Of a stretch of DNA of 64,000 bases, positions 1 through 64,000 are shown piece by piece; within the stretch, counting starts at the first letter, position 1; each line of letters starts with the position of its first letter. The position numbers were made by a program, and so were the translations under genes. The notes beneath the pieces are model-generated. The model was not told the origin of the DNA. It saw nothing but the letters and a program-made list of their open reading frames with translations, and did not search any database. The stretch comes from Magnetococcales bacterium (GTDB lineage Bacteria; Pseudomonadota; Magnetococcia; Magnetococcales; UBA8363): NCBI GenBank assembly GCA_015660855.1, contig JACSDG010000007.1, positions 1 through 64,000 of the forward strand. Direction: 5' to 3'.

Positions 1-35
1 TGACACCTTTCAGTCAATTTGAATATTGGAACCTC

Positions 36-129
36 TCGGACACACCCCCCGGACCCCCGCAAAAATTTTTACCAATAACAATGTTAGCGCATATGGGGCG
101 AAGCCCCCAAGGTTTTTGCCCGAAGGGCA

Positions 130-132
<3 letters not shown>
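36..132. repeat. dispersed G-rich repeat, copy 1 (first module inverted, second module forward)
   Basis: ccccccggacccccgcaaaaattttt is the reverse complement of the aaaaatttttgcgggggtccgggggg module of the other copies; followed by ggggcgaagcccccaaggtttttgcccgaagggcatca; ligA stop lies at its edge. Confidence 0.75.
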
Positions 133-2372
<2,240 letters not shown>

Positions 2373-2424
2373 ATGTTCAAACTTTTATCAGCGAAAGAGT
2401 GGCGTTCACGGGCACAATCAGACA

Positions 2425-3207
2425 CTATTTAAACGATTGCACTAAGGACCCAACAACCAGTGTCCATCCATCGACAAGAACAAATAAAATAAGTTTTACT
2501 GGCATAGAGATAACCAGCGGCGGCAGCATCATCATACCCATGGACATGATGACGCTGGCCACGACCATGTCAACGATCAAAAAGGGCAGGTAAATCAAAA
2601 AGCCGATCTGGAAGGCGGTCGTCAATTCCGACAGCATGAAGGCGGGAACGATCAGTCGCAGGGGAATATCATTGGCGTTTTGTGGTTTTTTTTCACCGGA
2701 GAGGCGAATAAAAAGGGAGAGGTTTTTTTCTCTGGTTTGGCGCAACATGAAGGCACGCATGGGTTCCACCGCCCGCTTCCATGCCGTTTCCTCTTTGATC
2801 TGCTTGTCGAGATAGGGGCGAATGGCGTTGTCGTAAACCCGGTCGAACACGGGTCCCATCACAAACATGGTGACAAACAAGGCCAGGGCGATCAGCACCT
2901 GGTTGGGTGGTTGTCCCTGAAGCCCGAGGGCCTGGCGGGTAAAAGACATCACCACGATAACCCGGGTGAAGGAGGTCACCATCACCAACAGGCCGGGGGC
3001 CAATGAAAACAGAGTCATGAAGGCGAGAATTTGCAGTCCGATGCCGATTTGGTCGGGATCGGCTTCGCCTGTGGCTTCACCGGTGTGGAAGGTTACGCCA
3101 GGGAGTTTGATGTTGGCCGCCTCAACCGGATCCATGGTCAGGATCCACGCCGAAACTCCAAGCATCAGCGCAACCAGGAGGACGCCCCATCGGACCCATG
3201 GTTTCAT
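2425..3207 (-). CDS. fliP: Flagellar biosynthetic protein FliP
   Basis: FliP signature stretches (ILAFMTLFSLAPGLLVMVTSFTRVIVVMSFTRQALGLQGQPPNQVLIALALFVTMFVMGPVFD). Confidence 0.97.
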   Translation of the reverse strand: MKPWVRWGVLLVALMLGVSAWILTMDPVEAANIKLPGVTFHTGEATGEADPDQIGIGLQILAFMTLFSLAPGLLVMVTSFTRVIVVMSFTRQALGLQGQPPNQVLIALALFVTMFVMGPVFDRVYDNAIRPYLDKQIKEETAWKRAVEPMRAFMLRQTREKNLSLFIRLSGEKKPQNANDIPLRLIVPAFMLSELTTAFQIGFLIYLPFLIVDMVVASVIMSMGMMMLPPLVISMPVKLILFVLVDGWTLVVGSLVQSFK

Positions 3208-3623
3208 GGTTCAACTCCTGCCAGATTTTGCGGGGAGAGTGGCATGGGATGGGCCGACGCGGTGGCTGACAGTTCGGCGGCGTTTAATTCAGCAAGCAGG
3301 GAGATGCGTTCGCGGGTGATACCCAGTAGCCACGCCCGCGAGCCGATACGCACCAGCCGGATACCAACTCCCGGTCCCAGGGTGCGGCCATCGACGACAT
3401 GGATGGGTCCACTGGCAGCCCAATGGGGCCGGTAGCGTTTGGCTAGATGCACCGCCAATGCCGCCAGGACGATAAAAATGAGCAAATACCCCGAGACTTC
3501 AACCCCTTTGGCCCACAAATCCAACTCCGGATCGATTCCTTCGGTCCAGCCCGGAGTGACTGGGAACATGACCGCCAACGGCACGCCCCAGGTCCAAGTC
3601 GCAGAACAATCTTTTCGTTTCAT
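3204..3623 (-). CDS. fliO: Flagellar protein FliO
   Basis: Small protein with one TM segment; GPRVRLVRIGSRAWLLGIT-like region; 4-bp overlap with fliP, downstream of fliN. Confidence 0.8.
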   Translation of the reverse strand: MKRKDCSATWTWGVPLAVMFPVTPGWTEGIDPELDLWAKGVEVSGYLLIFIVLAALAVHLAKRYRPHWAASGPIHVVDGRTLGPGVGIRLVRIGSRAWLLGITRERISLLAELNAAELSATASAHPMPLSPQNLAGVEP

Positions 3624-3967
3624 CCCCGCAAATTCTCCAACCTTTCGTTCAGGGAAACAATGTCGGTGATGCGGATACCCAATTTGTCCTTGATCATTAC
3701 CACCTCGCCATAGGCCAGGAGGCGGTCGTTGACGTGGATTTCCAGGGGATCGTCCGCTTCCTTTTCCAACTCGATCAATGCCCCCTTGTTGAGTTTCAAC
3801 AGGTCACGAATTTGCATTCGCACGCCGCCTAGACGCACCGAGACGTTCAACGGCACGTCCATGAGGAGTTCCAGGTTTTTTGGTACTCCATGACTGACGG
3901 ACATGGTATCCATCCCCTCGAGGGGGGTCATGTCAAAATCAAGGTTGCCGGCCTCGTTGTCGTCCAT
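3620..3967 (-). CDS. fliN: Flagellar motor switch protein FliN
   Basis: LLMDVPLNVSVRLGGVRMQIRDLLKLNKGALIELEKEADDPLEIHVNDRLLAYGEVVMIKDKLGIRITDIV. Confidence 0.97.
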   Translation of the reverse strand: MDDNEAGNLDFDMTPLEGMDTMSVSHGVPKNLELLMDVPLNVSVRLGGVRMQIRDLLKLNKGALIELEKEADDPLEIHVNDRLLAYGEVVMIKDKLGIRITDIVSLNERLENLRG

Positions 3968-4097
3968 TCCGGAATTCTCCTGATCTGATCCATTAAGGGG
4001 TTATGCGGGTCATGGTCGGTATTTACAGCACCGCCATGCACTTATAGGGGATTTTAAAAAATGGCCGCCCGAGCTTGGTGAACGCATACGCGTGTAA

Positions 4098-5117
4098 TTA
4101 TTTATCTTCCGGGACAATCTGAGTTATCCTGACCGCTTTTTTGCCGTGGACGATACCCGCCTTGGCAAGAAATTTCACTCTTCCCTCGACTTCGACCGTA
4201 ATATCTTTGGACAGGTCATTACTGAGGGTAATAACATCCCCCCTTTTCAGATTCAACATATCCTGAACCGACATGGCCTCGTTGGAAATGACCGGAGAGA
4301 CCCGCAGGGGCACCATTCCCAGTTGATGCACCAGGGAATCGATCCAGGCGGAAGACCCTTCCACCTGATCCTTCTGTTGAAAGCCGACCTTGAGTTGTTG
4401 TTTAAAGAGTTCAAGGATGACAGAGGGATAGCATACGGTCAGGCTGCCTTCGGCATCGCCGACTTCCACGGCGAAGGAGATGAGAAAAACGGTTTCATCC
4501 AACGGCATGACCGCAGCAAACTGGGGTTGGTTTTCCCAACGGGTTAGGATCAGCTTGAAGGAACTGTCCAATTTTTTCCAGGAAAGTTCAATCTGTTCCC
4601 GGGTGACATCCATGATGCGATCAATGACCTTCATCTCGAAAGTGGAAAAATTGCGGTAGGGCCGCTCGGAGTCGCCACTGCCGCCAAAAAAACCTTCGAG
4701 GATATGGTACATCACATCGCCGTCGATGGAGATCAGGCTCATGGCCTGAGTCGGCTCCACCCGCAGGATGCTGATGAAAATGGGAGGATCTAGCCCGTGA
4801 AGAAAGCGACCAAAAATTTGATTGGTGGTGGTTTTAGGCTGAACATGGACCTCGCGACCCACTTTTTGGCTCAACTTGAAGGAAAGCTGCGACGCCAAGT
4901 GCTCATTGATCAGGTCCAGCCCCGGCATGGCCCCGACGCGGATGGAGGTTTTTTGACCGAAAAAGAAGGGGGTGGCCTTTTTTTCGTCAGCCGCCTCCGG
5001 CAGGTCACCATCGGCGGCTTCCAGATCGATGGAACCTTCCTCCAATCCCTGCATCAGGGCATCGATTTCTTCAGAGGATAGAACTTGAGTCATGTCGGCT
5101 CTGTTATTGGATGACAA
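4098..5117 (-). CDS. fliM: Flagellar motor switch protein FliM
   Basis: LSSEEIDALMQG N-terminal motif and FliM/SpoA domain. Confidence 0.97.
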   Translation of the reverse strand: MSSNNRADMTQVLSSEEIDALMQGLEEGSIDLEAADGDLPEAADEKKATPFFFGQKTSIRVGAMPGLDLINEHLASQLSFKLSQKVGREVHVQPKTTTNQIFGRFLHGLDPPIFISILRVEPTQAMSLISIDGDVMYHILEGFFGGSGDSERPYRNFSTFEMKVIDRIMDVTREQIELSWKKLDSSFKLILTRWENQPQFAAVMPLDETVFLISFAVEVGDAEGSLTVCYPSVILELFKQQLKVGFQQKDQVEGSSAWIDSLVHQLGMVPLRVSPVISNEAMSVQDMLNLKRGDVITLSNDLSKDITVEVEGRVKFLAKAGIVHGKKAVRITQIVPEDK

Positions 5118-5613
5118 ATTCGGTAAAATACACCCGTGTAACCGTGCCGTTGACCAGCATGGCGTTGATGCGACTGAGCAACTCGTCGCGTAACCGGAAT
5201 TTTCCTTCCAATGCCTGCAACTCTTGCGACGATTTGGATGTCAGGAGCTGCAGAATGGTGTCTCTGAGCTGCGCTTTGCGCCGTTCCAGTTCCGCCCCGA
5301 GGGCTTCCCCGTCCATTTCCAGTTCGATGGTGGATTTCAGATAGCGGTTGCCCCGTGGTTCGCTTAAGTTGACCACGAAGGGCTCCAGCTTGAACATTTC
5401 CCCCACCATGCTGTTGGGATCCTTGTTGACGGTTTCGGCGGCCGGTTCCAGCTTTTGGGCCTCCACAGCCTTTTGTTCTCCCATCGATTTGCCGAGGTAG
5501 AAGCCGCCACCCGCACCAACCAGAAGACCGACAACCAGCAGGATGATCTTGATCATCCCACCGCCACCACCGCCGCCGCCTCCAGACTCTTCTTTTTCCG
5601 AATCTTCCGCCAT
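5104..5613 (-). CDS. fliL: Flagellar basal body-associated protein FliL
   Basis: TM segment after a poly-Gly stretch, FVVNLSEPRGNRYLKSTIELEM, YFTEFVIQ C-terminus. Confidence 0.93.
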   Translation of the reverse strand: MAEDSEKEESGGGGGGGGGMIKIILLVVGLLVGAGGGFYLGKSMGEQKAVEAQKLEPAAETVNKDPNSMVGEMFKLEPFVVNLSEPRGNRYLKSTIELEMDGEALGAELERRKAQLRDTILQLLTSKSSQELQALEGKFRLRDELLSRINAMLVNGTVTRVYFTEFVIQ

Positions 5614-5700
5614 GTTTCACCTTTAAAGAGATGACAGCCCCGACCGCTACTTTACATTAACAGCATATCACTGTTCCCACAACGTCTTCCATGATTTTCG

Positions 5701-5715
5701 GCAACCAAATTTCCA
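5701..5715 (-). promoter_or_regulatory. candidate sigma54 (-24/-12) promoter upstream of fliL
   Basis: Minus strand TGGAaatttggTTGCC; one mismatch to TGGC-N7-TTGC. Confidence 0.4.
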
Positions 5716-5815
5716 AGACAGGAGGCCCCGCGAAAAGGCGGGTCTGACAGGCGATCCTCCAGGAGGAAAATCCTCTTCTAAGATGATTTTTCCGTCTGGG
5801 TGTGTTGCCTGCCGA

Positions 5816-7663
5816 TTACCGTTTGAGGGCCAGGAGTTCCTCCAGCATGCCGTCGGTGACGGTGACGATGCGTGAGTTGGCCTGGAACCCGCGCTGAGTG
5901 GTGATCATGCGGACAAACTCGGCCGACATGTCTACGTTGGACTGTTCCAGGGAGTAGGAGAGAATTTCACCCAGACGACCACTGGTTGGTTCTCCGACCC
6001 TGGGAAGTCCCGAGGCGACGGTTTCGGCGAACAGGTTGGATCCCACCTGTTCCAGAGAGGTTTCGTCGTCAAAATCCACCAAAGCCACTTGATAGAGTTT
6101 TTTGCTCTGGCCGTTGGTGAAATTGCCGATCACCTCGCCTTTTTGGTTGACTGCCAGTTTGTCCAGGTAGCCGGAGGGGAAACCGTCCTGTTCCAGACGC
6201 AGGGTGGCAAAACCGCTGGTGACCTGGAGGCAGCCGTCAGCACCGGTATTGTCGATATCGGAGGCCAGGGTGGTATCGGAATAGGTCAATTCCAGCGTTT
6301 TTTTGGAAAAATCGTTGGTGGCATCCCCCTGTTTGCCTATGGCGTCACCGAAGTCAAACAGAATCTCTTGGGTTTCGGCACCCAAAAACTGGAACTTGAT
6401 CGGGGGCGATCCCTCCTGGACCAGTTTTCCCTGATTGTCGAACACCAAGCGTCCCGAAGAATAACTGGCACCATCCGGGGCCGCCTTGACGTTGGTCTTG
6501 TCCAAATCCAGGGCGGTCAGCGTTGTGGAATTGGCCCCCCGCTGCTTCAGATCCAACTCGCTGCTTTGTACCACCGTATGCCATTCCCAGGTGTTGTCAT
6601 TGTCTACGCCCTTGATCTCAGAGACACCATCATCACCGGTCACGTTGGAGACTGTCATCGTGCCTCCCGTTGGGGCCTCGGCTTTCAATTTGTAACGCAC
6701 CCCGTCAAGGAGGGCGGGTGCTTTGCCGTCTGCTTTGGCCTTTATGTCAGAAACCTTGAGTTCAGTGCTGATGGTTTTTTTGCCAACGTCAGCCTTGGTC
6801 ACCTTGTAAGCATATTCACCGAGGATTTCGGTATTGTCCTTGAGCGATGTGAACGAGACGGGAACTTTGACTTCCTGGCCTTCCACAAACGCTTTTCCTG
6901 TAGGATCCCCTATGTCAAAGCGAATTTTTTTCGTGGCGTCGCCGCCGGTGGTTGTGGAGGGAATGGCCATGGGGAGCTTGCGGAAATGAATTTCCACATT
7001 GTGCCCGGTTCCCTTGGTATCGAATACGCGTACCGATGTGGAAAAATCGTAGGTTGAGGGATCTTCGGGATTGTATTTGGTCGATATATCCTTGGCTTGA
7101 GTGCTGGCATCCAGGTTGGCACCCACCTTGACATGGCTGGTGGCGGTGGGATCAACGTTGACGAACTTGGCCAGGTTGAGATTGGTCAAACCACCGGCAC
7201 TTTGATTGCCGTCCTCATCCAATTCCCATCCTTGCAGCACCATCCCTCCCGATGTGACCAAATCCCCCTTTTTGTCCTTGGTAAAACCACCGGCGCGGGT
7301 GAAAAAAGTGTCCATGGGGCGACCACTCTCATCCACTGCACTTTTGGAATCGAGGGTGACATCCTTCACCATGAAGAAACCTTTGCCATCAATGGAAAGA
7401 TCGGTGACATTGGCAGAGGCGGAAAAGGAACCCTGAGACATGTCTTGACGCACATCCGCAAGACCGACGCCGGTCCCAACCTGGGTCGAGGCCCCGTTGC
7501 CCTGGCTGCCCACCGTCTGGATCAGTACGTCCTCGAAGGAGGAACTGCTGGCTTTGAATGCAGTGGTGTTGGCGTTAGCCAAGTTGTTGCCGATTACCGT
7601 CATGGCCTCACCAAAATTGGTCAAGGCACTGGAACCTGCGAACATGGCTTGAATGATGGACAT
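5816..7663 (-). CDS. flgE: Flagellar hook protein FlgE
   Basis: N-term SALTNFGEAMTVIGNNLANANTTAFKAS and C-term LEQSNVDMSAEFVRMITTQRGFQANSRIVTVTDGMLEELLALKR. Confidence 0.96.
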   Translation of the reverse strand: MSIIQAMFAGSSALTNFGEAMTVIGNNLANANTTAFKASSSSFEDVLIQTVGSQGNGASTQVGTGVGLADVRQDMSQGSFSASANVTDLSIDGKGFFMVKDVTLDSKSAVDESGRPMDTFFTRAGGFTKDKKGDLVTSGGMVLQGWELDEDGNQSAGGLTNLNLAKFVNVDPTATSHVKVGANLDASTQAKDISTKYNPEDPSTYDFSTSVRVFDTKGTGHNVEIHFRKLPMAIPSTTTGGDATKKIRFDIGDPTGKAFVEGQEVKVPVSFTSLKDNTEILGEYAYKVTKADVGKKTISTELKVSDIKAKADGKAPALLDGVRYKLKAEAPTGGTMTVSNVTGDDGVSEIKGVDNDNTWEWHTVVQSSELDLKQRGANSTTLTALDLDKTNVKAAPDGASYSSGRLVFDNQGKLVQEGSPPIKFQFLGAETQEILFDFGDAIGKQGDATNDFSKKTLELTYSDTTLASDIDNTGADGCLQVTSGFATLRLEQDGFPSGYLDKLAVNQKGEVIGNFTNGQSKKLYQVALVDFDDETSLEQVGSNLFAETVASGLPRVGEPTSGRLGEILSYSLEQSNVDMSAEFVRMITTQRGFQANSRIVTVTDGMLEELLALKR

Positions 7664-7729
7664 GAATGCTCTCCTGAAACAATGCGCTGGTCAGACTGTG
7701 TTTGTTATTTTTCGAACGCCCGACTTGGC

Positions 7730-8416
7730 TCAACTTTCCGGCGCGGATGGCACTTTGCGCGGCAGTTGTTCCACACGCCGGACATCGGCCAAGTTGACGG
7801 AGTGGCCGTTGACCTCCAGAGTGACTCCGGACTCTGGATTATTGACGACTCCAGTGACCTCCCCTGTTTCGTAGGTGGTGACTGCCGTGTTGCTTTCGGC
7901 CCCCTGTATGGCCACTGAAAAAGTCAATAATCCTTTGGGCAGTTTTTCATCGCTGATGGTGAAGCTTTGCTCTCCCGCACTGAAGAGACGCGGATCCAAG
8001 GATTTTACCAACCGACCGCTTTCGTCGAAAAGACTGATGGTGGCGGCACCGCTTTCGGGCATCTGGAAATGCACCGTTGCCTGACCATTCTCCGACAAGG
8101 TTCGATTGCCGACGGTGGCCACCTGCTTGCCCATATATCCGACCGCCGCGTTGACCTGATCCACCGACTGCATGGAAATAAGCTGCTGCAACAGATCGTT
8201 GCTTTTCTGCTGTTCACCCAGAGACGAAAACTGGGCCATTTGACCGGTCATCTCGGTGTTGTCCATAGGCTCCAGCGGATCCTGGTGTTCCAGTTGCGCG
8301 GTCAGCATTTTCAGGAAATCGGCTTGCAGTTTTCCCGCATCCTGTTTGGAGGAAGTAAATTTTCCGGCATCCGTCGGGGTTGTGGGTACGGAACCAAAAG
8401 TGCCATTGACGATCAT
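7730..8416 (-). CDS. flgD: Flagellar hook assembly protein FlgD
   Basis: DFLKMLTAQLEHQDPLEPMDNTEMTGQMAQFSSLGEQQ. Confidence 0.96.
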   Translation of the reverse strand: MIVNGTFGSVPTTPTDAGKFTSSKQDAGKLQADFLKMLTAQLEHQDPLEPMDNTEMTGQMAQFSSLGEQQKSNDLLQQLISMQSVDQVNAAVGYMGKQVATVGNRTLSENGQATVHFQMPESGAATISLFDESGRLVKSLDPRLFSAGEQSFTISDEKLPKGLLTFSVAIQGAESNTAVTTYETGEVTGVVNNPESGVTLEVNGHSVNLADVRRVEQLPRKVPSAPES

Positions 8417-8509
8417 ATCTCTATCTCCTGACGCTTGACCTTTGACCGGATCGACTTGGGAAGTTTTTGCAGCCAGATGGCTTGGAAAGTCGGTGTTACG
8501 ATCCGTTAT

Positions 8510-8524
8510 TCAAATTCTATGCCT
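8510..8524 (-). promoter_or_regulatory. weak candidate sigma54 promoter upstream of flgD
   Basis: Minus strand AGGCatagaatTTGAA, similar to the TTGAA variants near fliK and the FliX-like gene. Confidence 0.25.
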
Positions 8525-8671
8525 AACCCGCTTTTTAATGTAAAATATTGATATTCAATGTTTTTCATCATAACAATCCGACAGAGTGCCATTTTTCCTT
8601 CGCCTTGGAGTCGGGATTTCCATTCCTCTGGGGCAAATTTTTCCCCCAGGTTGCGGGTGATTCTCCCGCCT

Positions 8672-9913
8672 TCAGGCGAAAACCGACAGCCCTTGACCCG
8701 GTGTCCACGGGCGGTTGATCCTGGGTAGCGATGGGCCGGTGCTGGTGATCGGTTCCGCTTCGTTCTGCGATGAATTCCTGCGGTTTTCACGCCATTCAAA
8801 ACCTTGTCCGGTCTGATCGCCTTTCTGGCGTTGATCGACCTGCACCGAAATCTCACCCAGGCCGAACTCCTGGCGTGCGAGAGCTTCACGCAACTGTGGC
8901 ATTTGTTTGTTGAGAATGTCGCGTGCCGCTTCGGTTTCGGCGGTGATCAGCAGATGGACGCGATTTTCATCGTCTACTTGCAGACGTACATCCAGAGATC
9001 CAAGGTCACGGGGAACCAGATTGATGCGAACCTGCTCGGTCATTCCCGGTCTTGATATCAGTCGTATCCTCCCGATCTGTTCCGCCAGATCATCGCCAAA
9101 GGTGGGCGAACTGGCCGACATCGGGGCTTTGGCGGTATGTTGGATGACTTGGCTGGTTGCGCCGCTACGTTGATTGCTCAGGCCAAGTCCGGCCATCTGC
9201 GGGGATGTACCCTCCTGACCACCACGTTTTCCCGTCGCCTGGGACGACTTGATACCTGCTATGGCCAATTCCACAGGGTTGCTCATCCATCCCCCTTTGG
9301 CCGGTCCTCCCAGCCCAGGGGGTTCCCCTATACCACCTTCCATGGTGTTCTGTCCGGGAATCATCTGGCCGTGTATCGGCGTCAGTTGGGGATTGATCGT
9401 TGTGACAATTGGGAGGTTGTTGACGACCATGGACCACGGGGGGGTACCGACAGCTACCGCATCCTCTGCATCTTGTGCAGCGGTCCCTTTGCGGCGTCGG
9501 GCGGTTTTTTCTCCCTTTTCGGTTTTTTCTCCCTTTTCGGTTTTTTCTCCCTTTTCGGTTTTCTCTCCCTTTTCGGTTTTCTCTCCCTTTTCGGCCCCCT
9601 CGGTTTTCCTGTTGACCTCTTTCCCAAGCGCGTCTTTTTGACTTTGACTCGCATTGGTTTTTTGGTCCACGTCGTCTTTCGCGGCGTCTTGCTTTTCGGC
9701 AATCTTTTCCTGCTGTGATTTGACGGTTTCAGGATCTTTGGCGGTTTTCTGGGTTTCCGGCTGTTTGCCGGTTGCGGCCCGGTCAAGCTCCTTCGCAAAA
9801 TTTTCTTCCGTTTGTGTCGAATTGACCGAAGAATTGGCAGCGGTACCCGTTTGTTTGGGCATCTGTACTTCCGGAAGGGGCATGTTCAATGGAATCATGG
9901 CAGTTTTTATCAT
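8672..9913 (-). CDS. fliK: Flagellar hook-length control protein FliK
   Basis: C-terminal FliK domain (VRINLVPRDLGSLDVRLQVDDENRVHLLITAETEAARDILNKQMPQLREALARQ); start chosen at MIKTAMIPL; the ORF extends to 9961. Confidence 0.9.
   Translation of the reverse strand: MIKTAMIPLNMPLPEVQMPKQTGTAANSSVNSTQTEENFAKELDRAATGKQPETQKTAKDPETVKSQQEKIAEKQDAAKDDVDQKTNASQSQKDALGKEVNRKTEGAEKGEKTEKGEKTEKGEKTEKGEKTEKGEKTARRRKGTAAQDAEDAVAVGTPPWSMVVNNLPIVTTINPQLTPIHGQMIPGQNTMEGGIGEPPGLGGPAKGGWMSNPVELAIAGIKSSQATGKRGGQEGTSPQMAGLGLSNQRSGATSQVIQHTAKAPMSASSPTFGDDLAEQIGRIRLISRPGMTEQVRINLVPRDLGSLDVRLQVDDENRVHLLITAETEAARDILNKQMPQLREALARQEFGLGEISVQVDQRQKGDQTGQGFEWRENRRNSSQNEAEPITSTGPSLPRINRPWTPGQGLSVFA
9502..9591 (-). repeat. 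18-bp in-frame tandem repeat, 5 units, inside fliK
   Basis: ggttttttctcccttttc x3 followed by ggttttctctcccttttc x2; encodes repeated EKGEKT. Confidence 0.95.
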
Positions 9914-9956
9914 TTGGCTTGAAGAGAGGAACACCGGAAACTTCCAAGGAAAGCTA

Positions 9957-9972
9957 TTCAACTGTCATGCCA
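9957..9972 (-). promoter_or_regulatory. candidate sigma54 promoter upstream of fliK
   Basis: Minus strand TGGCatgacagTTGAA; one mismatch to TGGC-N7-TTGC. Confidence 0.4.
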
Positions 9973-10133
9973 AAAGTAAAAGTGTATATTTTTCAATTGA
10001 GTAGATTGATGGTAGGTAAAAATGGGTCATCTTGAATTGCCGCAAAGGGCAGTTTCTGCCTCTTTGAGGGAGGAGAACGGGGGCAAAGGTGATCAGGTCT
10101 TGTGGGTTTTTCTGGGGGGAACGAATGGTTACG

Positions 10134-11183
10134 TCAGCGCAGCAGGGAGGTCAATTCTTCCATGATCGCACCAACGCTTTGGGCACTGTTGACCAGGCCA
10201 ACACTTTGACCAGCCATGACGGAACCGTTCTCTACATCTCCATCGATGGCGGCCCGCTTGAGGGCACCAACCCAAAAGTGTTCCAGTTCCAATTGCGCCG
10301 CTTTTTTCTCTTTGGTACCCGCTTTGACTTCCTGGATCAGACGCAATTGCAAAGAGTTGAAATTTTGTGTCCCCTTGTTGACCAGCGCACGTACCGGAAT
10401 GACTGGCAGCACCGAATCAAATTGCGCCGTTACCTGGGCATCGCGGGACTGGGCACGCAAAAAGGCATTTTTAAAGTTGGCGTGGGCAATACACTCATGG
10501 GCTACAACGAAACGTGTCCCCAATTGACAACCAGCCGCCCCCATGGCAACCAATGCCGCAACCATCTTGCCGTTGGCAATGCCTCCGGCGGCAAAAACAG
10601 GAACTTCCTCAAGATGGGGAAGAATTTCCTGGACCAGAACAGAGGTCGATACCGGCCCGACATGACCACCCGCTTCGTGTCCCTCGATGATCAAGGCGTC
10701 GGCACCGCGTTTGAGCAATCTTTTGGCTAGGGCCAGGGAAGGGGCGAATAAAATAACCTTGATGTTTGCTTGTTTCAGGGCATCAATCGTGGGTTGGTCG
10801 GGAAGACCCCCGGCAAGAACACAATGACTGACCCGTTCCTCAATGGCGACACGCAACAATTCCGGCAACTCCGGGTTTAGCGTGATCAGGTTGACACCAA
10901 AAGGATTGGCAGTGCGGGCACGGGTCGCCTGGATTTCCTGGCGCAACTTTGCCGGGGGCATGTTTCCAGAGGCCAACACACCGAAACCACCGGCTTCGGA
11001 AATGGCAGAGACAAGATTGTGCTCCGAAAGCCATGCCATGGCACCGCCGAGAATGGCATGACGGGAACCCAGAAACCGGGTTCCACGCTTCCAGGATTCC
11101 GGTATCGGACTCTTGGGTGGGGGAGAAGGGTCGGGAGGAGACATGGTTCCAGAGAGTTTCCAGGTTAAAGGGAGACCGACCAA
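10134..11183 (-). CDS. Nitronate monooxygenase / enoyl-ACP reductase FabK-like flavoprotein
   Basis: ADALIIEGHEAGGHVG, VPVFAAGGIANGKMVAALVAMGAAGCQLGTRFVVAHEC. Confidence 0.88.
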   Translation of the reverse strand: MVGLPLTWKLSGTMSPPDPSPPPKSPIPESWKRGTRFLGSRHAILGGAMAWLSEHNLVSAISEAGGFGVLASGNMPPAKLRQEIQATRARTANPFGVNLITLNPELPELLRVAIEERVSHCVLAGGLPDQPTIDALKQANIKVILFAPSLALAKRLLKRGADALIIEGHEAGGHVGPVSTSVLVQEILPHLEEVPVFAAGGIANGKMVAALVAMGAAGCQLGTRFVVAHECIAHANFKNAFLRAQSRDAQVTAQFDSVLPVIPVRALVNKGTQNFNSLQLRLIQEVKAGTKEKKAAQLELEHFWVGALKRAAIDGDVENGSVMAGQSVGLVNSAQSVGAIMEELTSLLR

Positions 11184-11376
11184 CCAGCCAAGGCAAGCGG
11201 CAGCTCCCTTCCTCCCCCCTCAACCCCAGGACACCCAGGCATAGCCTCAGGCTTGGCATCCCGACGGGCGCAACGTCCACCTGTCAAGGGGAGAGGAAGG
11301 GGGCGAGGGGAGACATCATTCCGCCAGACGGTCAATCGCGCAGATGGTACGCTTCATGGAGATCGACCGCAAAACC

Positions 11377-11760
11377 TTAAGCGGCAAAGGCTGCAGACAC
11401 GTCGGTTTTTGTGTCACCCAGTTCCACACGCTCCACGCGAGCCTTCCTGCCGGAGTCAGGGATGAGACAAACCTTCAGGCGTTCTTCCAGTCGATTCAGT
11501 GCCCACTTGGGATCGATATTGACCAGGGAGCAGATCCAGTTAAAGGAACCGGGCTCCATGGAAGAGGAATGGAACCATTTTTTCAAGGTGCGGTAATCGT
11601 AGCGAAAGACCGGATCCTCCATGACAGCAGGATCCTGGCGGTATTTTTCCAACGCGATCAGGTCTCGTACAGCCCGGTCCATGACAGCCATCCACAGATG
11701 GGTATCGTTGTTGTCAGCGACGGGCTCGCTCATGATCTCCGAAACCACCGATTTTTTCAT
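11377..11760 (-). CDS. Hypothetical protein
   Basis: 127 aa ORF without a long competing ORF; no family recognised. Confidence 0.55.
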   Translation of the reverse strand: MKKSVVSEIMSEPVADNNDTHLWMAVMDRAVRDLIALEKYRQDPAVMEDPVFRYDYRTLKKWFHSSSMEPGSFNWICSLVNIDPKWALNRLEERLKVCLIPDSGRKARVERVELGDTKTDVSAAFAA

Positions 11761-12217
11761 GATCCTCCTCCCGTAATGGTTTTTATTAGTTCGTCGGCCT
11801 TCTTACCAGCGACGGAAAACTTCCGTGACCCTAACAAACGATGGATGGCTCGCCATCGTTACATTGCCAATGAGGAAGGCGGGTTCGGCTGATGGCGGCT
11901 GGTAATGCGCTGCAGGCACATGTCGCCCCTCTAAAAAGATTAGGAGAACAGTTGGGCCAAACGGCCCTTCTTTCTCCAAGAGCACGATGAAGCGAGATCC
12001 CATTGTATAATCGATTCCCGCACCAATTGCAAACGGCAAATCTTTCCGCCGAGGTATCTTTTTTGCGGGCCAATGGTGGCATGATTGCGAGCGGAACAAG
12101 AAAATATGGGGATTCGGACATGTTTTTCAATGAGTAAGCTTGATTTAAAGGCTGCGATGGTCAAAAATGCACGGTGTGGCAATTCGCTTCTACCCCAGCA
12201 ATGAGTGAAGGTTCGTT

Positions 12218-15200
12218 ATGTCCGAGGAAGATGATGAGCTATTGGGTATGTTTGTTCAGGAGGCTTCCGAGCATCTTGAGACTATTGAACCCGACCTCCT
12301 GACGTTGGAGGAAAACGGTGATGACACCGAGCCGGAGATTATCAACAGGCTGTTCAGGGGTGTCCATTCCATCAAGGGGTCTGCGGGTTTCTTTGGACTG
12401 ACCAACATTACCAAGTTGAGCCACATCATGGAAAACCTTCTCGGCAAAGTCCGGGAAAGGACCATGTCGGCCTCCCCAGCGGTGACCGACAGCCTGCTGT
12501 CCGGGTTGGACAAGCTCAAGGCCATGATCGGGGACGTGTCTGCCAGCGGTTCGGTGGACGCCAGTGAGGAGGTTCGGGTTATCCAGGCGGTGCTGGATGG
12601 TGAATCCTCAGGGGCGGGTGGGGCTGCCAAGGCCGACGCCAAACCTGCGGCGGAGAAACCACCCGAAACCAAGAAGGATGCGTCTCCCCCCGAAGACCCG
12701 GTAGCGCAACCTGCTCCAGAGGCGGAGGTTTCCGGAGAGCCTCCGGTTGCCGAGGCACCCCCTGCTCCTGCTTCCAAGGCGGCGCCCAAGGCTGCCGCTT
12801 CCAAGGCGGCACCCAAGGCCGCCGCCCCCAAAGCACCACCCAAGGCATCCGTACCCAAGGAAGCTGTTGTCAGCATGAGTGCGACGGCACCTGTCGGGGC
12901 GGGTTTTGATCTCGGTAACTATTCCGAAATCGTTGCCGACGCCATTGTTCACGGGCGACGGTTTTTCTTATTCCACCTTGATACCGAGGGGACCGGTCCC
13001 GAAAAAAGGGTGCGTTTCAACCAGACCAAGGCACTGCTTTCTTCGGTCGGCAAGGTGGTGGATACCGACCCCGCCATTGCCGGGGATCAGGATCTGGAAG
13101 GGTATTCTGGGGTGGTTCTTGACCTGTTGATCACCACGGTCCTGGAAGAGGATCTCCTGGTTTCACTGCTTCAGACCGATTCTTCTCGGATGCAACGTCT
13201 CGAAATACCTGTCGATCTGGCGCGTAAGGTGGCACCACCCAAGGGAATGAGCCCCGCTGAAGCCGCCCGTCATGCCCAGGCCCAAGCCGATACCACAGAG
13301 AAAGTCGTTGAGGCGGTCGTTGAGGAAGATGTCGGCTTCAAGCCAAGGTTGCGTCGGCCCGATCCTGGTTCGGTGGCGATAGTCACTACGGGTAAGGGCC
13401 GTGAGATGAGTGGGGGAGGTGCTTCCAAGGGTGGGGGCCCCCCTGCGGTGGAGGAAACGTTGCGTGTCAGCGTTTCTCTGCTGGACGAGCTGATCAACAT
13501 GGCCGGGGAGCTGGTGTTGGCTCGCAACCAGATGACCCGGGCTGCTGTGGAAGTGCAGACCCAGTTTCCCCATTTTGGCCCCCTGATCCAAAATCTGGAT
13601 TCCATCACCAGTCGTATCCAGGAAAAGGTCATGCAGGCCAGGATGCAGCCGGTGAGTGTGGTGTTCAACAAATTTCCGCGAATTGTGCGCGATCTGGCGC
13701 GCAAACTGGAGAAAAAAATCGATCTGGAAATTCGCGGTGGCGAGGTTGATCTGGACAAATCGGTGATTGAGCATTTGTCCGATCCGCTGACCCATATGAT
13801 CCGTAACGTTGCCGATCACGCCATTGAATTGCCGCAGGAACGTACCCAAATTGGCAAACCCGAAGCGGGTCAGGTGGAATTGGCTGCCTATCACGAAAAC
13901 GGTTTGGTTAATATCTCTCTCTCCGACGACGGTGCCGGCATTGATGCCGAACGTGTCAAGCAGAAGGCTTTGGAACGGGGTCAGATCACCGAACGCCAGG
14001 CCGATGCCATGAGTGAAGAGGATGCCTTAAGCCTGATCTTCGCCCCAGGTCTTTCCATGGCCAAGAAGGTTTCCGACGTGTCGGGACGTGGCGTTGGCAT
14101 GGATGTGGTGCGTACCAACATTGAAAAACTTGGTGGGACGGTCTCGGTGCAGTCCAAGGTGGGCAAGGGTACCACCATCATTCTTAAACTGCCGCTGACT
14201 TTGGCCATCATCCCCGCCATGATTGTTTCCTCGGGCAACCAAAGGTTTGCCATTCCCGAGATTGGCTTGGTGGAGATTGTTCGCATCGCCGAATCGGATC
14301 GGGCCAATCAGATCGAAACCGTGGGCAACGCGCCGGTTTTGCGGCTTAGAAACATGCTGCTGCCGTTGGTGGATCTGGCTGACGTTCTGGGGGTGTCGCG
14401 GGTATGGCCGCCGGGAACGGGCAGCAGTGACCGGCGTGAGCGGCTTTCTGATCGGCGGGCGCAGGCGCGCAAGGCGCGCGAGGCGGCGCGGATTGGGGGA
14501 TCGGCGGGGCTTGCTGCATCGTCGGGACTTAAGGAAGTCCCGGATCGGCGTGACGAACCCGTTGACCGTCGTGATCCCAATAACTTGGTCGCCTATGTGA
14601 TGGTCCTTAATGTGGGTGGCAACGAGTTCGGCATGGTTGTGGACGAGGTGCTGGACAGTGAAGAAATCGTCGTCAAACCTTTGCCGTCGTATTTCAAAGA
14701 CAATCTTTGCTTTTCCGCCACCACCATTCTGGGCGACGGTAGCGTCGCTCTCATCATCGACTACGCCGGTCTGATGGAGCAGGCCAAGATTAATTTTTCC
14801 AACGTCGAACGGGCGACGCGCATGGATCTGGACGAAGAACGGCGCGCGGCTTTGCGGGAACGCCAAAACATCATTTTGCTGGAGACGGGGACGGGTTTGA
14901 TCATGGGCATCGTCCACAGCATGGTGCGGCGTGTGGAAAAAATTTCCCCCAAACTGTTGGATACCATCGGTGGGTTGCCTTATGTGCGCTATGATGGGCG
15001 GACATTCCGGGCTGTTTATCCCGACCAGGTCATGGGATTGGAAGGGATGGGGTACAGCGGTGGTGATCCCGAGGAAGAGGGGGATGCCGATTTGTGCATG
15101 GTGGTGCCCAACATTCCCAATATTCAGGCAGGTTTGATTTTCTCCCGTATTATCGACACGCGGGAGACCCACATCGATCTGGATTGCCGTGCCATTCGCG

Positions 15201-15682
15201 CCGAAGGGTTGTTTGGTTCGGCGCAGATTGATGATCGGGTTGTGTTGTTTCCCGATGTCAACACCGTTCTGGTATTGGCGGGTATCGAAATGCCCCATGT
15301 TCAGGCCCAGGTGGACAGGACCGGTTTGCGCGCTCTGGTGGTGGATGACACCCCGTTTTTGCGGGCGTTGACCAGCAATTATCTTCAGTCGGTGGGATTT
15401 GAGGTGGAACAGGCCGAAGATGGTCATGTCGCACTGACCAAGTTGAAAAACAGCGAATTTGACCTGCTGGTGACCGATCTTAACATGCCGGGGATGGATG
15501 GCTTTGAGTTGGCCCATGAAGTTCCTTCGACAATCCACGCCGAAATCCCCATGATTGCGACAACATCCTCCATTTCCTCGGATGTGGAGCAAAAATGTTT
15601 CAAGGCGGGGTTTGTCAGTTGTGTCCCCGCCATTGATAAAAACAGGTTGCTTAAAGTGGTATCGTTAATGCAAGAACGATGA
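12218..15682 (+). CDS. cheA: Hybrid chemotaxis histidine kinase CheA (Hpt, HATPase, CheW-like domains, C-terminal REC)
   Basis: LFRGVHSIKGSAGFFG Hpt site, HLSDPLTHMIRNVADHAIE N-box, GRGVGMDVVRTNIEKLGG, C-terminal REC (ALVVDDTPFLRALTSNYL...VTDLNMPGMDGFEL). Confidence 0.96.
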   Translation: MSEEDDELLGMFVQEASEHLETIEPDLLTLEENGDDTEPEIINRLFRGVHSIKGSAGFFGLTNITKLSHIMENLLGKVRERTMSASPAVTDSLLSGLDKLKAMIGDVSASGSVDASEEVRVIQAVLDGESSGAGGAAKADAKPAAEKPPETKKDASPPEDPVAQPAPEAEVSGEPPVAEAPPAPASKAAPKAAASKAAPKAAAPKAPPKASVPKEAVVSMSATAPVGAGFDLGNYSEIVADAIVHGRRFFLFHLDTEGTGPEKRVRFNQTKALLSSVGKVVDTDPAIAGDQDLEGYSGVVLDLLITTVLEEDLLVSLLQTDSSRMQRLEIPVDLARKVAPPKGMSPAEAARHAQAQADTTEKVVEAVVEEDVGFKPRLRRPDPGSVAIVTTGKGREMSGGGASKGGGPPAVEETLRVSVSLLDELINMAGELVLARNQMTRAAVEVQTQFPHFGPLIQNLDSITSRIQEKVMQARMQPVSVVFNKFPRIVRDLARKLEKKIDLEIRGGEVDLDKSVIEHLSDPLTHMIRNVADHAIELPQERTQIGKPEAGQVELAAYHENGLVNISLSDDGAGIDAERVKQKALERGQITERQADAMSEEDALSLIFAPGLSMAKKVSDVSGRGVGMDVVRTNIEKLGGTVSVQSKVGKGTTIILKLPLTLAIIPAMIVSSGNQRFAIPEIGLVEIVRIAESDRANQIETVGNAPVLRLRNMLLPLVDLADVLGVSRVWPPGTGSSDRRERLSDRRAQARKAREAARIGGSAGLAASSGLKEVPDRRDEPVDRRDPNNLVAYVMVLNVGGNEFGMVVDEVLDSEEIVVKPLPSYFKDNLCFSATTILGDGSVALIIDYAGLMEQAKINFSNVERATRMDLDEERRAALRERQNIILLETGTGLIMGIVHSMVRRVEKISPKLLDTIGGLPYVRYDGRTFRAVYPDQVMGLEGMGYSGGDPEEEGDADLCMVVPNIPNIQAGLIFSRIIDTRETHIDLDCRAIRAEGLFGSAQIDDRVVLFPDVNTVLVLAGIEMPHVQAQVDRTGLRALVVDDTPFLRALTSNYLQSVGFEVEQAEDGHVALTKLKNSEFDLLVTDLNMPGMDGFELAHEVPSTIHAEIPMIATTSSISSDVEQKCFKAGFVSCVPAIDKNRLLKVVSLMQER

Positions 15683-15828
15683 TCGAAACCACTATGGAAG
15701 GGCGGTGGGGGAGGGCGCGTGTGTTGGCCATGGTTGGTCTGCCCAGGCCTTCGCGGTTGCAGTCAAAGACAGGATGGTCTCCTGTTGGGTACGGCCAGAA
15801 AACGTAGTTCTATGAGAGAGATACGGTC

Positions 15829-16323
15829 ATGCTTATCAGCACTTTCACCCTGGGGGAGCTTTATCTGGGTATCGACATTGTTTTGGTTCGGGAGATTAAC
15901 CGGTCGATGGAGTGCACCCCGGTACCGGGATCGCAGGACTATATTCGTGGCATGTTGAACATACGCGGTCGGGTGATCACCCTGTTCGATCTGAAAAAAC
16001 GTCTGGGGTGGTCCGACGATGAAGTGGCCGATCATGCGACGATTAAACAGTATAATGTGATCATGAAGACCCATAGCGAGGTGCTTAAGATCAACCCTGC
16101 CCTGGCCGAGAGCAAATGTCCGTGGGAGGATCCCGTGGGTCTGGCGGTGGACCAGTTGGGCGATGTCAGGGAAATTGTGGATGACAATATTTTGCCGCCG
16201 CCGGCTAACATGCGTGGCATCTCCGCTGATTTTGTCCACGGGGTTGTTGAATTTGAAAGAAATTTGTTGATTATTCTGGATGTGGCTACCGTTTTGGGAT
16301 TCGATGAGCGGCCATCGGGTTAG
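15829..16323 (+). CDS. cheW: Chemotaxis adaptor CheW
   Basis: LGELYLGIDIVLVREINR...VPGSQDYIRGMLNIRGRVITLFDLKKRLG. Confidence 0.93.
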   Translation: MLISTFTLGELYLGIDIVLVREINRSMECTPVPGSQDYIRGMLNIRGRVITLFDLKKRLGWSDDEVADHATIKQYNVIMKTHSEVLKINPALAESKCPWEDPVGLAVDQLGDVREIVDDNILPPPANMRGISADFVHGVVEFERNLLIILDVATVLGFDERPSG

Positions 16324-16363
16324 CTGGATTTCTCATTTTGTCGGTTTGCGTGGGTGGTCTTGA

Positions 16364-16690
16364 TGTGTCGGAAAAACAAAGTTTGGCAAAAATTATTGCG
16401 GGGGTCCGGGGGGGGGCATCCCCCCCGGCGGAGGTTTGGAGGCAGAGCCTCCAAGGTTTTGTTTTTGAACTTAAACAAAAAGCTTCATGCCTATGGGGGT
16501 TTGGGGGGCAAACCCCCCAAGGTTTTGGTTTTTGCCCGCAGGGCACGACGCTCAGAAAAAAGCTTTCTGCCCCGTTTTTTATTTTTGCTTTTGACTTCAA
16601 GCAGAAAGTTTCCCTGTCTGAAGTGTTGTGGCCGAAACGAGTATCATGGCCCGATTCAAGGTTTTTGCCCTAGGGGCATCATGTCCCTTG
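16364..16690 (+). repeat. dispersed G-rich repeat, copy 3 (longest, several modules)
   Basis: Same cggaaaaacaaagtttggcaaaa...gcgggggtccgggggg module, then ggggtttggggggcaaaccccccaaggttttggtttttgcccgcagggc, then tgttgtggccgaaacgagtatcatggcccg. Confidence 0.85.
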
Positions 16691-16821
16691 GAGCCGTGTT
16701 GGTTGTGTTGGCGAACTTGATGGAGGTTGTGCCAGGTGGTCGGAAGCCTGCGGAGTCAACGTAGAATTGCCCAGGGGACTGGTATTCGGGACTTTTTAGT
16801 GTCCAGATGTCGGTTTGATGC

Positions 16822-17835
16822 ATGGAAGAAGACGCCAGGCGAATAGCCGAGGAAATTGCGAACGAATACAGGCGTGAACTGGAAAGCGTCCGTTTTGAAA
16901 TGGGGCAGGTCAAAGGCTTGGTCCAGGATGCCATTGGCAAGCTGACGGACAGTTTCAACGGTTTGCGGGACAGTTCTGACCGACAACTCGGCTTGGTTAC
17001 GGCTTTGACCTCCTCCATGGATACGACAGGGGGCGGTGCGGATAGCAAAAGTGGTGGTGGGGAAAAGAAGGTCAACATACGCGGTTTTGTCAGTGAGACC
17101 GATAAAATATTGAGAACCTTTGTCGATCACATTATCCTGGTAAGTCGGCAGAGCATGGAGATGGTGCATCGGATTGACGAGCTGTCGATGCAAATGAATG
17201 AGGTTGTTGAACTGTTGCAAGACATCAACGGCATCGCCGAACAGACCAACGTGTTGTCGTTGAATGCCCGCATTGTCGCGGCCCGTGCGGGGCAGGCGGG
17301 TGAGGCTTTTTCGGTGGTGGCCTCCGAGGTGCGTAAGCTGGCACGCAACTCCCATGAGTTCAGTGATCGTATCAACGGAGTGGTACGTAAATCCAAAAAG
17401 AACATCGAGGAGGCCAAAGGGATCATTGAAATCATGGCCTCCAAGGATATGAGCTTTGCCATTGATTCCAAGGGCCGGGTTGACGAGATGATGCACGAGG
17501 TCAGCGAAATTGACCGGTTTACCGAGGAAACCATCCACAAAGTGACCGGGCTGGCCGATCAGATCAGTTCCCAGGTGGGTGTTGCGATCATGTCCATGCA
17601 GTTTGAGGATATGGTGACCCAGCTTTCCGGCAGCATGGAAAAGAAATTTGCTGTTTTGGAAAGCTTTTCCCAGACGATGGATGCGGATATTCTGTTTGTG
17701 GATGGCTTGAGCCAACCTGAGCAGTTGCTGCGTTTGCAACAAATGTTGGAAGTACAACAGGCCAGCTTCAATGCGGTGGATCGTGGAGCGGTGCAACAAA
17801 GTTCCATGGACGAAGGTGAAGTTGAACTTTTTTAG
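16822..17835 (+). CDS. Soluble methyl-accepting chemotaxis-type signalling protein
   Basis: IAEQTNVLSLNARIVAARAGQAGEAFSVVASEVRKLARNS MCP hairpin; no TM segments. Confidence 0.85.
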   Translation: MEEDARRIAEEIANEYRRELESVRFEMGQVKGLVQDAIGKLTDSFNGLRDSSDRQLGLVTALTSSMDTTGGGADSKSGGGEKKVNIRGFVSETDKILRTFVDHIILVSRQSMEMVHRIDELSMQMNEVVELLQDINGIAEQTNVLSLNARIVAARAGQAGEAFSVVASEVRKLARNSHEFSDRINGVVRKSKKNIEEAKGIIEIMASKDMSFAIDSKGRVDEMMHEVSEIDRFTEETIHKVTGLADQISSQVGVAIMSMQFEDMVTQLSGSMEKKFAVLESFSQTMDADILFVDGLSQPEQLLRLQQMLEVQQASFNAVDRGAVQQSSMDEGEVELF

Positions 17836-17928
17836 TTGGTTGGGTACCTGGGCAGACCGTCGTGTGGATCCGGTCGGGATTGTGGGCGGGTCTGCGTCGT
17901 GTGAAACCTTTACGAGTGGGAGCATGAG

Positions 17929-18243
17929 ATGTCTGGAACCATTTCCGTCGAACGGGCGGAGCGTGAAACAGTGATCAACATCAAGGGGCGTTTTAACTTT
18001 GAAATGCACTCCCAATTTCGAACCGCCTATCAGGAAGATACCAGCAAAGGCCAGAAGGGAAGGAAATTTGTCATCGACCTGTCGGGTACCGAGTATATTG
18101 ACTCTTCGGCTCTTGGAATGTTGCTGTTGTTGCGAGAGGAGGCGGGTACCAATGAGTCGGACATTGAAATTGTCAATGCCAAGCCTGAAATAAGGAAGAT
18201 ACTTGAAACGGCCAATTTCCAGCGGTTATTCAAGATAAGCTGA
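17929..18243 (+). CDS. STAS-domain anti-sigma-factor-antagonist-like protein
   Basis: FVIDLSGTEYIDSSALGMLLLLREEA. Confidence 0.92.
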   Translation: MSGTISVERAERETVINIKGRFNFEMHSQFRTAYQEDTSKGQKGRKFVIDLSGTEYIDSSALGMLLLLREEAGTNESDIEIVNAKPEIRKILETANFQRLFKIS

Positions 18244-18273
18244 TCGTTTTATGACCTGGATTGGTCCTTTGGC

Positions 18274-19986
18274 ATGAAAATTCTTATTGTTGATGATGAT
18301 CGTATCAACAGCACCATACTTAATCGACTCTTGGCGCGGGATGGCCATGCGGTGGTGATTGCCCATGATGGTGTCGAGGGGGTGGATGTTTTCCGCAGGG
18401 AAAATCCGGATCTGGTGTTGATGGATATACGTATGCCGCAGATGAACGGGTATGAAGCGGCAAGGGAAATCAAGCGATTGGTGGCCAATCGTTTTGTCCC
18501 TATCATATTTTTGACGGCGGTGACCGACGAAGAGTCCCTGGTACAGTGTATTGATGCCGGCGGCGACGATTTTCTCACAAAACCGTTCAACCGGACCATA
18601 CTTCAGGCCAAGATCGACGCCATGGAGCGTATTCGCAGGTTGCATGGCGAGTTGCGGCGGCAGAAGGAAAAGGTTGAGCGGCATCAGGAGCAGCTGCAGC
18701 AGGAAATGGAGGTGGGTCAGCACCTGTTTGCCAAGATTGTGTCGGCGGGCAATCTTCTGGATGCCCCCTGTCTGAAGCGATGGACATCTCCGATGTCGGT
18801 GTTTAATGGCGATTTGTTGGTGGCTGCGTATAATCCGGCGGGTGGGCTGCACATTATGTTGGGTGATTTTACTGGGCATGGATTGTCGGCGGCGGTGGGT
18901 GCCATGCCATTGGCGGAAATCTTTTATGAAATGACGGCGCAGGGGTTTTCGCTAAGTGAATTGGTGGAGGCGATGAATGCCAAGCTGATCGCGGTGATGC
19001 CGACGCGTATGTTTTGTGCTGCCTGTCTGATTGAGGTGGATTTTCGCCAACAGTCGTTGATGGTTTGGAACGGTGGTTTGCCTGACATACTGGTTACCGA
19101 TGGTGCCGGTCGGGTTGTACGGCGGTTGATTTCCACACGTCTGCCTTTGGGGGTGACGGCCCTGACGCGTGAAGATCGCAAGATGGAAATCATGGAGATG
19201 AAACCGGAGCACCGGGTTTTTTTGTACTCCGACGGTTTAATTGAGGCCCCGAACCTCGGTGGCGAAATGTTTGGGTTGGATCGTTTGATGTCCCACTTCA
19301 ACGGGCAGGTCAATCCCGAGCATATTTTTGATAATATACTTGGTTCATTGAGGGTTTTTCGAGGGGATGCCGATCAGTCCGATGATATCAGTCTGTTGGA
19401 GATTGATTGTTCGCGGGCTGGCGAGGAGCCTCCTGGCGGGGTGCCAAGGCGATCAGAAAAAAGTCTGCCGCCGGCACCTTGGGAAATTGCGTTTTCTTTT
19501 GACGCGGGAACCCTGAAAAATGTCGATCCCTTGCCTACGGTGATTAATGCCGTAATGTCCATCCAGGCACCGACCGGTCACAGGGAGAGGCTTTATACCA
19601 TCTTGGCGGAACTGCTGTCCAACGCCCTGGATCATGGGTTGCTGGGGTTGGATACCGATATGAAGAAAACGCCCACGGGCTTTATTGAATATTATAACCA
19701 GAGGGAAGAAAGGCTTGCTGTTATGGAGTCGGGATTTATACGGCTCAGTTTGATCCACGAACCGGTCGTGAGTTCAACGGATGGCAGGCGGGTCGGTGGT
19801 GCGATTCGTATCCGGCTGCAGGATAGCGGACCGGGTTTTGATTTTACCAGGGTTCAGTCCAAACTGGAGGGTAACAGTGGCCATGGGGGGCGTGGCATTG
19901 CTTTGATACGGTCTTTGTGTAGTGAGTTGGTCTACCGTGGAGCGGGGAATCAGGCTGAGGCGGTCTATCGTTGGACGTACCAATAG
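18274..19986 (+). CDS. Response regulator with SpoIIE/PP2C phosphatase and C-terminal HATPase (HsbR-like architecture)
   Basis: REC (LIVDDDRINSTIL...VLMDIRMPQMNGYEAA), PP2C (GDFTGHGLSAAVGAMPLAEIF), HATPase (LYTILAELLSNALDHGLLGL, GHGGRGIALIRSLCSEL). Confidence 0.92.
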   Translation: MKILIVDDDRINSTILNRLLARDGHAVVIAHDGVEGVDVFRRENPDLVLMDIRMPQMNGYEAAREIKRLVANRFVPIIFLTAVTDEESLVQCIDAGGDDFLTKPFNRTILQAKIDAMERIRRLHGELRRQKEKVERHQEQLQQEMEVGQHLFAKIVSAGNLLDAPCLKRWTSPMSVFNGDLLVAAYNPAGGLHIMLGDFTGHGLSAAVGAMPLAEIFYEMTAQGFSLSELVEAMNAKLIAVMPTRMFCAACLIEVDFRQQSLMVWNGGLPDILVTDGAGRVVRRLISTRLPLGVTALTREDRKMEIMEMKPEHRVFLYSDGLIEAPNLGGEMFGLDRLMSHFNGQVNPEHIFDNILGSLRVFRGDADQSDDISLLEIDCSRAGEEPPGGVPRRSEKSLPPAPWEIAFSFDAGTLKNVDPLPTVINAVMSIQAPTGHRERLYTILAELLSNALDHGLLGLDTDMKKTPTGFIEYYNQREERLAVMESGFIRLSLIHEPVVSSTDGRRVGGAIRIRLQDSGPGFDFTRVQSKLEGNSGHGGRGIALIRSLCSELVYRGAGNQAEAVYRWTYQ

Positions 19987-20032
19987 TTGGGACTGGGTAT
20001 CCGTTAGACTTAAGTGGGTGCAAGGAAAATCA

Positions 20033-21355
20033 GTGGCGAGTCCCCTCAAGGTGATGGTTGTAGACGACACGATCACTTACAGGATGATCATGAAAAAGGT
20101 CGTCGAGAGCATACCTGGAATCCAGGTGACGGCGACTCTTTCCAATGGCAAGCTGGCACTGGACAAGATCACCAGCCAGTTTGGTTCCGGGGATCCGGAT
20201 CGCCCTGATGTGGTGCTTTTGGATGTGGAAATGCCGGTCATGGACGGGCTGGCCAGTCTGAAGGAGATTGGCAAACGCTTTCCCCATGTGACGGTGGTGA
20301 TGGTGAGTGGGTTGTCGCGCTCCAATGCCAACATCATCATGGAATGTCTCAATGCCGGCGCGTTGGACTTTATTACCAAGCCCATGGAGAGCAACGTTGA
20401 TCGGGCCAAGGAGGCGTTGCGCAAAGATTTGGAACCGATTCTGTCCGTTATTCTCAAAGAGAAGAGTGCGGGCGATGGCAAAGGTGCCGATGTTGGTAAG
20501 GCTGTCGAGGGGGAGGCCAGCGGCAAGTCGGAGGGAACGGTTGACAAGGCGGACTCTTCTAGGGTACAGGGACCGTTGACCGGGGTGCGCCGGGTTGATG
20601 CTTCTGCCGTGCGGTCACAGCCTGGTGGTAAAGGATCGGGTGTGGTTTCTCCCGCCGGATTGGCACCTGCCAGGGGTTTATCGGCGTTGGGCGTTCCTGG
20701 CACACGGGTGGTGGTTTCGGGAGGGGGATCTGTGCCGAAGGCGGTGGTGCCTGCAAAGGCCGCTCTGGATGTCCCTGAACTGATTTTGGTGGGATCTTCC
20801 ACTGGGGGACCGGCCGCCTTGACCAAGTTGTTAGGGAAGATCGGGGAAAAATTGCCGGTGCCCATGTTGATCGTTCAGCATATGCCTCCGGTTTTTACCG
20901 CTTCGCTGGCGGCCCAGTTGACGCGGACGTCGGGTTTGGAGGTTCGGGAAGCCCAGGATGCTCAGTGGGTGGAGCCGGGTGACATCTTGATAGCCCAGGG
21001 TGGGCGGCATATGACTTTGGTATCTGAAAACCGTAGATTAAAAATCGTTTTCAACGACGGCCCTAAGGTTAACGAATGCAGGCCGGCGGTGGACGTGCTT
21101 TTTATGTCGGCCATGGCCACTTTTCAGGGGCGGATTCTCGCCATCGTACTGACCGGTATGGGGCGTGACGGAGCCAACGGTGTGGATGCCCTCAAGCGGG
21201 CGGGTCGGACTTTTTGCATTACTCAGGATAAAAAAACTTGCGTCGTGTATGGTATGCCCCGGTCGGTGGATGAGAAGGGGTTGTCAGACCTCTCCCTTCC
21301 TTTGGACGAGATTGGACCCAAAATCGTCGATCTGTGCGGAAGTGGGGGAAGATAG
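20033..21355 (+). CDS. cheB: Protein-glutamate methylesterase CheB
   Basis: REC plus methylesterase (LVGSSTGGPAALTKLL, IVQHMPPVFTASLAAQL, VLTGMGRDGANG); in-frame GTG start at 20033. Confidence 0.95.
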   Translation: MASPLKVMVVDDTITYRMIMKKVVESIPGIQVTATLSNGKLALDKITSQFGSGDPDRPDVVLLDVEMPVMDGLASLKEIGKRFPHVTVVMVSGLSRSNANIIMECLNAGALDFITKPMESNVDRAKEALRKDLEPILSVILKEKSAGDGKGADVGKAVEGEASGKSEGTVDKADSSRVQGPLTGVRRVDASAVRSQPGGKGSGVVSPAGLAPARGLSALGVPGTRVVVSGGGSVPKAVVPAKAALDVPELILVGSSTGGPAALTKLLGKIGEKLPVPMLIVQHMPPVFTASLAAQLTRTSGLEVREAQDAQWVEPGDILIAQGGRHMTLVSENRRLKIVFNDGPKVNECRPAVDVLFMSAMATFQGRILAIVLTGMGRDGANGVDALKRAGRTFCITQDKKTCVVYGMPRSVDEKGLSDLSLPLDEIGPKIVDLCGSGGR

Positions 21356-21357
21356 AA

Positions 21358-22191
21358 ATGGCGATTTCCAAGGAAGAATTTCAGCTTATTCGCAAGTTTT
21401 TGCACGATCAGAGCGGTATTTTGGTCAACGAGGGTAAGGAATATCTGGTCGAGAATCGGTTGACGGTGCTTTTGGTTCAGAATGGTTGTGAAAATTTTTT
21501 TGATTTGCATGAAAAACTCAAGAAAGATGCTGGACCATTGCGCAACAAGGTTATTGACGCCATGACGACCAATGAAACCTTGTGGTTTCGTGATGCTTCG
21601 TTTGCCACGGCTGTTACCGAAACAGTGGTTCCCCATCTGGTTGCCAAGGCGGCGACGCAGACGGTGCGTATCTGGTCGGCCGCTTGTTCCACGGGTCAGG
21701 AGCCTTATTCTATCGCCATGCTGCTGCACGAGGCTGTGGAAAAAATGGGGGCTAAGGCTCCGGGACTGGCCAAATTCAAGATTCTTGGCACCGATATCTC
21801 ACCATCGGCCATTGTCATAGCCAAAACCGCCCGTTACAGTCAACTGGCCATCTCTCGGGGGATGAAACCCGATTTTTTAGAGAGATATTTTACCAAAAAC
21901 GGTATGGTACATGAAGTCAAACCCGAAATTCGCTCTCTTGTCGAATACAAACAGTTCAATCTTAAGGATGATTTTAGCCAGCACGGGCAGTTTGATTTTG
22001 TCATGTGTCGTAATGTGCTGATTTATTTCTCTGAAGAGCTGAAAAAGGACATCTACCAGAAGATTCATCGTGGGCTGGCCAAAGATGGCTGGATGGCCAT
22101 AGGGGCATCCGAATCTCCCAGGGGTTATACCGATGCTTTTGAGCAGGTGATTGTCAAAGGGGCGGCTTTGTTTCGTCCAAAACGTGTTTGA
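21358..22191 (+). CDS. cheR: Chemotaxis protein methyltransferase CheR
   Basis: VRIWSAACSTGQEPYSIAMLL, FDFVMCRNVLIYF. Confidence 0.96.
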   Translation: MAISKEEFQLIRKFLHDQSGILVNEGKEYLVENRLTVLLVQNGCENFFDLHEKLKKDAGPLRNKVIDAMTTNETLWFRDASFATAVTETVVPHLVAKAATQTVRIWSAACSTGQEPYSIAMLLHEAVEKMGAKAPGLAKFKILGTDISPSAIVIAKTARYSQLAISRGMKPDFLERYFTKNGMVHEVKPEIRSLVEYKQFNLKDDFSQHGQFDFVMCRNVLIYFSEELKKDIYQKIHRGLAKDGWMAIGASESPRGYTDAFEQVIVKGAALFRPKRV

Positions 22192-22233
22192 ACATGGCGC
22201 TCTCTACACCGTCATGGGTGGGGATGGTTTACA

Positions 22234-22611
22234 ATGAAGTTATTGACGATTGACGATTCCAGGACCATCCGTCGCGTCATCTCCGGCATCGGGGCGATGT
22301 TGGGATATGAGGTGCTTGAGGCCGAAAATGGCGAGGCTGGACTCAAGGTTCTGGAGCAATTTTCCCAAGAGGTTGGCTTGGTTCTGCTGGACTGGAACAT
22401 GCCAGGCATGATCGGTCTGGATGTCCTCAAAGCCATCAAGGCCGACAGTCGTTGGCGACATATCCCCGTGATGATGGTTACCACGGAAGGGGAAAAGGAT
22501 TACATTGTCAAATCCATCCAGGCTGGTGCGTGTCACTACCAGACCAAACCTTTCACTCAGGAAGAGATGGCTACCCGGATTATGGAGGCGATGGGCATGG
22601 GCGGTGTTTGA
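22234..22611 (+). CDS. cheY: CheY-like response regulator
   Basis: TIDDSRTIRRVI...LVLLDWNMPGMIGLDVL...MVTTEGEKDYI...TKPFTQEE. Confidence 0.93.
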   Translation: MKLLTIDDSRTIRRVISGIGAMLGYEVLEAENGEAGLKVLEQFSQEVGLVLLDWNMPGMIGLDVLKAIKADSRWRHIPVMMVTTEGEKDYIVKSIQAGACHYQTKPFTQEEMATRIMEAMGMGGV

Positions 22612-22698
22612 AAAACCCCTCCTGGAGTGGGTGCTACAGATGAAGAGACAAGCCTGACCGTTGTTGTGTGGTCGTGCGGGATTCTACAGGAGAGGTTT

Positions 22699-23178
22699 AT
22701 GGGTTCCAATCAGGGTGATGGTGGAAGCTTGGAAAAGGTCTTCAATGCTGTGCAGGTCGCGGTCGTGGACGTGTTGTCGCGTATGGCTATGACCGAGGTG
22801 GTTTTTATTCAACGGGAAAGGATGCCGAGTTTTCGCATTGATCAGGAGGCGGGTGGTGTGGTTCGTCTGACGGGCAATCTGGAGGGGATGATTGGCATTG
22901 CCTGTCCCATGCGATTGGTGCAGGATGTGGTGTCGCGAATTGTTGGTCTGCCGCCCGATCAACTCAACGATGAGGATTTGTTGGATGGCATAGCCGAATT
23001 GGCTAATATGATTGGTGGTTGGACCAAGAGCAATGCCGGGTTGACGGATGTTCGGGTTTCCACTCCCATGGCCATCGTTGGGAAAAGTCTTTTGGCGGAA
23101 TGGAAGACGGATCGAATTACCGAAAGATTTGTCTTCCAGGTGGAAGACAGTGTGCTGTACGTTTTGGTCAGTTTGTGA
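22699..23178 (+). CDS. CheX-like chemotaxis phosphatase-family protein
   Basis: DGIAELANMIGGWTKS (ExxN-type motif of CheC/CheX), GNLEGMIGIACP; placed between two cheY genes. Confidence 0.75.
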   Translation: MGSNQGDGGSLEKVFNAVQVAVVDVLSRMAMTEVVFIQRERMPSFRIDQEAGGVVRLTGNLEGMIGIACPMRLVQDVVSRIVGLPPDQLNDEDLLDGIAELANMIGGWTKSNAGLTDVRVSTPMAIVGKSLLAEWKTDRITERFVFQVEDSVLYVLVSL

Positions 23179-23267
23179 TTTTGACAGGTGGTGTTGTCAT
23201 TTTTTTTGATTTTCCTTGACGGTTTGGCTAGAATGCCGACCTTTATGAATCTTTGGGAGAGAAGTCC

Positions 23268-23642
23268 ATGCGTGTGCTTATTGTCGATGATTCCAGTGTC
23301 ATGCGGAAAATCGTGAGCCGTGGGTTGCGTCAGGCGGGATTCAAGATTGACGACATCCTCGAAGCTGGGGATGGCCAGGAGGCTCTGGGTGTTTTGGCGG
23401 CAGACAGCAATTTCCAACTGATCCTTTCGGACTGGAACATGCCGGTGATGGATGGTTTGAACTTTGTGAAAGCGGTTCGTAGCGGCAGCGGGCCATCCAA
23501 ATCGATCCCCATCGTCATGGTGACCACAGAGGGTGGTGAGTCCAAGGTCCAGGCTGCCATCGAGGCCGGTGCCAATGGCCATGTCAAAAAGCCTTTTACC
23601 CCGGATACCCTCAAAGCGACTCTTGGGCAGTTTATGAAGTGA
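23268..23642 (+). CDS. cheY: CheY-like response regulator (second copy)
   Basis: MRVLIVDDSSVMRKIVSRGL...LILSDWNMPVMDGLNFV...KKPFTPDTL. Confidence 0.93.
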   Translation: MRVLIVDDSSVMRKIVSRGLRQAGFKIDDILEAGDGQEALGVLAADSNFQLILSDWNMPVMDGLNFVKAVRSGSGPSKSIPIVMVTTEGGESKVQAAIEAGANGHVKKPFTPDTLKATLGQFMK

Positions 23643-23885
23643 TATCCATGTCGGCATGGCTTTGGTGAGCGACCTGTGGTTGCTCCTGGCCATGTTTTGG
23701 CTGGGTGTGGAGTGGTTGCGCCGACCATCCGTTTGGCGATGGGTTTCCCGGTTTCGTGGCCGGTTTGTCCTGGGGGGACTTTCTCCGGTTTTTGTTTCTC
23801 CGTCCTTGAAATGCCCGGGTGGTCCTCATCTGCGGTGTGGCTTTTCTGAGTGCCTGAAGGTCGGAAAACTATCAAAAAGAAAGAA

Positions 23886-24030
23886 GAACCCTGGGGAATT
23901 CTTTCCCCAGGGTTTTGGCTTTAGATAAAAGAGTTTTCATACCCTGTTTTTGATCTTCGTTTTTGGCTTTGGACAAAAAGCTTCCATGCTCTTGTGTTGT
24001 GACCGAAACGAGGATCAAGACCCGCCTGGG
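23886..24030 (+). repeat. diverged member of the dispersed repeat family, copy 4
   Basis: ccctggggaattctttccccaggg hairpin and tgttgtgaccgaaacgaggatcaagacccg, matching tgttgtggccgaaacgagtatcatggcccg in copy 3. Confidence 0.55.
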
Positions 24031-24136
24031 ATGACGGGTACATCTGCGGCAACTGTCCTATCCTGCCATCATTGAACGAGAGTGCGGAGATCCAGAAGAA
24101 TCATTCTCACGAAAAAAAGGTGAATTAAGAGCGTCT

Positions 24137-24152
24137 TGGCTTAATACTTGCT
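24137..24152 (+). promoter_or_regulatory. candidate sigma54 promoter upstream of the CheC/CBS gene
   Basis: TGGCttaatacTTGCtt: exact TGGC-N7-TTGC spacing, about 85 bp before the ATG at 24238. Confidence 0.55.
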
Positions 24153-24237
24153 TCCTATAATCTGTCCCACACAGCCAAAGACGGGCCGGTCCCTTTGCCA
24201 GGCCTGATGTCACCAGGAAACGCGTGAGTCGGAACGA

Positions 24238-25479
24238 ATGGATACTCCAGAAAAAATCGTAAAAAAAACGAGACCGTTCTTTCTAAATTATTTCAGCAAG
24301 TTAGCTAATGATCTCAATACGCTGACTGCCGCTCCTGTCGTTTGTTCGCTGACGGATGTGGAGTTAATGAGCGGATTGGATGATCTGGAAACCTTGATCG
24401 AAAAGGATCGCAGTGTTGCTTTTGTGCGTGAGGATGGGCTGGGGTCGGGTGATGTGCATCTGGTTTTTGACGTTGCTACCTCCATAGCCTTGACAGGGTT
24501 GATGATGATGATGGGTGAGGCGGTCATCCAAGCCCAGGTCAAAACACGAGATTACAACGAAGAGTTTCAGGAGGGATTCAACGAGGTTTCCAACCAGGTC
24601 GTGGGGGCGATGAATGATCTGGTTGAGAAAAAGATGCCCGAGGGTGGGCATTTATTTTTGGAGAAAACGACCCATTGTGAGTTTGGCAGTATGCCATCCA
24701 CCCTCCAGGATGGTATTACTTATCTGGTAGCGACTGCGGATATTCAAGTAGCTAGTTTTCCGGTGGAGGTGTGCCGGTGGGTTTTATCGCGGGGTTTTGC
24801 GGAAGCGTTGTTGAAAATTGAGATTGACGGATCACCAGCGGAGTCGGCGTCTCGTGTGGCACCGCCATCGCCACCGCCATCGCCACCGCAGGAGGCGGTG
24901 CCGGATGATGTCCTCGCACAGGTAGCCCAAGTGGTTGAATCGGAGTCTTTGGCTGAGGACGAAGGTGGTTCATCCATGGCTCTTCCGGAAGATCTGGCCC
25001 AGGTCGATACCGGTTCGGTTCAGTTTTCCAACACCGATGGTTTGCCGGCTCCGGATGAGCCTGGCAGCGTGAAGGTGGTGATGACCGAGCAGCCGTTTTC
25101 CATCAAGGAAGAGGAAAAAATTCTCCGTGGTATCAACGCTATGCGTGAGGAGGGGCATAAGTTTATCGGGGTGGACCGCAATGGTAAGTTGATTCGCGTC
25201 GTCAGTCAGAGTGATTTGCGTCAGGTGATGGGACCTTTTTTCGGTACCAAGGCCATGGGGCCAAGGGACAAGGCTCTCTACACGTTGCCCATCGGTAAAT
25301 TGAATCAAAACCAGCAGTTGGTCAGGGTGGGTTTGGGTGGAACCATCAATCAGGTGGCCGATTTGTTGACGGAATTTAATTTGCGGGCGGTGCCAGTGGT
25401 GTCCAATCAGGGGGTTTTGCGGGGGTTCGTCACCGTTCATGCCGTTTTGAGTTATTTTAGAAAAAAGAAACGGGCCTGA
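24238..25479 (+). CDS. CheC/CheX-like N-terminal domain fused to C-terminal tandem CBS domains
   Basis: N-term EFQEGFNEVSNQVVGAMNDLVEK (ExxNxxxG-like), Pro-rich linker PPSPPPSPP, C-term CBS-like KLIRVVSQSDLRQVM...INQVADLLTEFNLRAVPVVSNQGVLRGFVTVHAVLSYF. Confidence 0.65.
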   Translation: MDTPEKIVKKTRPFFLNYFSKLANDLNTLTAAPVVCSLTDVELMSGLDDLETLIEKDRSVAFVREDGLGSGDVHLVFDVATSIALTGLMMMMGEAVIQAQVKTRDYNEEFQEGFNEVSNQVVGAMNDLVEKKMPEGGHLFLEKTTHCEFGSMPSTLQDGITYLVATADIQVASFPVEVCRWVLSRGFAEALLKIEIDGSPAESASRVAPPSPPPSPPQEAVPDDVLAQVAQVVESESLAEDEGGSSMALPEDLAQVDTGSVQFSNTDGLPAPDEPGSVKVVMTEQPFSIKEEEKILRGINAMREEGHKFIGVDRNGKLIRVVSQSDLRQVMGPFFGTKAMGPRDKALYTLPIGKLNQNQQLVRVGLGGTINQVADLLTEFNLRAVPVVSNQGVLRGFVTVHAVLSYFRKKKRA

Positions 25480-25504
25480 TTGTACGTAATTTTTCAAGGT
25501 TGAA

Positions 25505-25560
25505 ACTATTGCGGGGGTTAAGGGGGAGAACCTCCCTCTTTAACTCCCGCAATACTTTTA
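25505..25560. terminator. hairpin downstream of the CBS gene, repeat-family-like
   Basis: ttgcgggggttaagggggagaacctccctctttaactcccgcaa inverted repeat. Confidence 0.5.
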
Positions 25561-25672
25561 AAGAAAATCAGAACCCTTTCCAATGGCCCGATAGGGGCTA
25601 CAATCGACCACATCATCGGCCCCCTTTTTACCCCCAGTATTGTCGACCTTAAGGGTTGGCACAGGTCGAACC

Positions 25673-26919
25673 ATGAAATCCTTTGAGTCTGTCACCAAGA
25701 ATATTCCCCTCGTTGCCCTGGTGGGGCGACCCAATGTTGGTAAATCTTCTTTAATTGTTGCCCAAACTATATTTAAGTCTACTCCAAAATATTCGTGAAT
25801 CCTGTTGATGAGGCTGATGTGGTGGTGTTGGTGCTGGACGCCCGGGTGGGGCCTGTGACCGATGATTTGTATCTGGCCGATCTGTTGCGTCGCAGTGGCA
25901 AGCCGGTTGTTTGTGCGGTCAACAAGTCGGATGGCCATGAGGGTCGGCATGGGTATACGCAATTCTATGCCTTGGGTATGGAATCTGTGTTGGCCATTTC
26001 GGCGGCGCATGGCACGGGCATGGAGGTCATGATTGAAACTTTGTTGGCGACCATTCCCCCCCAGGAGGAGGTTTCTGCGGAGGCTGGGGAGGCGGAGGGG
26101 GTGGTTCGGGTGGCGGTGGTGGGGTGTCCCAACGCTGGCAAAAGTTCTTTGATCAATCGATTGTTGGGTGAAAGTCGGTTGGTGACTTCGGAAACCCCTG
26201 GAACGACGCGGGATTCCATTGACATGCCGTGTGTGGATGGCCGGGGTCGCAAGATGATTTTGGTCGATACGGCAGGTATACGCCGGAAAAGCCGCATTTC
26301 CATGCGCATCGAAAAATATTCGGTGATTGCCGCCATCAAGGCCATGGATCGTGCCCATGTGGTGGTATTGCTCATGGATGCCGAGCGTGGAGTGACCGAT
26401 CAGGATCAACGGGTCGCCTCTTTGGCTTTGGATGGCGGCAAGGGATTGGTGTTTGCGGTCAACAAGTGGGATCGGATCGGCGGAGGGCGTAAGGAGGAAA
26501 AGGTATTTACCCAGGGAGTTTGGGATGCCTTTCCCCATTTTAATCATGCAAGGTTGGTATTCTTGTCGGCTTTGACAGGAAAGGGGGTCGGCAAGCTTGC
26601 CGATCAGGTGCATTTGACTTACAAAGAGGGATTGCGGCATATTTCCACGGGGGTTTTAAATCGCTGGCTCCGGGAAGCGGTGGACAAACATCCACCTCCC
26701 CGGCGCATGCATCGGATGGTTCGGATTCGCTACATTACCCAGGTGAGCAGTTTGCCACCCACCATGTTGATCTTTACCAATCTGCCCGAACAAATCCACG
26801 AAACTTACCGACGTTATCTGGAAAATCAATTGCGCGAATCGTTTGGTTTTGGTGGCGTGGTGATTCGGCTGTTGTTTCGCAAGGGGGAGAACCCGTTTGA
26901 TCCCAAAGAAGGTGAATAG
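25673..26919 (+). pseudogene. der: Ribosome biogenesis GTPase Der (EngA), first G domain disrupted
   Basis: 25673 ATG gives MKSFESVTKNIPLVALVGRPNVGKSS then leaves homology and stops at 25796-25798; homology resumes in another frame (VDEADVVVLVLDARVGPVTDD) from about 25795; second G domain and KH domain look intact. Confidence 0.8.
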
Positions 26920-26939
26920 TATGTTTAATTTTGACGTAT

Positions 26940-27126
26940 CGGAAAAATAAAATTTTGCAAAAATTTTTGCGGGGGTCCGGGGGGGATCATCCCCCCCGGC
27001 GGGGTTTGGGGCAGCGCCCCAAGGTTCTTCTTTTGACTTTGATTTTGATTTTACTCCCCCCAAGGGGGGTCTAGGGGCGCAGCCCCAGGGTTTTGATTTT
27101 GTTTCTTTGCCCGAAGGGCATCATGT
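26940..27126 (+). repeat. dispersed G-rich repeat, copy 5
   Basis: ggaaaaataaaattttgcaaaaatttttgcgggggtccgggggggatcatcccccccggcggggtttggggcagcgccccaaggttcttcttttgactttg ... tttgcccgaagggcatcatgttc. Confidence 0.85.
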
Positions 27127-27338
27127 TCAAAAGTCTATGTTAGCGCATATGGGGATGTCCTTTTTCGGGTCTGCGTGGGTTTCTTCTGTTTTTCTCCAAA
27201 CTGCTGTATCTCTTCATCTTATCTTTCAGAATGATTTTGCGGCATCATTGTTTTCGGAAACGGTGCTATCTGCGTATCTTTTCCCGCAGAGGTTTGTTTC
27301 CTTTGGTTTCACCTCTCTCCCGGGGTGACCAGGAGTCA

Positions 27339-27380
27339 CCGGCAATCTTCCATGGGGTTTCCCCAACCCCGGATTGCCGG
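27339..27380. other. inverted-repeat structure in intergenic DNA
   Basis: ccggcaatc ... ggggtttccccaacccc ... gattgccgg with 9-bp perfect outer arms; a second hairpin ggtgac-cagga-gtcacc lies immediately 5' (27324-27340). Confidence 0.5.
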
Positions 27381-27397
27381 GTGGGCCGGATTGATGG

Positions 27398-27619
27398 ATG
27401 ATCGCCGTTCCCGCCCCTCACGGCGGTCATCTTCCGGCCCTGTTTTTTATCTATCCTGGTATCTTGAACGAAGAACCATGTTCCAGCGATTATACTGTTA
27501 TCAACGAAGGCGATGTCGTTCAGTTCGGGAGAAGACGATTTGCATTTTTGGGCCAGGATGATTTGTACAAAAAGTTAGTCAGTAAAATTGATGAGATGGA
27601 CGAAGCTGATGGTGAGTAG
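27398..27619 (+). CDS. Small hypothetical protein, possible tail of an FHA-like domain
   Basis: 73 aa; DYTVINEGDVVQFGRRRFAFLGQDDLYKKLVSKIDEMDEADGE; no recognised full-length family. Confidence 0.35.
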   Translation: MIAVPAPHGGHLPALFFIYPGILNEEPCSSDYTVINEGDVVQFGRRRFAFLGQDDLYKKLVSKIDEMDEADGE

Positions 27620-27731
27620 GTAACCATTCAGTACATTTCTCTACATTGGTCATGCCTAGGCCGCTCCTGATGGCATCGAATTCGGTTATGATTTTTCCTG
27701 GTATACAATGGTTTACATACCACTGCCCATC

Positions 27732-28946
27732 TCATGGCATCAGAAAATACATCATGTTGCCCTTATTGGTCCAGACATACATATCCTGACCTACAACCAC
27801 CGGGTCGGCAAGAATGGGATCTCCGATTTTGTCCATTCCCAACACCAGTCCCGAAGTGGGATCGATGGAAAAAATGCGTCCCTGGTCGTCGGCGACAAAG
27901 ATCAGATCCTTGAAACGTACCGGAGCCGTTAATAGTCCATCACTGATCTTGCCGCGCCAAAGTTCCATGCCATCTTCCACTCCCAGGGCACGCATGTTGC
28001 CCTCCACATCGGCGACAAACAAACGGTCGCTCCACAGCAAAGGACGGCGGATGGCGGAAAGATCGTTGCTCCATATCCTGGTTCCGGTGCTGCGCGACAA
28101 CGCCACCAGACGCCCCTGATGATTGACGGCAAAAATCATCCGGTTGGCCATGGGTGTGGTGCTGCGATCATCGGTCACGATGGCCGCAACGACATCCTGG
28201 AGCAGGTCAAGCTCGGTCCGACCACCGACAACGGTCAGATCGTCACTCCACAAGAGCTTGCCATTGGTCAGGGAGATGGCATGCACGTTTCCAGATGAAT
28301 AGCCGACAAAAAGACGGTCATGATCCACCGTCGGTGGGGCGGCCCCCATGATGACCAATATCTCCGGGGCGTTGTTGTTGACCCAGAGGGTGTCCCCCGT
28401 TTCGGCATTCAGGGCATACAGGCGGTTGTCCAGAGTGGTGAATATAACCATCCCTTCCGCCACAGTCGGGGCTGAAGCGACCGAAGTCGAAACCCTTTGT
28501 CGCCAAAGTTCATCCCCGTTTTCACGCGATAGGGCGACCAACTCGCCATCTTCGGTACCGACAAAAACCCGCTTGTCGTCTACGGCGACCCCACCCCGGA
28601 TGGATTCGGAAACTCCCTTGCTCCAATGGATGGAGCCGTCCTTTCTTTCCAAGCGGGCCACCGCCCCCTGAAAGGTGGCAACAAATATGTCGGTATCGGT
28701 GACAACAAACCTGCCGGGGTGGAGAAAATGATCGTCGGGACTGCCGGCTACCGACCGCTTCCAATACCGTCTCAACCCGGTTTCCTGGCCCGGTTGGGCT
28801 ACCAGAGAGGTGCGAATGGCCTCCGACTTGTTTTCCTTGTCGTCGCCCTGGAGCCAGCTTCCAGGACTGGAGCAGCCGAAAAGGAACGCTAAAAAAAAGA
28901 TGGCGATCCACCTGGAGAGGTTGTTTCGGTTTCCCATGATGGTCAC
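27732..28946 (-). CDS. bamB: Outer membrane protein assembly factor BamB (PQQ-like beta-propeller lipoprotein)
   Basis: Lipobox-like LAFLFGCSSPG, repeated W-rich blades (GDELWRQRVSTSVASAPTVAEGMVIFTTLDNRLYALNAETG). Confidence 0.92.
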   Translation of the reverse strand: MTIMGNRNNLSRWIAIFFLAFLFGCSSPGSWLQGDDKENKSEAIRTSLVAQPGQETGLRRYWKRSVAGSPDDHFLHPGRFVVTDTDIFVATFQGAVARLERKDGSIHWSKGVSESIRGGVAVDDKRVFVGTEDGELVALSRENGDELWRQRVSTSVASAPTVAEGMVIFTTLDNRLYALNAETGDTLWVNNNAPEILVIMGAAPPTVDHDRLFVGYSSGNVHAISLTNGKLLWSDDLTVVGGRTELDLLQDVVAAIVTDDRSTTPMANRMIFAVNHQGRLVALSRSTGTRIWSNDLSAIRRPLLWSDRLFVADVEGNMRALGVEDGMELWRGKISDGLLTAPVRFKDLIFVADDQGRIFSIDPTSGLVLGMDKIGDPILADPVVVGQDMYVWTNKGNMMYFLMP

Positions 28947-29590
28947 TCTTTGGCCGTTTTGCCCAACCGCTCAAGACGACGATCCAATCGGGTGCGTAAT
29001 TCCCCTTTGGCCCCCAGCTCAATCGCTTTTTGAAAATCAACCGCCGCCGCCGGCATGTCTTTTTGTTTCTGTGCCAACAATCCCAAAATCTCCAGGGCGT
29101 GGGGGCGGAAAGGGGATTCATCACGGATTCGACGCAACAGGGACTGGGCGCGGGCTCCGTCGTCATCCACGGTCACCAGGGCGGCGTTGAACAGTGCCAG
29201 ATCACGCAACGATCCATCCTGCGAACGGTCGGCCAGATTTTCCATCTTGTCGGCAGCTTCCTTCTTGCGACCGGTTTCGGCCAGGGTCCGGGCTTCCACC
29301 ATCTGTCCCAGTAATCCATAGCCATGATCCCCAAATTGCTTGAATAAAGGTTGTAACAGTTTTTCCGTTTCGCCCCAGGCCTCTTTCTCGTAGTGTTTCA
29401 TGGCGGCGATGTACAGGTCACTGGCTGCCGCATCCTGCTGTTTTCTATGCCCATCCCAGCCCACGTAGGCAAAAAGACCCAGAAAAAAAAGGATGGTTGC
29501 GCCGATAATCCAGGGGCGGTTTTTTTCCCATTGCTTGCGGACGCGGTCGGCATCAAGCTCCTCGTCGATCTGTTCAAAAAGATTGTCCAT
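28943..29590 (-). CDS. YfgM-like TPR membrane protein
   Basis: N-terminal TM then TPR_21-like region (RVRKQWEKNRPWIIGATILFFLGLFAYVGWDGHRKQQDAAASDLY), between hisS and bamB. Confidence 0.85.
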   Translation of the reverse strand: MDNLFEQIDEELDADRVRKQWEKNRPWIIGATILFFLGLFAYVGWDGHRKQQDAAASDLYIAAMKHYEKEAWGETEKLLQPLFKQFGDHGYGLLGQMVEARTLAETGRKKEAADKMENLADRSQDGSLRDLALFNAALVTVDDDGARAQSLLRRIRDESPFRPHALEILGLLAQKQKDMPAAAVDFQKAIELGAKGELRTRLDRRLERLGKTAKE

Positions 29591-29736
29591 TAAACGTCTG
29601 TCCTAAGTATCGCTATCGGGTTGATGGCCGTGGCCGACGGGAGCAGCCTTGTATCGGGGCCATGCCTGGACTTGATCGTTGCCGGGGGCATGGTTTTGGC
29701 GGTGTCGGTCGGGCTGCAAGCCAACCTCCACGCCTA

Positions 29737-30996
29737 TTATGGACCGACTCGGCAAAGATTTGCCAGGAAAACGGGTGCTTCGGACCAACGAATCTCCTGC
29801 TGTTGTCCCAGGGTCATGTCTTTGACGATGACCACGTTTTTTTCAATTTCCGTATCCCCCAGCATCAAGGCGAAGCGTGCCTTGGAACGATCTGCCCGTT
29901 TCATCTGACTTTTCAAGGAGCCTCCGCTCAGGTTCAACTCGACCGCCAACCCCTCTTTCCTTATGGCCTCGGCCAGCAAAAGACCCGCATTTTCTCCCCG
30001 TTCCCCCAGCGTTGCCAGGAAGACATCCGTGGAGGAAGGCAGGGTTGTCTCACGATTGAGCAACAAAACCAACCGTTCCATTCCCATGGCAAATCCTATG
30101 GCCGGGGTGGAGGTTCCCCCCATTTGTGCAACCAAGCCATCATAGCGACCCCCAGCGGCCACTGCGTTTTGGGCTCCAAGTCCTGTCGATGTGACCTCAA
30201 AGGCGGTGCGGTTGTAGTAATCCAGACCGCGCACCATGAAGGGGTTGACCCGGTAAGGAATGCCCAAATGGTTCAGATGGGTCTTGAGGCTGGAAAAATG
30301 GTTCGCACACCCTGCGCACAGATGGTCAAGCATGCTGGGGGCGTTGGCGAGGGTGGCGCGACAGTTCTCCCGTTTGCAGTCGAGTACCCGCAAAGGATTA
30401 CGTTCGATGCGGTTTTGACAATCTTCGCAAAGATGGGCGACGAGCGTGCGCAGGGTGGCGATCAGAAGATCACGGTAGGGGGCACGGCAATCGGGGCAGC
30501 CAAGGGAATTGATTTCAAGCACCAGGGACGCCTGGAGACCGAGGTCGGTGAGATAGCGCATGACCATGGCCATCAATTCGGCATCGGCCAGTGGCCCTGC
30601 GGGACCAAACAGCTCACAGCCGATCTGGTGAAATTGACGCTGCCGCCCTTTTTGCGGTCGTTCATAACGAAACATAGGCCCCCGGTACCAGACTTTCCAG
30701 GGCAGTTGCCGATGCATGCTTTGTTGCACGAAGGTCCGTACAACCGATGCCGTCCCTTCGGGCCTTAGGCTTAGGGAGTCACCGCCACGGTCGGCAAAGG
30801 TGTACATTTCTTTTTCGACAATATCCGTGGCAGCTCCGACGGCGCGGGCGAATAATTCGGTTTTTTCAAACAGGGGGGTGCGTATTTCTGCAAAGCCATA
30901 CTGCCCGAAAATGGCCAGTGCCCTGGCTTCCAGGAGTTGCCAGAGGGGGGTTTCCACGGGAAGGATGTCATGGACGCCGCGAACAGTTTGAATCAT
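29737..30996 (-). CDS. hisS: Histidyl-tRNA synthetase
   Basis: VRGVHDILP start, class II motifs ([45 protein letters not shown]). Confidence 0.97.
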
Positions 30997-32105
30997 GAGC
31001 TGGAATTTTCCTGTTTGTCCCGCCGCATTTTTTCGGCGGCTTGTTCCACTTCCGCCACCAATCGTGAGACAATATCGGCATCATTGACCTTACCACAGGG
31101 ACGGCCATCGCGGTAGAGCAGATGTCCCCCCTGGCCCCCCACCAATCCTACGGCGGTTTCCTTGGCTTCTCCAGGGCCGTTGACGATACAGCCGATGACC
31201 GACAACGGCACCGGTTCTCGGATGTGGGCCAACTGGCGTTCCAACTGGGCGACGACCTCGATGACGTTGAATTCCTGACGCGAACAGGTGGGGCAGGAGA
31301 TGATGTTGACTCCATGGGAGCGCAGGTGCAAGGCTTTAAGAATTTCAAAGCCTACCCGGATCTCTTCGACAGGATCGGCCGTGAGGGAAACACGCAGGGT
31401 GTCTCCAATTCCCTCAGCCAGGAGCAGCCCCAGACCAATGGCCGATTTTACGGCCCCAGGAAGAAGTCCCCCCGCCTCGGTGATTCCCAGGTGCAGGGGA
31501 TAATCCACCTGTTTGGCCAGCAAGCGGTAGGCGGCCACTGTCATTCCCACGGAACTGGCCTTGAGGCTGATTTTTATTTCGCGAAAGTCCAGTTCCTCAA
31601 GGATGCGTATGTGCCCCAGGGCCGAATCGACCATGGCCTGGGGGCAGGGTTCGCCGTAGCGGTTCAGGAGTTCTTTTTCCAGGGATCCGGCGTTGACACC
31701 GATGCGGATGGAGGCACCGTGGTCCCTGGCGGCGCGCACGACTTCCAGTACTCGCTGCCGCGAGCCAATGTTGCCCGGATTGATACGCAACCCCTGTGTT
31801 CCCCGGTCCAGGGCCGCCAGGGCGAGGCGATAATCAAAATGAATGTCGGCGATGAGCGGGACTTGGGACTCCCTTACCAGAGGCCCCATGGCCTGGGCGG
31901 CATCCATGTCGGGGCAGGAGACCCGTACCATATCGGCCCCCGCTTCGGCGAGCAGGCGGATTTGCCGGGCGGTGGCGGGGATATCACGCGTCGGGGTGTT
32001 GGTCATGGACTGAACGCTGATGGGGGCATCACCACCGATGACCACAGAACCCACACGAATGGCGCGGGTTGGACGTCGGGGGGCGGTGACCAGATGTTTG
32101 GCCAT
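30993..32105 (-). CDS. ispG: 4-hydroxy-3-methylbut-2-en-1-yl diphosphate synthase IspG
   Basis: [27 protein letters not shown]. Confidence 0.97.
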
Positions 32106-32107
32106 CC

Positions 32108-33694
32108 CTACAATCCCCGCGCCCGGTTCAGCAAGGGTTCTGGCGATAGCTCCAAATCTTGAATGACCTCTCCCGATTCACCGAAAAAGGGCAAGGTTTT
32201 GTCACCCACCCGCAACTGCACGCCACTGGCATTGCCAAGGATGGCGTAAAAAGTTTCGCCATCGGGTATGTGGAACACATGTTCCGGTTGCATGACCATG
32301 TCTTTCAGAACGATGCCGTCCTTGTCCTGGATTTGGATCCAGACCAATTCTTTAGCCACGAGGGCGATGGAGCGGGCGTTGGGGGTCAGATTGTTTTCGC
32401 TGTAAACGGGCACTGGCTGGGCATCGATGATCTGCTCGCGTGCCTTGGTTTTGGCGTTACCCGAGGCAACGGGTGCCGTTGGTTGTTGGGTGGGGGGGGA
32501 GACGGCGTCAGAAACTTCGGTTGTCGCGGGTTGCGACGGGACCGAACCGGCACGGATGCGTGGGCTGACCTGTGGTAGTTCCGGCGGGGGCATGAACGTC
32601 TCTGATGTACCGGAAACCGTCGCAGGATCCAGGGAGGCAGAGGCCGGGCTGTTCGGGTCGGCGGCTAGGATCGGAGAGGGTGTGGCTGGCACAACGGCAG
32701 GCAGATCGGTCGTATTCTCCGGAGTGTGGGTGGCTTGCAAGGCGGCGTTGTCAAAATCCCCTGGGGTATCCTCCTCTTCGGCTGTGCCGGTGGAATTGGT
32801 GTCGTTGCTGGCGGTGGCCTCGGGTTCGGGGGCGGGTTCGGGCGTCGTGGATATGCGATTGGAGGTACGGCCCCAGAAGGAAAAAATCGACCCGGAATCC
32901 CCCTGCTGTGGTTGTGTGGGTTCGGCAACAGTGGTGGCTGCTGGTTTGGAAACAGGGGCTGGAGTACTGGTTTCGCTGGCTGTGGGGGGACTGCTGCTGG
33001 CAGGGGCCGGCGTTTCGGGTGCGGTCTCCAATGTTGTGGCCGTCTCGGAAAAATCTTCCCCTTCCGTCGCTGTCGATGTCACCCGCAATGGTGGGGCCGA
33101 GGGTATCGCTGGGATGTTTCTGGTGGGGGCATAGTAGCGATCATAGGCCATGAAACAACCAACCAGGGCACCGATGCCAAGGATGATCAGACCAAGACCG
33201 GGACGATGATTGGCCTTGGTGGGGGCGGGAAATCTTTCCATCTGCAACCCTTGGCGTTTTTGGTCCAACGTTTCCAAAAACGATTCGATGGGGTCGGTAT
33301 CGGCAATGTTTAAGTGCCGGGCGTACAAACGCATGAATCCTGCGACGAAGGTGATCCCGGGCAACCTTTCGATGGCTCCTGCTTCCAGGGCTTGGAGATG
33401 GATGTCGCGTATATGGGTCGCTTCTGCCAGTTCGGCGATGGTTCTACCCTGGGCTTTGCGCGCTTCGGCCAACAGTCCCCCCACCTTTTCGGCGGTGGAC
33501 TTGGGCGGTGGCGGCGTGCTCTCGGTTGTCACTTTGATCGGGGCAACCGGTGCTGGCGGGATCTCCGGCGGCAGAAATGGGGCAGGGGGCGGTGGGGGGG
33601 GAGGGTCGGGTCTGCGGGTTACAGCCGCGACCGGTTTGTTGGACCGGATGCCGCCACCTCTGTTGACCAAGTTGAGTCGGGGTTTTTTTATCAT
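32108..33694 (-). CDS. rodZ: RodZ-like cytoskeletal protein (HTH, TM, Pro/Thr-rich linker, DUF4115)
   Basis: [54 protein letters not shown]-term domain. Confidence 0.85.
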
Positions 33695-34461
33695 GGTTGC
33701 TCAATTTCCAAAAGGCGTCCGCGGGCACGCTGGGCCGCAGGATGGTCAGAATGTGATTGAATCATCCGTCTGAAAACAATTTTTGCTTGGTCTTTGCGAC
33801 CGTTGTTGGCCAAGTTGTTCCCCAACTGTTCCAAGATTTCAATGTTGTCGGGTTCCAACGCGGCTATTTGTTCCAGATGCAGACGTTCTTGATCGGGCTG
33901 GCTGGATTGATGATAATGCGCCGCCAATGCCAGATGGGATGGCACATGTGAAGGGTCGATCCGGATGGCTTGTTGCAGTGCCGAGACCACTTTCTGCGGC
34001 TGGTTTTTTTTTCGGTAGACGATGGCCAGATTGTTCCAGGCACTGGCTCGATCATTGAAGCTTGGGACGACACTGACTTTGGTAAGGGTGGCCTCGGCAT
34101 TTTCCAGATCCCCTTCCTGGAGATAGGCTACCCCCAGATTGTGTAAAATGCCGGGATCATCGCTTTTGAGGGCATAGGCTTTCTTGAGGCTTTCCAGGGC
34201 CGCCTGAGATTGTCCCAGTCGGGAATAGGCCAAGCCGAGGTTGGAGAGCACTTCGGGATCGTCGGGATGAATCTGCTGGGCTTCGCGTAACGACGGCAGG
34301 GCTTGCTGCGGTTTGTTGCGTTCCATGTAGGCCTGGCCCTTGGTCAGGAGGGCCTGGAAATGGGTCTCCTGATCCGAATCGATACTCGCGCATCCCCCGG
34401 CGAGGGATCCCCCCAGCAACGCGGCGATGAGCGGCACGGATAGGTGTTTTTGACGCTTCAT
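33691..34461 (-). CDS. TPR lipoprotein, PilF/PilW-like
   Basis: Lipobox-like SLAGGCASID, repeated TPR units (PEVLSNLGLAYSRLGQSQAALESLKKAYAL). Confidence 0.8.
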   Translation of the reverse strand: MKRQKHLSVPLIAALLGGSLAGGCASIDSDQETHFQALLTKGQAYMERNKPQQALPSLREAQQIHPDDPEVLSNLGLAYSRLGQSQAALESLKKAYALKSDDPGILHNLGVAYLQEGDLENAEATLTKVSVVPSFNDRASAWNNLAIVYRKKNQPQKVVSALQQAIRIDPSHVPSHLALAAHYHQSSQPDQERLHLEQIAALEPDNIEILEQLGNNLANNGRKDQAKIVFRRMIQSHSDHPAAQRARGRLLEIEQP

Positions 34462-36107
34462 GATACCTTGAATCCGTTGGTAATGGGGTAGCGACGGTCT
34501 TTGCCGAAGGCTCTGCGGGTTACCCGGACTCCCGGAGGCGATTGTCGCCTTTTGTACTCGTTGCGATCAACCATGGTGATGACCTTGAGGGCGGTCTGGC
34601 GGTCGATGCCTCGTTCCACGATGGCGTCGAGTCCCTTCTCCTGCTCCACGTAAAGTTCCAAAATTTGATCGAGGACGGGGTAGGGGGGGAGGGAATCGGT
34701 ATCTTTCTGGTTGAATTTTAATTCCGCCGTAGGTGGTTTTTCCAGGATGCGCACGGGGATGGGGGGGATAAGTCCCTGGCTTTCGGCCCAGCGGTTGCGG
34801 CTTTTGGCGAGTCGATAGACCGTTTCCTTGAGGAGATCCTTGAGTACTGAGAACCCCCCCGCCATATCTCCGTAAAGTGTGGCGTATCCCACGCTTACCT
34901 CGCTTTTGTTGCCGGTGGTGACCAGGAGCGACCCTTTTTTGTTGGACAGGGCCATGAGTAGGGTGGCGCGAATGCGTGGTTGAATATTTTCCTCGGTGAC
35001 ATCAGCGGGCAATCCTGCAAACAAAGGGGCCAGTTGGGTACGAAAACCTTCAAACAGGGGTGTGATGGCCACGGTGTTCAAGGCAACTCCCATGCGCTTC
35101 GCCCCTTCGGCGGCATCCTCCAGGCTGTCCTGTGAGGTATAGGGGGAGGGCATCATCAAGGCTTCCACCCGGTCGCTTCCGAGGGCATCGGCGCAGATGA
35201 CCAAAGTCAGAGCGGAATCGATACCGCCGGAAAGGCCGAGAACCACCCCTTTGAAACGGTTTTTTCGTACATAGTCGCGCATTCCCAGGCACAGGGCGGT
35301 ATAGATTTCCTGTTCCTGTTCCGGGAGTGCCGCGATGGGGCCTTGCAGGAAATGCACCAGTCCGCCTGGTTGCCGTTGCAATCGCACCAGGGACAGGCTT
35401 TCGGTCAGGAGGGGTTCGCGTTGGGCGATGTGGCCATCGGCGTTGATGGCAAACGAACCGCCATCGAAAACCAATTCATCCTGACCACCGACAAGGTTGA
35501 TGTAGAGCATGGGCAGTCCGCATTCGGTGACCCGTTCACGCGCCATGGCTTCGCGTTCGGGTTGTTTGCCCACATGATAGGGGGAGGCGTTGAGGTGGAG
35601 AATGAAGGCGGCCCCGGCGCGTGCCAGTTTGGGCAGGGGACCACCGGGATGCCAGATGTCTTCGCAGATGGTGATGCCGAAGGGGAAGCCTTTGTAGGCA
35701 AAAATGCGCGTTTTTTTGGAGGGGACGAAATAGCGTCGCTCATCGAAGACCCCATAATTGGGCAATCTGCGTTTGCCGGAGAAACCGGCTTCGGTGCCAT
35801 TCTGGACGAATACTCCGGCATTGATGAGTCCGGAGGCGTCACGGCGCACCGAGCCGTATACCGCATCGATGCCGATCTGGCCCAGGCTGCGGTGGAAGGT
35901 TGACTCCGCCTGGGCCAGCTTTTCCAGGAAAAGGGGCTTGTGCAGCAGGTCTTCCGGGGGATACCCGGTGAGCGCAAGTTCTGGAAAGACAACCAGGGCG
36001 GCACCCAATTGCCGGGCCTGGCGGGCCGCGTTGGTCATGTGTTCCAGATTGTCATCGAGGGCACCGACGTGGGTGTCGATCTGGGCTATGGCCAGTAAAA
36101 GTTCCAT
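34458..36107 (-). CDS. nadE: Glutamine-dependent NAD+ synthetase
   Basis: N-terminal nitrilase domain and C-terminal synthetase (VLGLSGGIDSALTLVI, LLVTTGNKSEVSVGYATLYGDMAGGFSVLKD). Confidence 0.97.
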   Translation of the reverse strand: MELLLAIAQIDTHVGALDDNLEHMTNAARQARQLGAALVVFPELALTGYPPEDLLHKPLFLEKLAQAESTFHRSLGQIGIDAVYGSVRRDASGLINAGVFVQNGTEAGFSGKRRLPNYGVFDERRYFVPSKKTRIFAYKGFPFGITICEDIWHPGGPLPKLARAGAAFILHLNASPYHVGKQPEREAMARERVTECGLPMLYINLVGGQDELVFDGGSFAINADGHIAQREPLLTESLSLVRLQRQPGGLVHFLQGPIAALPEQEQEIYTALCLGMRDYVRKNRFKGVVLGLSGGIDSALTLVICADALGSDRVEALMMPSPYTSQDSLEDAAEGAKRMGVALNTVAITPLFEGFRTQLAPLFAGLPADVTEENIQPRIRATLLMALSNKKGSLLVTTGNKSEVSVGYATLYGDMAGGFSVLKDLLKETVYRLAKSRNRWAESQGLIPPIPVRILEKPPTAELKFNQKDTDSLPPYPVLDQILELYVEQEKGLDAIVERGIDRQTALKVITMVDRNEYKRRQSPPGVRVTRRAFGKDRRYPITNGFKVS

Positions 36108-36346
36108 GAGGGTTTTCCAAATTTTTCAGTAGTAGCATCCGAACTGCCACATTCTACGGCAAACCCCGACAATTTCAATGCATTGCAGCAGGATGACCGT
36201 GGGTAATGGTTGGCGGGAGGGATTTTCATGTTCTTCGTCAAACCGTTGTCAGTGAGGCGTTGGTTTTTTGGATGCGGGAGGTTTACTGATGGGCGGGGGC
36301 GGGGTATCGTTGTCCGTTTTTTTTCGATCTGACAGGATGAAAGACA

Positions 36347-37435
36347 ATGGATCCGATCCGCTTTGTGCGTGCCGGTGTGGCGGCGATGACGGGCTATGCG
36401 CCTGGGGAACAGCCGACACCTATGCGGCACCTGATCAAGTTGAACACCAATGAAAATCCCCAGGAGCCGCCACCACGGGTGAAAAAGGCCCTGGAGGAGG
36501 GGATGGCTAAGATCGACCTGCGGCGTTATCCCGATCCCAGTGCCAGTCGTGTGCGTGAGGTGGCCTGTCGGGTGTACGGTCATGGGCTGACCCCGGGGCA
36601 GGTGGTGGTGGGCAATGGTTCGGACGATTTGCTGACCATGATCATGCGTACCTTCGTTGAACCGGGCGAATGTGTGGCGGCACCGGGTCCGACGTACACC
36701 CTTTATGAGGTTCTTGCCCATTTGCAGGGGGGGCGTTATCTGGAGGTGCCGTGGAAAGGGGATGGGGGTTTGCCTGTGGCCGAATTGGCCGATTTGCCGG
36801 CCAAGGTGGTGTTCGTTGTCCGTCCCAATGCCCCGACGGGGCATGTGGTTGCCCTTGGAGATGTGGCACGCCTGTGTCGCGAATTCAAGGGGATGGTGGT
36901 GTTGGATGAGGCTTATGTGGATTTTGCCGACGCGCATGGATTGGGTCTCCTCCAGGAATACCCCAATCTTGTGATTATCCGTACTTTTTCCAAATCCATG
37001 GCCATGGCGGCCCTGCGCATAGGTTTGGGATTCATGGATTCCCGCCTGGCATTGGAATTTCACAAGGTACGGGATTCCTATAACATCAACGCATTTTCTC
37101 AACTTGCGGCCCGTGTTGCCCTGGAGCACCATGCCGATTACCAGCCCATCTGGTCGGAGATCCGTATTCAGCGTCAGCGATTGACCCAGGCTTTGCGTCA
37201 GCGCGGTTTTGCCGTACCCGACAGTCAGGCCAATTTTATTCTGGCCCAGGTGCCGGTTCGGGGTCCTGATGCGGCCTGGTGGCTGACGCAGTTGCAGGAT
37301 CGGGACATCCATGTGCGATATTTTCCCAAGGATCCGCGTCTGTCTGACAAGTTGCGCATTACCATCGGCAGGGGTGTGGAAATGGACCGGTTTTTGGCGG
37401 TAGTGGACGAAATTCTTAGTGGCTCCATGGGTTGA
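36347..37435 (+). CDS. hisC: Histidinol-phosphate aminotransferase
   Basis: IKLNTNENPQEPP, VVVGNGSDDLLTMIMRTF, IIRTFSKSMAMAALRIGLGF. Confidence 0.94.
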   Translation: MDPIRFVRAGVAAMTGYAPGEQPTPMRHLIKLNTNENPQEPPPRVKKALEEGMAKIDLRRYPDPSASRVREVACRVYGHGLTPGQVVVGNGSDDLLTMIMRTFVEPGECVAAPGPTYTLYEVLAHLQGGRYLEVPWKGDGGLPVAELADLPAKVVFVVRPNAPTGHVVALGDVARLCREFKGMVVLDEAYVDFADAHGLGLLQEYPNLVIIRTFSKSMAMAALRIGLGFMDSRLALEFHKVRDSYNINAFSQLAARVALEHHADYQPIWSEIRIQRQRLTQALRQRGFAVPDSQANFILAQVPVRGPDAAWWLTQLQDRDIHVRYFPKDPRLSDKLRITIGRGVEMDRFLAVVDEILSGSMG

Positions 37436-37819
37436 AAACCGGTAGGGGGATGGGATGAGACTTTCCCCGATACATCGGGTCCATCAAGGTTTCGTACTGT
37501 ATTTTTTCCATCTGCTATAACACTGAAATAATGGATAGTTTTTCCCTTTTTGTGGAAAACATTCATGGGAATGCGTTTAATGCCTTGTCATGGGGGGGGA
37601 ATTTGTTTATACACTCACGGGGTCTGGGCAGAAAGATGGCAACTACTGAATATTCTTGTGGAAGCCCTTTTTGTGGTTCCGGACGGCGGTGCGGGTGGGT
37701 TTTTGGCTTGACCCGTTCACCGAACGTGCGGACAGCCGCTTTGGTGCGGAGTGCAGGCCGGTATCGACCGAAGCAAAAAACAAATTCCTCGGGAAAACTA
37801 TTGTAAGGAGAGAAGAATT

Positions 37820-39604
37820 ATGAGTCCGAGCAAGAACAGCAAGCTGAATGCCTGGGTGGAAGAAGTTCGCGCCATGGTTCAGCCCGACAAGGTTGAATGG
37901 TGTGACGGATCCAAGGCCGAATATGACCGCATGATGCAAATTTTGTTGGACGCCGGCTTGGCCACCAAACTCAAGAAACGGCCCAACAGCTTTTTATTTC
38001 GTTCCGATCCGTCCGATGTGGCCCGTGTGGAAGATCGTACCTACATTTCCACCCGCAACAAGCGCGATGCCGGTCCTACCAACAACTGGACCAGCCCGGA
38101 TGAACTCAAGGCGACCATGCGTGGCCTGTACAATGGTTGCATGAAGGGTCGCACCATGTACGTGATCCCCTTCTCCATGGGTCCTATCGGTTCGGATATC
38201 GCCAAGATTGGCGTTCAGTTGACCGACAGTGCTTATGTGGTTGTCAACATGCACATCATGACCCGGGTCGGGTCCAAGGTGATGGATGTTCTTGGAGCCA
38301 ATGGCGATTTCATTCCCTGTCTGCACTCCGTGGGCAAGCCTTTGCAGGCGGGTCAAGCGGACAACGGTGTGTGGCCCTGTGCCCCCATCGAAAAGAAATA
38401 CATTGCCCATTTCCCCGAAGAAAATTTGATCTGGTCCTATGGTTCGGGCTACGGCGGCAACGCATTGCTGGGCAAAAAGTGTCTGGCCCTGCGCATTGCT
38501 TCCGCCATGGGTCGCAAGGAAGGTTGGATGGCCGAGCACATGCTCATCCTGCGCCTCACCAATCCCGAAGGGCGCAGATTCCACATTGCTGCCGCTTTCC
38601 CCAGTGCGTGTGGAAAAACCAATCTGGCCATGCTGCAACCGCCTTTGAAGGGTTGGAAGGCCGAGTGTTTGGGTGACGATATTGCCTGGATGAAAATCAA
38701 GGCGGACGGTCGTCTCTATGCCATCAATCCCGAAGCGGGATTTTTCGGTGTGGCCCCGGGGACCAGCTACAAATCCAACCCCATGGCCATGGATTCCATC
38801 AAGGAAAACGCCATTTTCACCAACTGCGTCCTGACCGATGACGGCGATGTGTGGTGGGAAGACATGGACAAGCCCTGCGATCACGGTATTGATTGGAAGG
38901 GTCGCGATTGGAAGCCGGGCAAGGAAGTTGGTGCTCACGGCAATGCCCGTTTCACCGCCCCTGCCAAGCAGTGCCCGGTGATCTGCTCCGATTGGGAAAA
39001 TCCCGAAGGCGTTCCCATCGACATTTTTGTGTTCGGTGGTCGTCGTACCCGGGTCATGCCGTTGGTGCACCAGGCCACCAGCTGGGACCACGGTGTTTTC
39101 ATGGGAGCCACTGCCGCTTCCGAGCCTACGGCGGCCGCTCTCGACGCATCTTCCGCGTTGCGTCGCGATCCCATGGCCATGCTGCCTTTCTGCGGCTACA
39201 ACGTCGGCGATTATTGGCAACATTGGTTTGAAATGGGTGATCGTTTGGGTAGCAAAGCCCCTGCGATTTTCTATGTCAACTGGTTCCGCAAGAGCGACGC
39301 CGGCAAGTTTCTGTGGCCCGGTTATGGCGACAATGCTCGCGTTCTCAAATGGATGTGTCAGCGGGTTGAGGGCAAGGTTGGTGCCCGTGAAACTCCGTTG
39401 GGATTTATGCCCAATGCCGAGGATCTCGACCTTACCGGTCTTTCCATCTCCAAGGAGAATCTGGACGAAGTCCTCAAGGTGGACGCTGCCGCTTTCAAGG
39501 CGGAGTTTGGCGACCTCGACGGTTGGATGGCCAAGGTCGGCGAGTTCTTGCCTGAGCGCATGAAGAAGCAGGTGACCGAGTACAAAAAGCGTTTCGGCGG
39601 CTGA
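37820..39604 (+). CDS. pckG: Phosphoenolpyruvate carboxykinase (GTP)
   Basis: FPSACGKTNLAML kinase motif, YVIPFSMGPIGSDIAKIGVQLTDSAYVV, VFGGRRTRVMPLVHQATSW. Confidence 0.96.
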   Translation: MSPSKNSKLNAWVEEVRAMVQPDKVEWCDGSKAEYDRMMQILLDAGLATKLKKRPNSFLFRSDPSDVARVEDRTYISTRNKRDAGPTNNWTSPDELKATMRGLYNGCMKGRTMYVIPFSMGPIGSDIAKIGVQLTDSAYVVVNMHIMTRVGSKVMDVLGANGDFIPCLHSVGKPLQAGQADNGVWPCAPIEKKYIAHFPEENLIWSYGSGYGGNALLGKKCLALRIASAMGRKEGWMAEHMLILRLTNPEGRRFHIAAAFPSACGKTNLAMLQPPLKGWKAECLGDDIAWMKIKADGRLYAINPEAGFFGVAPGTSYKSNPMAMDSIKENAIFTNCVLTDDGDVWWEDMDKPCDHGIDWKGRDWKPGKEVGAHGNARFTAPAKQCPVICSDWENPEGVPIDIFVFGGRRTRVMPLVHQATSWDHGVFMGATAASEPTAAALDASSALRRDPMAMLPFCGYNVGDYWQHWFEMGDRLGSKAPAIFYVNWFRKSDAGKFLWPGYGDNARVLKWMCQRVEGKVGARETPLGFMPNAEDLDLTGLSISKENLDEVLKVDAAAFKAEFGDLDGWMAKVGEFLPERMKKQVTEYKKRFGG

Positions 39605-39679
39605 GATTGTTGAAGGAATACCCTGCCTCCACCGGTTGTGTGGGGGCAGGGCGTAAGATGGCAGCACTCTTTTAAGCTC

Positions 39680-39810
39680 ATCCGGGGGGTACGCCCCCCG
39701 GATCCTTTTCGATTGGGGGGCGTTTGAGTGTGCGTGTGGGGGGTGGATGAGTCTGGATTATGTCGATTTTCTTTAATTTTTGATTTTTGCCCGAAGGGCG
39801 TCATGTTCTT
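39680..39810 (+). repeat. dispersed repeat, partial copy 6, abutting the ndk ribosome-binding region
   Basis: ccggggggtacgccccccgg hairpin and tttttgcccgaagggcgtcatgttc shared with copies 1 and 5. Confidence 0.65.
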
Positions 39811-39832
39811 TAATCACGGTTAGGAGGAAAAG

Positions 39833-40264
39833 ATGGCCGTTGAGCGTACCCTGTCCATGATCAAACCCGATGGTGTGGCCAAGAATGTCATCGGTGAAAT
39901 TTATGCCCGTTTTGAAAAGGCGGGTCTGCGTATTGTCGCCGCCAAAATGTTGCATTTGACTCGTGAGCGGGCGGGCGAGTTTTATGAGGTGCACCGGGGC
40001 AAGAAGTTTTTTGATGAGTTGGTGGCCTACATGAGTTCCGGTCCCATCATGGTGCAGGTTCTTGAAGGGGAGGATGCCATCAGGAAAAATCGTGATTGTA
40101 TGGGTGCTACCGATCCCAAGAAGGCGGCTCCGGGGACCATTCGTGCCGATTTTGCTGCGGACATCAGTGAAAATGCCGTTCACGGTTCCGATGCTCCGGA
40201 GACGGCGGCGGTGGAAATTGCTTTCTTTTTCTCGGCCTTGGAACGTTGGCCGCGGACGCGCTGA
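39833..40264 (+). CDS. ndk: Nucleoside diphosphate kinase
   Basis: [59 protein letters not shown]. Confidence 0.98.
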
Positions 40265-40280
40265 GTGCTTAAAAAAAACT

Positions 40281-40340
40281 GTTGCGGGGGTTGGGGGGCG
40301 AATCCCCCAAAGTTTTGGTTTTTGCCCGCAGGGCGAGATA
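40281..40340 (+). repeat. dispersed repeat, partial copy 7
   Basis: gttgcgggggttggggggcgaatcccccaaagttttggtttttgcccgcagggc. Confidence 0.7.
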
Positions 40341-40365
40341 TTTTTGAAACGATGGTTGATGTGAC

Positions 40366-40409
40366 AAAAAAATCCCGGAGGTGGGGCAGCCCCTTCCGGG
40401 ATTTTTTTT
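40366..40409. terminator. Rho-independent terminator downstream of ndk
   Basis: aaaaaaatcccgga ggtggggcagcccct tccgggattttttt: perfect stem plus A/T tracts. Confidence 0.85.
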
Positions 40410-40442
40410 GGTTTTTTTTAGGGACGGGGCGGGAGTTTTCTT

Positions 40443-40646
40443 ATGAAACCTTATACTCAGGCGGCGTGGAATCCTTTGGAACAGTTGGAAGGCGAAGTTT
40501 ACGCTGAGGGGGATACTTGGAGAAAATTGGTTCAAACGGAGGGAAGGTATGTCCTCTTGATGCAAAAGGGTGCCTGGTGTGGGGTTCGTCACGATATTTT
40601 TTTATTGGAGACCCCTGCGGAGTGGGAAAACTGGCGAAGTCTGTAA
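40443..40646 (+). CDS. Small hypothetical protein (67 aa)
   Basis: MKPYTQAAWNPLEQLEGEVYAEGDTWRKLVQTEGRYVLLMQKGAWCGVRHDIFLLETPAEWENWRSL; plausible composition, no family recognised. Confidence 0.5.
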   Translation: MKPYTQAAWNPLEQLEGEVYAEGDTWRKLVQTEGRYVLLMQKGAWCGVRHDIFLLETPAEWENWRSL

Positions 40647-40934
40647 TTTTGCTTTACGACTGTCCAAGTTGGGCCAGGATAATCGCTCTAGCCCGACTTT
40701 CGCGATTCGCTTCTATGGAAAATAAATTTGGCCGGTTTCCGACAAAAAAACCGTGATAGATCATCGCCGGAATTTTTCGAGAATGGCATTTTCCCTTTGT
40801 GGTGCCGACTTACCTATTTGACCTGAATTGGATTTCTCGGAAAAATAGGGGCATGTTTCTGCGATCAAAAATCCGGCTCAAAGATGGCAAAGCCCATCGT
40901 TATTGGAGCATCGTTCAAATTCCCGAAATTCCCA

Positions 40935-40950
40935 TGTCCCCGGAATTCCC
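40935..40950 (-). repeat. left member of an inverted 16-bp pair bracketing the accessory island
   Basis: tgtccccggaattccc, reverse complement of gggaattccggggaca at 43034-43049. Confidence 0.7.
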
Positions 40951-40959
40951 CGCAATCGC

Positions 40960-41457
40960 CTACGCACCATTGAGTACGAACGATGCTGCACACTCGCGCA
41001 ACAGATCGAATGTGTTCATGTAAGCCAAGTTGAATTCTTGGCAGACATTGGGAATCAGCACTCGTTTTTTTGACTGTGCACTGGGCATTTCGTGGGTCAC
41101 AATGGTTGCCTGTAAACTGATTGCTTTGGCAATCAACCATGAGTCGGCATTTCCAGCAAAGGTTGCCTTGGCAGGGTCTGAATACGGGTGTTGTTGTATG
41201 GATGCTATAACTTCGCTGAATGCCTGCTGTGTAGCGGTGTCGCTGACATCAAGAAACAATCCGTTATGTTGGCGATCCTTGACCCATTTCGCCAGTTCAT
41301 CATCAAGTTTGACCAGCTCATTGTATACCATGACAATGCTGGTTGCCTTCCTTTGCTGTACTATATGGTCCATCCAGTCCCAAAAACCTGGGCAAATATC
41401 AAAGGCATAGTATCGATTCTTTGCTTCGATGAAGACATTAGAGTCCAGCAAATACAT
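40960..41457 (-). CDS. DUF4411-family PIN-like protein (putative toxin)
   Basis: MYLLDSNVFIEAKNRYYAFDICPGFWDWMD, DSWLIAKAISLQATIVTHE; overlaps the HTH-ImmA/IrrE gene. Confidence 0.82.
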   Translation of the reverse strand: MYLLDSNVFIEAKNRYYAFDICPGFWDWMDHIVQQRKATSIVMVYNELVKLDDELAKWVKDRQHNGLFLDVSDTATQQAFSEVIASIQQHPYSDPAKATFAGNADSWLIAKAISLQATIVTHEMPSAQSKKRVLIPNVCQEFNLAYMNTFDLLRECAASFVLNGA

Positions 41458-42625
41458 CCTGCCCTCCTCCCTGTTGCCGATAAAAAAGCTTTTGTACGGT
41501 CGAAGGGCTGATGTGCAGGAGACCGCCTGCATCACGCAGAAGCAACTTGCCGTTCATGGCACTGTACAGGACTGCCTGGGTAAAATTACGTCCATTTTTG
41601 ATCGGATAGGAGGCGTAGGGGTTGCCACCTTTTTTGCTGTCTCCCTGCTTGTCCCAACGCTTCTGCTCCTGCTGGAAAAAGGACAAATATTTTTCAGTAC
41701 TGATTTTCCCCAAGTCCCTGGCACGACGGGCAATGACAACGTCACTGACTTTGAAGCTCTTGGACAGAACCCGCACATTCTCCTCCAGGCTTACATCAGC
41801 TTGCCACGCATCCAGAAACTGAATTTGTGGAGTTAATACCTCTGCGGCCACTGCATTGCACACCCGTTCAACCCTGGCCTGTGGTCCGGGAGTCTCTTCA
41901 TCCAGGCGAATATTGGAGACACCGCTCTCTCCCAACCAGAGATGCGCCAGTTCGTGGGCCAGAGTAAAAATCTGGGCTGCCTTGGCATCCTTGCCGTTGA
42001 TGAAAATCAGTGGGACAATCAGATCACAGATGGCAAACCCTCTGACTTCATACAGATCCAAAGACCGATGGGTATTGCTGCCCACATAACCGGCACGCAT
42101 GATCCAAATACCAACCTCTTCGCAACGGTCGCACAGAAGCCGTAAATAATCTTCCCAGTTGGATTGGTTGGCCCGAAGGCTCTCCAGTTGCAAGGTATCA
42201 CTGATGTCCCCGGCAATTTTCCGAATGTTGTCAGCGATGCGAAATTTACCGACGAAAGGCAACCGTTCTGCTCCCTGTTCCAACAGGTAATCCCGGTACC
42301 AGTCGTGTTGGAAGCGTACATTGCGGATCAGGTCGAGAAATACGGCACTGAGTTCTTCGGTGGGCAGTCCGCCACCATGGATACGCAGGTCGGGGATCGG
42401 CAATTCTTCTTTGGGGGGATTAGACAGGAAGAGGTAGCCAAAGGGAACGTGTGTGTACCGAGCAATTTTTTCAGCCTGCTTGAAGGTGGGGGCATCGTCA
42501 CCCTGTTCCCAACTGAGCAACCGCTTAACCGTCGTTTTCAGTTTTTTGGCAAGCCCTTCCACAGACAAGGAAGCCCGTTCTCTTGCCCAGCGTAACATCT
42601 GTGGTTTTATTAACGCCTTGGCCAT
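41438..42625 (-). CDS. XRE-type HTH plus ImmA/IrrE metallopeptidase domain (putative antitoxin)
   Basis: N-term HTH (LSVEGLAKKLKTTVKRLLSWEQGDDAPTFKQAEKIAR), HELAHLWLGESG zinc-peptidase motif. Confidence 0.88.
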   Translation of the reverse strand: MAKALIKPQMLRWARERASLSVEGLAKKLKTTVKRLLSWEQGDDAPTFKQAEKIARYTHVPFGYLFLSNPPKEELPIPDLRIHGGGLPTEELSAVFLDLIRNVRFQHDWYRDYLLEQGAERLPFVGKFRIADNIRKIAGDISDTLQLESLRANQSNWEDYLRLLCDRCEEVGIWIMRAGYVGSNTHRSLDLYEVRGFAICDLIVPLIFINGKDAKAAQIFTLAHELAHLWLGESGVSNIRLDEETPGPQARVERVCNAVAAEVLTPQIQFLDAWQADVSLEENVRVLSKSFKVSDVVIARRARDLGKISTEKYLSFFQQEQKRWDKQGDSKKGGNPYASYPIKNGRNFTQAVLYSAMNGKLLLRDAGGLLHISPSTVQKLFYRQQGGGQDVFAGL

Positions 42626-42685
42626 GGAAGAATCTCTCGATCGCTCGGTTTCAACCGAATTTTGTCAAAAGGCACTAGCATGCTA

Positions 42686-42994
42686 TCACATAGTTACCAT
42701 ACCGCGCACATCCATTTTCCCGGTCACCGTCGCCGAAATCAGGGCAGAGCGACGTCCTTTGAGAAGGTCGATGGCACGGTGGGCTTCGGTGGTGAGTGTG
42801 TCGAGCTTGAGGGTTACTTGGTCAAGGAAGGTGGCGATGACGGATTGTTTTTTCTGTGGAGGAACAGCCAGAATGATTTCCTTCGTCTTTTCTTGGTTCA
42901 TAATACCAATGGTGGACGCATTCGACAGAAAGCGTATTTCCGCAGGCTTGGAGGAGAGAGAGTAGGCCAGAAAAACGATAGGGAAGTCATCTCC
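42686..42994 (-). pseudogene. 3' remnant of a type I restriction specificity subunit (HsdS-like)
   Basis: IMNQEKTKEIILAVPPQKKQSVIATFLDQVTLKLDTLTTEAHRAIDLLKGRRSALISATVTGKMDVRG resembles the HsdS C-terminal coiled coil; no hsdM/hsdR nearby. Confidence 0.75.
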
Positions 42995-43033
42995 TCTGGG
43001 GGAATTCCGGGAAACCCGCGAGCATGATACCAC

Positions 43034-43049
43034 GGGAATTCCGGGGACA
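43034..43049 (+). repeat. right member of the inverted 16-bp pair
   Basis: gggaattccggggaca; a related ggggaattccggg lies at 42998-43012. Confidence 0.7.
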
Positions 43050-43079
43050 CAATACCAAATTATTGACTTTTCCCTTACT

Positions 43080-43135
43080 GGGGCCACCATACCGATTAAA
43101 TTTATAGCCATAAGAGAAATCGGTATGGTGGCCCC
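43080..43135. repeat. 18-bp perfect inverted repeat with 20-bp spacer
   Basis: ggggccaccataccgatt ... aatcggtatggtggcccc. Confidence 0.95.
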
Positions 43136-43187
43136 GGATTTTCCTGAAATATGCGTTTTTTTGCTGAGCATTGCCCGGATAGGAAAT

Positions 43188-43210
43188 TTGGTCAGCAGTC
43201 TGCTGACCAA
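43188..43210. repeat. 10-bp perfect inverted repeat with 3-bp spacer
   Basis: ttggtcagca gtc tgctgaccaa. Confidence 0.9.
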
Positions 43211-43351
43211 TTACAAGAATCCTTCATTTTGATTTTTCTGGATCGTCAGACGGCTTGTGTTAATTTGGCATGAAACTGGCATTAATCACCTGGTAGTACG
43301 GCGACTCCATCGTGTCGCCGCAGGGATCAACGCCAGACAATCGGACGGGAT

Positions 43352-44173
43352 ATGATAAAAATCGAAATTATGGGACCGAATGGTGAGAACCTGCTGAGTG
43401 GTACCTTGATGGAAAAGGTAAGGAGGTTGGGGTTGCCGGTGGTGGGATTGATGGGAGGGATGGTTCTTTCCTTTCTTTTGGCGAGCAGCTTGGTGGGAAG
43501 TGGGACCGGTGTTTCCGTGGAAGCCACTCTGGACGAGTCTCCGGGGACATTCCGTGCGGGGGTGGATTATTCTTTGCCCGCAATGCAGGAACCGACCGCC
43601 CTGGCGGCGATGGATGAAGGGCGGGGAGAGATTTATCCCAAGGTATCTACGTCCGAGGCGTCCCAAATTTCCGGGGCCAAAGCGGTCAACAAGAAACCGG
43701 TTGCGAGTTCAGGTTCGGAATCCTTGGCCAAGAGCCAAACGGTCACGACCACTGGGGTCGATTCCCGGCAGAATTCACAGAATCATTTTCCCGATCCGTT
43801 GCTGGAGGAGCGTGTCCATGCGGCCAGGGATTGGCTCGGCGCGAATCAGGGCGACGGCACATTTGGCATACAGTTGATGTCGGTGCAGCGGGCTTCTCTG
43901 GGGGAGGGTGGTGTGAAGGAATATCTGGCACTGCACAAGGGATTGTCGGCGGATAAGGTTTATGCCTTTTTGGCGACCCAGGATCGTCTTTTGCTCTATT
44001 ACGGACGGTATTCCAGCTACGATGAGGCGGTGCAGGCCATGGCCACTTTGCCCGCGAGCATCCGCAATACCGGACCTTATGTGTTATCGGGAAGGGATAT
44101 TCAGGGAAAATTGGCTCGTTTGAACAAAGATCCGGGCAAGCAGGTTGGTTTGGTTGCGGCGTTGAAGCAATAA
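43352..44173 (+). CDS. Membrane-anchored SPOR-like protein
   Basis: TM segment LGLPVVGLMGGMVLSFLLASSLV; C-terminal SPOR-like FGIQLMSVQRASLGEGGVKEYLALHKGL...LLLYYGRYSSYDEAVQAMATLPASIRNTGPYVLSG. Confidence 0.65.
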   Translation: MIKIEIMGPNGENLLSGTLMEKVRRLGLPVVGLMGGMVLSFLLASSLVGSGTGVSVEATLDESPGTFRAGVDYSLPAMQEPTALAAMDEGRGEIYPKVSTSEASQISGAKAVNKKPVASSGSESLAKSQTVTTTGVDSRQNSQNHFPDPLLEERVHAARDWLGANQGDGTFGIQLMSVQRASLGEGGVKEYLALHKGLSADKVYAFLATQDRLLLYYGRYSSYDEAVQAMATLPASIRNTGPYVLSGRDIQGKLARLNKDPGKQVGLVAALKQ

Positions 44174-44907
44174 TGGGAATGGATGCCATGAGGTCGAAGG
44201 TGACGGTGATTTGGCGATTTTTGGCGACCCTGGCCGTTTTTTTTGGAGTGGGGGGATGGCTCGGAGGTGGTAGTGCCTTGGCGGGGTCATTTCATCAGGC
44301 CGCCTTTCAGGGTCGATTGGAGATGGTGAAAAAGCAGATTGCCAGCAAAAAAAATGAGATCAACGAGTCGGATGGTTATGGATCGACGCCGCTGCATCAT
44401 GCCGCCATGGGGGGGCAGATGGAGATGACGACTTGGTTGATTAAAAATGGGGCGGTGGTTGATTCTCATAACTCGGGGGGGGCTACGTCGCTGTTGTTGG
44501 CGGTGCGGAGTGGAAAAATGGAGGTTGCCAAGGCATTGGTCGAGGCGGGGGCTGATGTGCATGTTGTTGACAATCTTGGGGGGGGCGTTCTGGCTGGAGC
44601 GGCTTATTATGGCGACAGCGATCTGGTGGAAATGTTGTTGAATCACGGTGCCAAGGTCAACAGCAGCAGTCAGTTGGGGCTGACCCCGTTGCATATGGCT
44701 ACCCTGGCTAATGCCAAGACGGTGATGAAAATTTTGCTTGAGCGTGGAGCGGATGCCAATGCCAGAGATTCGTTGGGGGAGACGCCGCTCAACAAGGTGA
44801 AGGATGAGGAGGCAAGGCAGCTCCTCATGAGCAATGGTGCTCGCATGGAAAAAAACCGTGATGATGTATTGGTCGAGCAGGCAAATCCCGAGGGGATGGA
44901 AAAATGA
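44173..44907 (+). CDS. Exported ankyrin-repeat protein
   Basis: Signal-peptide-like N-term then ankyrin repeats (GSTPLHHAAMGGQMEMTTWLIKNGA, GLTPLHMATLANAKTVMKILLERGADANARD). Confidence 0.85.
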   Translation: MGMDAMRSKVTVIWRFLATLAVFFGVGGWLGGGSALAGSFHQAAFQGRLEMVKKQIASKKNEINESDGYGSTPLHHAAMGGQMEMTTWLIKNGAVVDSHNSGGATSLLLAVRSGKMEVAKALVEAGADVHVVDNLGGGVLAGAAYYGDSDLVEMLLNHGAKVNSSSQLGLTPLHMATLANAKTVMKILLERGADANARDSLGETPLNKVKDEEARQLLMSNGARMEKNRDDVLVEQANPEGMEK

Positions 44908-45467
44908 TGGCAATGGCCGAATCCACAAAGACCCAGTCCAATTTAGTCCATGGCATTCCTGGGGGGGGGACTCCTGGGTTTCACGAACTTGATCAGGCCG
45001 ATTATGCTGCCACATTGGCAACTTTTGCCGGGTGGGGGGATTCCAAGGCGCAGCATGATTTGGCGGCACTTTATCTGGAGGGGAGGGAGGTACCGCAGGA
45101 TTTTGGCGAGGCGTTAAAGTGGCACACTTTGGCGGCTGAACAGGGTAACACCTTGTCGCAGCATGATCTGGCGACGATGTATTTGGAGGGGTTGGGGGTT
45201 GCCGAGGATCATGAGAGGGCGTTTCACTGGTTTTTGAAGGCGGCGATGCAGGGGGACGGTAAGGCGCAGAACAATTTGGGAATCCTGTATGCGACCGGGC
45301 AGGGTGTGGCGATGGATATTGTCGAGGCGGCCAAATGGTTTATGCTGGCGGAAAGCCAGGGGACGCTGGACGCGGCGGAGAATATGGAGATTGCCAGGGA
45401 AGACATGACCCCGGAGCAACTTCGGGAGGCCGTTGGACGTGCGCAGGCATGGCGGGGGGGATCATGA
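44904..45467 (+). CDS. Sel1-repeat protein
   Basis: Repeated Sel1 units (AQHDLAALYLEGREVPQDFGEALKWHTLAAEQG, AQNNLGILYATGQGVAMDIVEAAKWFMLAES). Confidence 0.88.
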   Translation: MMAMAESTKTQSNLVHGIPGGGTPGFHELDQADYAATLATFAGWGDSKAQHDLAALYLEGREVPQDFGEALKWHTLAAEQGNTLSQHDLATMYLEGLGVAEDHERAFHWFLKAAMQGDGKAQNNLGILYATGQGVAMDIVEAAKWFMLAESQGTLDAAENMEIAREDMTPEQLREAVGRAQAWRGGS

Positions 45468-46183
45468 TTTCTCCATTTCTGGGGGCTCAGTGTTTGTTGG
45501 CGGGGTTAAGGTTGGTCCTTAAACCCGAGCTGCGCCGGTTTGTCTGGATGCCGTTCCTGGTGAATATGGTGTTGTTTGGCCTGGGTTTGTGGTTCGGATT
45601 TGGGCAGATTGGCGGTTTGCTTTTGTGGTTGGATGGATTTCTCCCCGCATGGTTGCATTGGTTGAGTTGGTTGGTGGTGCCATTCTTGGTGGTTGGGGTT
45701 GTTTTGCTGGTGTTTTCTACCTTTACGATCGTTGCCAATTTGCTTGCGGCTCCGTTCAACAGCCTTTTGGCGGCGGAGGTCGAAGGTTTTATCACGGGTG
45801 AAAAGCCGGTGGCCGAAGATATTGGGGGGGCGATGGCCAACGAATTGGAAAAACTTTTTTATTCAATTAAATGGTTGTTCCTTGTGCCGATTTTGTTTTT
45901 CATTCCGGTGGTCAACGTTGTGGCGTCCCCGGTGTGGTTTATCTTGTGTGCCTGGATGATGGCGGTGGAGTATGCGGATTTTCCCATGGCCAATCATGCC
46001 ATGGGAGGTCGCGCTGTGCGGCGGCATTTGCGGCGGAATTGGGGCGGTAGTCTTGGATTCGGGGTGGCGGTGATGGTGTTGATGATGGTGCCGGTGGTCA
46101 ATTTTTTGGCTATGCCGGCGGCTGTGGCGGGGGCTACGGTGTTTTGGCTGAAAACGCATAAACAGGAAACTCTCCAGTTTTGA
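45464..46183 (+). CDS. EI24/CysZ-like integral membrane protein
   Basis: Multi-TM; FNSLLAAEVEGFITGEKP, VWFILCAWMMAVEYADFPMANH; 4-bp overlap with the preceding gene. Confidence 0.8.
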   Translation: MISPFLGAQCLLAGLRLVLKPELRRFVWMPFLVNMVLFGLGLWFGFGQIGGLLLWLDGFLPAWLHWLSWLVVPFLVVGVVLLVFSTFTIVANLLAAPFNSLLAAEVEGFITGEKPVAEDIGGAMANELEKLFYSIKWLFLVPILFFIPVVNVVASPVWFILCAWMMAVEYADFPMANHAMGGRAVRRHLRRNWGGSLGFGVAVMVLMMVPVVNFLAMPAAVAGATVFWLKTHKQETLQF

Positions 46184-46301
46184 TCTTGCATTTTGAATGG
46201 TTTTTGGATGTGTGTATCCGTCAGGCCAGGGGCGCGAATGCGAGCGATTCTGGCCATTTTTTTATGCGACGAGCCTTTGGGGACAGGACGGAGAATGAAT
46301 C

Positions 46302-47588
46302 ATGGCCAAGATTGAAGGTTTCCGAATAAAAAATTATCGATCTTTGCGGGATGTGACTTTGGGCAGGCTCTGGGATGTGCAGAACACCTCCCCTTTGACG
46401 CCTATGACCGCCGTGATCGGCAAAAACGGGGTTGGGAAGAGCACCCTGTTTGATGCCTTCGGCTTCCTGGCCGATTGTCTCAAGTCCGGTGTGGAGGAGG
46501 CATGTGATCTTAAAGGACGGGGTGGTTTTAATCGCCTGCGCTCCCAGGGTGTGAGGGAGCCCATTGAATTCGTAGTCTATTACAGGGAAGAAAATAAATC
46601 TCGTCCCATCACCTATGAGTTGGCCATTGACGTTGACAAAGATGGGCGACCTTTTGTTTTGAAGGAGCGTTTCAGGCAACGGAGGCATAAACAATCACAT
46701 GGAAGGCCATTTTCTTTTCTGATCTTAAATACGGGTAAAGGGATTGCCTGGAAAGGCGAAGACGAAGGATGGATGATCGATGATGAAAATGAAGACAACT
46801 TTGACAAAATTCTGGAATCTATTTTTAAAGTTAAAATGGAAGAAGGTTCTGAAACCGAGAGGGTGGAGTTGTCGGACATCAGAAGGCTTGGCATTGCGAC
46901 TTTGGGATCGCTGAAACAACACCCCCGCATTTCAAAATTTCGCATGTTTATCGAAGGATGGTATTTGAGCTATTTCACCCCTGACGCCGCCAGGGGGTTG
47001 CCGTTGGTAGGTCCGCAGAAACATTTGAACCTGCATGGGGATAATCTTGGGAACGTTGTTCAGTTCATGGAGCGGGAGCATAAAGAAAAGTTCAAGAATG
47101 TTTTATCAAAAATTGCTGAACGGATTCCCGGGATCGAAAAAATTGACACTGAAAAAACGTCGGATGGCAGGCTTTTGCTTCGTTTTAATGACAGGGGCTT
47201 TGCTGATCCGTTTTTTGTCCAGCAGATGTCGGACGGTACTCTTAAAATATTTGCCTATCTCTTGCTGCTTAACGATCCGTCGCCACCGCCGTTTCTTTGT
47301 ATTGAGGAACCTGAAAACGGTTTGTACCATAAGCTTTTGGCGGCACTTGCCAGTGAATTTCGCGAACATGCGACGGGTCGTAAGGGTGGATCCCAGATTT
47401 TTGTTACCACGCACCAGCCCTATTTGGTGGATGCCCTGACTCCAGAGGAAGTGTGGATTCTTGAAAAGGGGGCGGATGGTTTTTCCAAAGTCTGGCGTGC
47501 TAGCGAAGACCCCATCGTCAATGATATGGTCAAGGAGGGGTTGCCTTTGGGCGGATTGTGGTTTAGCGATTATCTGGATGCGAGATAG
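46302..47588 (+). CDS. AAA_21-type ATPase (OLD/RecF-like)
   Basis: Walker A AVIGKNGVGKSTLFDAFGF, Walker B-like PPFLCIEEPENGLYH, VTTHQPYLVDALTPEEVWILEK. Confidence 0.88.
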   Translation: MAKIEGFRIKNYRSLRDVTLGRLWDVQNTSPLTPMTAVIGKNGVGKSTLFDAFGFLADCLKSGVEEACDLKGRGGFNRLRSQGVREPIEFVVYYREENKSRPITYELAIDVDKDGRPFVLKERFRQRRHKQSHGRPFSFLILNTGKGIAWKGEDEGWMIDDENEDNFDKILESIFKVKMEEGSETERVELSDIRRLGIATLGSLKQHPRISKFRMFIEGWYLSYFTPDAARGLPLVGPQKHLNLHGDNLGNVVQFMEREHKEKFKNVLSKIAERIPGIEKIDTEKTSDGRLLLRFNDRGFADPFFVQQMSDGTLKIFAYLLLLNDPSPPPFLCIEEPENGLYHKLLAALASEFREHATGRKGGSQIFVTTHQPYLVDALTPEEVWILEKGADGFSKVWRASEDPIVNDMVKEGLPLGGLWFSDYLDAR

Positions 47589-47593
47589 GCCAA

Positions 47594-47862
47594 TGCCTTT
47601 GGAAATACTTGTTGAAGACCAATCCGGCAAGCAGGCGTTGAAACTGCTGCTTCCGAAGATTGTTGGTTCGGAGTGTACTTTCAAGGTTATTGCCTACAAG
47701 GGGGTGGGGCACATTCCGAAAAATTTGCACCGAGATTCCGACCCGACTACCCGGATTTTCCTGGAGCAATTACCCAGAGGATACGGGGAGGCTTTCTCAA
47801 AGTTTCCAGAATTTTATTGGAGAACTCCAGGCACTTCGGTTGCCCAGGGCGACGGTGACTGA
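47594..47862 (+). CDS. DUF4276-like protein, apparently truncated
   Basis: MPLEILVEDQSGKQALKLLLPKIVGSECTFKVIAYKGVGHIPKNLHRDSDPTTRIFLEQLPRGYGEAF then ends early (about 89 aa); ATG 6 nt after the ATPase stop. Confidence 0.6.
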
Positions 47863-47902
47863 TGTGGAATAACGGTGGTATGACAAAAGGCCGCTAACCG
47901 CC

Positions 47903-49057
47903 ATGCGCATACTTCACGTCATCCGTTCCCTGGACCTGCGGGTGGGAGGTCCGACTCAGGCGTTGATTCTTATGGCCTTGGCTTTGTCCAGGGAAGGGGT
48001 CGAAGTGGATGTGGCTTATACCCGCACAGGGGTTGGTGCGGATGGGGGATCCCTGTTGGCCTGTGCCGAGGGCGTTCGACTGTTTGGCTTTGCCAACGTA
48101 GGCGGGGGGAGATGGAGTTTTTCCCGTCCACTTGGGTGCTGGCTTTCTTCGCATGTGGGCACTTATGATCTGGTGCATGTGCATGGGGTATGGACCTTTC
48201 CTCCCCTGATGGCGGCCCGCTATGCGCGCAAAATGGCTGTCCCACTGGTGCTGCGACCTGCCGGAACCTTGGACATCTACCCCATGAGTCAAAAATTGTG
48301 GCGAAAAAAAATCTACTACCATTGGGCAGTGAAAAATATGTTGACTCAGTCTGCCGCCATTCATGCCACTTCTTCCTCCGAAGCCAGACAATTGGGGCGT
48401 TTGACCTCTTCCCACAGCATTCGTGTGATCCCCCTGGCCGTCAACGCCATGCCCACGCAATCTTCAGGTTTTATTCCTGATGAACCTTTGCGCCTTCTAT
48501 TTTTATCCAGGATTCATCCCAAAAAAGGGCTGCCGGTTTTAATACAGGCCCTGGCTCGCCTGCATGAGCGTGGGATTGCCGCCACCCTGGCGGTTGCTGG
48601 AGATGGAGAGGCCGATTATCTCCAGTTTCTCCACCGTCATATTGCCAAACTTAGGCTGGAACTATGGATCACTTTTCATGGTTTTCTCCAGGGTGAAGAA
48701 AAAAATCGGCTTATGGCGGCATCCCATCTGTTTGTTCTCCCCTCGCATCAGGAAAATTTTGGTCTGGCTGTGGTTGAGGCGATGGCTGCGGGATTGCCGG
48801 TGGTTGTCAGTGACCAGGTTGCCCTGGCAGAGGATGTTGAACTCTCGGGGGCGGGTTTGGTGGTGCCGGTGGATCAACCCGAATCTCTGGCCGGGGCACT
48901 GGGCGTATTGACCGATCCCGCCAGACGTCGCATCATGGCGCAAAAGGGACCACTTTGGGTACAGGAGAAGTTTTCCATGGCAGCCATGGGGCGTTCCTTG
49001 TCGGCACTCTACCACGAGTTGGTCCAAAACAAGAACGCAGCTAAAATTATGATCTGA
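47903..49057 (+). CDS. Glycosyltransferase family 4
   Basis: MRILHVIRSLDLRVGGPTQALI, LLFLSRIHPKKGLPVLIQAL, FVLPSHQENFGLAVVEAMAAGLPVVVSD. Confidence 0.93.
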   Translation: MRILHVIRSLDLRVGGPTQALILMALALSREGVEVDVAYTRTGVGADGGSLLACAEGVRLFGFANVGGGRWSFSRPLGCWLSSHVGTYDLVHVHGVWTFPPLMAARYARKMAVPLVLRPAGTLDIYPMSQKLWRKKIYYHWAVKNMLTQSAAIHATSSSEARQLGRLTSSHSIRVIPLAVNAMPTQSSGFIPDEPLRLLFLSRIHPKKGLPVLIQALARLHERGIAATLAVAGDGEADYLQFLHRHIAKLRLELWITFHGFLQGEEKNRLMAASHLFVLPSHQENFGLAVVEAMAAGLPVVVSDQVALAEDVELSGAGLVVPVDQPESLAGALGVLTDPARRRIMAQKGPLWVQEKFSMAAMGRSLSALYHELVQNKNAAKIMI

Positions 49058-49060
49058 AAG

Positions 49061-49804
49061 GTGACTGTGACAGATTCGATTCAGCAGCAAACCACCTTTT
49101 TCTATGATGCCGAGGCGCAATCCTATGATCGGATCCGTTATTCTTCGACCCAGGGGGGGCGAATTGACCGGTTCCACAAAATGATTTTAACAGCGGCATT
49201 GGCCCGCCAGGTCGTCAAACCGTCACCGGTTCTGGAACTTGGCTGCGGTACGGGACGCCTGCTTTGTTTCATGGCATCCCACTGCGATGGGCTGATTGGC
49301 GTGGATATTTCTCAAGGAATGTTGGATGTGGCCAAGAAGAAATTGATCCAAAGCCATTTGCCGCATGTGGGAATTCTGCGTGGAAATGGCCAGGCCCTCC
49401 CCTTTCCAGACGAATGTTTTGCCATGGTCTATTCCATCCTGGTTATCAATCTGATTCCCGATTTTTACCGTGTTTTTCTTGAAGTGCGCCGGGTATTGCA
49501 ACACAATGGGGTGTTCCTGTTCAGTGTTCCCAACCTGTCTGGCCTCTATTATCCTGCCGGAGCCATTGTCAACCGCCGCCAAAAATCTTTTGGCCAAAAC
49601 CGGAAAGGTTCCCGATATGGCCACTGGTTTTTCAACAAGGAGGTTCGACTGGCCCTCTTGCAGGCTGGTTTGCAGGTGGATCACGTCTGGGGGCAACCGC
49701 CGTGGACCCCTTTTGTGAACCGGGTCCGGCCCCTGCCGGCAACGTCTGTGGGCCGTTTTTTTTCCAAGAGCCTCTACTATTTAACCTCACCCAAGCCAAC
49801 GTGA
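49061..49804 (+). CDS. SAM-dependent class I methyltransferase
   Basis: VLELGCGTGRLLCFMASHCDGLIGVDISQGMLDVAKKKL; GTG start. Confidence 0.9.
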   Translation: MTVTDSIQQQTTFFYDAEAQSYDRIRYSSTQGGRIDRFHKMILTAALARQVVKPSPVLELGCGTGRLLCFMASHCDGLIGVDISQGMLDVAKKKLIQSHLPHVGILRGNGQALPFPDECFAMVYSILVINLIPDFYRVFLEVRRVLQHNGVFLFSVPNLSGLYYPAGAIVNRRQKSFGQNRKGSRYGHWFFNKEVRLALLQAGLQVDHVWGQPPWTPFVNRVRPLPATSVGRFFSKSLYYLTSPKPT

Positions 49805-49814
49805 CAATAACAAC

Positions 49815-50537
49815 ATGTCCAAACTGGCCCCACGCAATGCAACCGTCCGAATTGTTGACGCAGATTGCGACCCTTACGTCATCAAGCGTTATCATGCTAC
49901 CTTCACCGCCGTCGCGGAACACCATGCCTACACCCGGATGCAACCTCTTTGCGCCGCGATTCCGGGAGTTCGGACCGCAAAAATAATTCAGGTGGATGCC
50001 GTGATGGATACGTTACGCCTGGAATTTATTCCCGGGACAAGTTTGTATGAGTCGGTCTGTCAAGGTCATATCCGGCTGCTCCATATCTGGCGGGATTCTC
50101 TTCTTCAATTATTTTTTGCGGCAAAAAATAATAATATATATTTTGATGCCGATCCTTCCAACTTCATCATCCATGAAAACGGGCGTGAGCTGGTCGTGAT
50201 CGATCCTGTCTGCAAACCCGTGGATCTGGAAGATTATGCGTTGGTTGTTTTTCTGTGGGGTTTATTCAAGATCATGTTACGCAGTGTCAGGGTTTGGCAT
50301 ATCGGTGAGATATTTGGTGTTATCATGGATTATTCATTGCATTATCGAAAGATAACGGGGAGTCGATCCGATGCTTTGCGTATGCAGATGGGGCAATATA
50401 TCCATCAGGTTATTGCCTGGAACAGGGAATCAAGTCCGGTCGATGGACCGTTGACGACGGCACTTCGACGGGGGGTGGTCATTCCAACTTTTACGTTAAT
50501 TCAATGGTTGTTAAAAAAAGGATGGGTTAAAATTTAA
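49815..50537 (+). CDS. Putative protein-kinase-fold (LPS/sugar kinase-like) protein
   Basis: YFDADPSNFIIHENGRELVVIDP resembles a kinase catalytic loop followed by a D-containing metal-binding segment. Confidence 0.5.
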   Translation: MSKLAPRNATVRIVDADCDPYVIKRYHATFTAVAEHHAYTRMQPLCAAIPGVRTAKIIQVDAVMDTLRLEFIPGTSLYESVCQGHIRLLHIWRDSLLQLFFAAKNNNIYFDADPSNFIIHENGRELVVIDPVCKPVDLEDYALVVFLWGLFKIMLRSVRVWHIGEIFGVIMDYSLHYRKITGSRSDALRMQMGQYIHQVIAWNRESSPVDGPLTTALRRGVVIPTFTLIQWLLKKGWVKI

Positions 50538-52021
50538 CGGACATTTTGCTCGTGGTCCGCAGGGTTGGCGGGATGGATAATCCAGGCGATGGCCAGAAGG
50601 ACCATGAAAGTGGCGGCATTGGCTGGAATGTGCAGGTTGTAATCGGTGGCGGTATGGATCATCATGGCGGAGATTCCCATCAGACAGGCAAAGGCCAACC
50701 CGCGTCGCAGAGGGTCGCTGGAATTGTTTTGCGTTTTTAAGGCACTGCGCAGGGTAAGAAGGACGGGAGATCCCAACAGGATGAACCCAATGAGACCGAC
50801 TTCGGCTACAATCTCAAGGTAATCGTTGTCGGCATGTTCATAAATAAAGTCGCCTCCGGCGGTGTCGGTGGTTTTGTAGCGGGGGTGCAGAGAACGAAAG
50901 GCTCCCGGGCCGATACCGGTAAGGGGGAAATCTTCGATCATTTTCAGGGTATGTTTGCCCGTGTGGATGCGTCCTTCGGTGGCGAGGTCTGTTGTTCGCA
51001 GTCGATCAACCACCTTGTCCACGCCAAACCAACTGCCCAAAAGAAGGACATCCATAATCAGGATACTTGATAAAAACAGGATCAAAGGGCGGTTGTTTTG
51101 GCCCGCATGGCGGAAAGAAAGCAGAGAGATTCCGCCAGCCAAGGTCAGACTGGCGAGGAAAGAGGTATTGCCCATGCGCGAATGGCTGAGGATGAGACCG
51201 ATGACCATGATCACCAGAAAAATACGCAGGGGTGCTTTGAAGCTTAACAGGACACCGATTATCGATAACCATCGCCCTTGTCTGGAATGGGATTCTTGAG
51301 AGAAGTCCAATCGGGAGATGAACAGGCCGATGCCGAGAGACAGATTCATGACGAGAAAATTGGCATAATGGTTTCGGTTGATGAAGCTTCCCGAGGCCCA
51401 ACCCAGGGCATTGGGGTTATGGATGTAGAAGGTATGGTCCATTCTGGAAAAGAGCAGGATGGCCCCGATGACGGCTTGGAATGTGGCGGAACAGACCATG
51501 ACCCAGACCAGAATGTCGAGACGTTTGCGGCTTTCCACCAGCAACAGGCAAAGGATGAAGATTAAAATGTAGGTGAGACTTTTCATCCATTCCACTTTGG
51601 AGGCGTAGGGGTCAAGGCTAAGGGGGATCCATTGGGATGGGGCGACGATGCCGGTATGCAGATGGATGGCAGCCGTATGGGGGGAAAGCAGGGTAACAAC
51701 GGCGGGAGGCAGGGGGATACAATGGCCCAGAGAGTAGAGGAGCCACAAGGACCAGATTCCGATCAGGGGCCAAGCTTTGATGCACGCGCAAGAAATTTTC
51801 ACTCTTCCCAGGGCAAAAAGCCACAGCCAGATGGCTGTCAGGGCGAAGGTCATAAGTTCCATTGTCGCCCAGGCCCATGGCCTGTTCCCCCCCAGGGGGA
51901 GGGGCATCCAGACCAGCAAGACCAGGAAACCGTAAAACAGGGGCCGGGGTGTTTGCGACCGGCTGTGGAGGGTGTGATGGCAGGTATGCAACCGGGAACC
52001 TGGAAGGGTAGGAGATGGCAA
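50534..52021 (-). CDS. O-antigen ligase / polymerase-like membrane protein
   Basis: Multi-TM; INRNHYANFLVMNLSLGIGLF, HTLKMIEDFPLTGIGPGAFRSLHPRYK, YEHADNDYLEIVAEVGLIGF. Confidence 0.88.
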   Translation of the reverse strand: MPSPTLPGSRLHTCHHTLHSRSQTPRPLFYGFLVLLVWMPLPLGGNRPWAWATMELMTFALTAIWLWLFALGRVKISCACIKAWPLIGIWSLWLLYSLGHCIPLPPAVVTLLSPHTAAIHLHTGIVAPSQWIPLSLDPYASKVEWMKSLTYILIFILCLLLVESRKRLDILVWVMVCSATFQAVIGAILLFSRMDHTFYIHNPNALGWASGSFINRNHYANFLVMNLSLGIGLFISRLDFSQESHSRQGRWLSIIGVLLSFKAPLRIFLVIMVIGLILSHSRMGNTSFLASLTLAGGISLLSFRHAGQNNRPLILFLSSILIMDVLLLGSWFGVDKVVDRLRTTDLATEGRIHTGKHTLKMIEDFPLTGIGPGAFRSLHPRYKTTDTAGGDFIYEHADNDYLEIVAEVGLIGFILLGSPVLLTLRSALKTQNNSSDPLRRGLAFACLMGISAMMIHTATDYNLHIPANAATFMVLLAIAWIIHPANPADHEQNVR

Positions 52022-52286
52022 AAAAATCTTCTTTCTCGCAGTCTATCCAGGCCGGGGGTGTTTCTCCAGAGAAATCTGCTCGGCGTTCGTCCATATTTGT
52101 GTATAACGATATGGGTCAAGGGGGGGATGATCCCCTCCCCTTGACCCTTGCAACAGTTTCAACCTTGGAAAAAAGGGGGGGACTGAATGGTTATTCCTTG
52201 GAGAGTGCGGGTGGATGTGGTGTAAAATGCCGAGTGCTTGAGCGGCACGTAAATAACGGAGGTATTCGCCCTGGGAGGGAAGCATT

Positions 52287-52868
52287 ATGAGCGCGACAAT
52301 CGCCTTTGATACCTACGCCTACGTCAAAAAACTCCGTGATGCGGGAGTAGACGAACTCCAGGCAGGAATTCAGGCTGAGGCTCTTGTCGCTTTGGTGGAA
52401 GATCGTCTTGCAACCAAACAGGACATGTTTACGCTCAAGCGGGACTTGACCGCTGTGGAAGCCAGTCTCAGGCGGGACCTGGCCGACGTGGAAGCCAGTC
52501 TTAGGCGAGACATCAAGGAGATCGATGCCAAGATTGAAACCACCAGGGCTGAACTCAAGCGGGATATCAAGGAGATTGATGTCAAAGCCGAAACTCGCTT
52601 CAGAGAACTTGATGCCAAGATTGAAACCTCCAAGGCTGAAACTTTGGCCAGGATGGACGCCAAGATCGAAACCTCCAAGGTAGACACCATCAAATGGACG
52701 GCGGGCATGTTTGCGGCACAGACCGCATTGATTCTTGGCACGATGTTCGCCATGCTAAAAATGAACCAACCGAATCCGCAACCAACCGGGTATCCCTCTC
52801 CTCCCACCCAGGAGATGCGATTGCCTGCCGCCTCGATCCCGACGCATGTCGTTCCCCAGGCACGGTGA
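52287..52868 (+). CDS. DUF1640-like coiled-coil protein with C-terminal TM
   Basis: FDTYAYVKKLRDAGVDELQAGIQAEALVALVEDRLATKQDM; repetitive heptad region; TM AAQTALILGTMFAML. Confidence 0.8.
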   Translation: MSATIAFDTYAYVKKLRDAGVDELQAGIQAEALVALVEDRLATKQDMFTLKRDLTAVEASLRRDLADVEASLRRDIKEIDAKIETTRAELKRDIKEIDVKAETRFRELDAKIETSKAETLARMDAKIETSKVDTIKWTAGMFAAQTALILGTMFAMLKMNQPNPQPTGYPSPPTQEMRLPAASIPTHVVPQAR

Positions 52869-52884
52869 CACCCGTTGATCGTCG

Positions 52885-54147
52885 CTACGGCCTTATGGTC
52901 GGAGTCGCTCGCATGCGTTGATGTGCATGGTGGCCTTGTTGCGCAATCCACTGCATAAAGTGATTTCGGTATTCTCTCCAGGTCCACAGGGCGGCTCGCA
53001 ACCTGGCTCGCCGCCCCATTTCCGCCAATTCCTGGGGATGGCTCAACCCCCAATCCAAAGCCGCCATAAGGGCGTCATCATCACCAAAATCGAAAAAACG
53101 CCCTTCGATGCCATCGGACAGAATATCTTCGCCGCCCGTATTGCGGCTGGCCAATACGGGTGTGCCGCAACTGATGGCCTCAAGAATGACCATGGCCAGC
53201 CCTTCGGAACTTGAGTTCAGGACCAATGCCCTGGCCTGTGCATATTCTTTGGGCAGGGCATGTCTTGGCAGGCTGGGAACATGCTCGTAGAGGCCGGCAT
53301 AATCCCTCAAGAAGGTGTCCGTTAACCGCATGGGACCAATGAGGCGCAATCGATGGGTACGGTAAGCCTTGATTTTTTTCCATACTTGTAAAAGGCGATG
53401 GGCACCTTTGCGCAAGCTGATCTGTCCGACAAAAAGAAAGATTGGAGGTCTGTGTTCCGGTACGGGAATATCCAGCCACTCCTGGATGGCGGCGTGCGGA
53501 ATGCAATGAATTTTGCTGGCATCCACCCCGGCGTCTAACAACGATTGCCGGACAAAGCTGGAAGGGCAGAGAATCTGGTCGGCCAAGGCCAGCTCATTCT
53601 CTTTTCTCTCTGCCCGGTCCGAGGCATATTCCCTGGGGTCGGTGGTCACCGGGTCTACGTCGGGGAATTGTGCCAATTCTTGATCGAGAAGTTTTTGCAC
53701 AGTGCGGAAATAGGCGGTAGGCAGGTCGTAGAGACGGGTTATGCCAAGCTCACGGGCCTTTTGGAAGGAGGAGAGGCAGGCATCCTCGCGGCCCAGAACC
53801 ATGTTTACGGGTGGTTTGACCCAGCAGCTTGCGGCACGATCGACTGCGGCGTGAAAACGGTCGGAGGCATCGACGCTTCCCCCTCCCAGCCAATGGGTCA
53901 CGGAGTGGTAGACATCCGCTATGGGAACCCGTATCAACAGCCGAGAATCGACGGGTGATGGGCGTCGTTTGGTCACCGAACGTCCAACGGGCAGGGCGCG
54001 GATGACAGAGTGTGTTTTTTCTGTGAAGCACCACGAGGTCACCAGGCGTTCAAGTTGTCCCGTTGCCGCCAGGGCGATGGATTGTTGACGAATTCCTTCA
54101 GTCAAGGCCGGACCGATACGCAATACTTTGTTGCCGATGATGGTCAA
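52885..54147 (-). CDS. Glycosyltransferase family 1/4
   Basis: PPIFLFVGQISLRKGAHRLLQVW, LVLNSSSEGLAMVILEAISCGTPVLASRNTGGEDIL; TTG start with GGGGAGAA upstream proposed. Confidence 0.85.
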   Translation of the reverse strand: MTIIGNKVLRIGPALTEGIRQQSIALAATGQLERLVTSWCFTEKTHSVIRALPVGRSVTKRRPSPVDSRLLIRVPIADVYHSVTHWLGGGSVDASDRFHAAVDRAASCWVKPPVNMVLGREDACLSSFQKARELGITRLYDLPTAYFRTVQKLLDQELAQFPDVDPVTTDPREYASDRAERKENELALADQILCPSSFVRQSLLDAGVDASKIHCIPHAAIQEWLDIPVPEHRPPIFLFVGQISLRKGAHRLLQVWKKIKAYRTHRLRLIGPMRLTDTFLRDYAGLYEHVPSLPRHALPKEYAQARALVLNSSSEGLAMVILEAISCGTPVLASRNTGGEDILSDGIEGRFFDFGDDDALMAALDWGLSHPQELAEMGRRARLRAALWTWREYRNHFMQWIAQQGHHAHQRMRATPTIRP

Positions 54148-54163
54148 TTCTCCCCAGTGAGGG

Positions 54164-55494
54164 TCATTGATGGATTTGTTTCGCCAGGTAGGACTGCTGT
54201 TCGGCCCAGGCCAAGGATATTGCGAGCATGGGCCAGACAAAACCGGAGGCCACATGGTCAAAGGCGGTATTCTGCATGAAAAACGCAAGGATGGACAGGG
54301 TACAGACCAGAAGCCCAGACTGGCCGGTCCCGACGGGAAGACGCCAACAGGCTTGCATCAGGGTCCAGATGATCCAGATTCGCAGCATGAGGACGCCGAG
54401 GGTACCGACAATCCCGATTTCGGAGACCATGCGCGGCAACTCTTGTTCATAACGTAAAAATTTTCGTTCGCCGGTTGCAAAATAAGCCCCTCCCACCTGA
54501 CCGACGCCAAAACCGTTGCCCATAGGCTCTTCGAAGATGGATTGTATCAGGTATTGGTTCATACTGTCGAAACGATCCATGACGCTGTCGGACTTGGCAT
54601 GACGTTCCATGACTGTCGATACCAGGGTGACATAGGGGTTGACCACATTGTCTTCCGCTCCTTGTGGCATGGCGATGGTCCCCAGGGCCATCAGAAGGAC
54701 GACAGGGACGAGGAAGACTCGTTTCATCCCGCTCAACAAAAAGACTCCGATGATGATGGCAACGGATATGAAGAGGCCGGCACGGGTCATGGAAGTGGAG
54801 CCACAGACCAATCCAGCCAGCACGGCGGCGCGTCCCAGAAACACATCCCCCATGGTATGGGAGGCGGTTTGGAGAAACATGCCGGCCCAAACCGCGAGAA
54901 TTGTCATGGAAGACATGCCGGAAATAAAAGCGAAGGTACCGGTGGCCCTGACGATGCCGTCAAAAACGATGACTTCCATGCTGGGGTCAACATAGGTGTT
55001 GATGGGATGGGTATTGGGCAATAAAAATTGGATGATACTCAAACCTGCCGGGATGAATGTCAGCAGGGCCACTCCCCGGACAATGGGAATGATTTGCCTG
55101 GTGAGCAGGAGTCTGGCGGCAAAATAGGCGAACAAGGGCAGAAAAAACATGGAACGAAAGTTCAGCAAGGCACCAACGATGTTCAATTGTTGGATCATGC
55201 TTCCGGCGGCACCGGTGACAAACAGTAGCAGCAATAATTGCAGGTATCTGGAATAGTTTTCCAACAGGGGAGTGGTGAATCGGGCTGAGATAAGAATTCC
55301 CAAGGTTCCAAAAACGATGTCTTTGGAGAGATAGGCGACGTATCCAAGTTCGGGAATGCTGTGGGGCAGTACCCATTTACGCAAGGCCCCTTCCATGATG
55401 CCCGACAAAAACACGGCGACCATCCATATTTCTACCGGGTGCCATTTTTGTTCCTGGCTGGGTTCCTTGTGTGACCGATGGCTCTCCATCAGGC
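54164..55494 (-). CDS. O-antigen ligase-like membrane protein
   Basis: Multi-TM; LNFRSMFFLPLFAYFAARLLLTRQI, AFISGMSSMTILAVWAGMFL; start at MESHRSHKEPS. Confidence 0.75.
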
Positions 55495-55891
55495 ATCCTG
55501 TGAAGGGATCGGGTTGGCGGAGGAGGGGGGTAGTTCGTTGTTTCCGGCCCACGAAGATGACGCCACACACAACGCTTGCGTCGGCGGTGATGATAGAACG
55601 CTGGCCAGGGCAAGGTCAAGTTTGCAGGCATTTTGCGGTTTTATTTATTGAATCAATCTCTGGATTGGGTGCGACATGGTGATGATCCTGGGTGAAAAAC
55701 GGAATGGATTGCAAATAAAAACGCCTTTTGCTGAACCCGGGAATGTGGCAAACTTGCTTTAAGAGTTGTCGAGTCGGGTCAGGCTGTCCTGGAAATCTCG
55801 ACGGGGTGTGAACTTTAACGAATGTTGCAGGCAGGTTTTTTGGATTTCTCTTCCAGGGGAATCTTTGCGGCAATCCTTCAACGTGAATGGA

Positions 55892-57445
55892 ATGATGATG
55901 GCCGAGCGTGTTCTTGTATTCGATACCACATTGCGCGATGGGGAACAATCTCCGGGCGCATCGATGAACATTGAGGAAAAACTGCGAATAGCCCGGCAGT
56001 TGGAACGGTTGCGTGTGGATGTGATCGAAGCGGGTTTTCCCATTGCTTCCGTGGGTGATTTTGAGTCGGTCCGGGAAGTGGCGCAACAGGTGCGGGAATG
56101 TTGTATCGCAGGACTGGCCCGCGCCCGTTTTGCGGATATTGACCGGGCCTGGGAAGCCTTGTCGGGGGCGGAAAATCCGCGTATCCACACCTTTATCGCC
56201 ACCAGTCCCATCCATCGCCAACACAAACTGGGGATGACCCAGGATCAGGTGGTGGAGGCCGCAGTGGCGGCGGTGCGTCGCGCCGTTCGTTATACGTCCA
56301 ACGTTGAATGGTCCGCCGAAGATGCCGGTCGCACGGAATTGGATTTTCTCTGTCGCATTGTCACCGCAGTGATCGATGCCGGAGCCAAGACGGTCAATAT
56401 TCCCGATACTGTGGGTTATACCATGCCGGAGGAATTTGGCGCGCGGATCGCCTATCTTGTACAACACGTTGATAATATTCATAAAGCTGTAATTTCGGTA
56501 CACTGCCACAACGATCTTGGACTGGCCGTCGCCAATTCTTTGGCTGCGGTAGCCAACGGTGCCCGACAGGTCGAATGCACCATCAATGGCCTTGGTGAAC
56601 GGGCGGGCAACGCCTCTCTGGAAGAGGTGGTGATGGCCTTGCGAACCCGGCGCGACTATTTACCGTTTCAAAACCTGGAAACCCGCGTGGAAACTACGGA
56701 AATCATCCGGACTTCCAGGTTGGTTTCAACCATCACCGGTTTTCCCGTGCAGCCCAACAAGGCCATCGTCGGGGCCAACGCTTTTGCCCATGAATCGGGA
56801 ATCCACCAGGATGGCGTCCTGAAGGAAGTGACGACCTATGAAATCATGACCCCCGAATCGGTGGGGCTGGCGACCAATCGCATGGTATTGGGCAAGCATT
56901 CGGGACGACATGCCTTCAAGGAACGTTTGCGGGAATTGGGGTACGAACTGGAAGATGAGCAACTGGATCGGGCATTTCGCCGCTTCAAGGGTTTGGCCGA
57001 CATGAAGCAGGAGTTGCTCGATGCGGATATTCAGGCCCTGGTGGATGATGAGGTGATACGTGAGGATGATTATTATCACCTGGGAAGGCTGCACGTCGCC
57101 TCCGGAACCCAGGATACACCCGTGGCGGCGGTAACGATTCATGTGGGGGATGGGAAGATCCTTCATGCCACGGGTTCGGGTGTAGGCCCCATCGATGCTG
57201 TGTTTCAGGCCATCCATAAGCTTATACCCGAAGCCGGGGCGGCGCGTCTGAACCTGTACCAGGTCAGTGCCGTTACGGGGGGGATGGATGCCCAGGCCGT
57301 GGTTACGGTGCGTCTTGAACAGGGGGGGCGTCTGGTCCAGGGACAGGGGGCGGACAACGATGTCATCGTCGCCTCGGCAAGGGCTTTCATCAACGCCTTG
57401 AACAAACTGGTGCGGCGTGAGAATACCCCGCGCAAAGGTGTATAG
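55892..57445 (+). CDS. leuA: 2-isopropylmalate synthase
   Basis: [59 protein letters not shown]. Confidence 0.97.
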
Positions 57446-57464
57446 GGCCATGGGTCTATTGTTT

Positions 57465-57480
57465 TGGCACGCCCCTTGAA
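57465..57480 (+). promoter_or_regulatory. candidate sigma54 promoter upstream of the FliX-like gene
   Basis: TGGCacgccccTTGAa; perfect TGGCACG element, -12 element TTGA rather than TTGC. Confidence 0.45.
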
Positions 57481-57554
57481 AAGCATTAGGAGGGTCGTTC
57501 AGGTCTGAAGATCAGACGCCGTGGAACTTATTCAACTCCAAAAAGGAGCCCAAC

Positions 57555-58019
57555 ATGAGCATCCGCCGTGTAGGAAAGGCGAGTACGCCTGCCTCAGGCC
57601 CGGTCTCGTCTGTCAGGAATCGAAGTGTCGATGGTGTCGCGGGGGAAATTTTTGCCCGGCATCTGGCGGATGTTGCCGGTACCCAGGAAATGGAAGCACC
57701 CGAGGCTGTTGCAGCCGCAGGACAGGTTGCCCCGGTGGGTGACCGGGAGCCGACATCGCATCAACGCCGGGAACAATTGTTGCAGACCGGCGAACTTCTT
57801 GATTCTTTGGCGGCTCTGGGACGAGATATGGAAGCATCGGCGAAAAGCAATACCACGGAAAATATCCAATTGCGTTCGCACCTGCGGAAAACCCGGGATA
57901 TGGCCCTGCGAACCCTGTCCGATTCCCCAACAGTTGGTCTGGAACGGGATTTATTGCATCGGACGGCGGTTTTGGCAACGGTGGAACTGGCTAAAAGTGA
58001 GCGAGGGGACTATAAGTAG
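57555..58019 (+). CDS. FliX-like flagellar assembly regulator
   Basis: HQRREQLLQTGELLDSLAALGRDMEA ... LERDLLHRTAVLATVELAKSE, matching the remembered FliX pattern (RR...G..LLD.L..L ... I..RA.VELAK). Confidence 0.6.
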   Translation: MSIRRVGKASTPASGPVSSVRNRSVDGVAGEIFARHLADVAGTQEMEAPEAVAAAGQVAPVGDREPTSHQRREQLLQTGELLDSLAALGRDMEASAKSNTTENIQLRSHLRKTRDMALRTLSDSPTVGLERDLLHRTAVLATVELAKSERGDYK

Positions 58020-58100
58020 GGATCCTGGATCTTTGCTCCGTTTGTCTGGCTTGCAGGCAAGCTTTTCGGCAAGGTCCAAAGCCCTTGACCTTTCGCGTGC

Positions 58101-59918
58101 ATGACATTGGATCGTATACGAAATTTCTCAATCATCGCCCATATTGACCATGGGAAGAGTACCCTCGCCGACCGGCTGATTGAACGTACCGGGGCCATGG
58201 AACTGCGTGACATGTCCAACCAGGTGCTTGACAGCATGGACCTGGAACGGGAGCGTGGCATCACCATCAAAGCCCAATCGGCCCGCCTGAGCTATACCGC
58301 GCGTGATGGACATACCTACGTCCTCAATCTGATCGACACCCCTGGGCATGTGGACTTTTCCTACGAGGTTTCCCGCTCGCTGGCTGCCTGCGAGGGTGCC
58401 CTGCTGGTTGTCGATGCCGCCCAGGGCGTCGAAGCACAAACCCTGGCCAATGTTTATCTGGCCATGGAAAACAATCTGGAAATTGTCCCGGTGATCAACA
58501 AAATCGATCTGCCATCGGCCGACCCTTCGCGGGTACGGGCGCAGATTGAGGATGTGATCGGTCTGGACGCTTCCGAAGCCATCGAATGCTCGGCCAAATC
58601 GGGTATTGGCATTGACGATATTCTTGAGGCCATTGTCAAGCGGATGCCCCCGCCCCAAGGGGATCGGGAGGCCCCGTTGCAGGCGTTGATTGTCGATTCA
58701 TGGTACGACAATTATCTGGGGGTTGTCGCCTTGGTACGTGTTTACCAGGGAGGGATGTCCACGCAAAAACGCATTGAGTCGCGCACTCGCAAAATTCGTC
58801 TGATGAGTTCTGGCCTGGAGTACGCCCTCGACCGCCTTTGCGTCGTGACGCCACGGGTCGTTGATGTGGAAACCCTGAGGGCTGGAGAGGTTGGCCTGGT
58901 GATTGCGGGCATCAAGGAGCTGTCCCAAGCCCGTGTGGGTGATACCATTACCGACGCCGCTCGTCCCGCAAGTGAACGTTTGCCGGGTTTCAAGGCGGTC
59001 AAACCCATGGTCTTTGCCGGACTCTATCCGGTGGACTCTGCCGATTTTGAATCCCTCAAGGATGCCCTGGAAAAACTTTCCCTCAACGATTCGGCCATCA
59101 TCTACGAAGCGGAATCGTCGCCGGCACTGGGATTTGGTTTTCGGTGCGGATTTTTGGGCATGCTGCACATGGAAATTGTCCAGGAACGCCTGGAGCGGGA
59201 ATTTGACCTTGAACTGGTAACGACGGCTCCCAGCGTGGTCTATCGGGTGGTCCTGACCAATGGTGGCACGCTGGAAGTGGACAATCCGGCCAACCTGCCG
59301 CCAACCAACCATTGGAACATCATCGAAGAACCATTCATCAAGGCTTCCATCATGGCACCCACGGAGTATATGGGTCCGGTGATGCAGTTGTGTAATGATC
59401 GTCGTGGCGTTCAACGCGACATTGTTTATGTTTCCGATACCCGAGCCTTGATCCAGTTTGAAATGCCCCTCAGCGAAATTGTGATGGATTTTCACGACCG
59501 CCTTAAATCCATTACCCGGGGTTATGCCTCCATGGATTATGAATGGCTCGAATATCGACCGGGAAATCTGGTAAAATTGGACGTTTTGATCAATGGTGAC
59601 CCGGTGGATGCCCTGTCCAGCATTGTCCATCGCGACAAATCCCAGGCAAAAGGTCGTGATCTGGCGCACAAAATGAAGGAAATTATTCATCGACAAATGT
59701 TTGAGGTTTCCATTCAGGCCGCCATTGGAGCCAAAATCATTGCCAGGGAGACGGTAAAAGCGTTAAGAAAGAATGTCACGGCGAAGTGTTATGGTGGCGA
59801 CGTGACGCGGAAAAGGAAGCTTTTGGAAAAACAAAAGGCCGGAAAGAAACGGATGAAGCAGGTGGGCAAAGTGGAGATCCCACAGGAAGCTTTCCTGGCC
59901 GTACTCAAAGTGGAATAG
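58101..59918 (+). CDS. lepA: Elongation factor 4 (LepA)
   Basis: [66 protein letters not shown]. Confidence 0.98.
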
Positions 59919-59928
59919 GTGATCTGAC

Positions 59929-60813
59929 GTGGAATCCAACAGGGAGGGGAAAGCCAAACCAGCGGCCAAACATTGGTGGCACGGGGCGATGTTTATCGTC
60001 AGCGGCGTTTACATGCTGGGCAGTTACAGCACCGTGGGCGAATCGATTGAGGGTGGGGTTTCGATTCCCTGGGGCCCCGTGGTTGCGGTGATGCTTCTGG
60101 TTGTTGGCGTGTTGTTTTTTTGGCGGGGGCGATGGTTTCTGCAAAAGGAATCCGTCGTTGTTGAATATTACGAGGCCATCGTCCTGGCGGTGGGGATTGC
60201 CCTGCTGGTGCGCACGTTTGTTGTGGAACCCTTTAAAATACCTTCCGGATCCATGATCCCTACGTTGCTGGTAGGGGACTATCTGTTTGTCAGCAAGCTG
60301 ACCTATGGTCATCGCATCCCTTTCACCAAGGATCGGTTGTTCATGGGCGAGGGGCCTAAGCGGGGAGACATTGTCGTTTTTGAGTATCCCCGGGATCCCA
60401 GTAAGGATTACATCAAACGCATCGTCGGCCTGCCAGGGGATCGGGTCATTTATCAGGACAAACGCCTCTATGTCAACGACAAGCCGGTCAAATACGAGAA
60501 TGTGGGCGACTACACCTACCGCAATGAACGCGGTACGGAGGTGGGTTCGTCAGAGTTCATTGAACAACTGGATGATTCTTCGCACTCGGTTTTAGTCCGG
60601 CCCTTTTCTTTTTCCGACCAGATTACCGACGAGGTTGTCCCTGCCGATCATTATTTTGTCATGGGGGACAATCGCGATAACAGCAATGACAGTCGTTTTT
60701 GGGGGTTTGTGCCGGCGCACCGTCTCGTAGGTCGGGCACTGGCCATATTTTGGTCTTGGGACGGTCAGAATGGCAGGTTGCGCTGGGAGCGACTTGGAAG
60801 TTTGGTTAAATAA
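59929..60813 (+). CDS. lepB: Signal peptidase I
   Basis: VEPFKIPSGSMIPTLLVGDYLFVSKLTYG, RGDIVVFEYPRDPSKDYIKRIVGLPGD, VMGDNRDNSNDSRFWGFV. Confidence 0.97.
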   Translation: MESNREGKAKPAAKHWWHGAMFIVSGVYMLGSYSTVGESIEGGVSIPWGPVVAVMLLVVGVLFFWRGRWFLQKESVVVEYYEAIVLAVGIALLVRTFVVEPFKIPSGSMIPTLLVGDYLFVSKLTYGHRIPFTKDRLFMGEGPKRGDIVVFEYPRDPSKDYIKRIVGLPGDRVIYQDKRLYVNDKPVKYENVGDYTYRNERGTEVGSSEFIEQLDDSSHSVLVRPFSFSDQITDEVVPADHYFVMGDNRDNSNDSRFWGFVPAHRLVGRALAIFWSWDGQNGRLRWERLGSLVK

Positions 60814-60854
60814 TTTTTTTCGCTCTGGTGCCGTTCAGATGATGGAGGGTGTTC

Positions 60855-61199
60855 GTGTCCAGATTTTTGTTGATTGGTGGGGTCATTGGTTTGCTTTTGA
60901 CTTTCATGGGCAAGGCTGGCCCGAGTCTGTACGATTATTATCTCATGAGAGATCTTGCCGACAGGGTGGTTTTGGATTACGCCAATCTTCCCGAAGCGGA
61001 GGTTATGCGTCGGGTCAAGTTTGAATTGAACCGCTCCCGCATTGTAACCGATGAGGAAACTTTTCAGTTGTGGGAGGCCAAGGAGGGGTACCATGTGAAG
61101 GTAACCCAACACATCCCCCTGACGATCGAGATTGGTGGCCGTACTTTGGCTTTGGAAGGTCACGAGGAAATGGTTTTGCAGTATGAAGTGGGCCAGTGA
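60855..61199 (+). CDS. DUF4845-like small membrane protein
   Basis: N-terminal TM; lies between lepB and rnc, a known position for DUF4845. Confidence 0.7.
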   Translation: MSRFLLIGGVIGLLLTFMGKAGPSLYDYYLMRDLADRVVLDYANLPEAEVMRRVKFELNRSRIVTDEETFQLWEAKEGYHVKVTQHIPLTIEIGGRTLALEGHEEMVLQYEVGQ

Positions 61200-61983
61200 A
61201 CCCTTGGAAGACGCTCATTTGACCTCCGTGGACAGACTCCAGACTCTTGAGACCAGGCTGGGGTATGGTTTTTCCGACCGGTCCCTGCTTCAGTTGGCCT
61301 TGACGCATCGATCCGCTCCGAAGCCATCCGACACCGTGGCGGGTGGCGTGGGGGGTGAGGGGCACAACGAGCGTCTGGAATTTTTGGGAGATGCGGTACT
61401 CGACCTTGCGGTTTCGGCGTTGCTTTATGATCGTTTTCCCAGGGCCTCGGAGGGTTTGTTGTCCACTTGGAGGTCCACGCTGGTCAATACGCGAATTCTG
61501 GGTGGTGTTGGGGAGGAGTTGTTGCTGGGGGAACTTCTGGAAATGGGGAAGGGTGAGGATTCGAGTGGTGGCCGCAAAAAGCTGTCCATCCTTGGGAATA
61601 GCGTTGAAGCCGTTTTTGGGGCCATTTATCTGGATGGTGGTTATGAAGCGGTACTCAAGGTGGCAGAAGGTGTGTTGGGTTCCCGCATGTGCAAGCTGGA
61701 GGAAGATCGTTGGGACAAAGATTATAAAACGATGCTCCAGGAAAAACTTCAAGCCAGTGGTTTTCCACTTCCGCGATACCGGGTGATTTCGGTGAGTGGT
61801 GCACCGCATGATCGCCTTTTCAAGGTGGAATGTCAGGTGAATGGCGGCGAGTCCGGGTTGGGGTCGGGACGGTCGAAACGCCTGGCGGAACAAGCCGCTG
61901 CCGCCGAGGTGCTGGGGGCGTTGCGCAGCCCGGGTCGGGGGGATGGTGTCGCGGACACGGTGTTGCAGCCTGAGAGTCTGTAA
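61183..61983 (+). CDS. rnc: Ribonuclease III
   Basis: HNERLEFLGDAVLDLAVSALLY, VEAVFGAIYLDGG, C-terminal dsRBD. Confidence 0.97.
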   Translation: MKWASEPLEDAHLTSVDRLQTLETRLGYGFSDRSLLQLALTHRSAPKPSDTVAGGVGGEGHNERLEFLGDAVLDLAVSALLYDRFPRASEGLLSTWRSTLVNTRILGGVGEELLLGELLEMGKGEDSSGGRKKLSILGNSVEAVFGAIYLDGGYEAVLKVAEGVLGSRMCKLEEDRWDKDYKTMLQEKLQASGFPLPRYRVISVSGAPHDRLFKVECQVNGGESGLGSGRSKRLAEQAAAAEVLGALRSPGRGDGVADTVLQPESL

Positions 61984-62002
61984 CGGTGGTCCATGCAGGG
62001 CT

Positions 62003-63265
62003 ATGAAAATACTCCATGTGACCCCTGCGTACCTTCCGGCTTTGCGATATGGTGGCCCGGTGCGTTCCGTTCACAGTCTGGCCAGAAGCCTGGTGGAGTT
62101 GGGGCATGATGTTCATGCGTACACGACGAATGTGGATGGTTCGGAGCGTTTGCAGGTTCCTACCGGGGTACGTTGTGATCTGGATGGTGTAAAGGTTCAT
62201 TATTTTCCTCTGTCTGTGTTTCGACGCTTGTTTCACTCTTCCGAGATGGTTCGATTTTTGGAGACGCATGTCGGTGGCTTTGACATGGTGCATATCCATA
62301 CCCTGTTTTTATGGACCGGGTATGCGGCGGCTCGTATTGGTTTTCGGATGGGCGTTCCCTACATGGTTTCTCCCCGGGGCATGCTGGTCAGGGAATTGAT
62401 CAGGAAACGTGGTTGGTTGCGAAAAAATCTTTGGTTGCATATGGTGGAGTGGCGCACCCTGCAACAGGCCGGGGCTTTGCATTTGACAAGTCGGCGGGAA
62501 TACGAAGATGTTCTGGAATTTACAAAACCTTTGCCGCAGTGTTTTGTGATCCCCAACGGTGTGGATTCGCCGGATTCGTGGCATTTGCGTGATCACAGGA
62601 TGGGGGAAGGATGCGATCCGGCGGGGGAGGGGGCGTGGGACGATTTGCTCGGGCAGCGGGTTTTATCGTGGCTGGGTCCGGAAGGTTACCCTGTGGTTTT
62701 GTATCTTGGGCGGATCAATTGGAAAAAGGGGATTGACTGTTTGATCCAGGCCGTTGCGCATTTGCCTGGGGTTCGATTGATTTTGGCAGGGAATGATGAT
62801 GGGGGCTATACACGATATCTAGAGCAGCGGGTGGACAAGTTTGGCGTCCGGGACAGGGTTTTGTTTACCGGATCCGTGGATGGCAGGGAGAAAAAAAGAT
62901 TGCTGGAATCCGCGCAGGTATTGGTACTCCCTTCCATGTCTGAAAATTTTGGCAATGTCGTTGCGGAAGCCATGGCTGTGGGGTGTCCGGTGATTGTGAC
63001 GCCGGGAGTGGGTTTGGCGGAGACTGTGGAAAAGTCGGGGGCAGGGTTGGTGACCGGGGGGAATGATCAAGCCATTGCCCAGGCCATACGAACCATTCTT
63101 TCCGATCCGCAGTTGGCCCGGCGGATGGGAGAGTGCGGCAAAAAGATTGCTCAGGAGCAGTTGTCGTGGAAAAAGATTGCGCAGGAAATGGCGACATCCT
63201 ATCAGTGGGTCATGGATCACCATCACGGGGGTTTGGGGGCAGATACTCCAAGGTTTTTCTTTTGA
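62003..63265 (+). CDS. Glycosyltransferase family 4
   Basis: MKILHVTPAYLPALRYGGPVRSVHSLARSL, VLYLGRINWKKGIDCLIQAVAHL, VLVLPSMSENFGNVVAEAMAVGCPVIVTP. Confidence 0.93.
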   Translation: MKILHVTPAYLPALRYGGPVRSVHSLARSLVELGHDVHAYTTNVDGSERLQVPTGVRCDLDGVKVHYFPLSVFRRLFHSSEMVRFLETHVGGFDMVHIHTLFLWTGYAAARIGFRMGVPYMVSPRGMLVRELIRKRGWLRKNLWLHMVEWRTLQQAGALHLTSRREYEDVLEFTKPLPQCFVIPNGVDSPDSWHLRDHRMGEGCDPAGEGAWDDLLGQRVLSWLGPEGYPVVLYLGRINWKKGIDCLIQAVAHLPGVRLILAGNDDGGYTRYLEQRVDKFGVRDRVLFTGSVDGREKKRLLESAQVLVLPSMSENFGNVVAEAMAVGCPVIVTPGVGLAETVEKSGAGLVTGGNDQAIAQAIRTILSDPQLARRMGECGKKIAQEQLSWKKIAQEMATSYQWVMDHHHGGLGADTPRFFF

Positions 63266-63275
63266 CTTTGACGGG
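63226..63275 (+). repeat. dispersed repeat, partial copy overlapping the glycosyltransferase 3' end
   Basis: cgggggtttgggggcagatactccaaggtttttcttttgactttgac compared with ggcggggtttggggcagcgccccaaggttcttcttttgactttg in copy 5. Confidence 0.6.
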
Positions 63276-63286
63276 GACAGGGCCTT

Positions 63287-64000
63287 ATGAGTAAAGAATA
63301 TGACGCTCTTGGTGACCATGGAGAATATACGCACGATGTTTTTATTAGTTATAGTAGTGAAGACATAGTTTTAGTTAAAAAACTGGTTAGTCGGCTCAAA
63401 AAAGATGGTATAAATGTTTGGTTTGACAAAAACAAGATTGATCCTGGTGCTGGGATTTCTACTGAAATTGAAAAAGGTATAAAAGATTCTCTAGTAGCTA
63501 TACTTGTTTTGTCTAAGAATTCCATTAATTCAAAATGGTGTATAGCAGAGCGTGAAACAGTCATCCACAGGGATCCGAACAACGAACAAAAACGATTTAT
63601 TCCAATCAGGATAGACGATTTAATAATTCCTGATTTTCTAGATCGTTTAAGTGTTATTGATCATCGTGGGAGAGGCAATTATAAACAGATTCTAAATTCT
63701 TTAAAAGACCGAAAAGAATTAAATCAGAATAAAGGCCGAGAGGAAAAATCGCCAGAGACTGAGTCTCCAATTGAGACCGAGGCGTTTAGACGGGACACAA
63801 AGCGACTTTTCAGGGAGTTTATTGGAACCCTTGCCGATGTTCTGGAAAAGACCGAATCGGCCAAGGCCAGGTCGGTGTTGGAAACCGAGATTAACAAAGC
63901 TAAAAAAATGACACGCCAATCGGCACTTACCGATGATGGAGTTGCTGAATTGGCATGTGAAATTGGCGAAGCGACTGCCATGCTGTCTGGTTCGGAATAT
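63287..64000 (+). CDS. TIR-domain protein, truncated by window end
   Basis: HDVFISYSSEDIVLVKKLVSRLKKDGINVWFDKNKIDPGAGISTEIEKGIKDSLVAILVLSKNSINSKWCIAE; frame open to base 64000 (absent from the ORF track because no stop is present). Confidence 0.85.
   Translation, partial: MSKEYDALGDHGEYTHDVFISYSSEDIVLVKKLVSRLKKDGINVWFDKNKIDPGAGISTEIEKGIKDSLVAILVLSKNSINSKWCIAERETVIHRDPNNEQKRFIPIRIDDLIIPDFLDRLSVIDHRGRGNYKQILNSLKDRKELNQNKGREEKSPETESPIETEAFRRDTKRLFREFIGTLADVLEKTESAKARSVLETEINKAKKMTRQSALTDDGVAELACEIGEATAMLSGSEY

Follow-up and report, generated by a model that had tools for sequence, protein, structure and literature searches.

A CheC/FliY-like domain fused to a CBS pair in Magnetococcales, a candidate nucleotide-gated CheY-P phosphatase

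The gene, its chemotaxis neighborhood, and its distribution

The window, that is, the whole 64-kb stretch of DNA that was analyzed, carries a chemotaxis operon that begins with cheA and cheW and is followed by a gene for a 413-aa protein with two dissimilar halves. The features relevant to this gene are as follows:

22234 to 22611, + strand: CheY1, candidate substrate (PF00072, 2e-24)
22699 to 23178, + strand: neighboring ordinary CheX (PF13690, 1.5e-15), with orthologs in 24 loci
23268 to 23642, + strand: CheY2, candidate substrate, directly upstream of the gene (PF00072, 1.2e-25; synteny)
24137 to 24152, + strand: sigma54-type -24/-12 element TGGCTTAATACTTGCT (core TGGCTTAATACTTGC, 24137 to 24151), 101 bp before the ATG
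24238 to 25479, + strand: whole gene, 413 aa, ATG start; CheC/FliY-like domain, linker, and CBS pair
24238 to 24849, + strand: N-terminal domain of CheC/FliY/FliM fold, residues 1 to 204 (AlphaFold, Foldseek)
24583 to 24594, + strand: putative catalytic ExxN, E116-V-S-N119 (from conservation)
24853 to 25029, + strand: Pro/Ser/acidic linker, predicted to be disordered, residues 206 to 264 (low pLDDT)
25069 to 25230, + strand: CBS1, residues 278 to 331 (Pfam), with the ribose motif S323-x-x-D326 at 25204 to 25215
25285 to 25455, + strand: CBS2, residues 350 to 406, with the ribose Asp replaced by A, S, or G

The architecture proposed by the sequence-only reading, a CheC/CheX-like domain joined to a CBS pair by a Pro/Ser and acidic linker, is borne out in the open reading frame at 24238 to 25479 by the fold model, by Pfam, and by pLDDT, which drops below 50 across residues 220 to 264 of the linker (AlphaFold). 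The same reading had placed the gene immediately after the che operon; it does lie behind the che genes, but the gap is 595 bp here, compared with 39 to 120 bp in many relatives. The order cheB-cheR-cheY1-cheX-cheY2-gene is kept across most families. In 4 loci of 1 family (f9; L054, L055, L056, and L057), the gene stands alone, away from che genes. Within the operon, between cheW and cheB, the STAS and REC-SpoIIE-HATPase genes (17929 to 19986) constitute a partner-switch module wired into the chemotaxis genes.

A search with the N-terminal domain profile recovered the gene in 46 of 48 Magnetococcales genomes and in all 27 good ones (completeness ≥ 90%, contamination ≤ 5%), the latter count suggesting that it is core to how Magnetococcales swim. 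In a draw of 399 Pseudomonadota genomes, the same 46 matched, together with none of roughly 350 others, and all homologs in named GTDB contigs belonged to Magnetococcales MAGs or to Candidatus Magnetaquicoccus inordinatus, which assigns the source genome to this order as well. The search for other proteins with this domain pair and for their genome context, suggested at the outset, thus returned homologs throughout the order (43% to 81% identity in blastp; 370 to 574 aa in length), mostly encoded behind che genes, and most members of the genus-level group g17 carry a second copy. Among the matches listed for the 399 Pseudomonadota genomes, no fusion of CBS domains to ordinary CheX was seen: the longest CheX frame measured 319 aa, which leaves no room for a CBS pair. 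CheZ was not detected above its cut-off in any of the 48 Magnetococcales genomes, and at least 1 CheX match was present in every genome of the class except G042, a low-completeness MAG, with 5 matches in the source genome. CheX-type proteins are therefore likely to be the CheY-P phosphatases of the order.

Fold and putative active site of the N-terminal domain

A direct search of the N-terminal domain profile against PDB sequences returned nothing relevant, and fold comparison was therefore needed. Residues 1 to 204 were modeled with a mean pLDDT of 94.6 and a pTM of 0.90 (AlphaFold), and all 36 PDB matches at E < 1e-3 were FliY, FliM, CheC, or CheX, with the next match at E = 0.05 (Foldseek), which places the domain in the CheC/CheX/FliY superfamily by fold; the unrelated fold named at the outset as a refuting outcome was not found. 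The top match was Thermotoga maritima FliY (PDB 4hyn; E = 1.2e-10, TM = 0.75), FliM middle domains matched equally well (TM = 0.74 to 0.76), and CheX structures aligned less well (TM = 0.45 to 0.56). Given FliY as the best match and the weaker CheX alignments, the domain is closest to the 2-lobed CheC/FliY/FliM form.

The assignment to a CheC/CheX-like family, first made from motifs, thus holds by fold but not by sequence alone. The gene product matches Pfam CheX (PF13690) at E = 0.053 and 14 to 15.5 bits, below the curated cut-off of 27 bits, which no member scored singly reaches (up to 24.4 bits among the members listed); weak CheX matches were obtained for 26 of 30 homologs (best, 1.8e-6). 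Profile–profile comparison with the neighboring CheX family was likewise weak (probability 1%, P = 0.048), with ELAN aligned to EVSN. DUF3334 (PF11813), whose profile was built from 5 members in other Pseudomonadota, was nearest by profile: 148 columns aligned co-linearly at E = 1.5e-4, which put ELMNQxVG on EVSNQVVG of the N-terminal domain family; as a name for the family it was rejected, the score being about 14 bits against a cut-off of 25.2 bits. On the strength of the sub-cut-off CheX matches and the DUF3334 profile match, we place the domain outside Pfam CheX and regard it as a new branch of the CheC/CheX superfamily whose closest known family is DUF3334. From the same alignment, DUF3334 itself looks like an unrecognized member of this superfamily, although its proteins differ in being stand-alone, about 230 aa long (open frames of 236 to 283 aa), and devoid of a CBS pair. 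Some other sampled Pseudomonadota carry GELMNQxVG in their DUF3334 loci (L192 to L196).

The helix FQEGFNEVSNQVVGAMND (residues 110 to 127) contains the ExxNxxxG-like motif that had been read from the letters, as E116, N119, and G123. In the model, the pair sits on a long helix (108 to 132), which, judging from the order of elements, may be the counterpart of CheC's second active-site helix; the first helix (5 to 30) holds no ExxN-type pair. All 41 homologs have E116; N119 is found in 34 and is replaced by Thr or Ser in the remaining 7, and E109, E112, G113, F114, Q120, N126, and E130 are also invariant. In CheC, CheX, and FliY, the inserted Asn orients the water, and the acidic residue, which is required for wild-type activity, bridges the receiver Lys (PMC3035606). 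The N-terminal domain resembles the CheY-P phosphatases FliY (4hyn) and CheC (PDB 1xkr; TM = 0.67) in its 2-lobed fold and in bearing ExxN on a long helix of the second half, and differs from them in sequence (about 10% to 15% identity) and in having a single ExxN site, whereas CheC and FliY have 2. The extended CheC signature comprises D or S 4 residues before the Glu and a Pro about 22 residues after the Asn; here the invariant E112 replaces the former, and no Pro occurs at the aligned positions 141 to 146. CheX (PDB 1xko and 3hzh), a true representative of which is encoded beside the gene, likewise has a single ExxN site, but the gene product departs from it in its score, its structural alignment, and the missing trailing Pro. 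FliY and FliM carry a C-terminal FliN-type domain (PF01052), which Pfam did not find in the gene product; the CBS pair occupies that place.

FliM is not a phosphatase, and its fold match is as good as that of FliY. The domain might act as a non-catalytic docking module or adaptor that binds CheY-P or the flagellar switch, with the CBS pair setting occupancy or oligomer state; that 1 clade has lost N119 but keeps the other invariant residues of the helix, as if its surface mattered beyond catalysis, would suit such a role. We nevertheless consider it unlikely, though the best of the alternatives: E116 never varies, N119 is retained by all 34 homologs that do not belong to the clade, no such E/N pair exists in FliM, and Pfam found no FliN-type domain.

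The 7 homologs without N119 form a single clade with full support in the tree, and the putative catalytic Glu and Asn are both conserved everywhere outside this paralog clade. In genomes G041 and G042, the Thr/Ser-119 form was the only one among the matches found, which speaks against a universal need for phosphatase activity. The Asn-less paralogs (L040, L042, L043, L060, L063, L064, and L065) lie mostly downstream of a REC-bearing gene of ~1.7 kb, and several precede der. A gated phosphatase could also serve another receiver, such as that of the REC-SpoIIE-HATPase protein (18274 to 19986), and thereby control the STAS partner switch instead of the motor. The source genome offers 149 receiver-domain (REC) matches, and the second g17 paralog follows, at 58 to 99 bp, a REC-bearing gene about as long as the REC-SpoIIE gene, with no cheB, cheR, or cheX. 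Yet the nearest upstream gene in most lineages is cheY2, and the g17 copies in the REC-bearing context are precisely those without N119, so that we find this target decidedly improbable.

The CBS pair and the sigma54-type promoter

The C-terminal CBS pair read from the sequence was confirmed by Pfam (PF00571, 7.2e-13, in 2 stretches), by fold search, which matched many CBS proteins, and by profile search, which returned 37 solved sequences at E ≤ 1e-4, including MJ1225 (3.4e-18) and AcuB; the solved relatives include structures with AMP, ADP, and ATP. The 2 repeats thus form a Bateman module. In nucleotide-binding CBS pairs, S/T-x-x-D holds the ribose. CBS1 shares this motif with MJ1225, AcuB, and CBSX2, D326 being invariant (41/41) and residue 323 being Ser or Thr in 40 of 41 homologs. 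CBS2 differs from these proteins in having A, S, or G at the ribose Asp (40/41), and at most 1 canonical nucleotide site is therefore predicted; fusion to a CheC-like domain is a further difference. Between the repeats, R343-x-K345 and K354 (both Lys invariant, R343 in 39 of 41) could contact phosphates. Least probable of all is that the pair is a mere dimerization or structural module of a phosphatase free of nucleotide control, as the missing ribose Asp, the unusual segment before CBS2, and the many CBS pairs with no known ligand might suggest, given the conservation of the CBS1 motif and of the basic residues.

The sequence-only reading had also assigned the gene its own sigma54-like promoter, TGGC-N7-TTGC at 24137 to 24151. 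In the window, TGGC-N7-TTGC occurs 7 times (4.0 expected) and TGGY-N7-TTGCW once (2.8 ± 1.9 by chance); with such chance-level counts, the single element is no evidence in itself. A chance match, tenable for the window alone, was rejected on conservation in relatives. Of the 20 homologs that are separated (a gap to the che genes of at least 150 bp, or a gene standing alone), 16 have the core between -76 and -114, compared with 0 of the 15 with shorter gaps; 2 loci of unassignable upstream neighbor are excluded (Fisher P = 2e-6, an optimistic value because the loci share ancestry and the 150-bp cut was set with the data in view). Its background frequency is 0.06 per 300 bp, and the sequences flanking it differ between families; 3 of the 4 stand-alone f9 genes keep a sigma54-type site at -77 to -80. 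Retention at a similar distance makes the element credible, in support of the promoter assignment, and RpoN is encoded in the source genome. Thirteen flagellin-domain matches, several in tandem, are present in the source genome. None of the flagellin genes with readable starts has the core within 300 bp, and sigma54 control shared with flagellin genes is therefore unsupported.

A possible nucleotide-gated CheY-P phosphatase

Our preferred reading, to which we assign a probability of about 0.5, is that the gene product dephosphorylates CheY-P under the control of an adenine nucleotide. The N-terminal domain, with its 2-lobed fold and 1 active site, would use E116 to form a salt bridge with the conserved Lys of the receiver and N119 to place a water for attack on the phospho-aspartate of CheY1 and/or CheY2 from the neighboring operon. 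The flexible linker would tether this domain to the CBS pair, which would bind 1 adenine nucleotide through D326 of CBS1, and ligand binding or CBS dimerization would turn phosphatase activity, or access to CheY-P, up or down. Nucleotide status would then bias motor switching, alongside the ordinary CheX next door, and in lineages where the gene lies apart from the che operon, expression would be driven by its own sigma54-type promoter. Nucleotide-gated dephosphorylation, as predicted, fits the conserved E/N pair and D326.

Magnetococcales also conserve a fusion of PilZ to CheX, found in the source genome (L076:937-1842, C121) and at 6 other loci (L183:435-1334, L184:779-1729, L185:546-1484, L186:767-1723, L187:432-1364, and L188:378-1307). 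In the source-genome protein, RKHTR and DISVSG are preserved, consistent with the PilZ c-di-GMP motif. Here too a ligand-binding domain is joined to a CheX-type domain, but PilZ (c-di-GMP) precedes a canonical CheX, so that domain order and family differ. Its occurrence within Magnetococcales supports a theme of sensor plus phosphatase. No description of this fusion was found in titles and abstracts.

The gated-phosphatase reading thus draws on the unanimous PDB matches, the conservation of ExxN and D326, the linkage to cheY2, the presence of the gene in every good genome, the known Asn-plus-acidic-residue chemistry, the relatives of the CBS pair solved with AMP, ADP, or ATP, the lack of any CheZ above its cut-off, and the PilZ-CheX fusion. 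Against it stand the FliM fold match, the incomplete signature, the sub-threshold CheX scores, the Asn-less clade, the CBS2 repeat without Asp, and the CheX already adjacent. Somewhat less probable, and offered tentatively, is the broader proposal of a new allosteric CheY-P phosphatase family, fixed in Magnetococcales, in which a CBS pair that binds adenine nucleotides directly gates CheY dephosphorylation and couples energy state to motor output at a step after the receptors and CheA.

The earlier impression that the architecture had not been described stands for the titles and abstracts searched: none of those on CheX or CheC with CBS, on CheY-P phosphatases with CBS, or on Bateman modules and chemotaxis presents this domain combination, and CBS is not mentioned in the Bateman/chemotaxis paper. 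The Magnetofaba australis IT-1 genome paper counts 1 CheX protein, and the passage giving this count does not mention the CheC-CBS gene.

The usual view of CheY-P phosphatases is that they are constitutive or that localization or CheD controls them. If the preferred reading is true, a phosphatase with its own nucleotide sensor would give Magnetococcales a direct way to energy taxis that bypasses the receptors; little is understood of the signaling behind their magneto-aerotaxis. Expressing and assaying the two domains is simple. With the PilZ-CheX fusion as a second case, the protein would suggest that ligand gating is a general design among CheX/CheC phosphatases.
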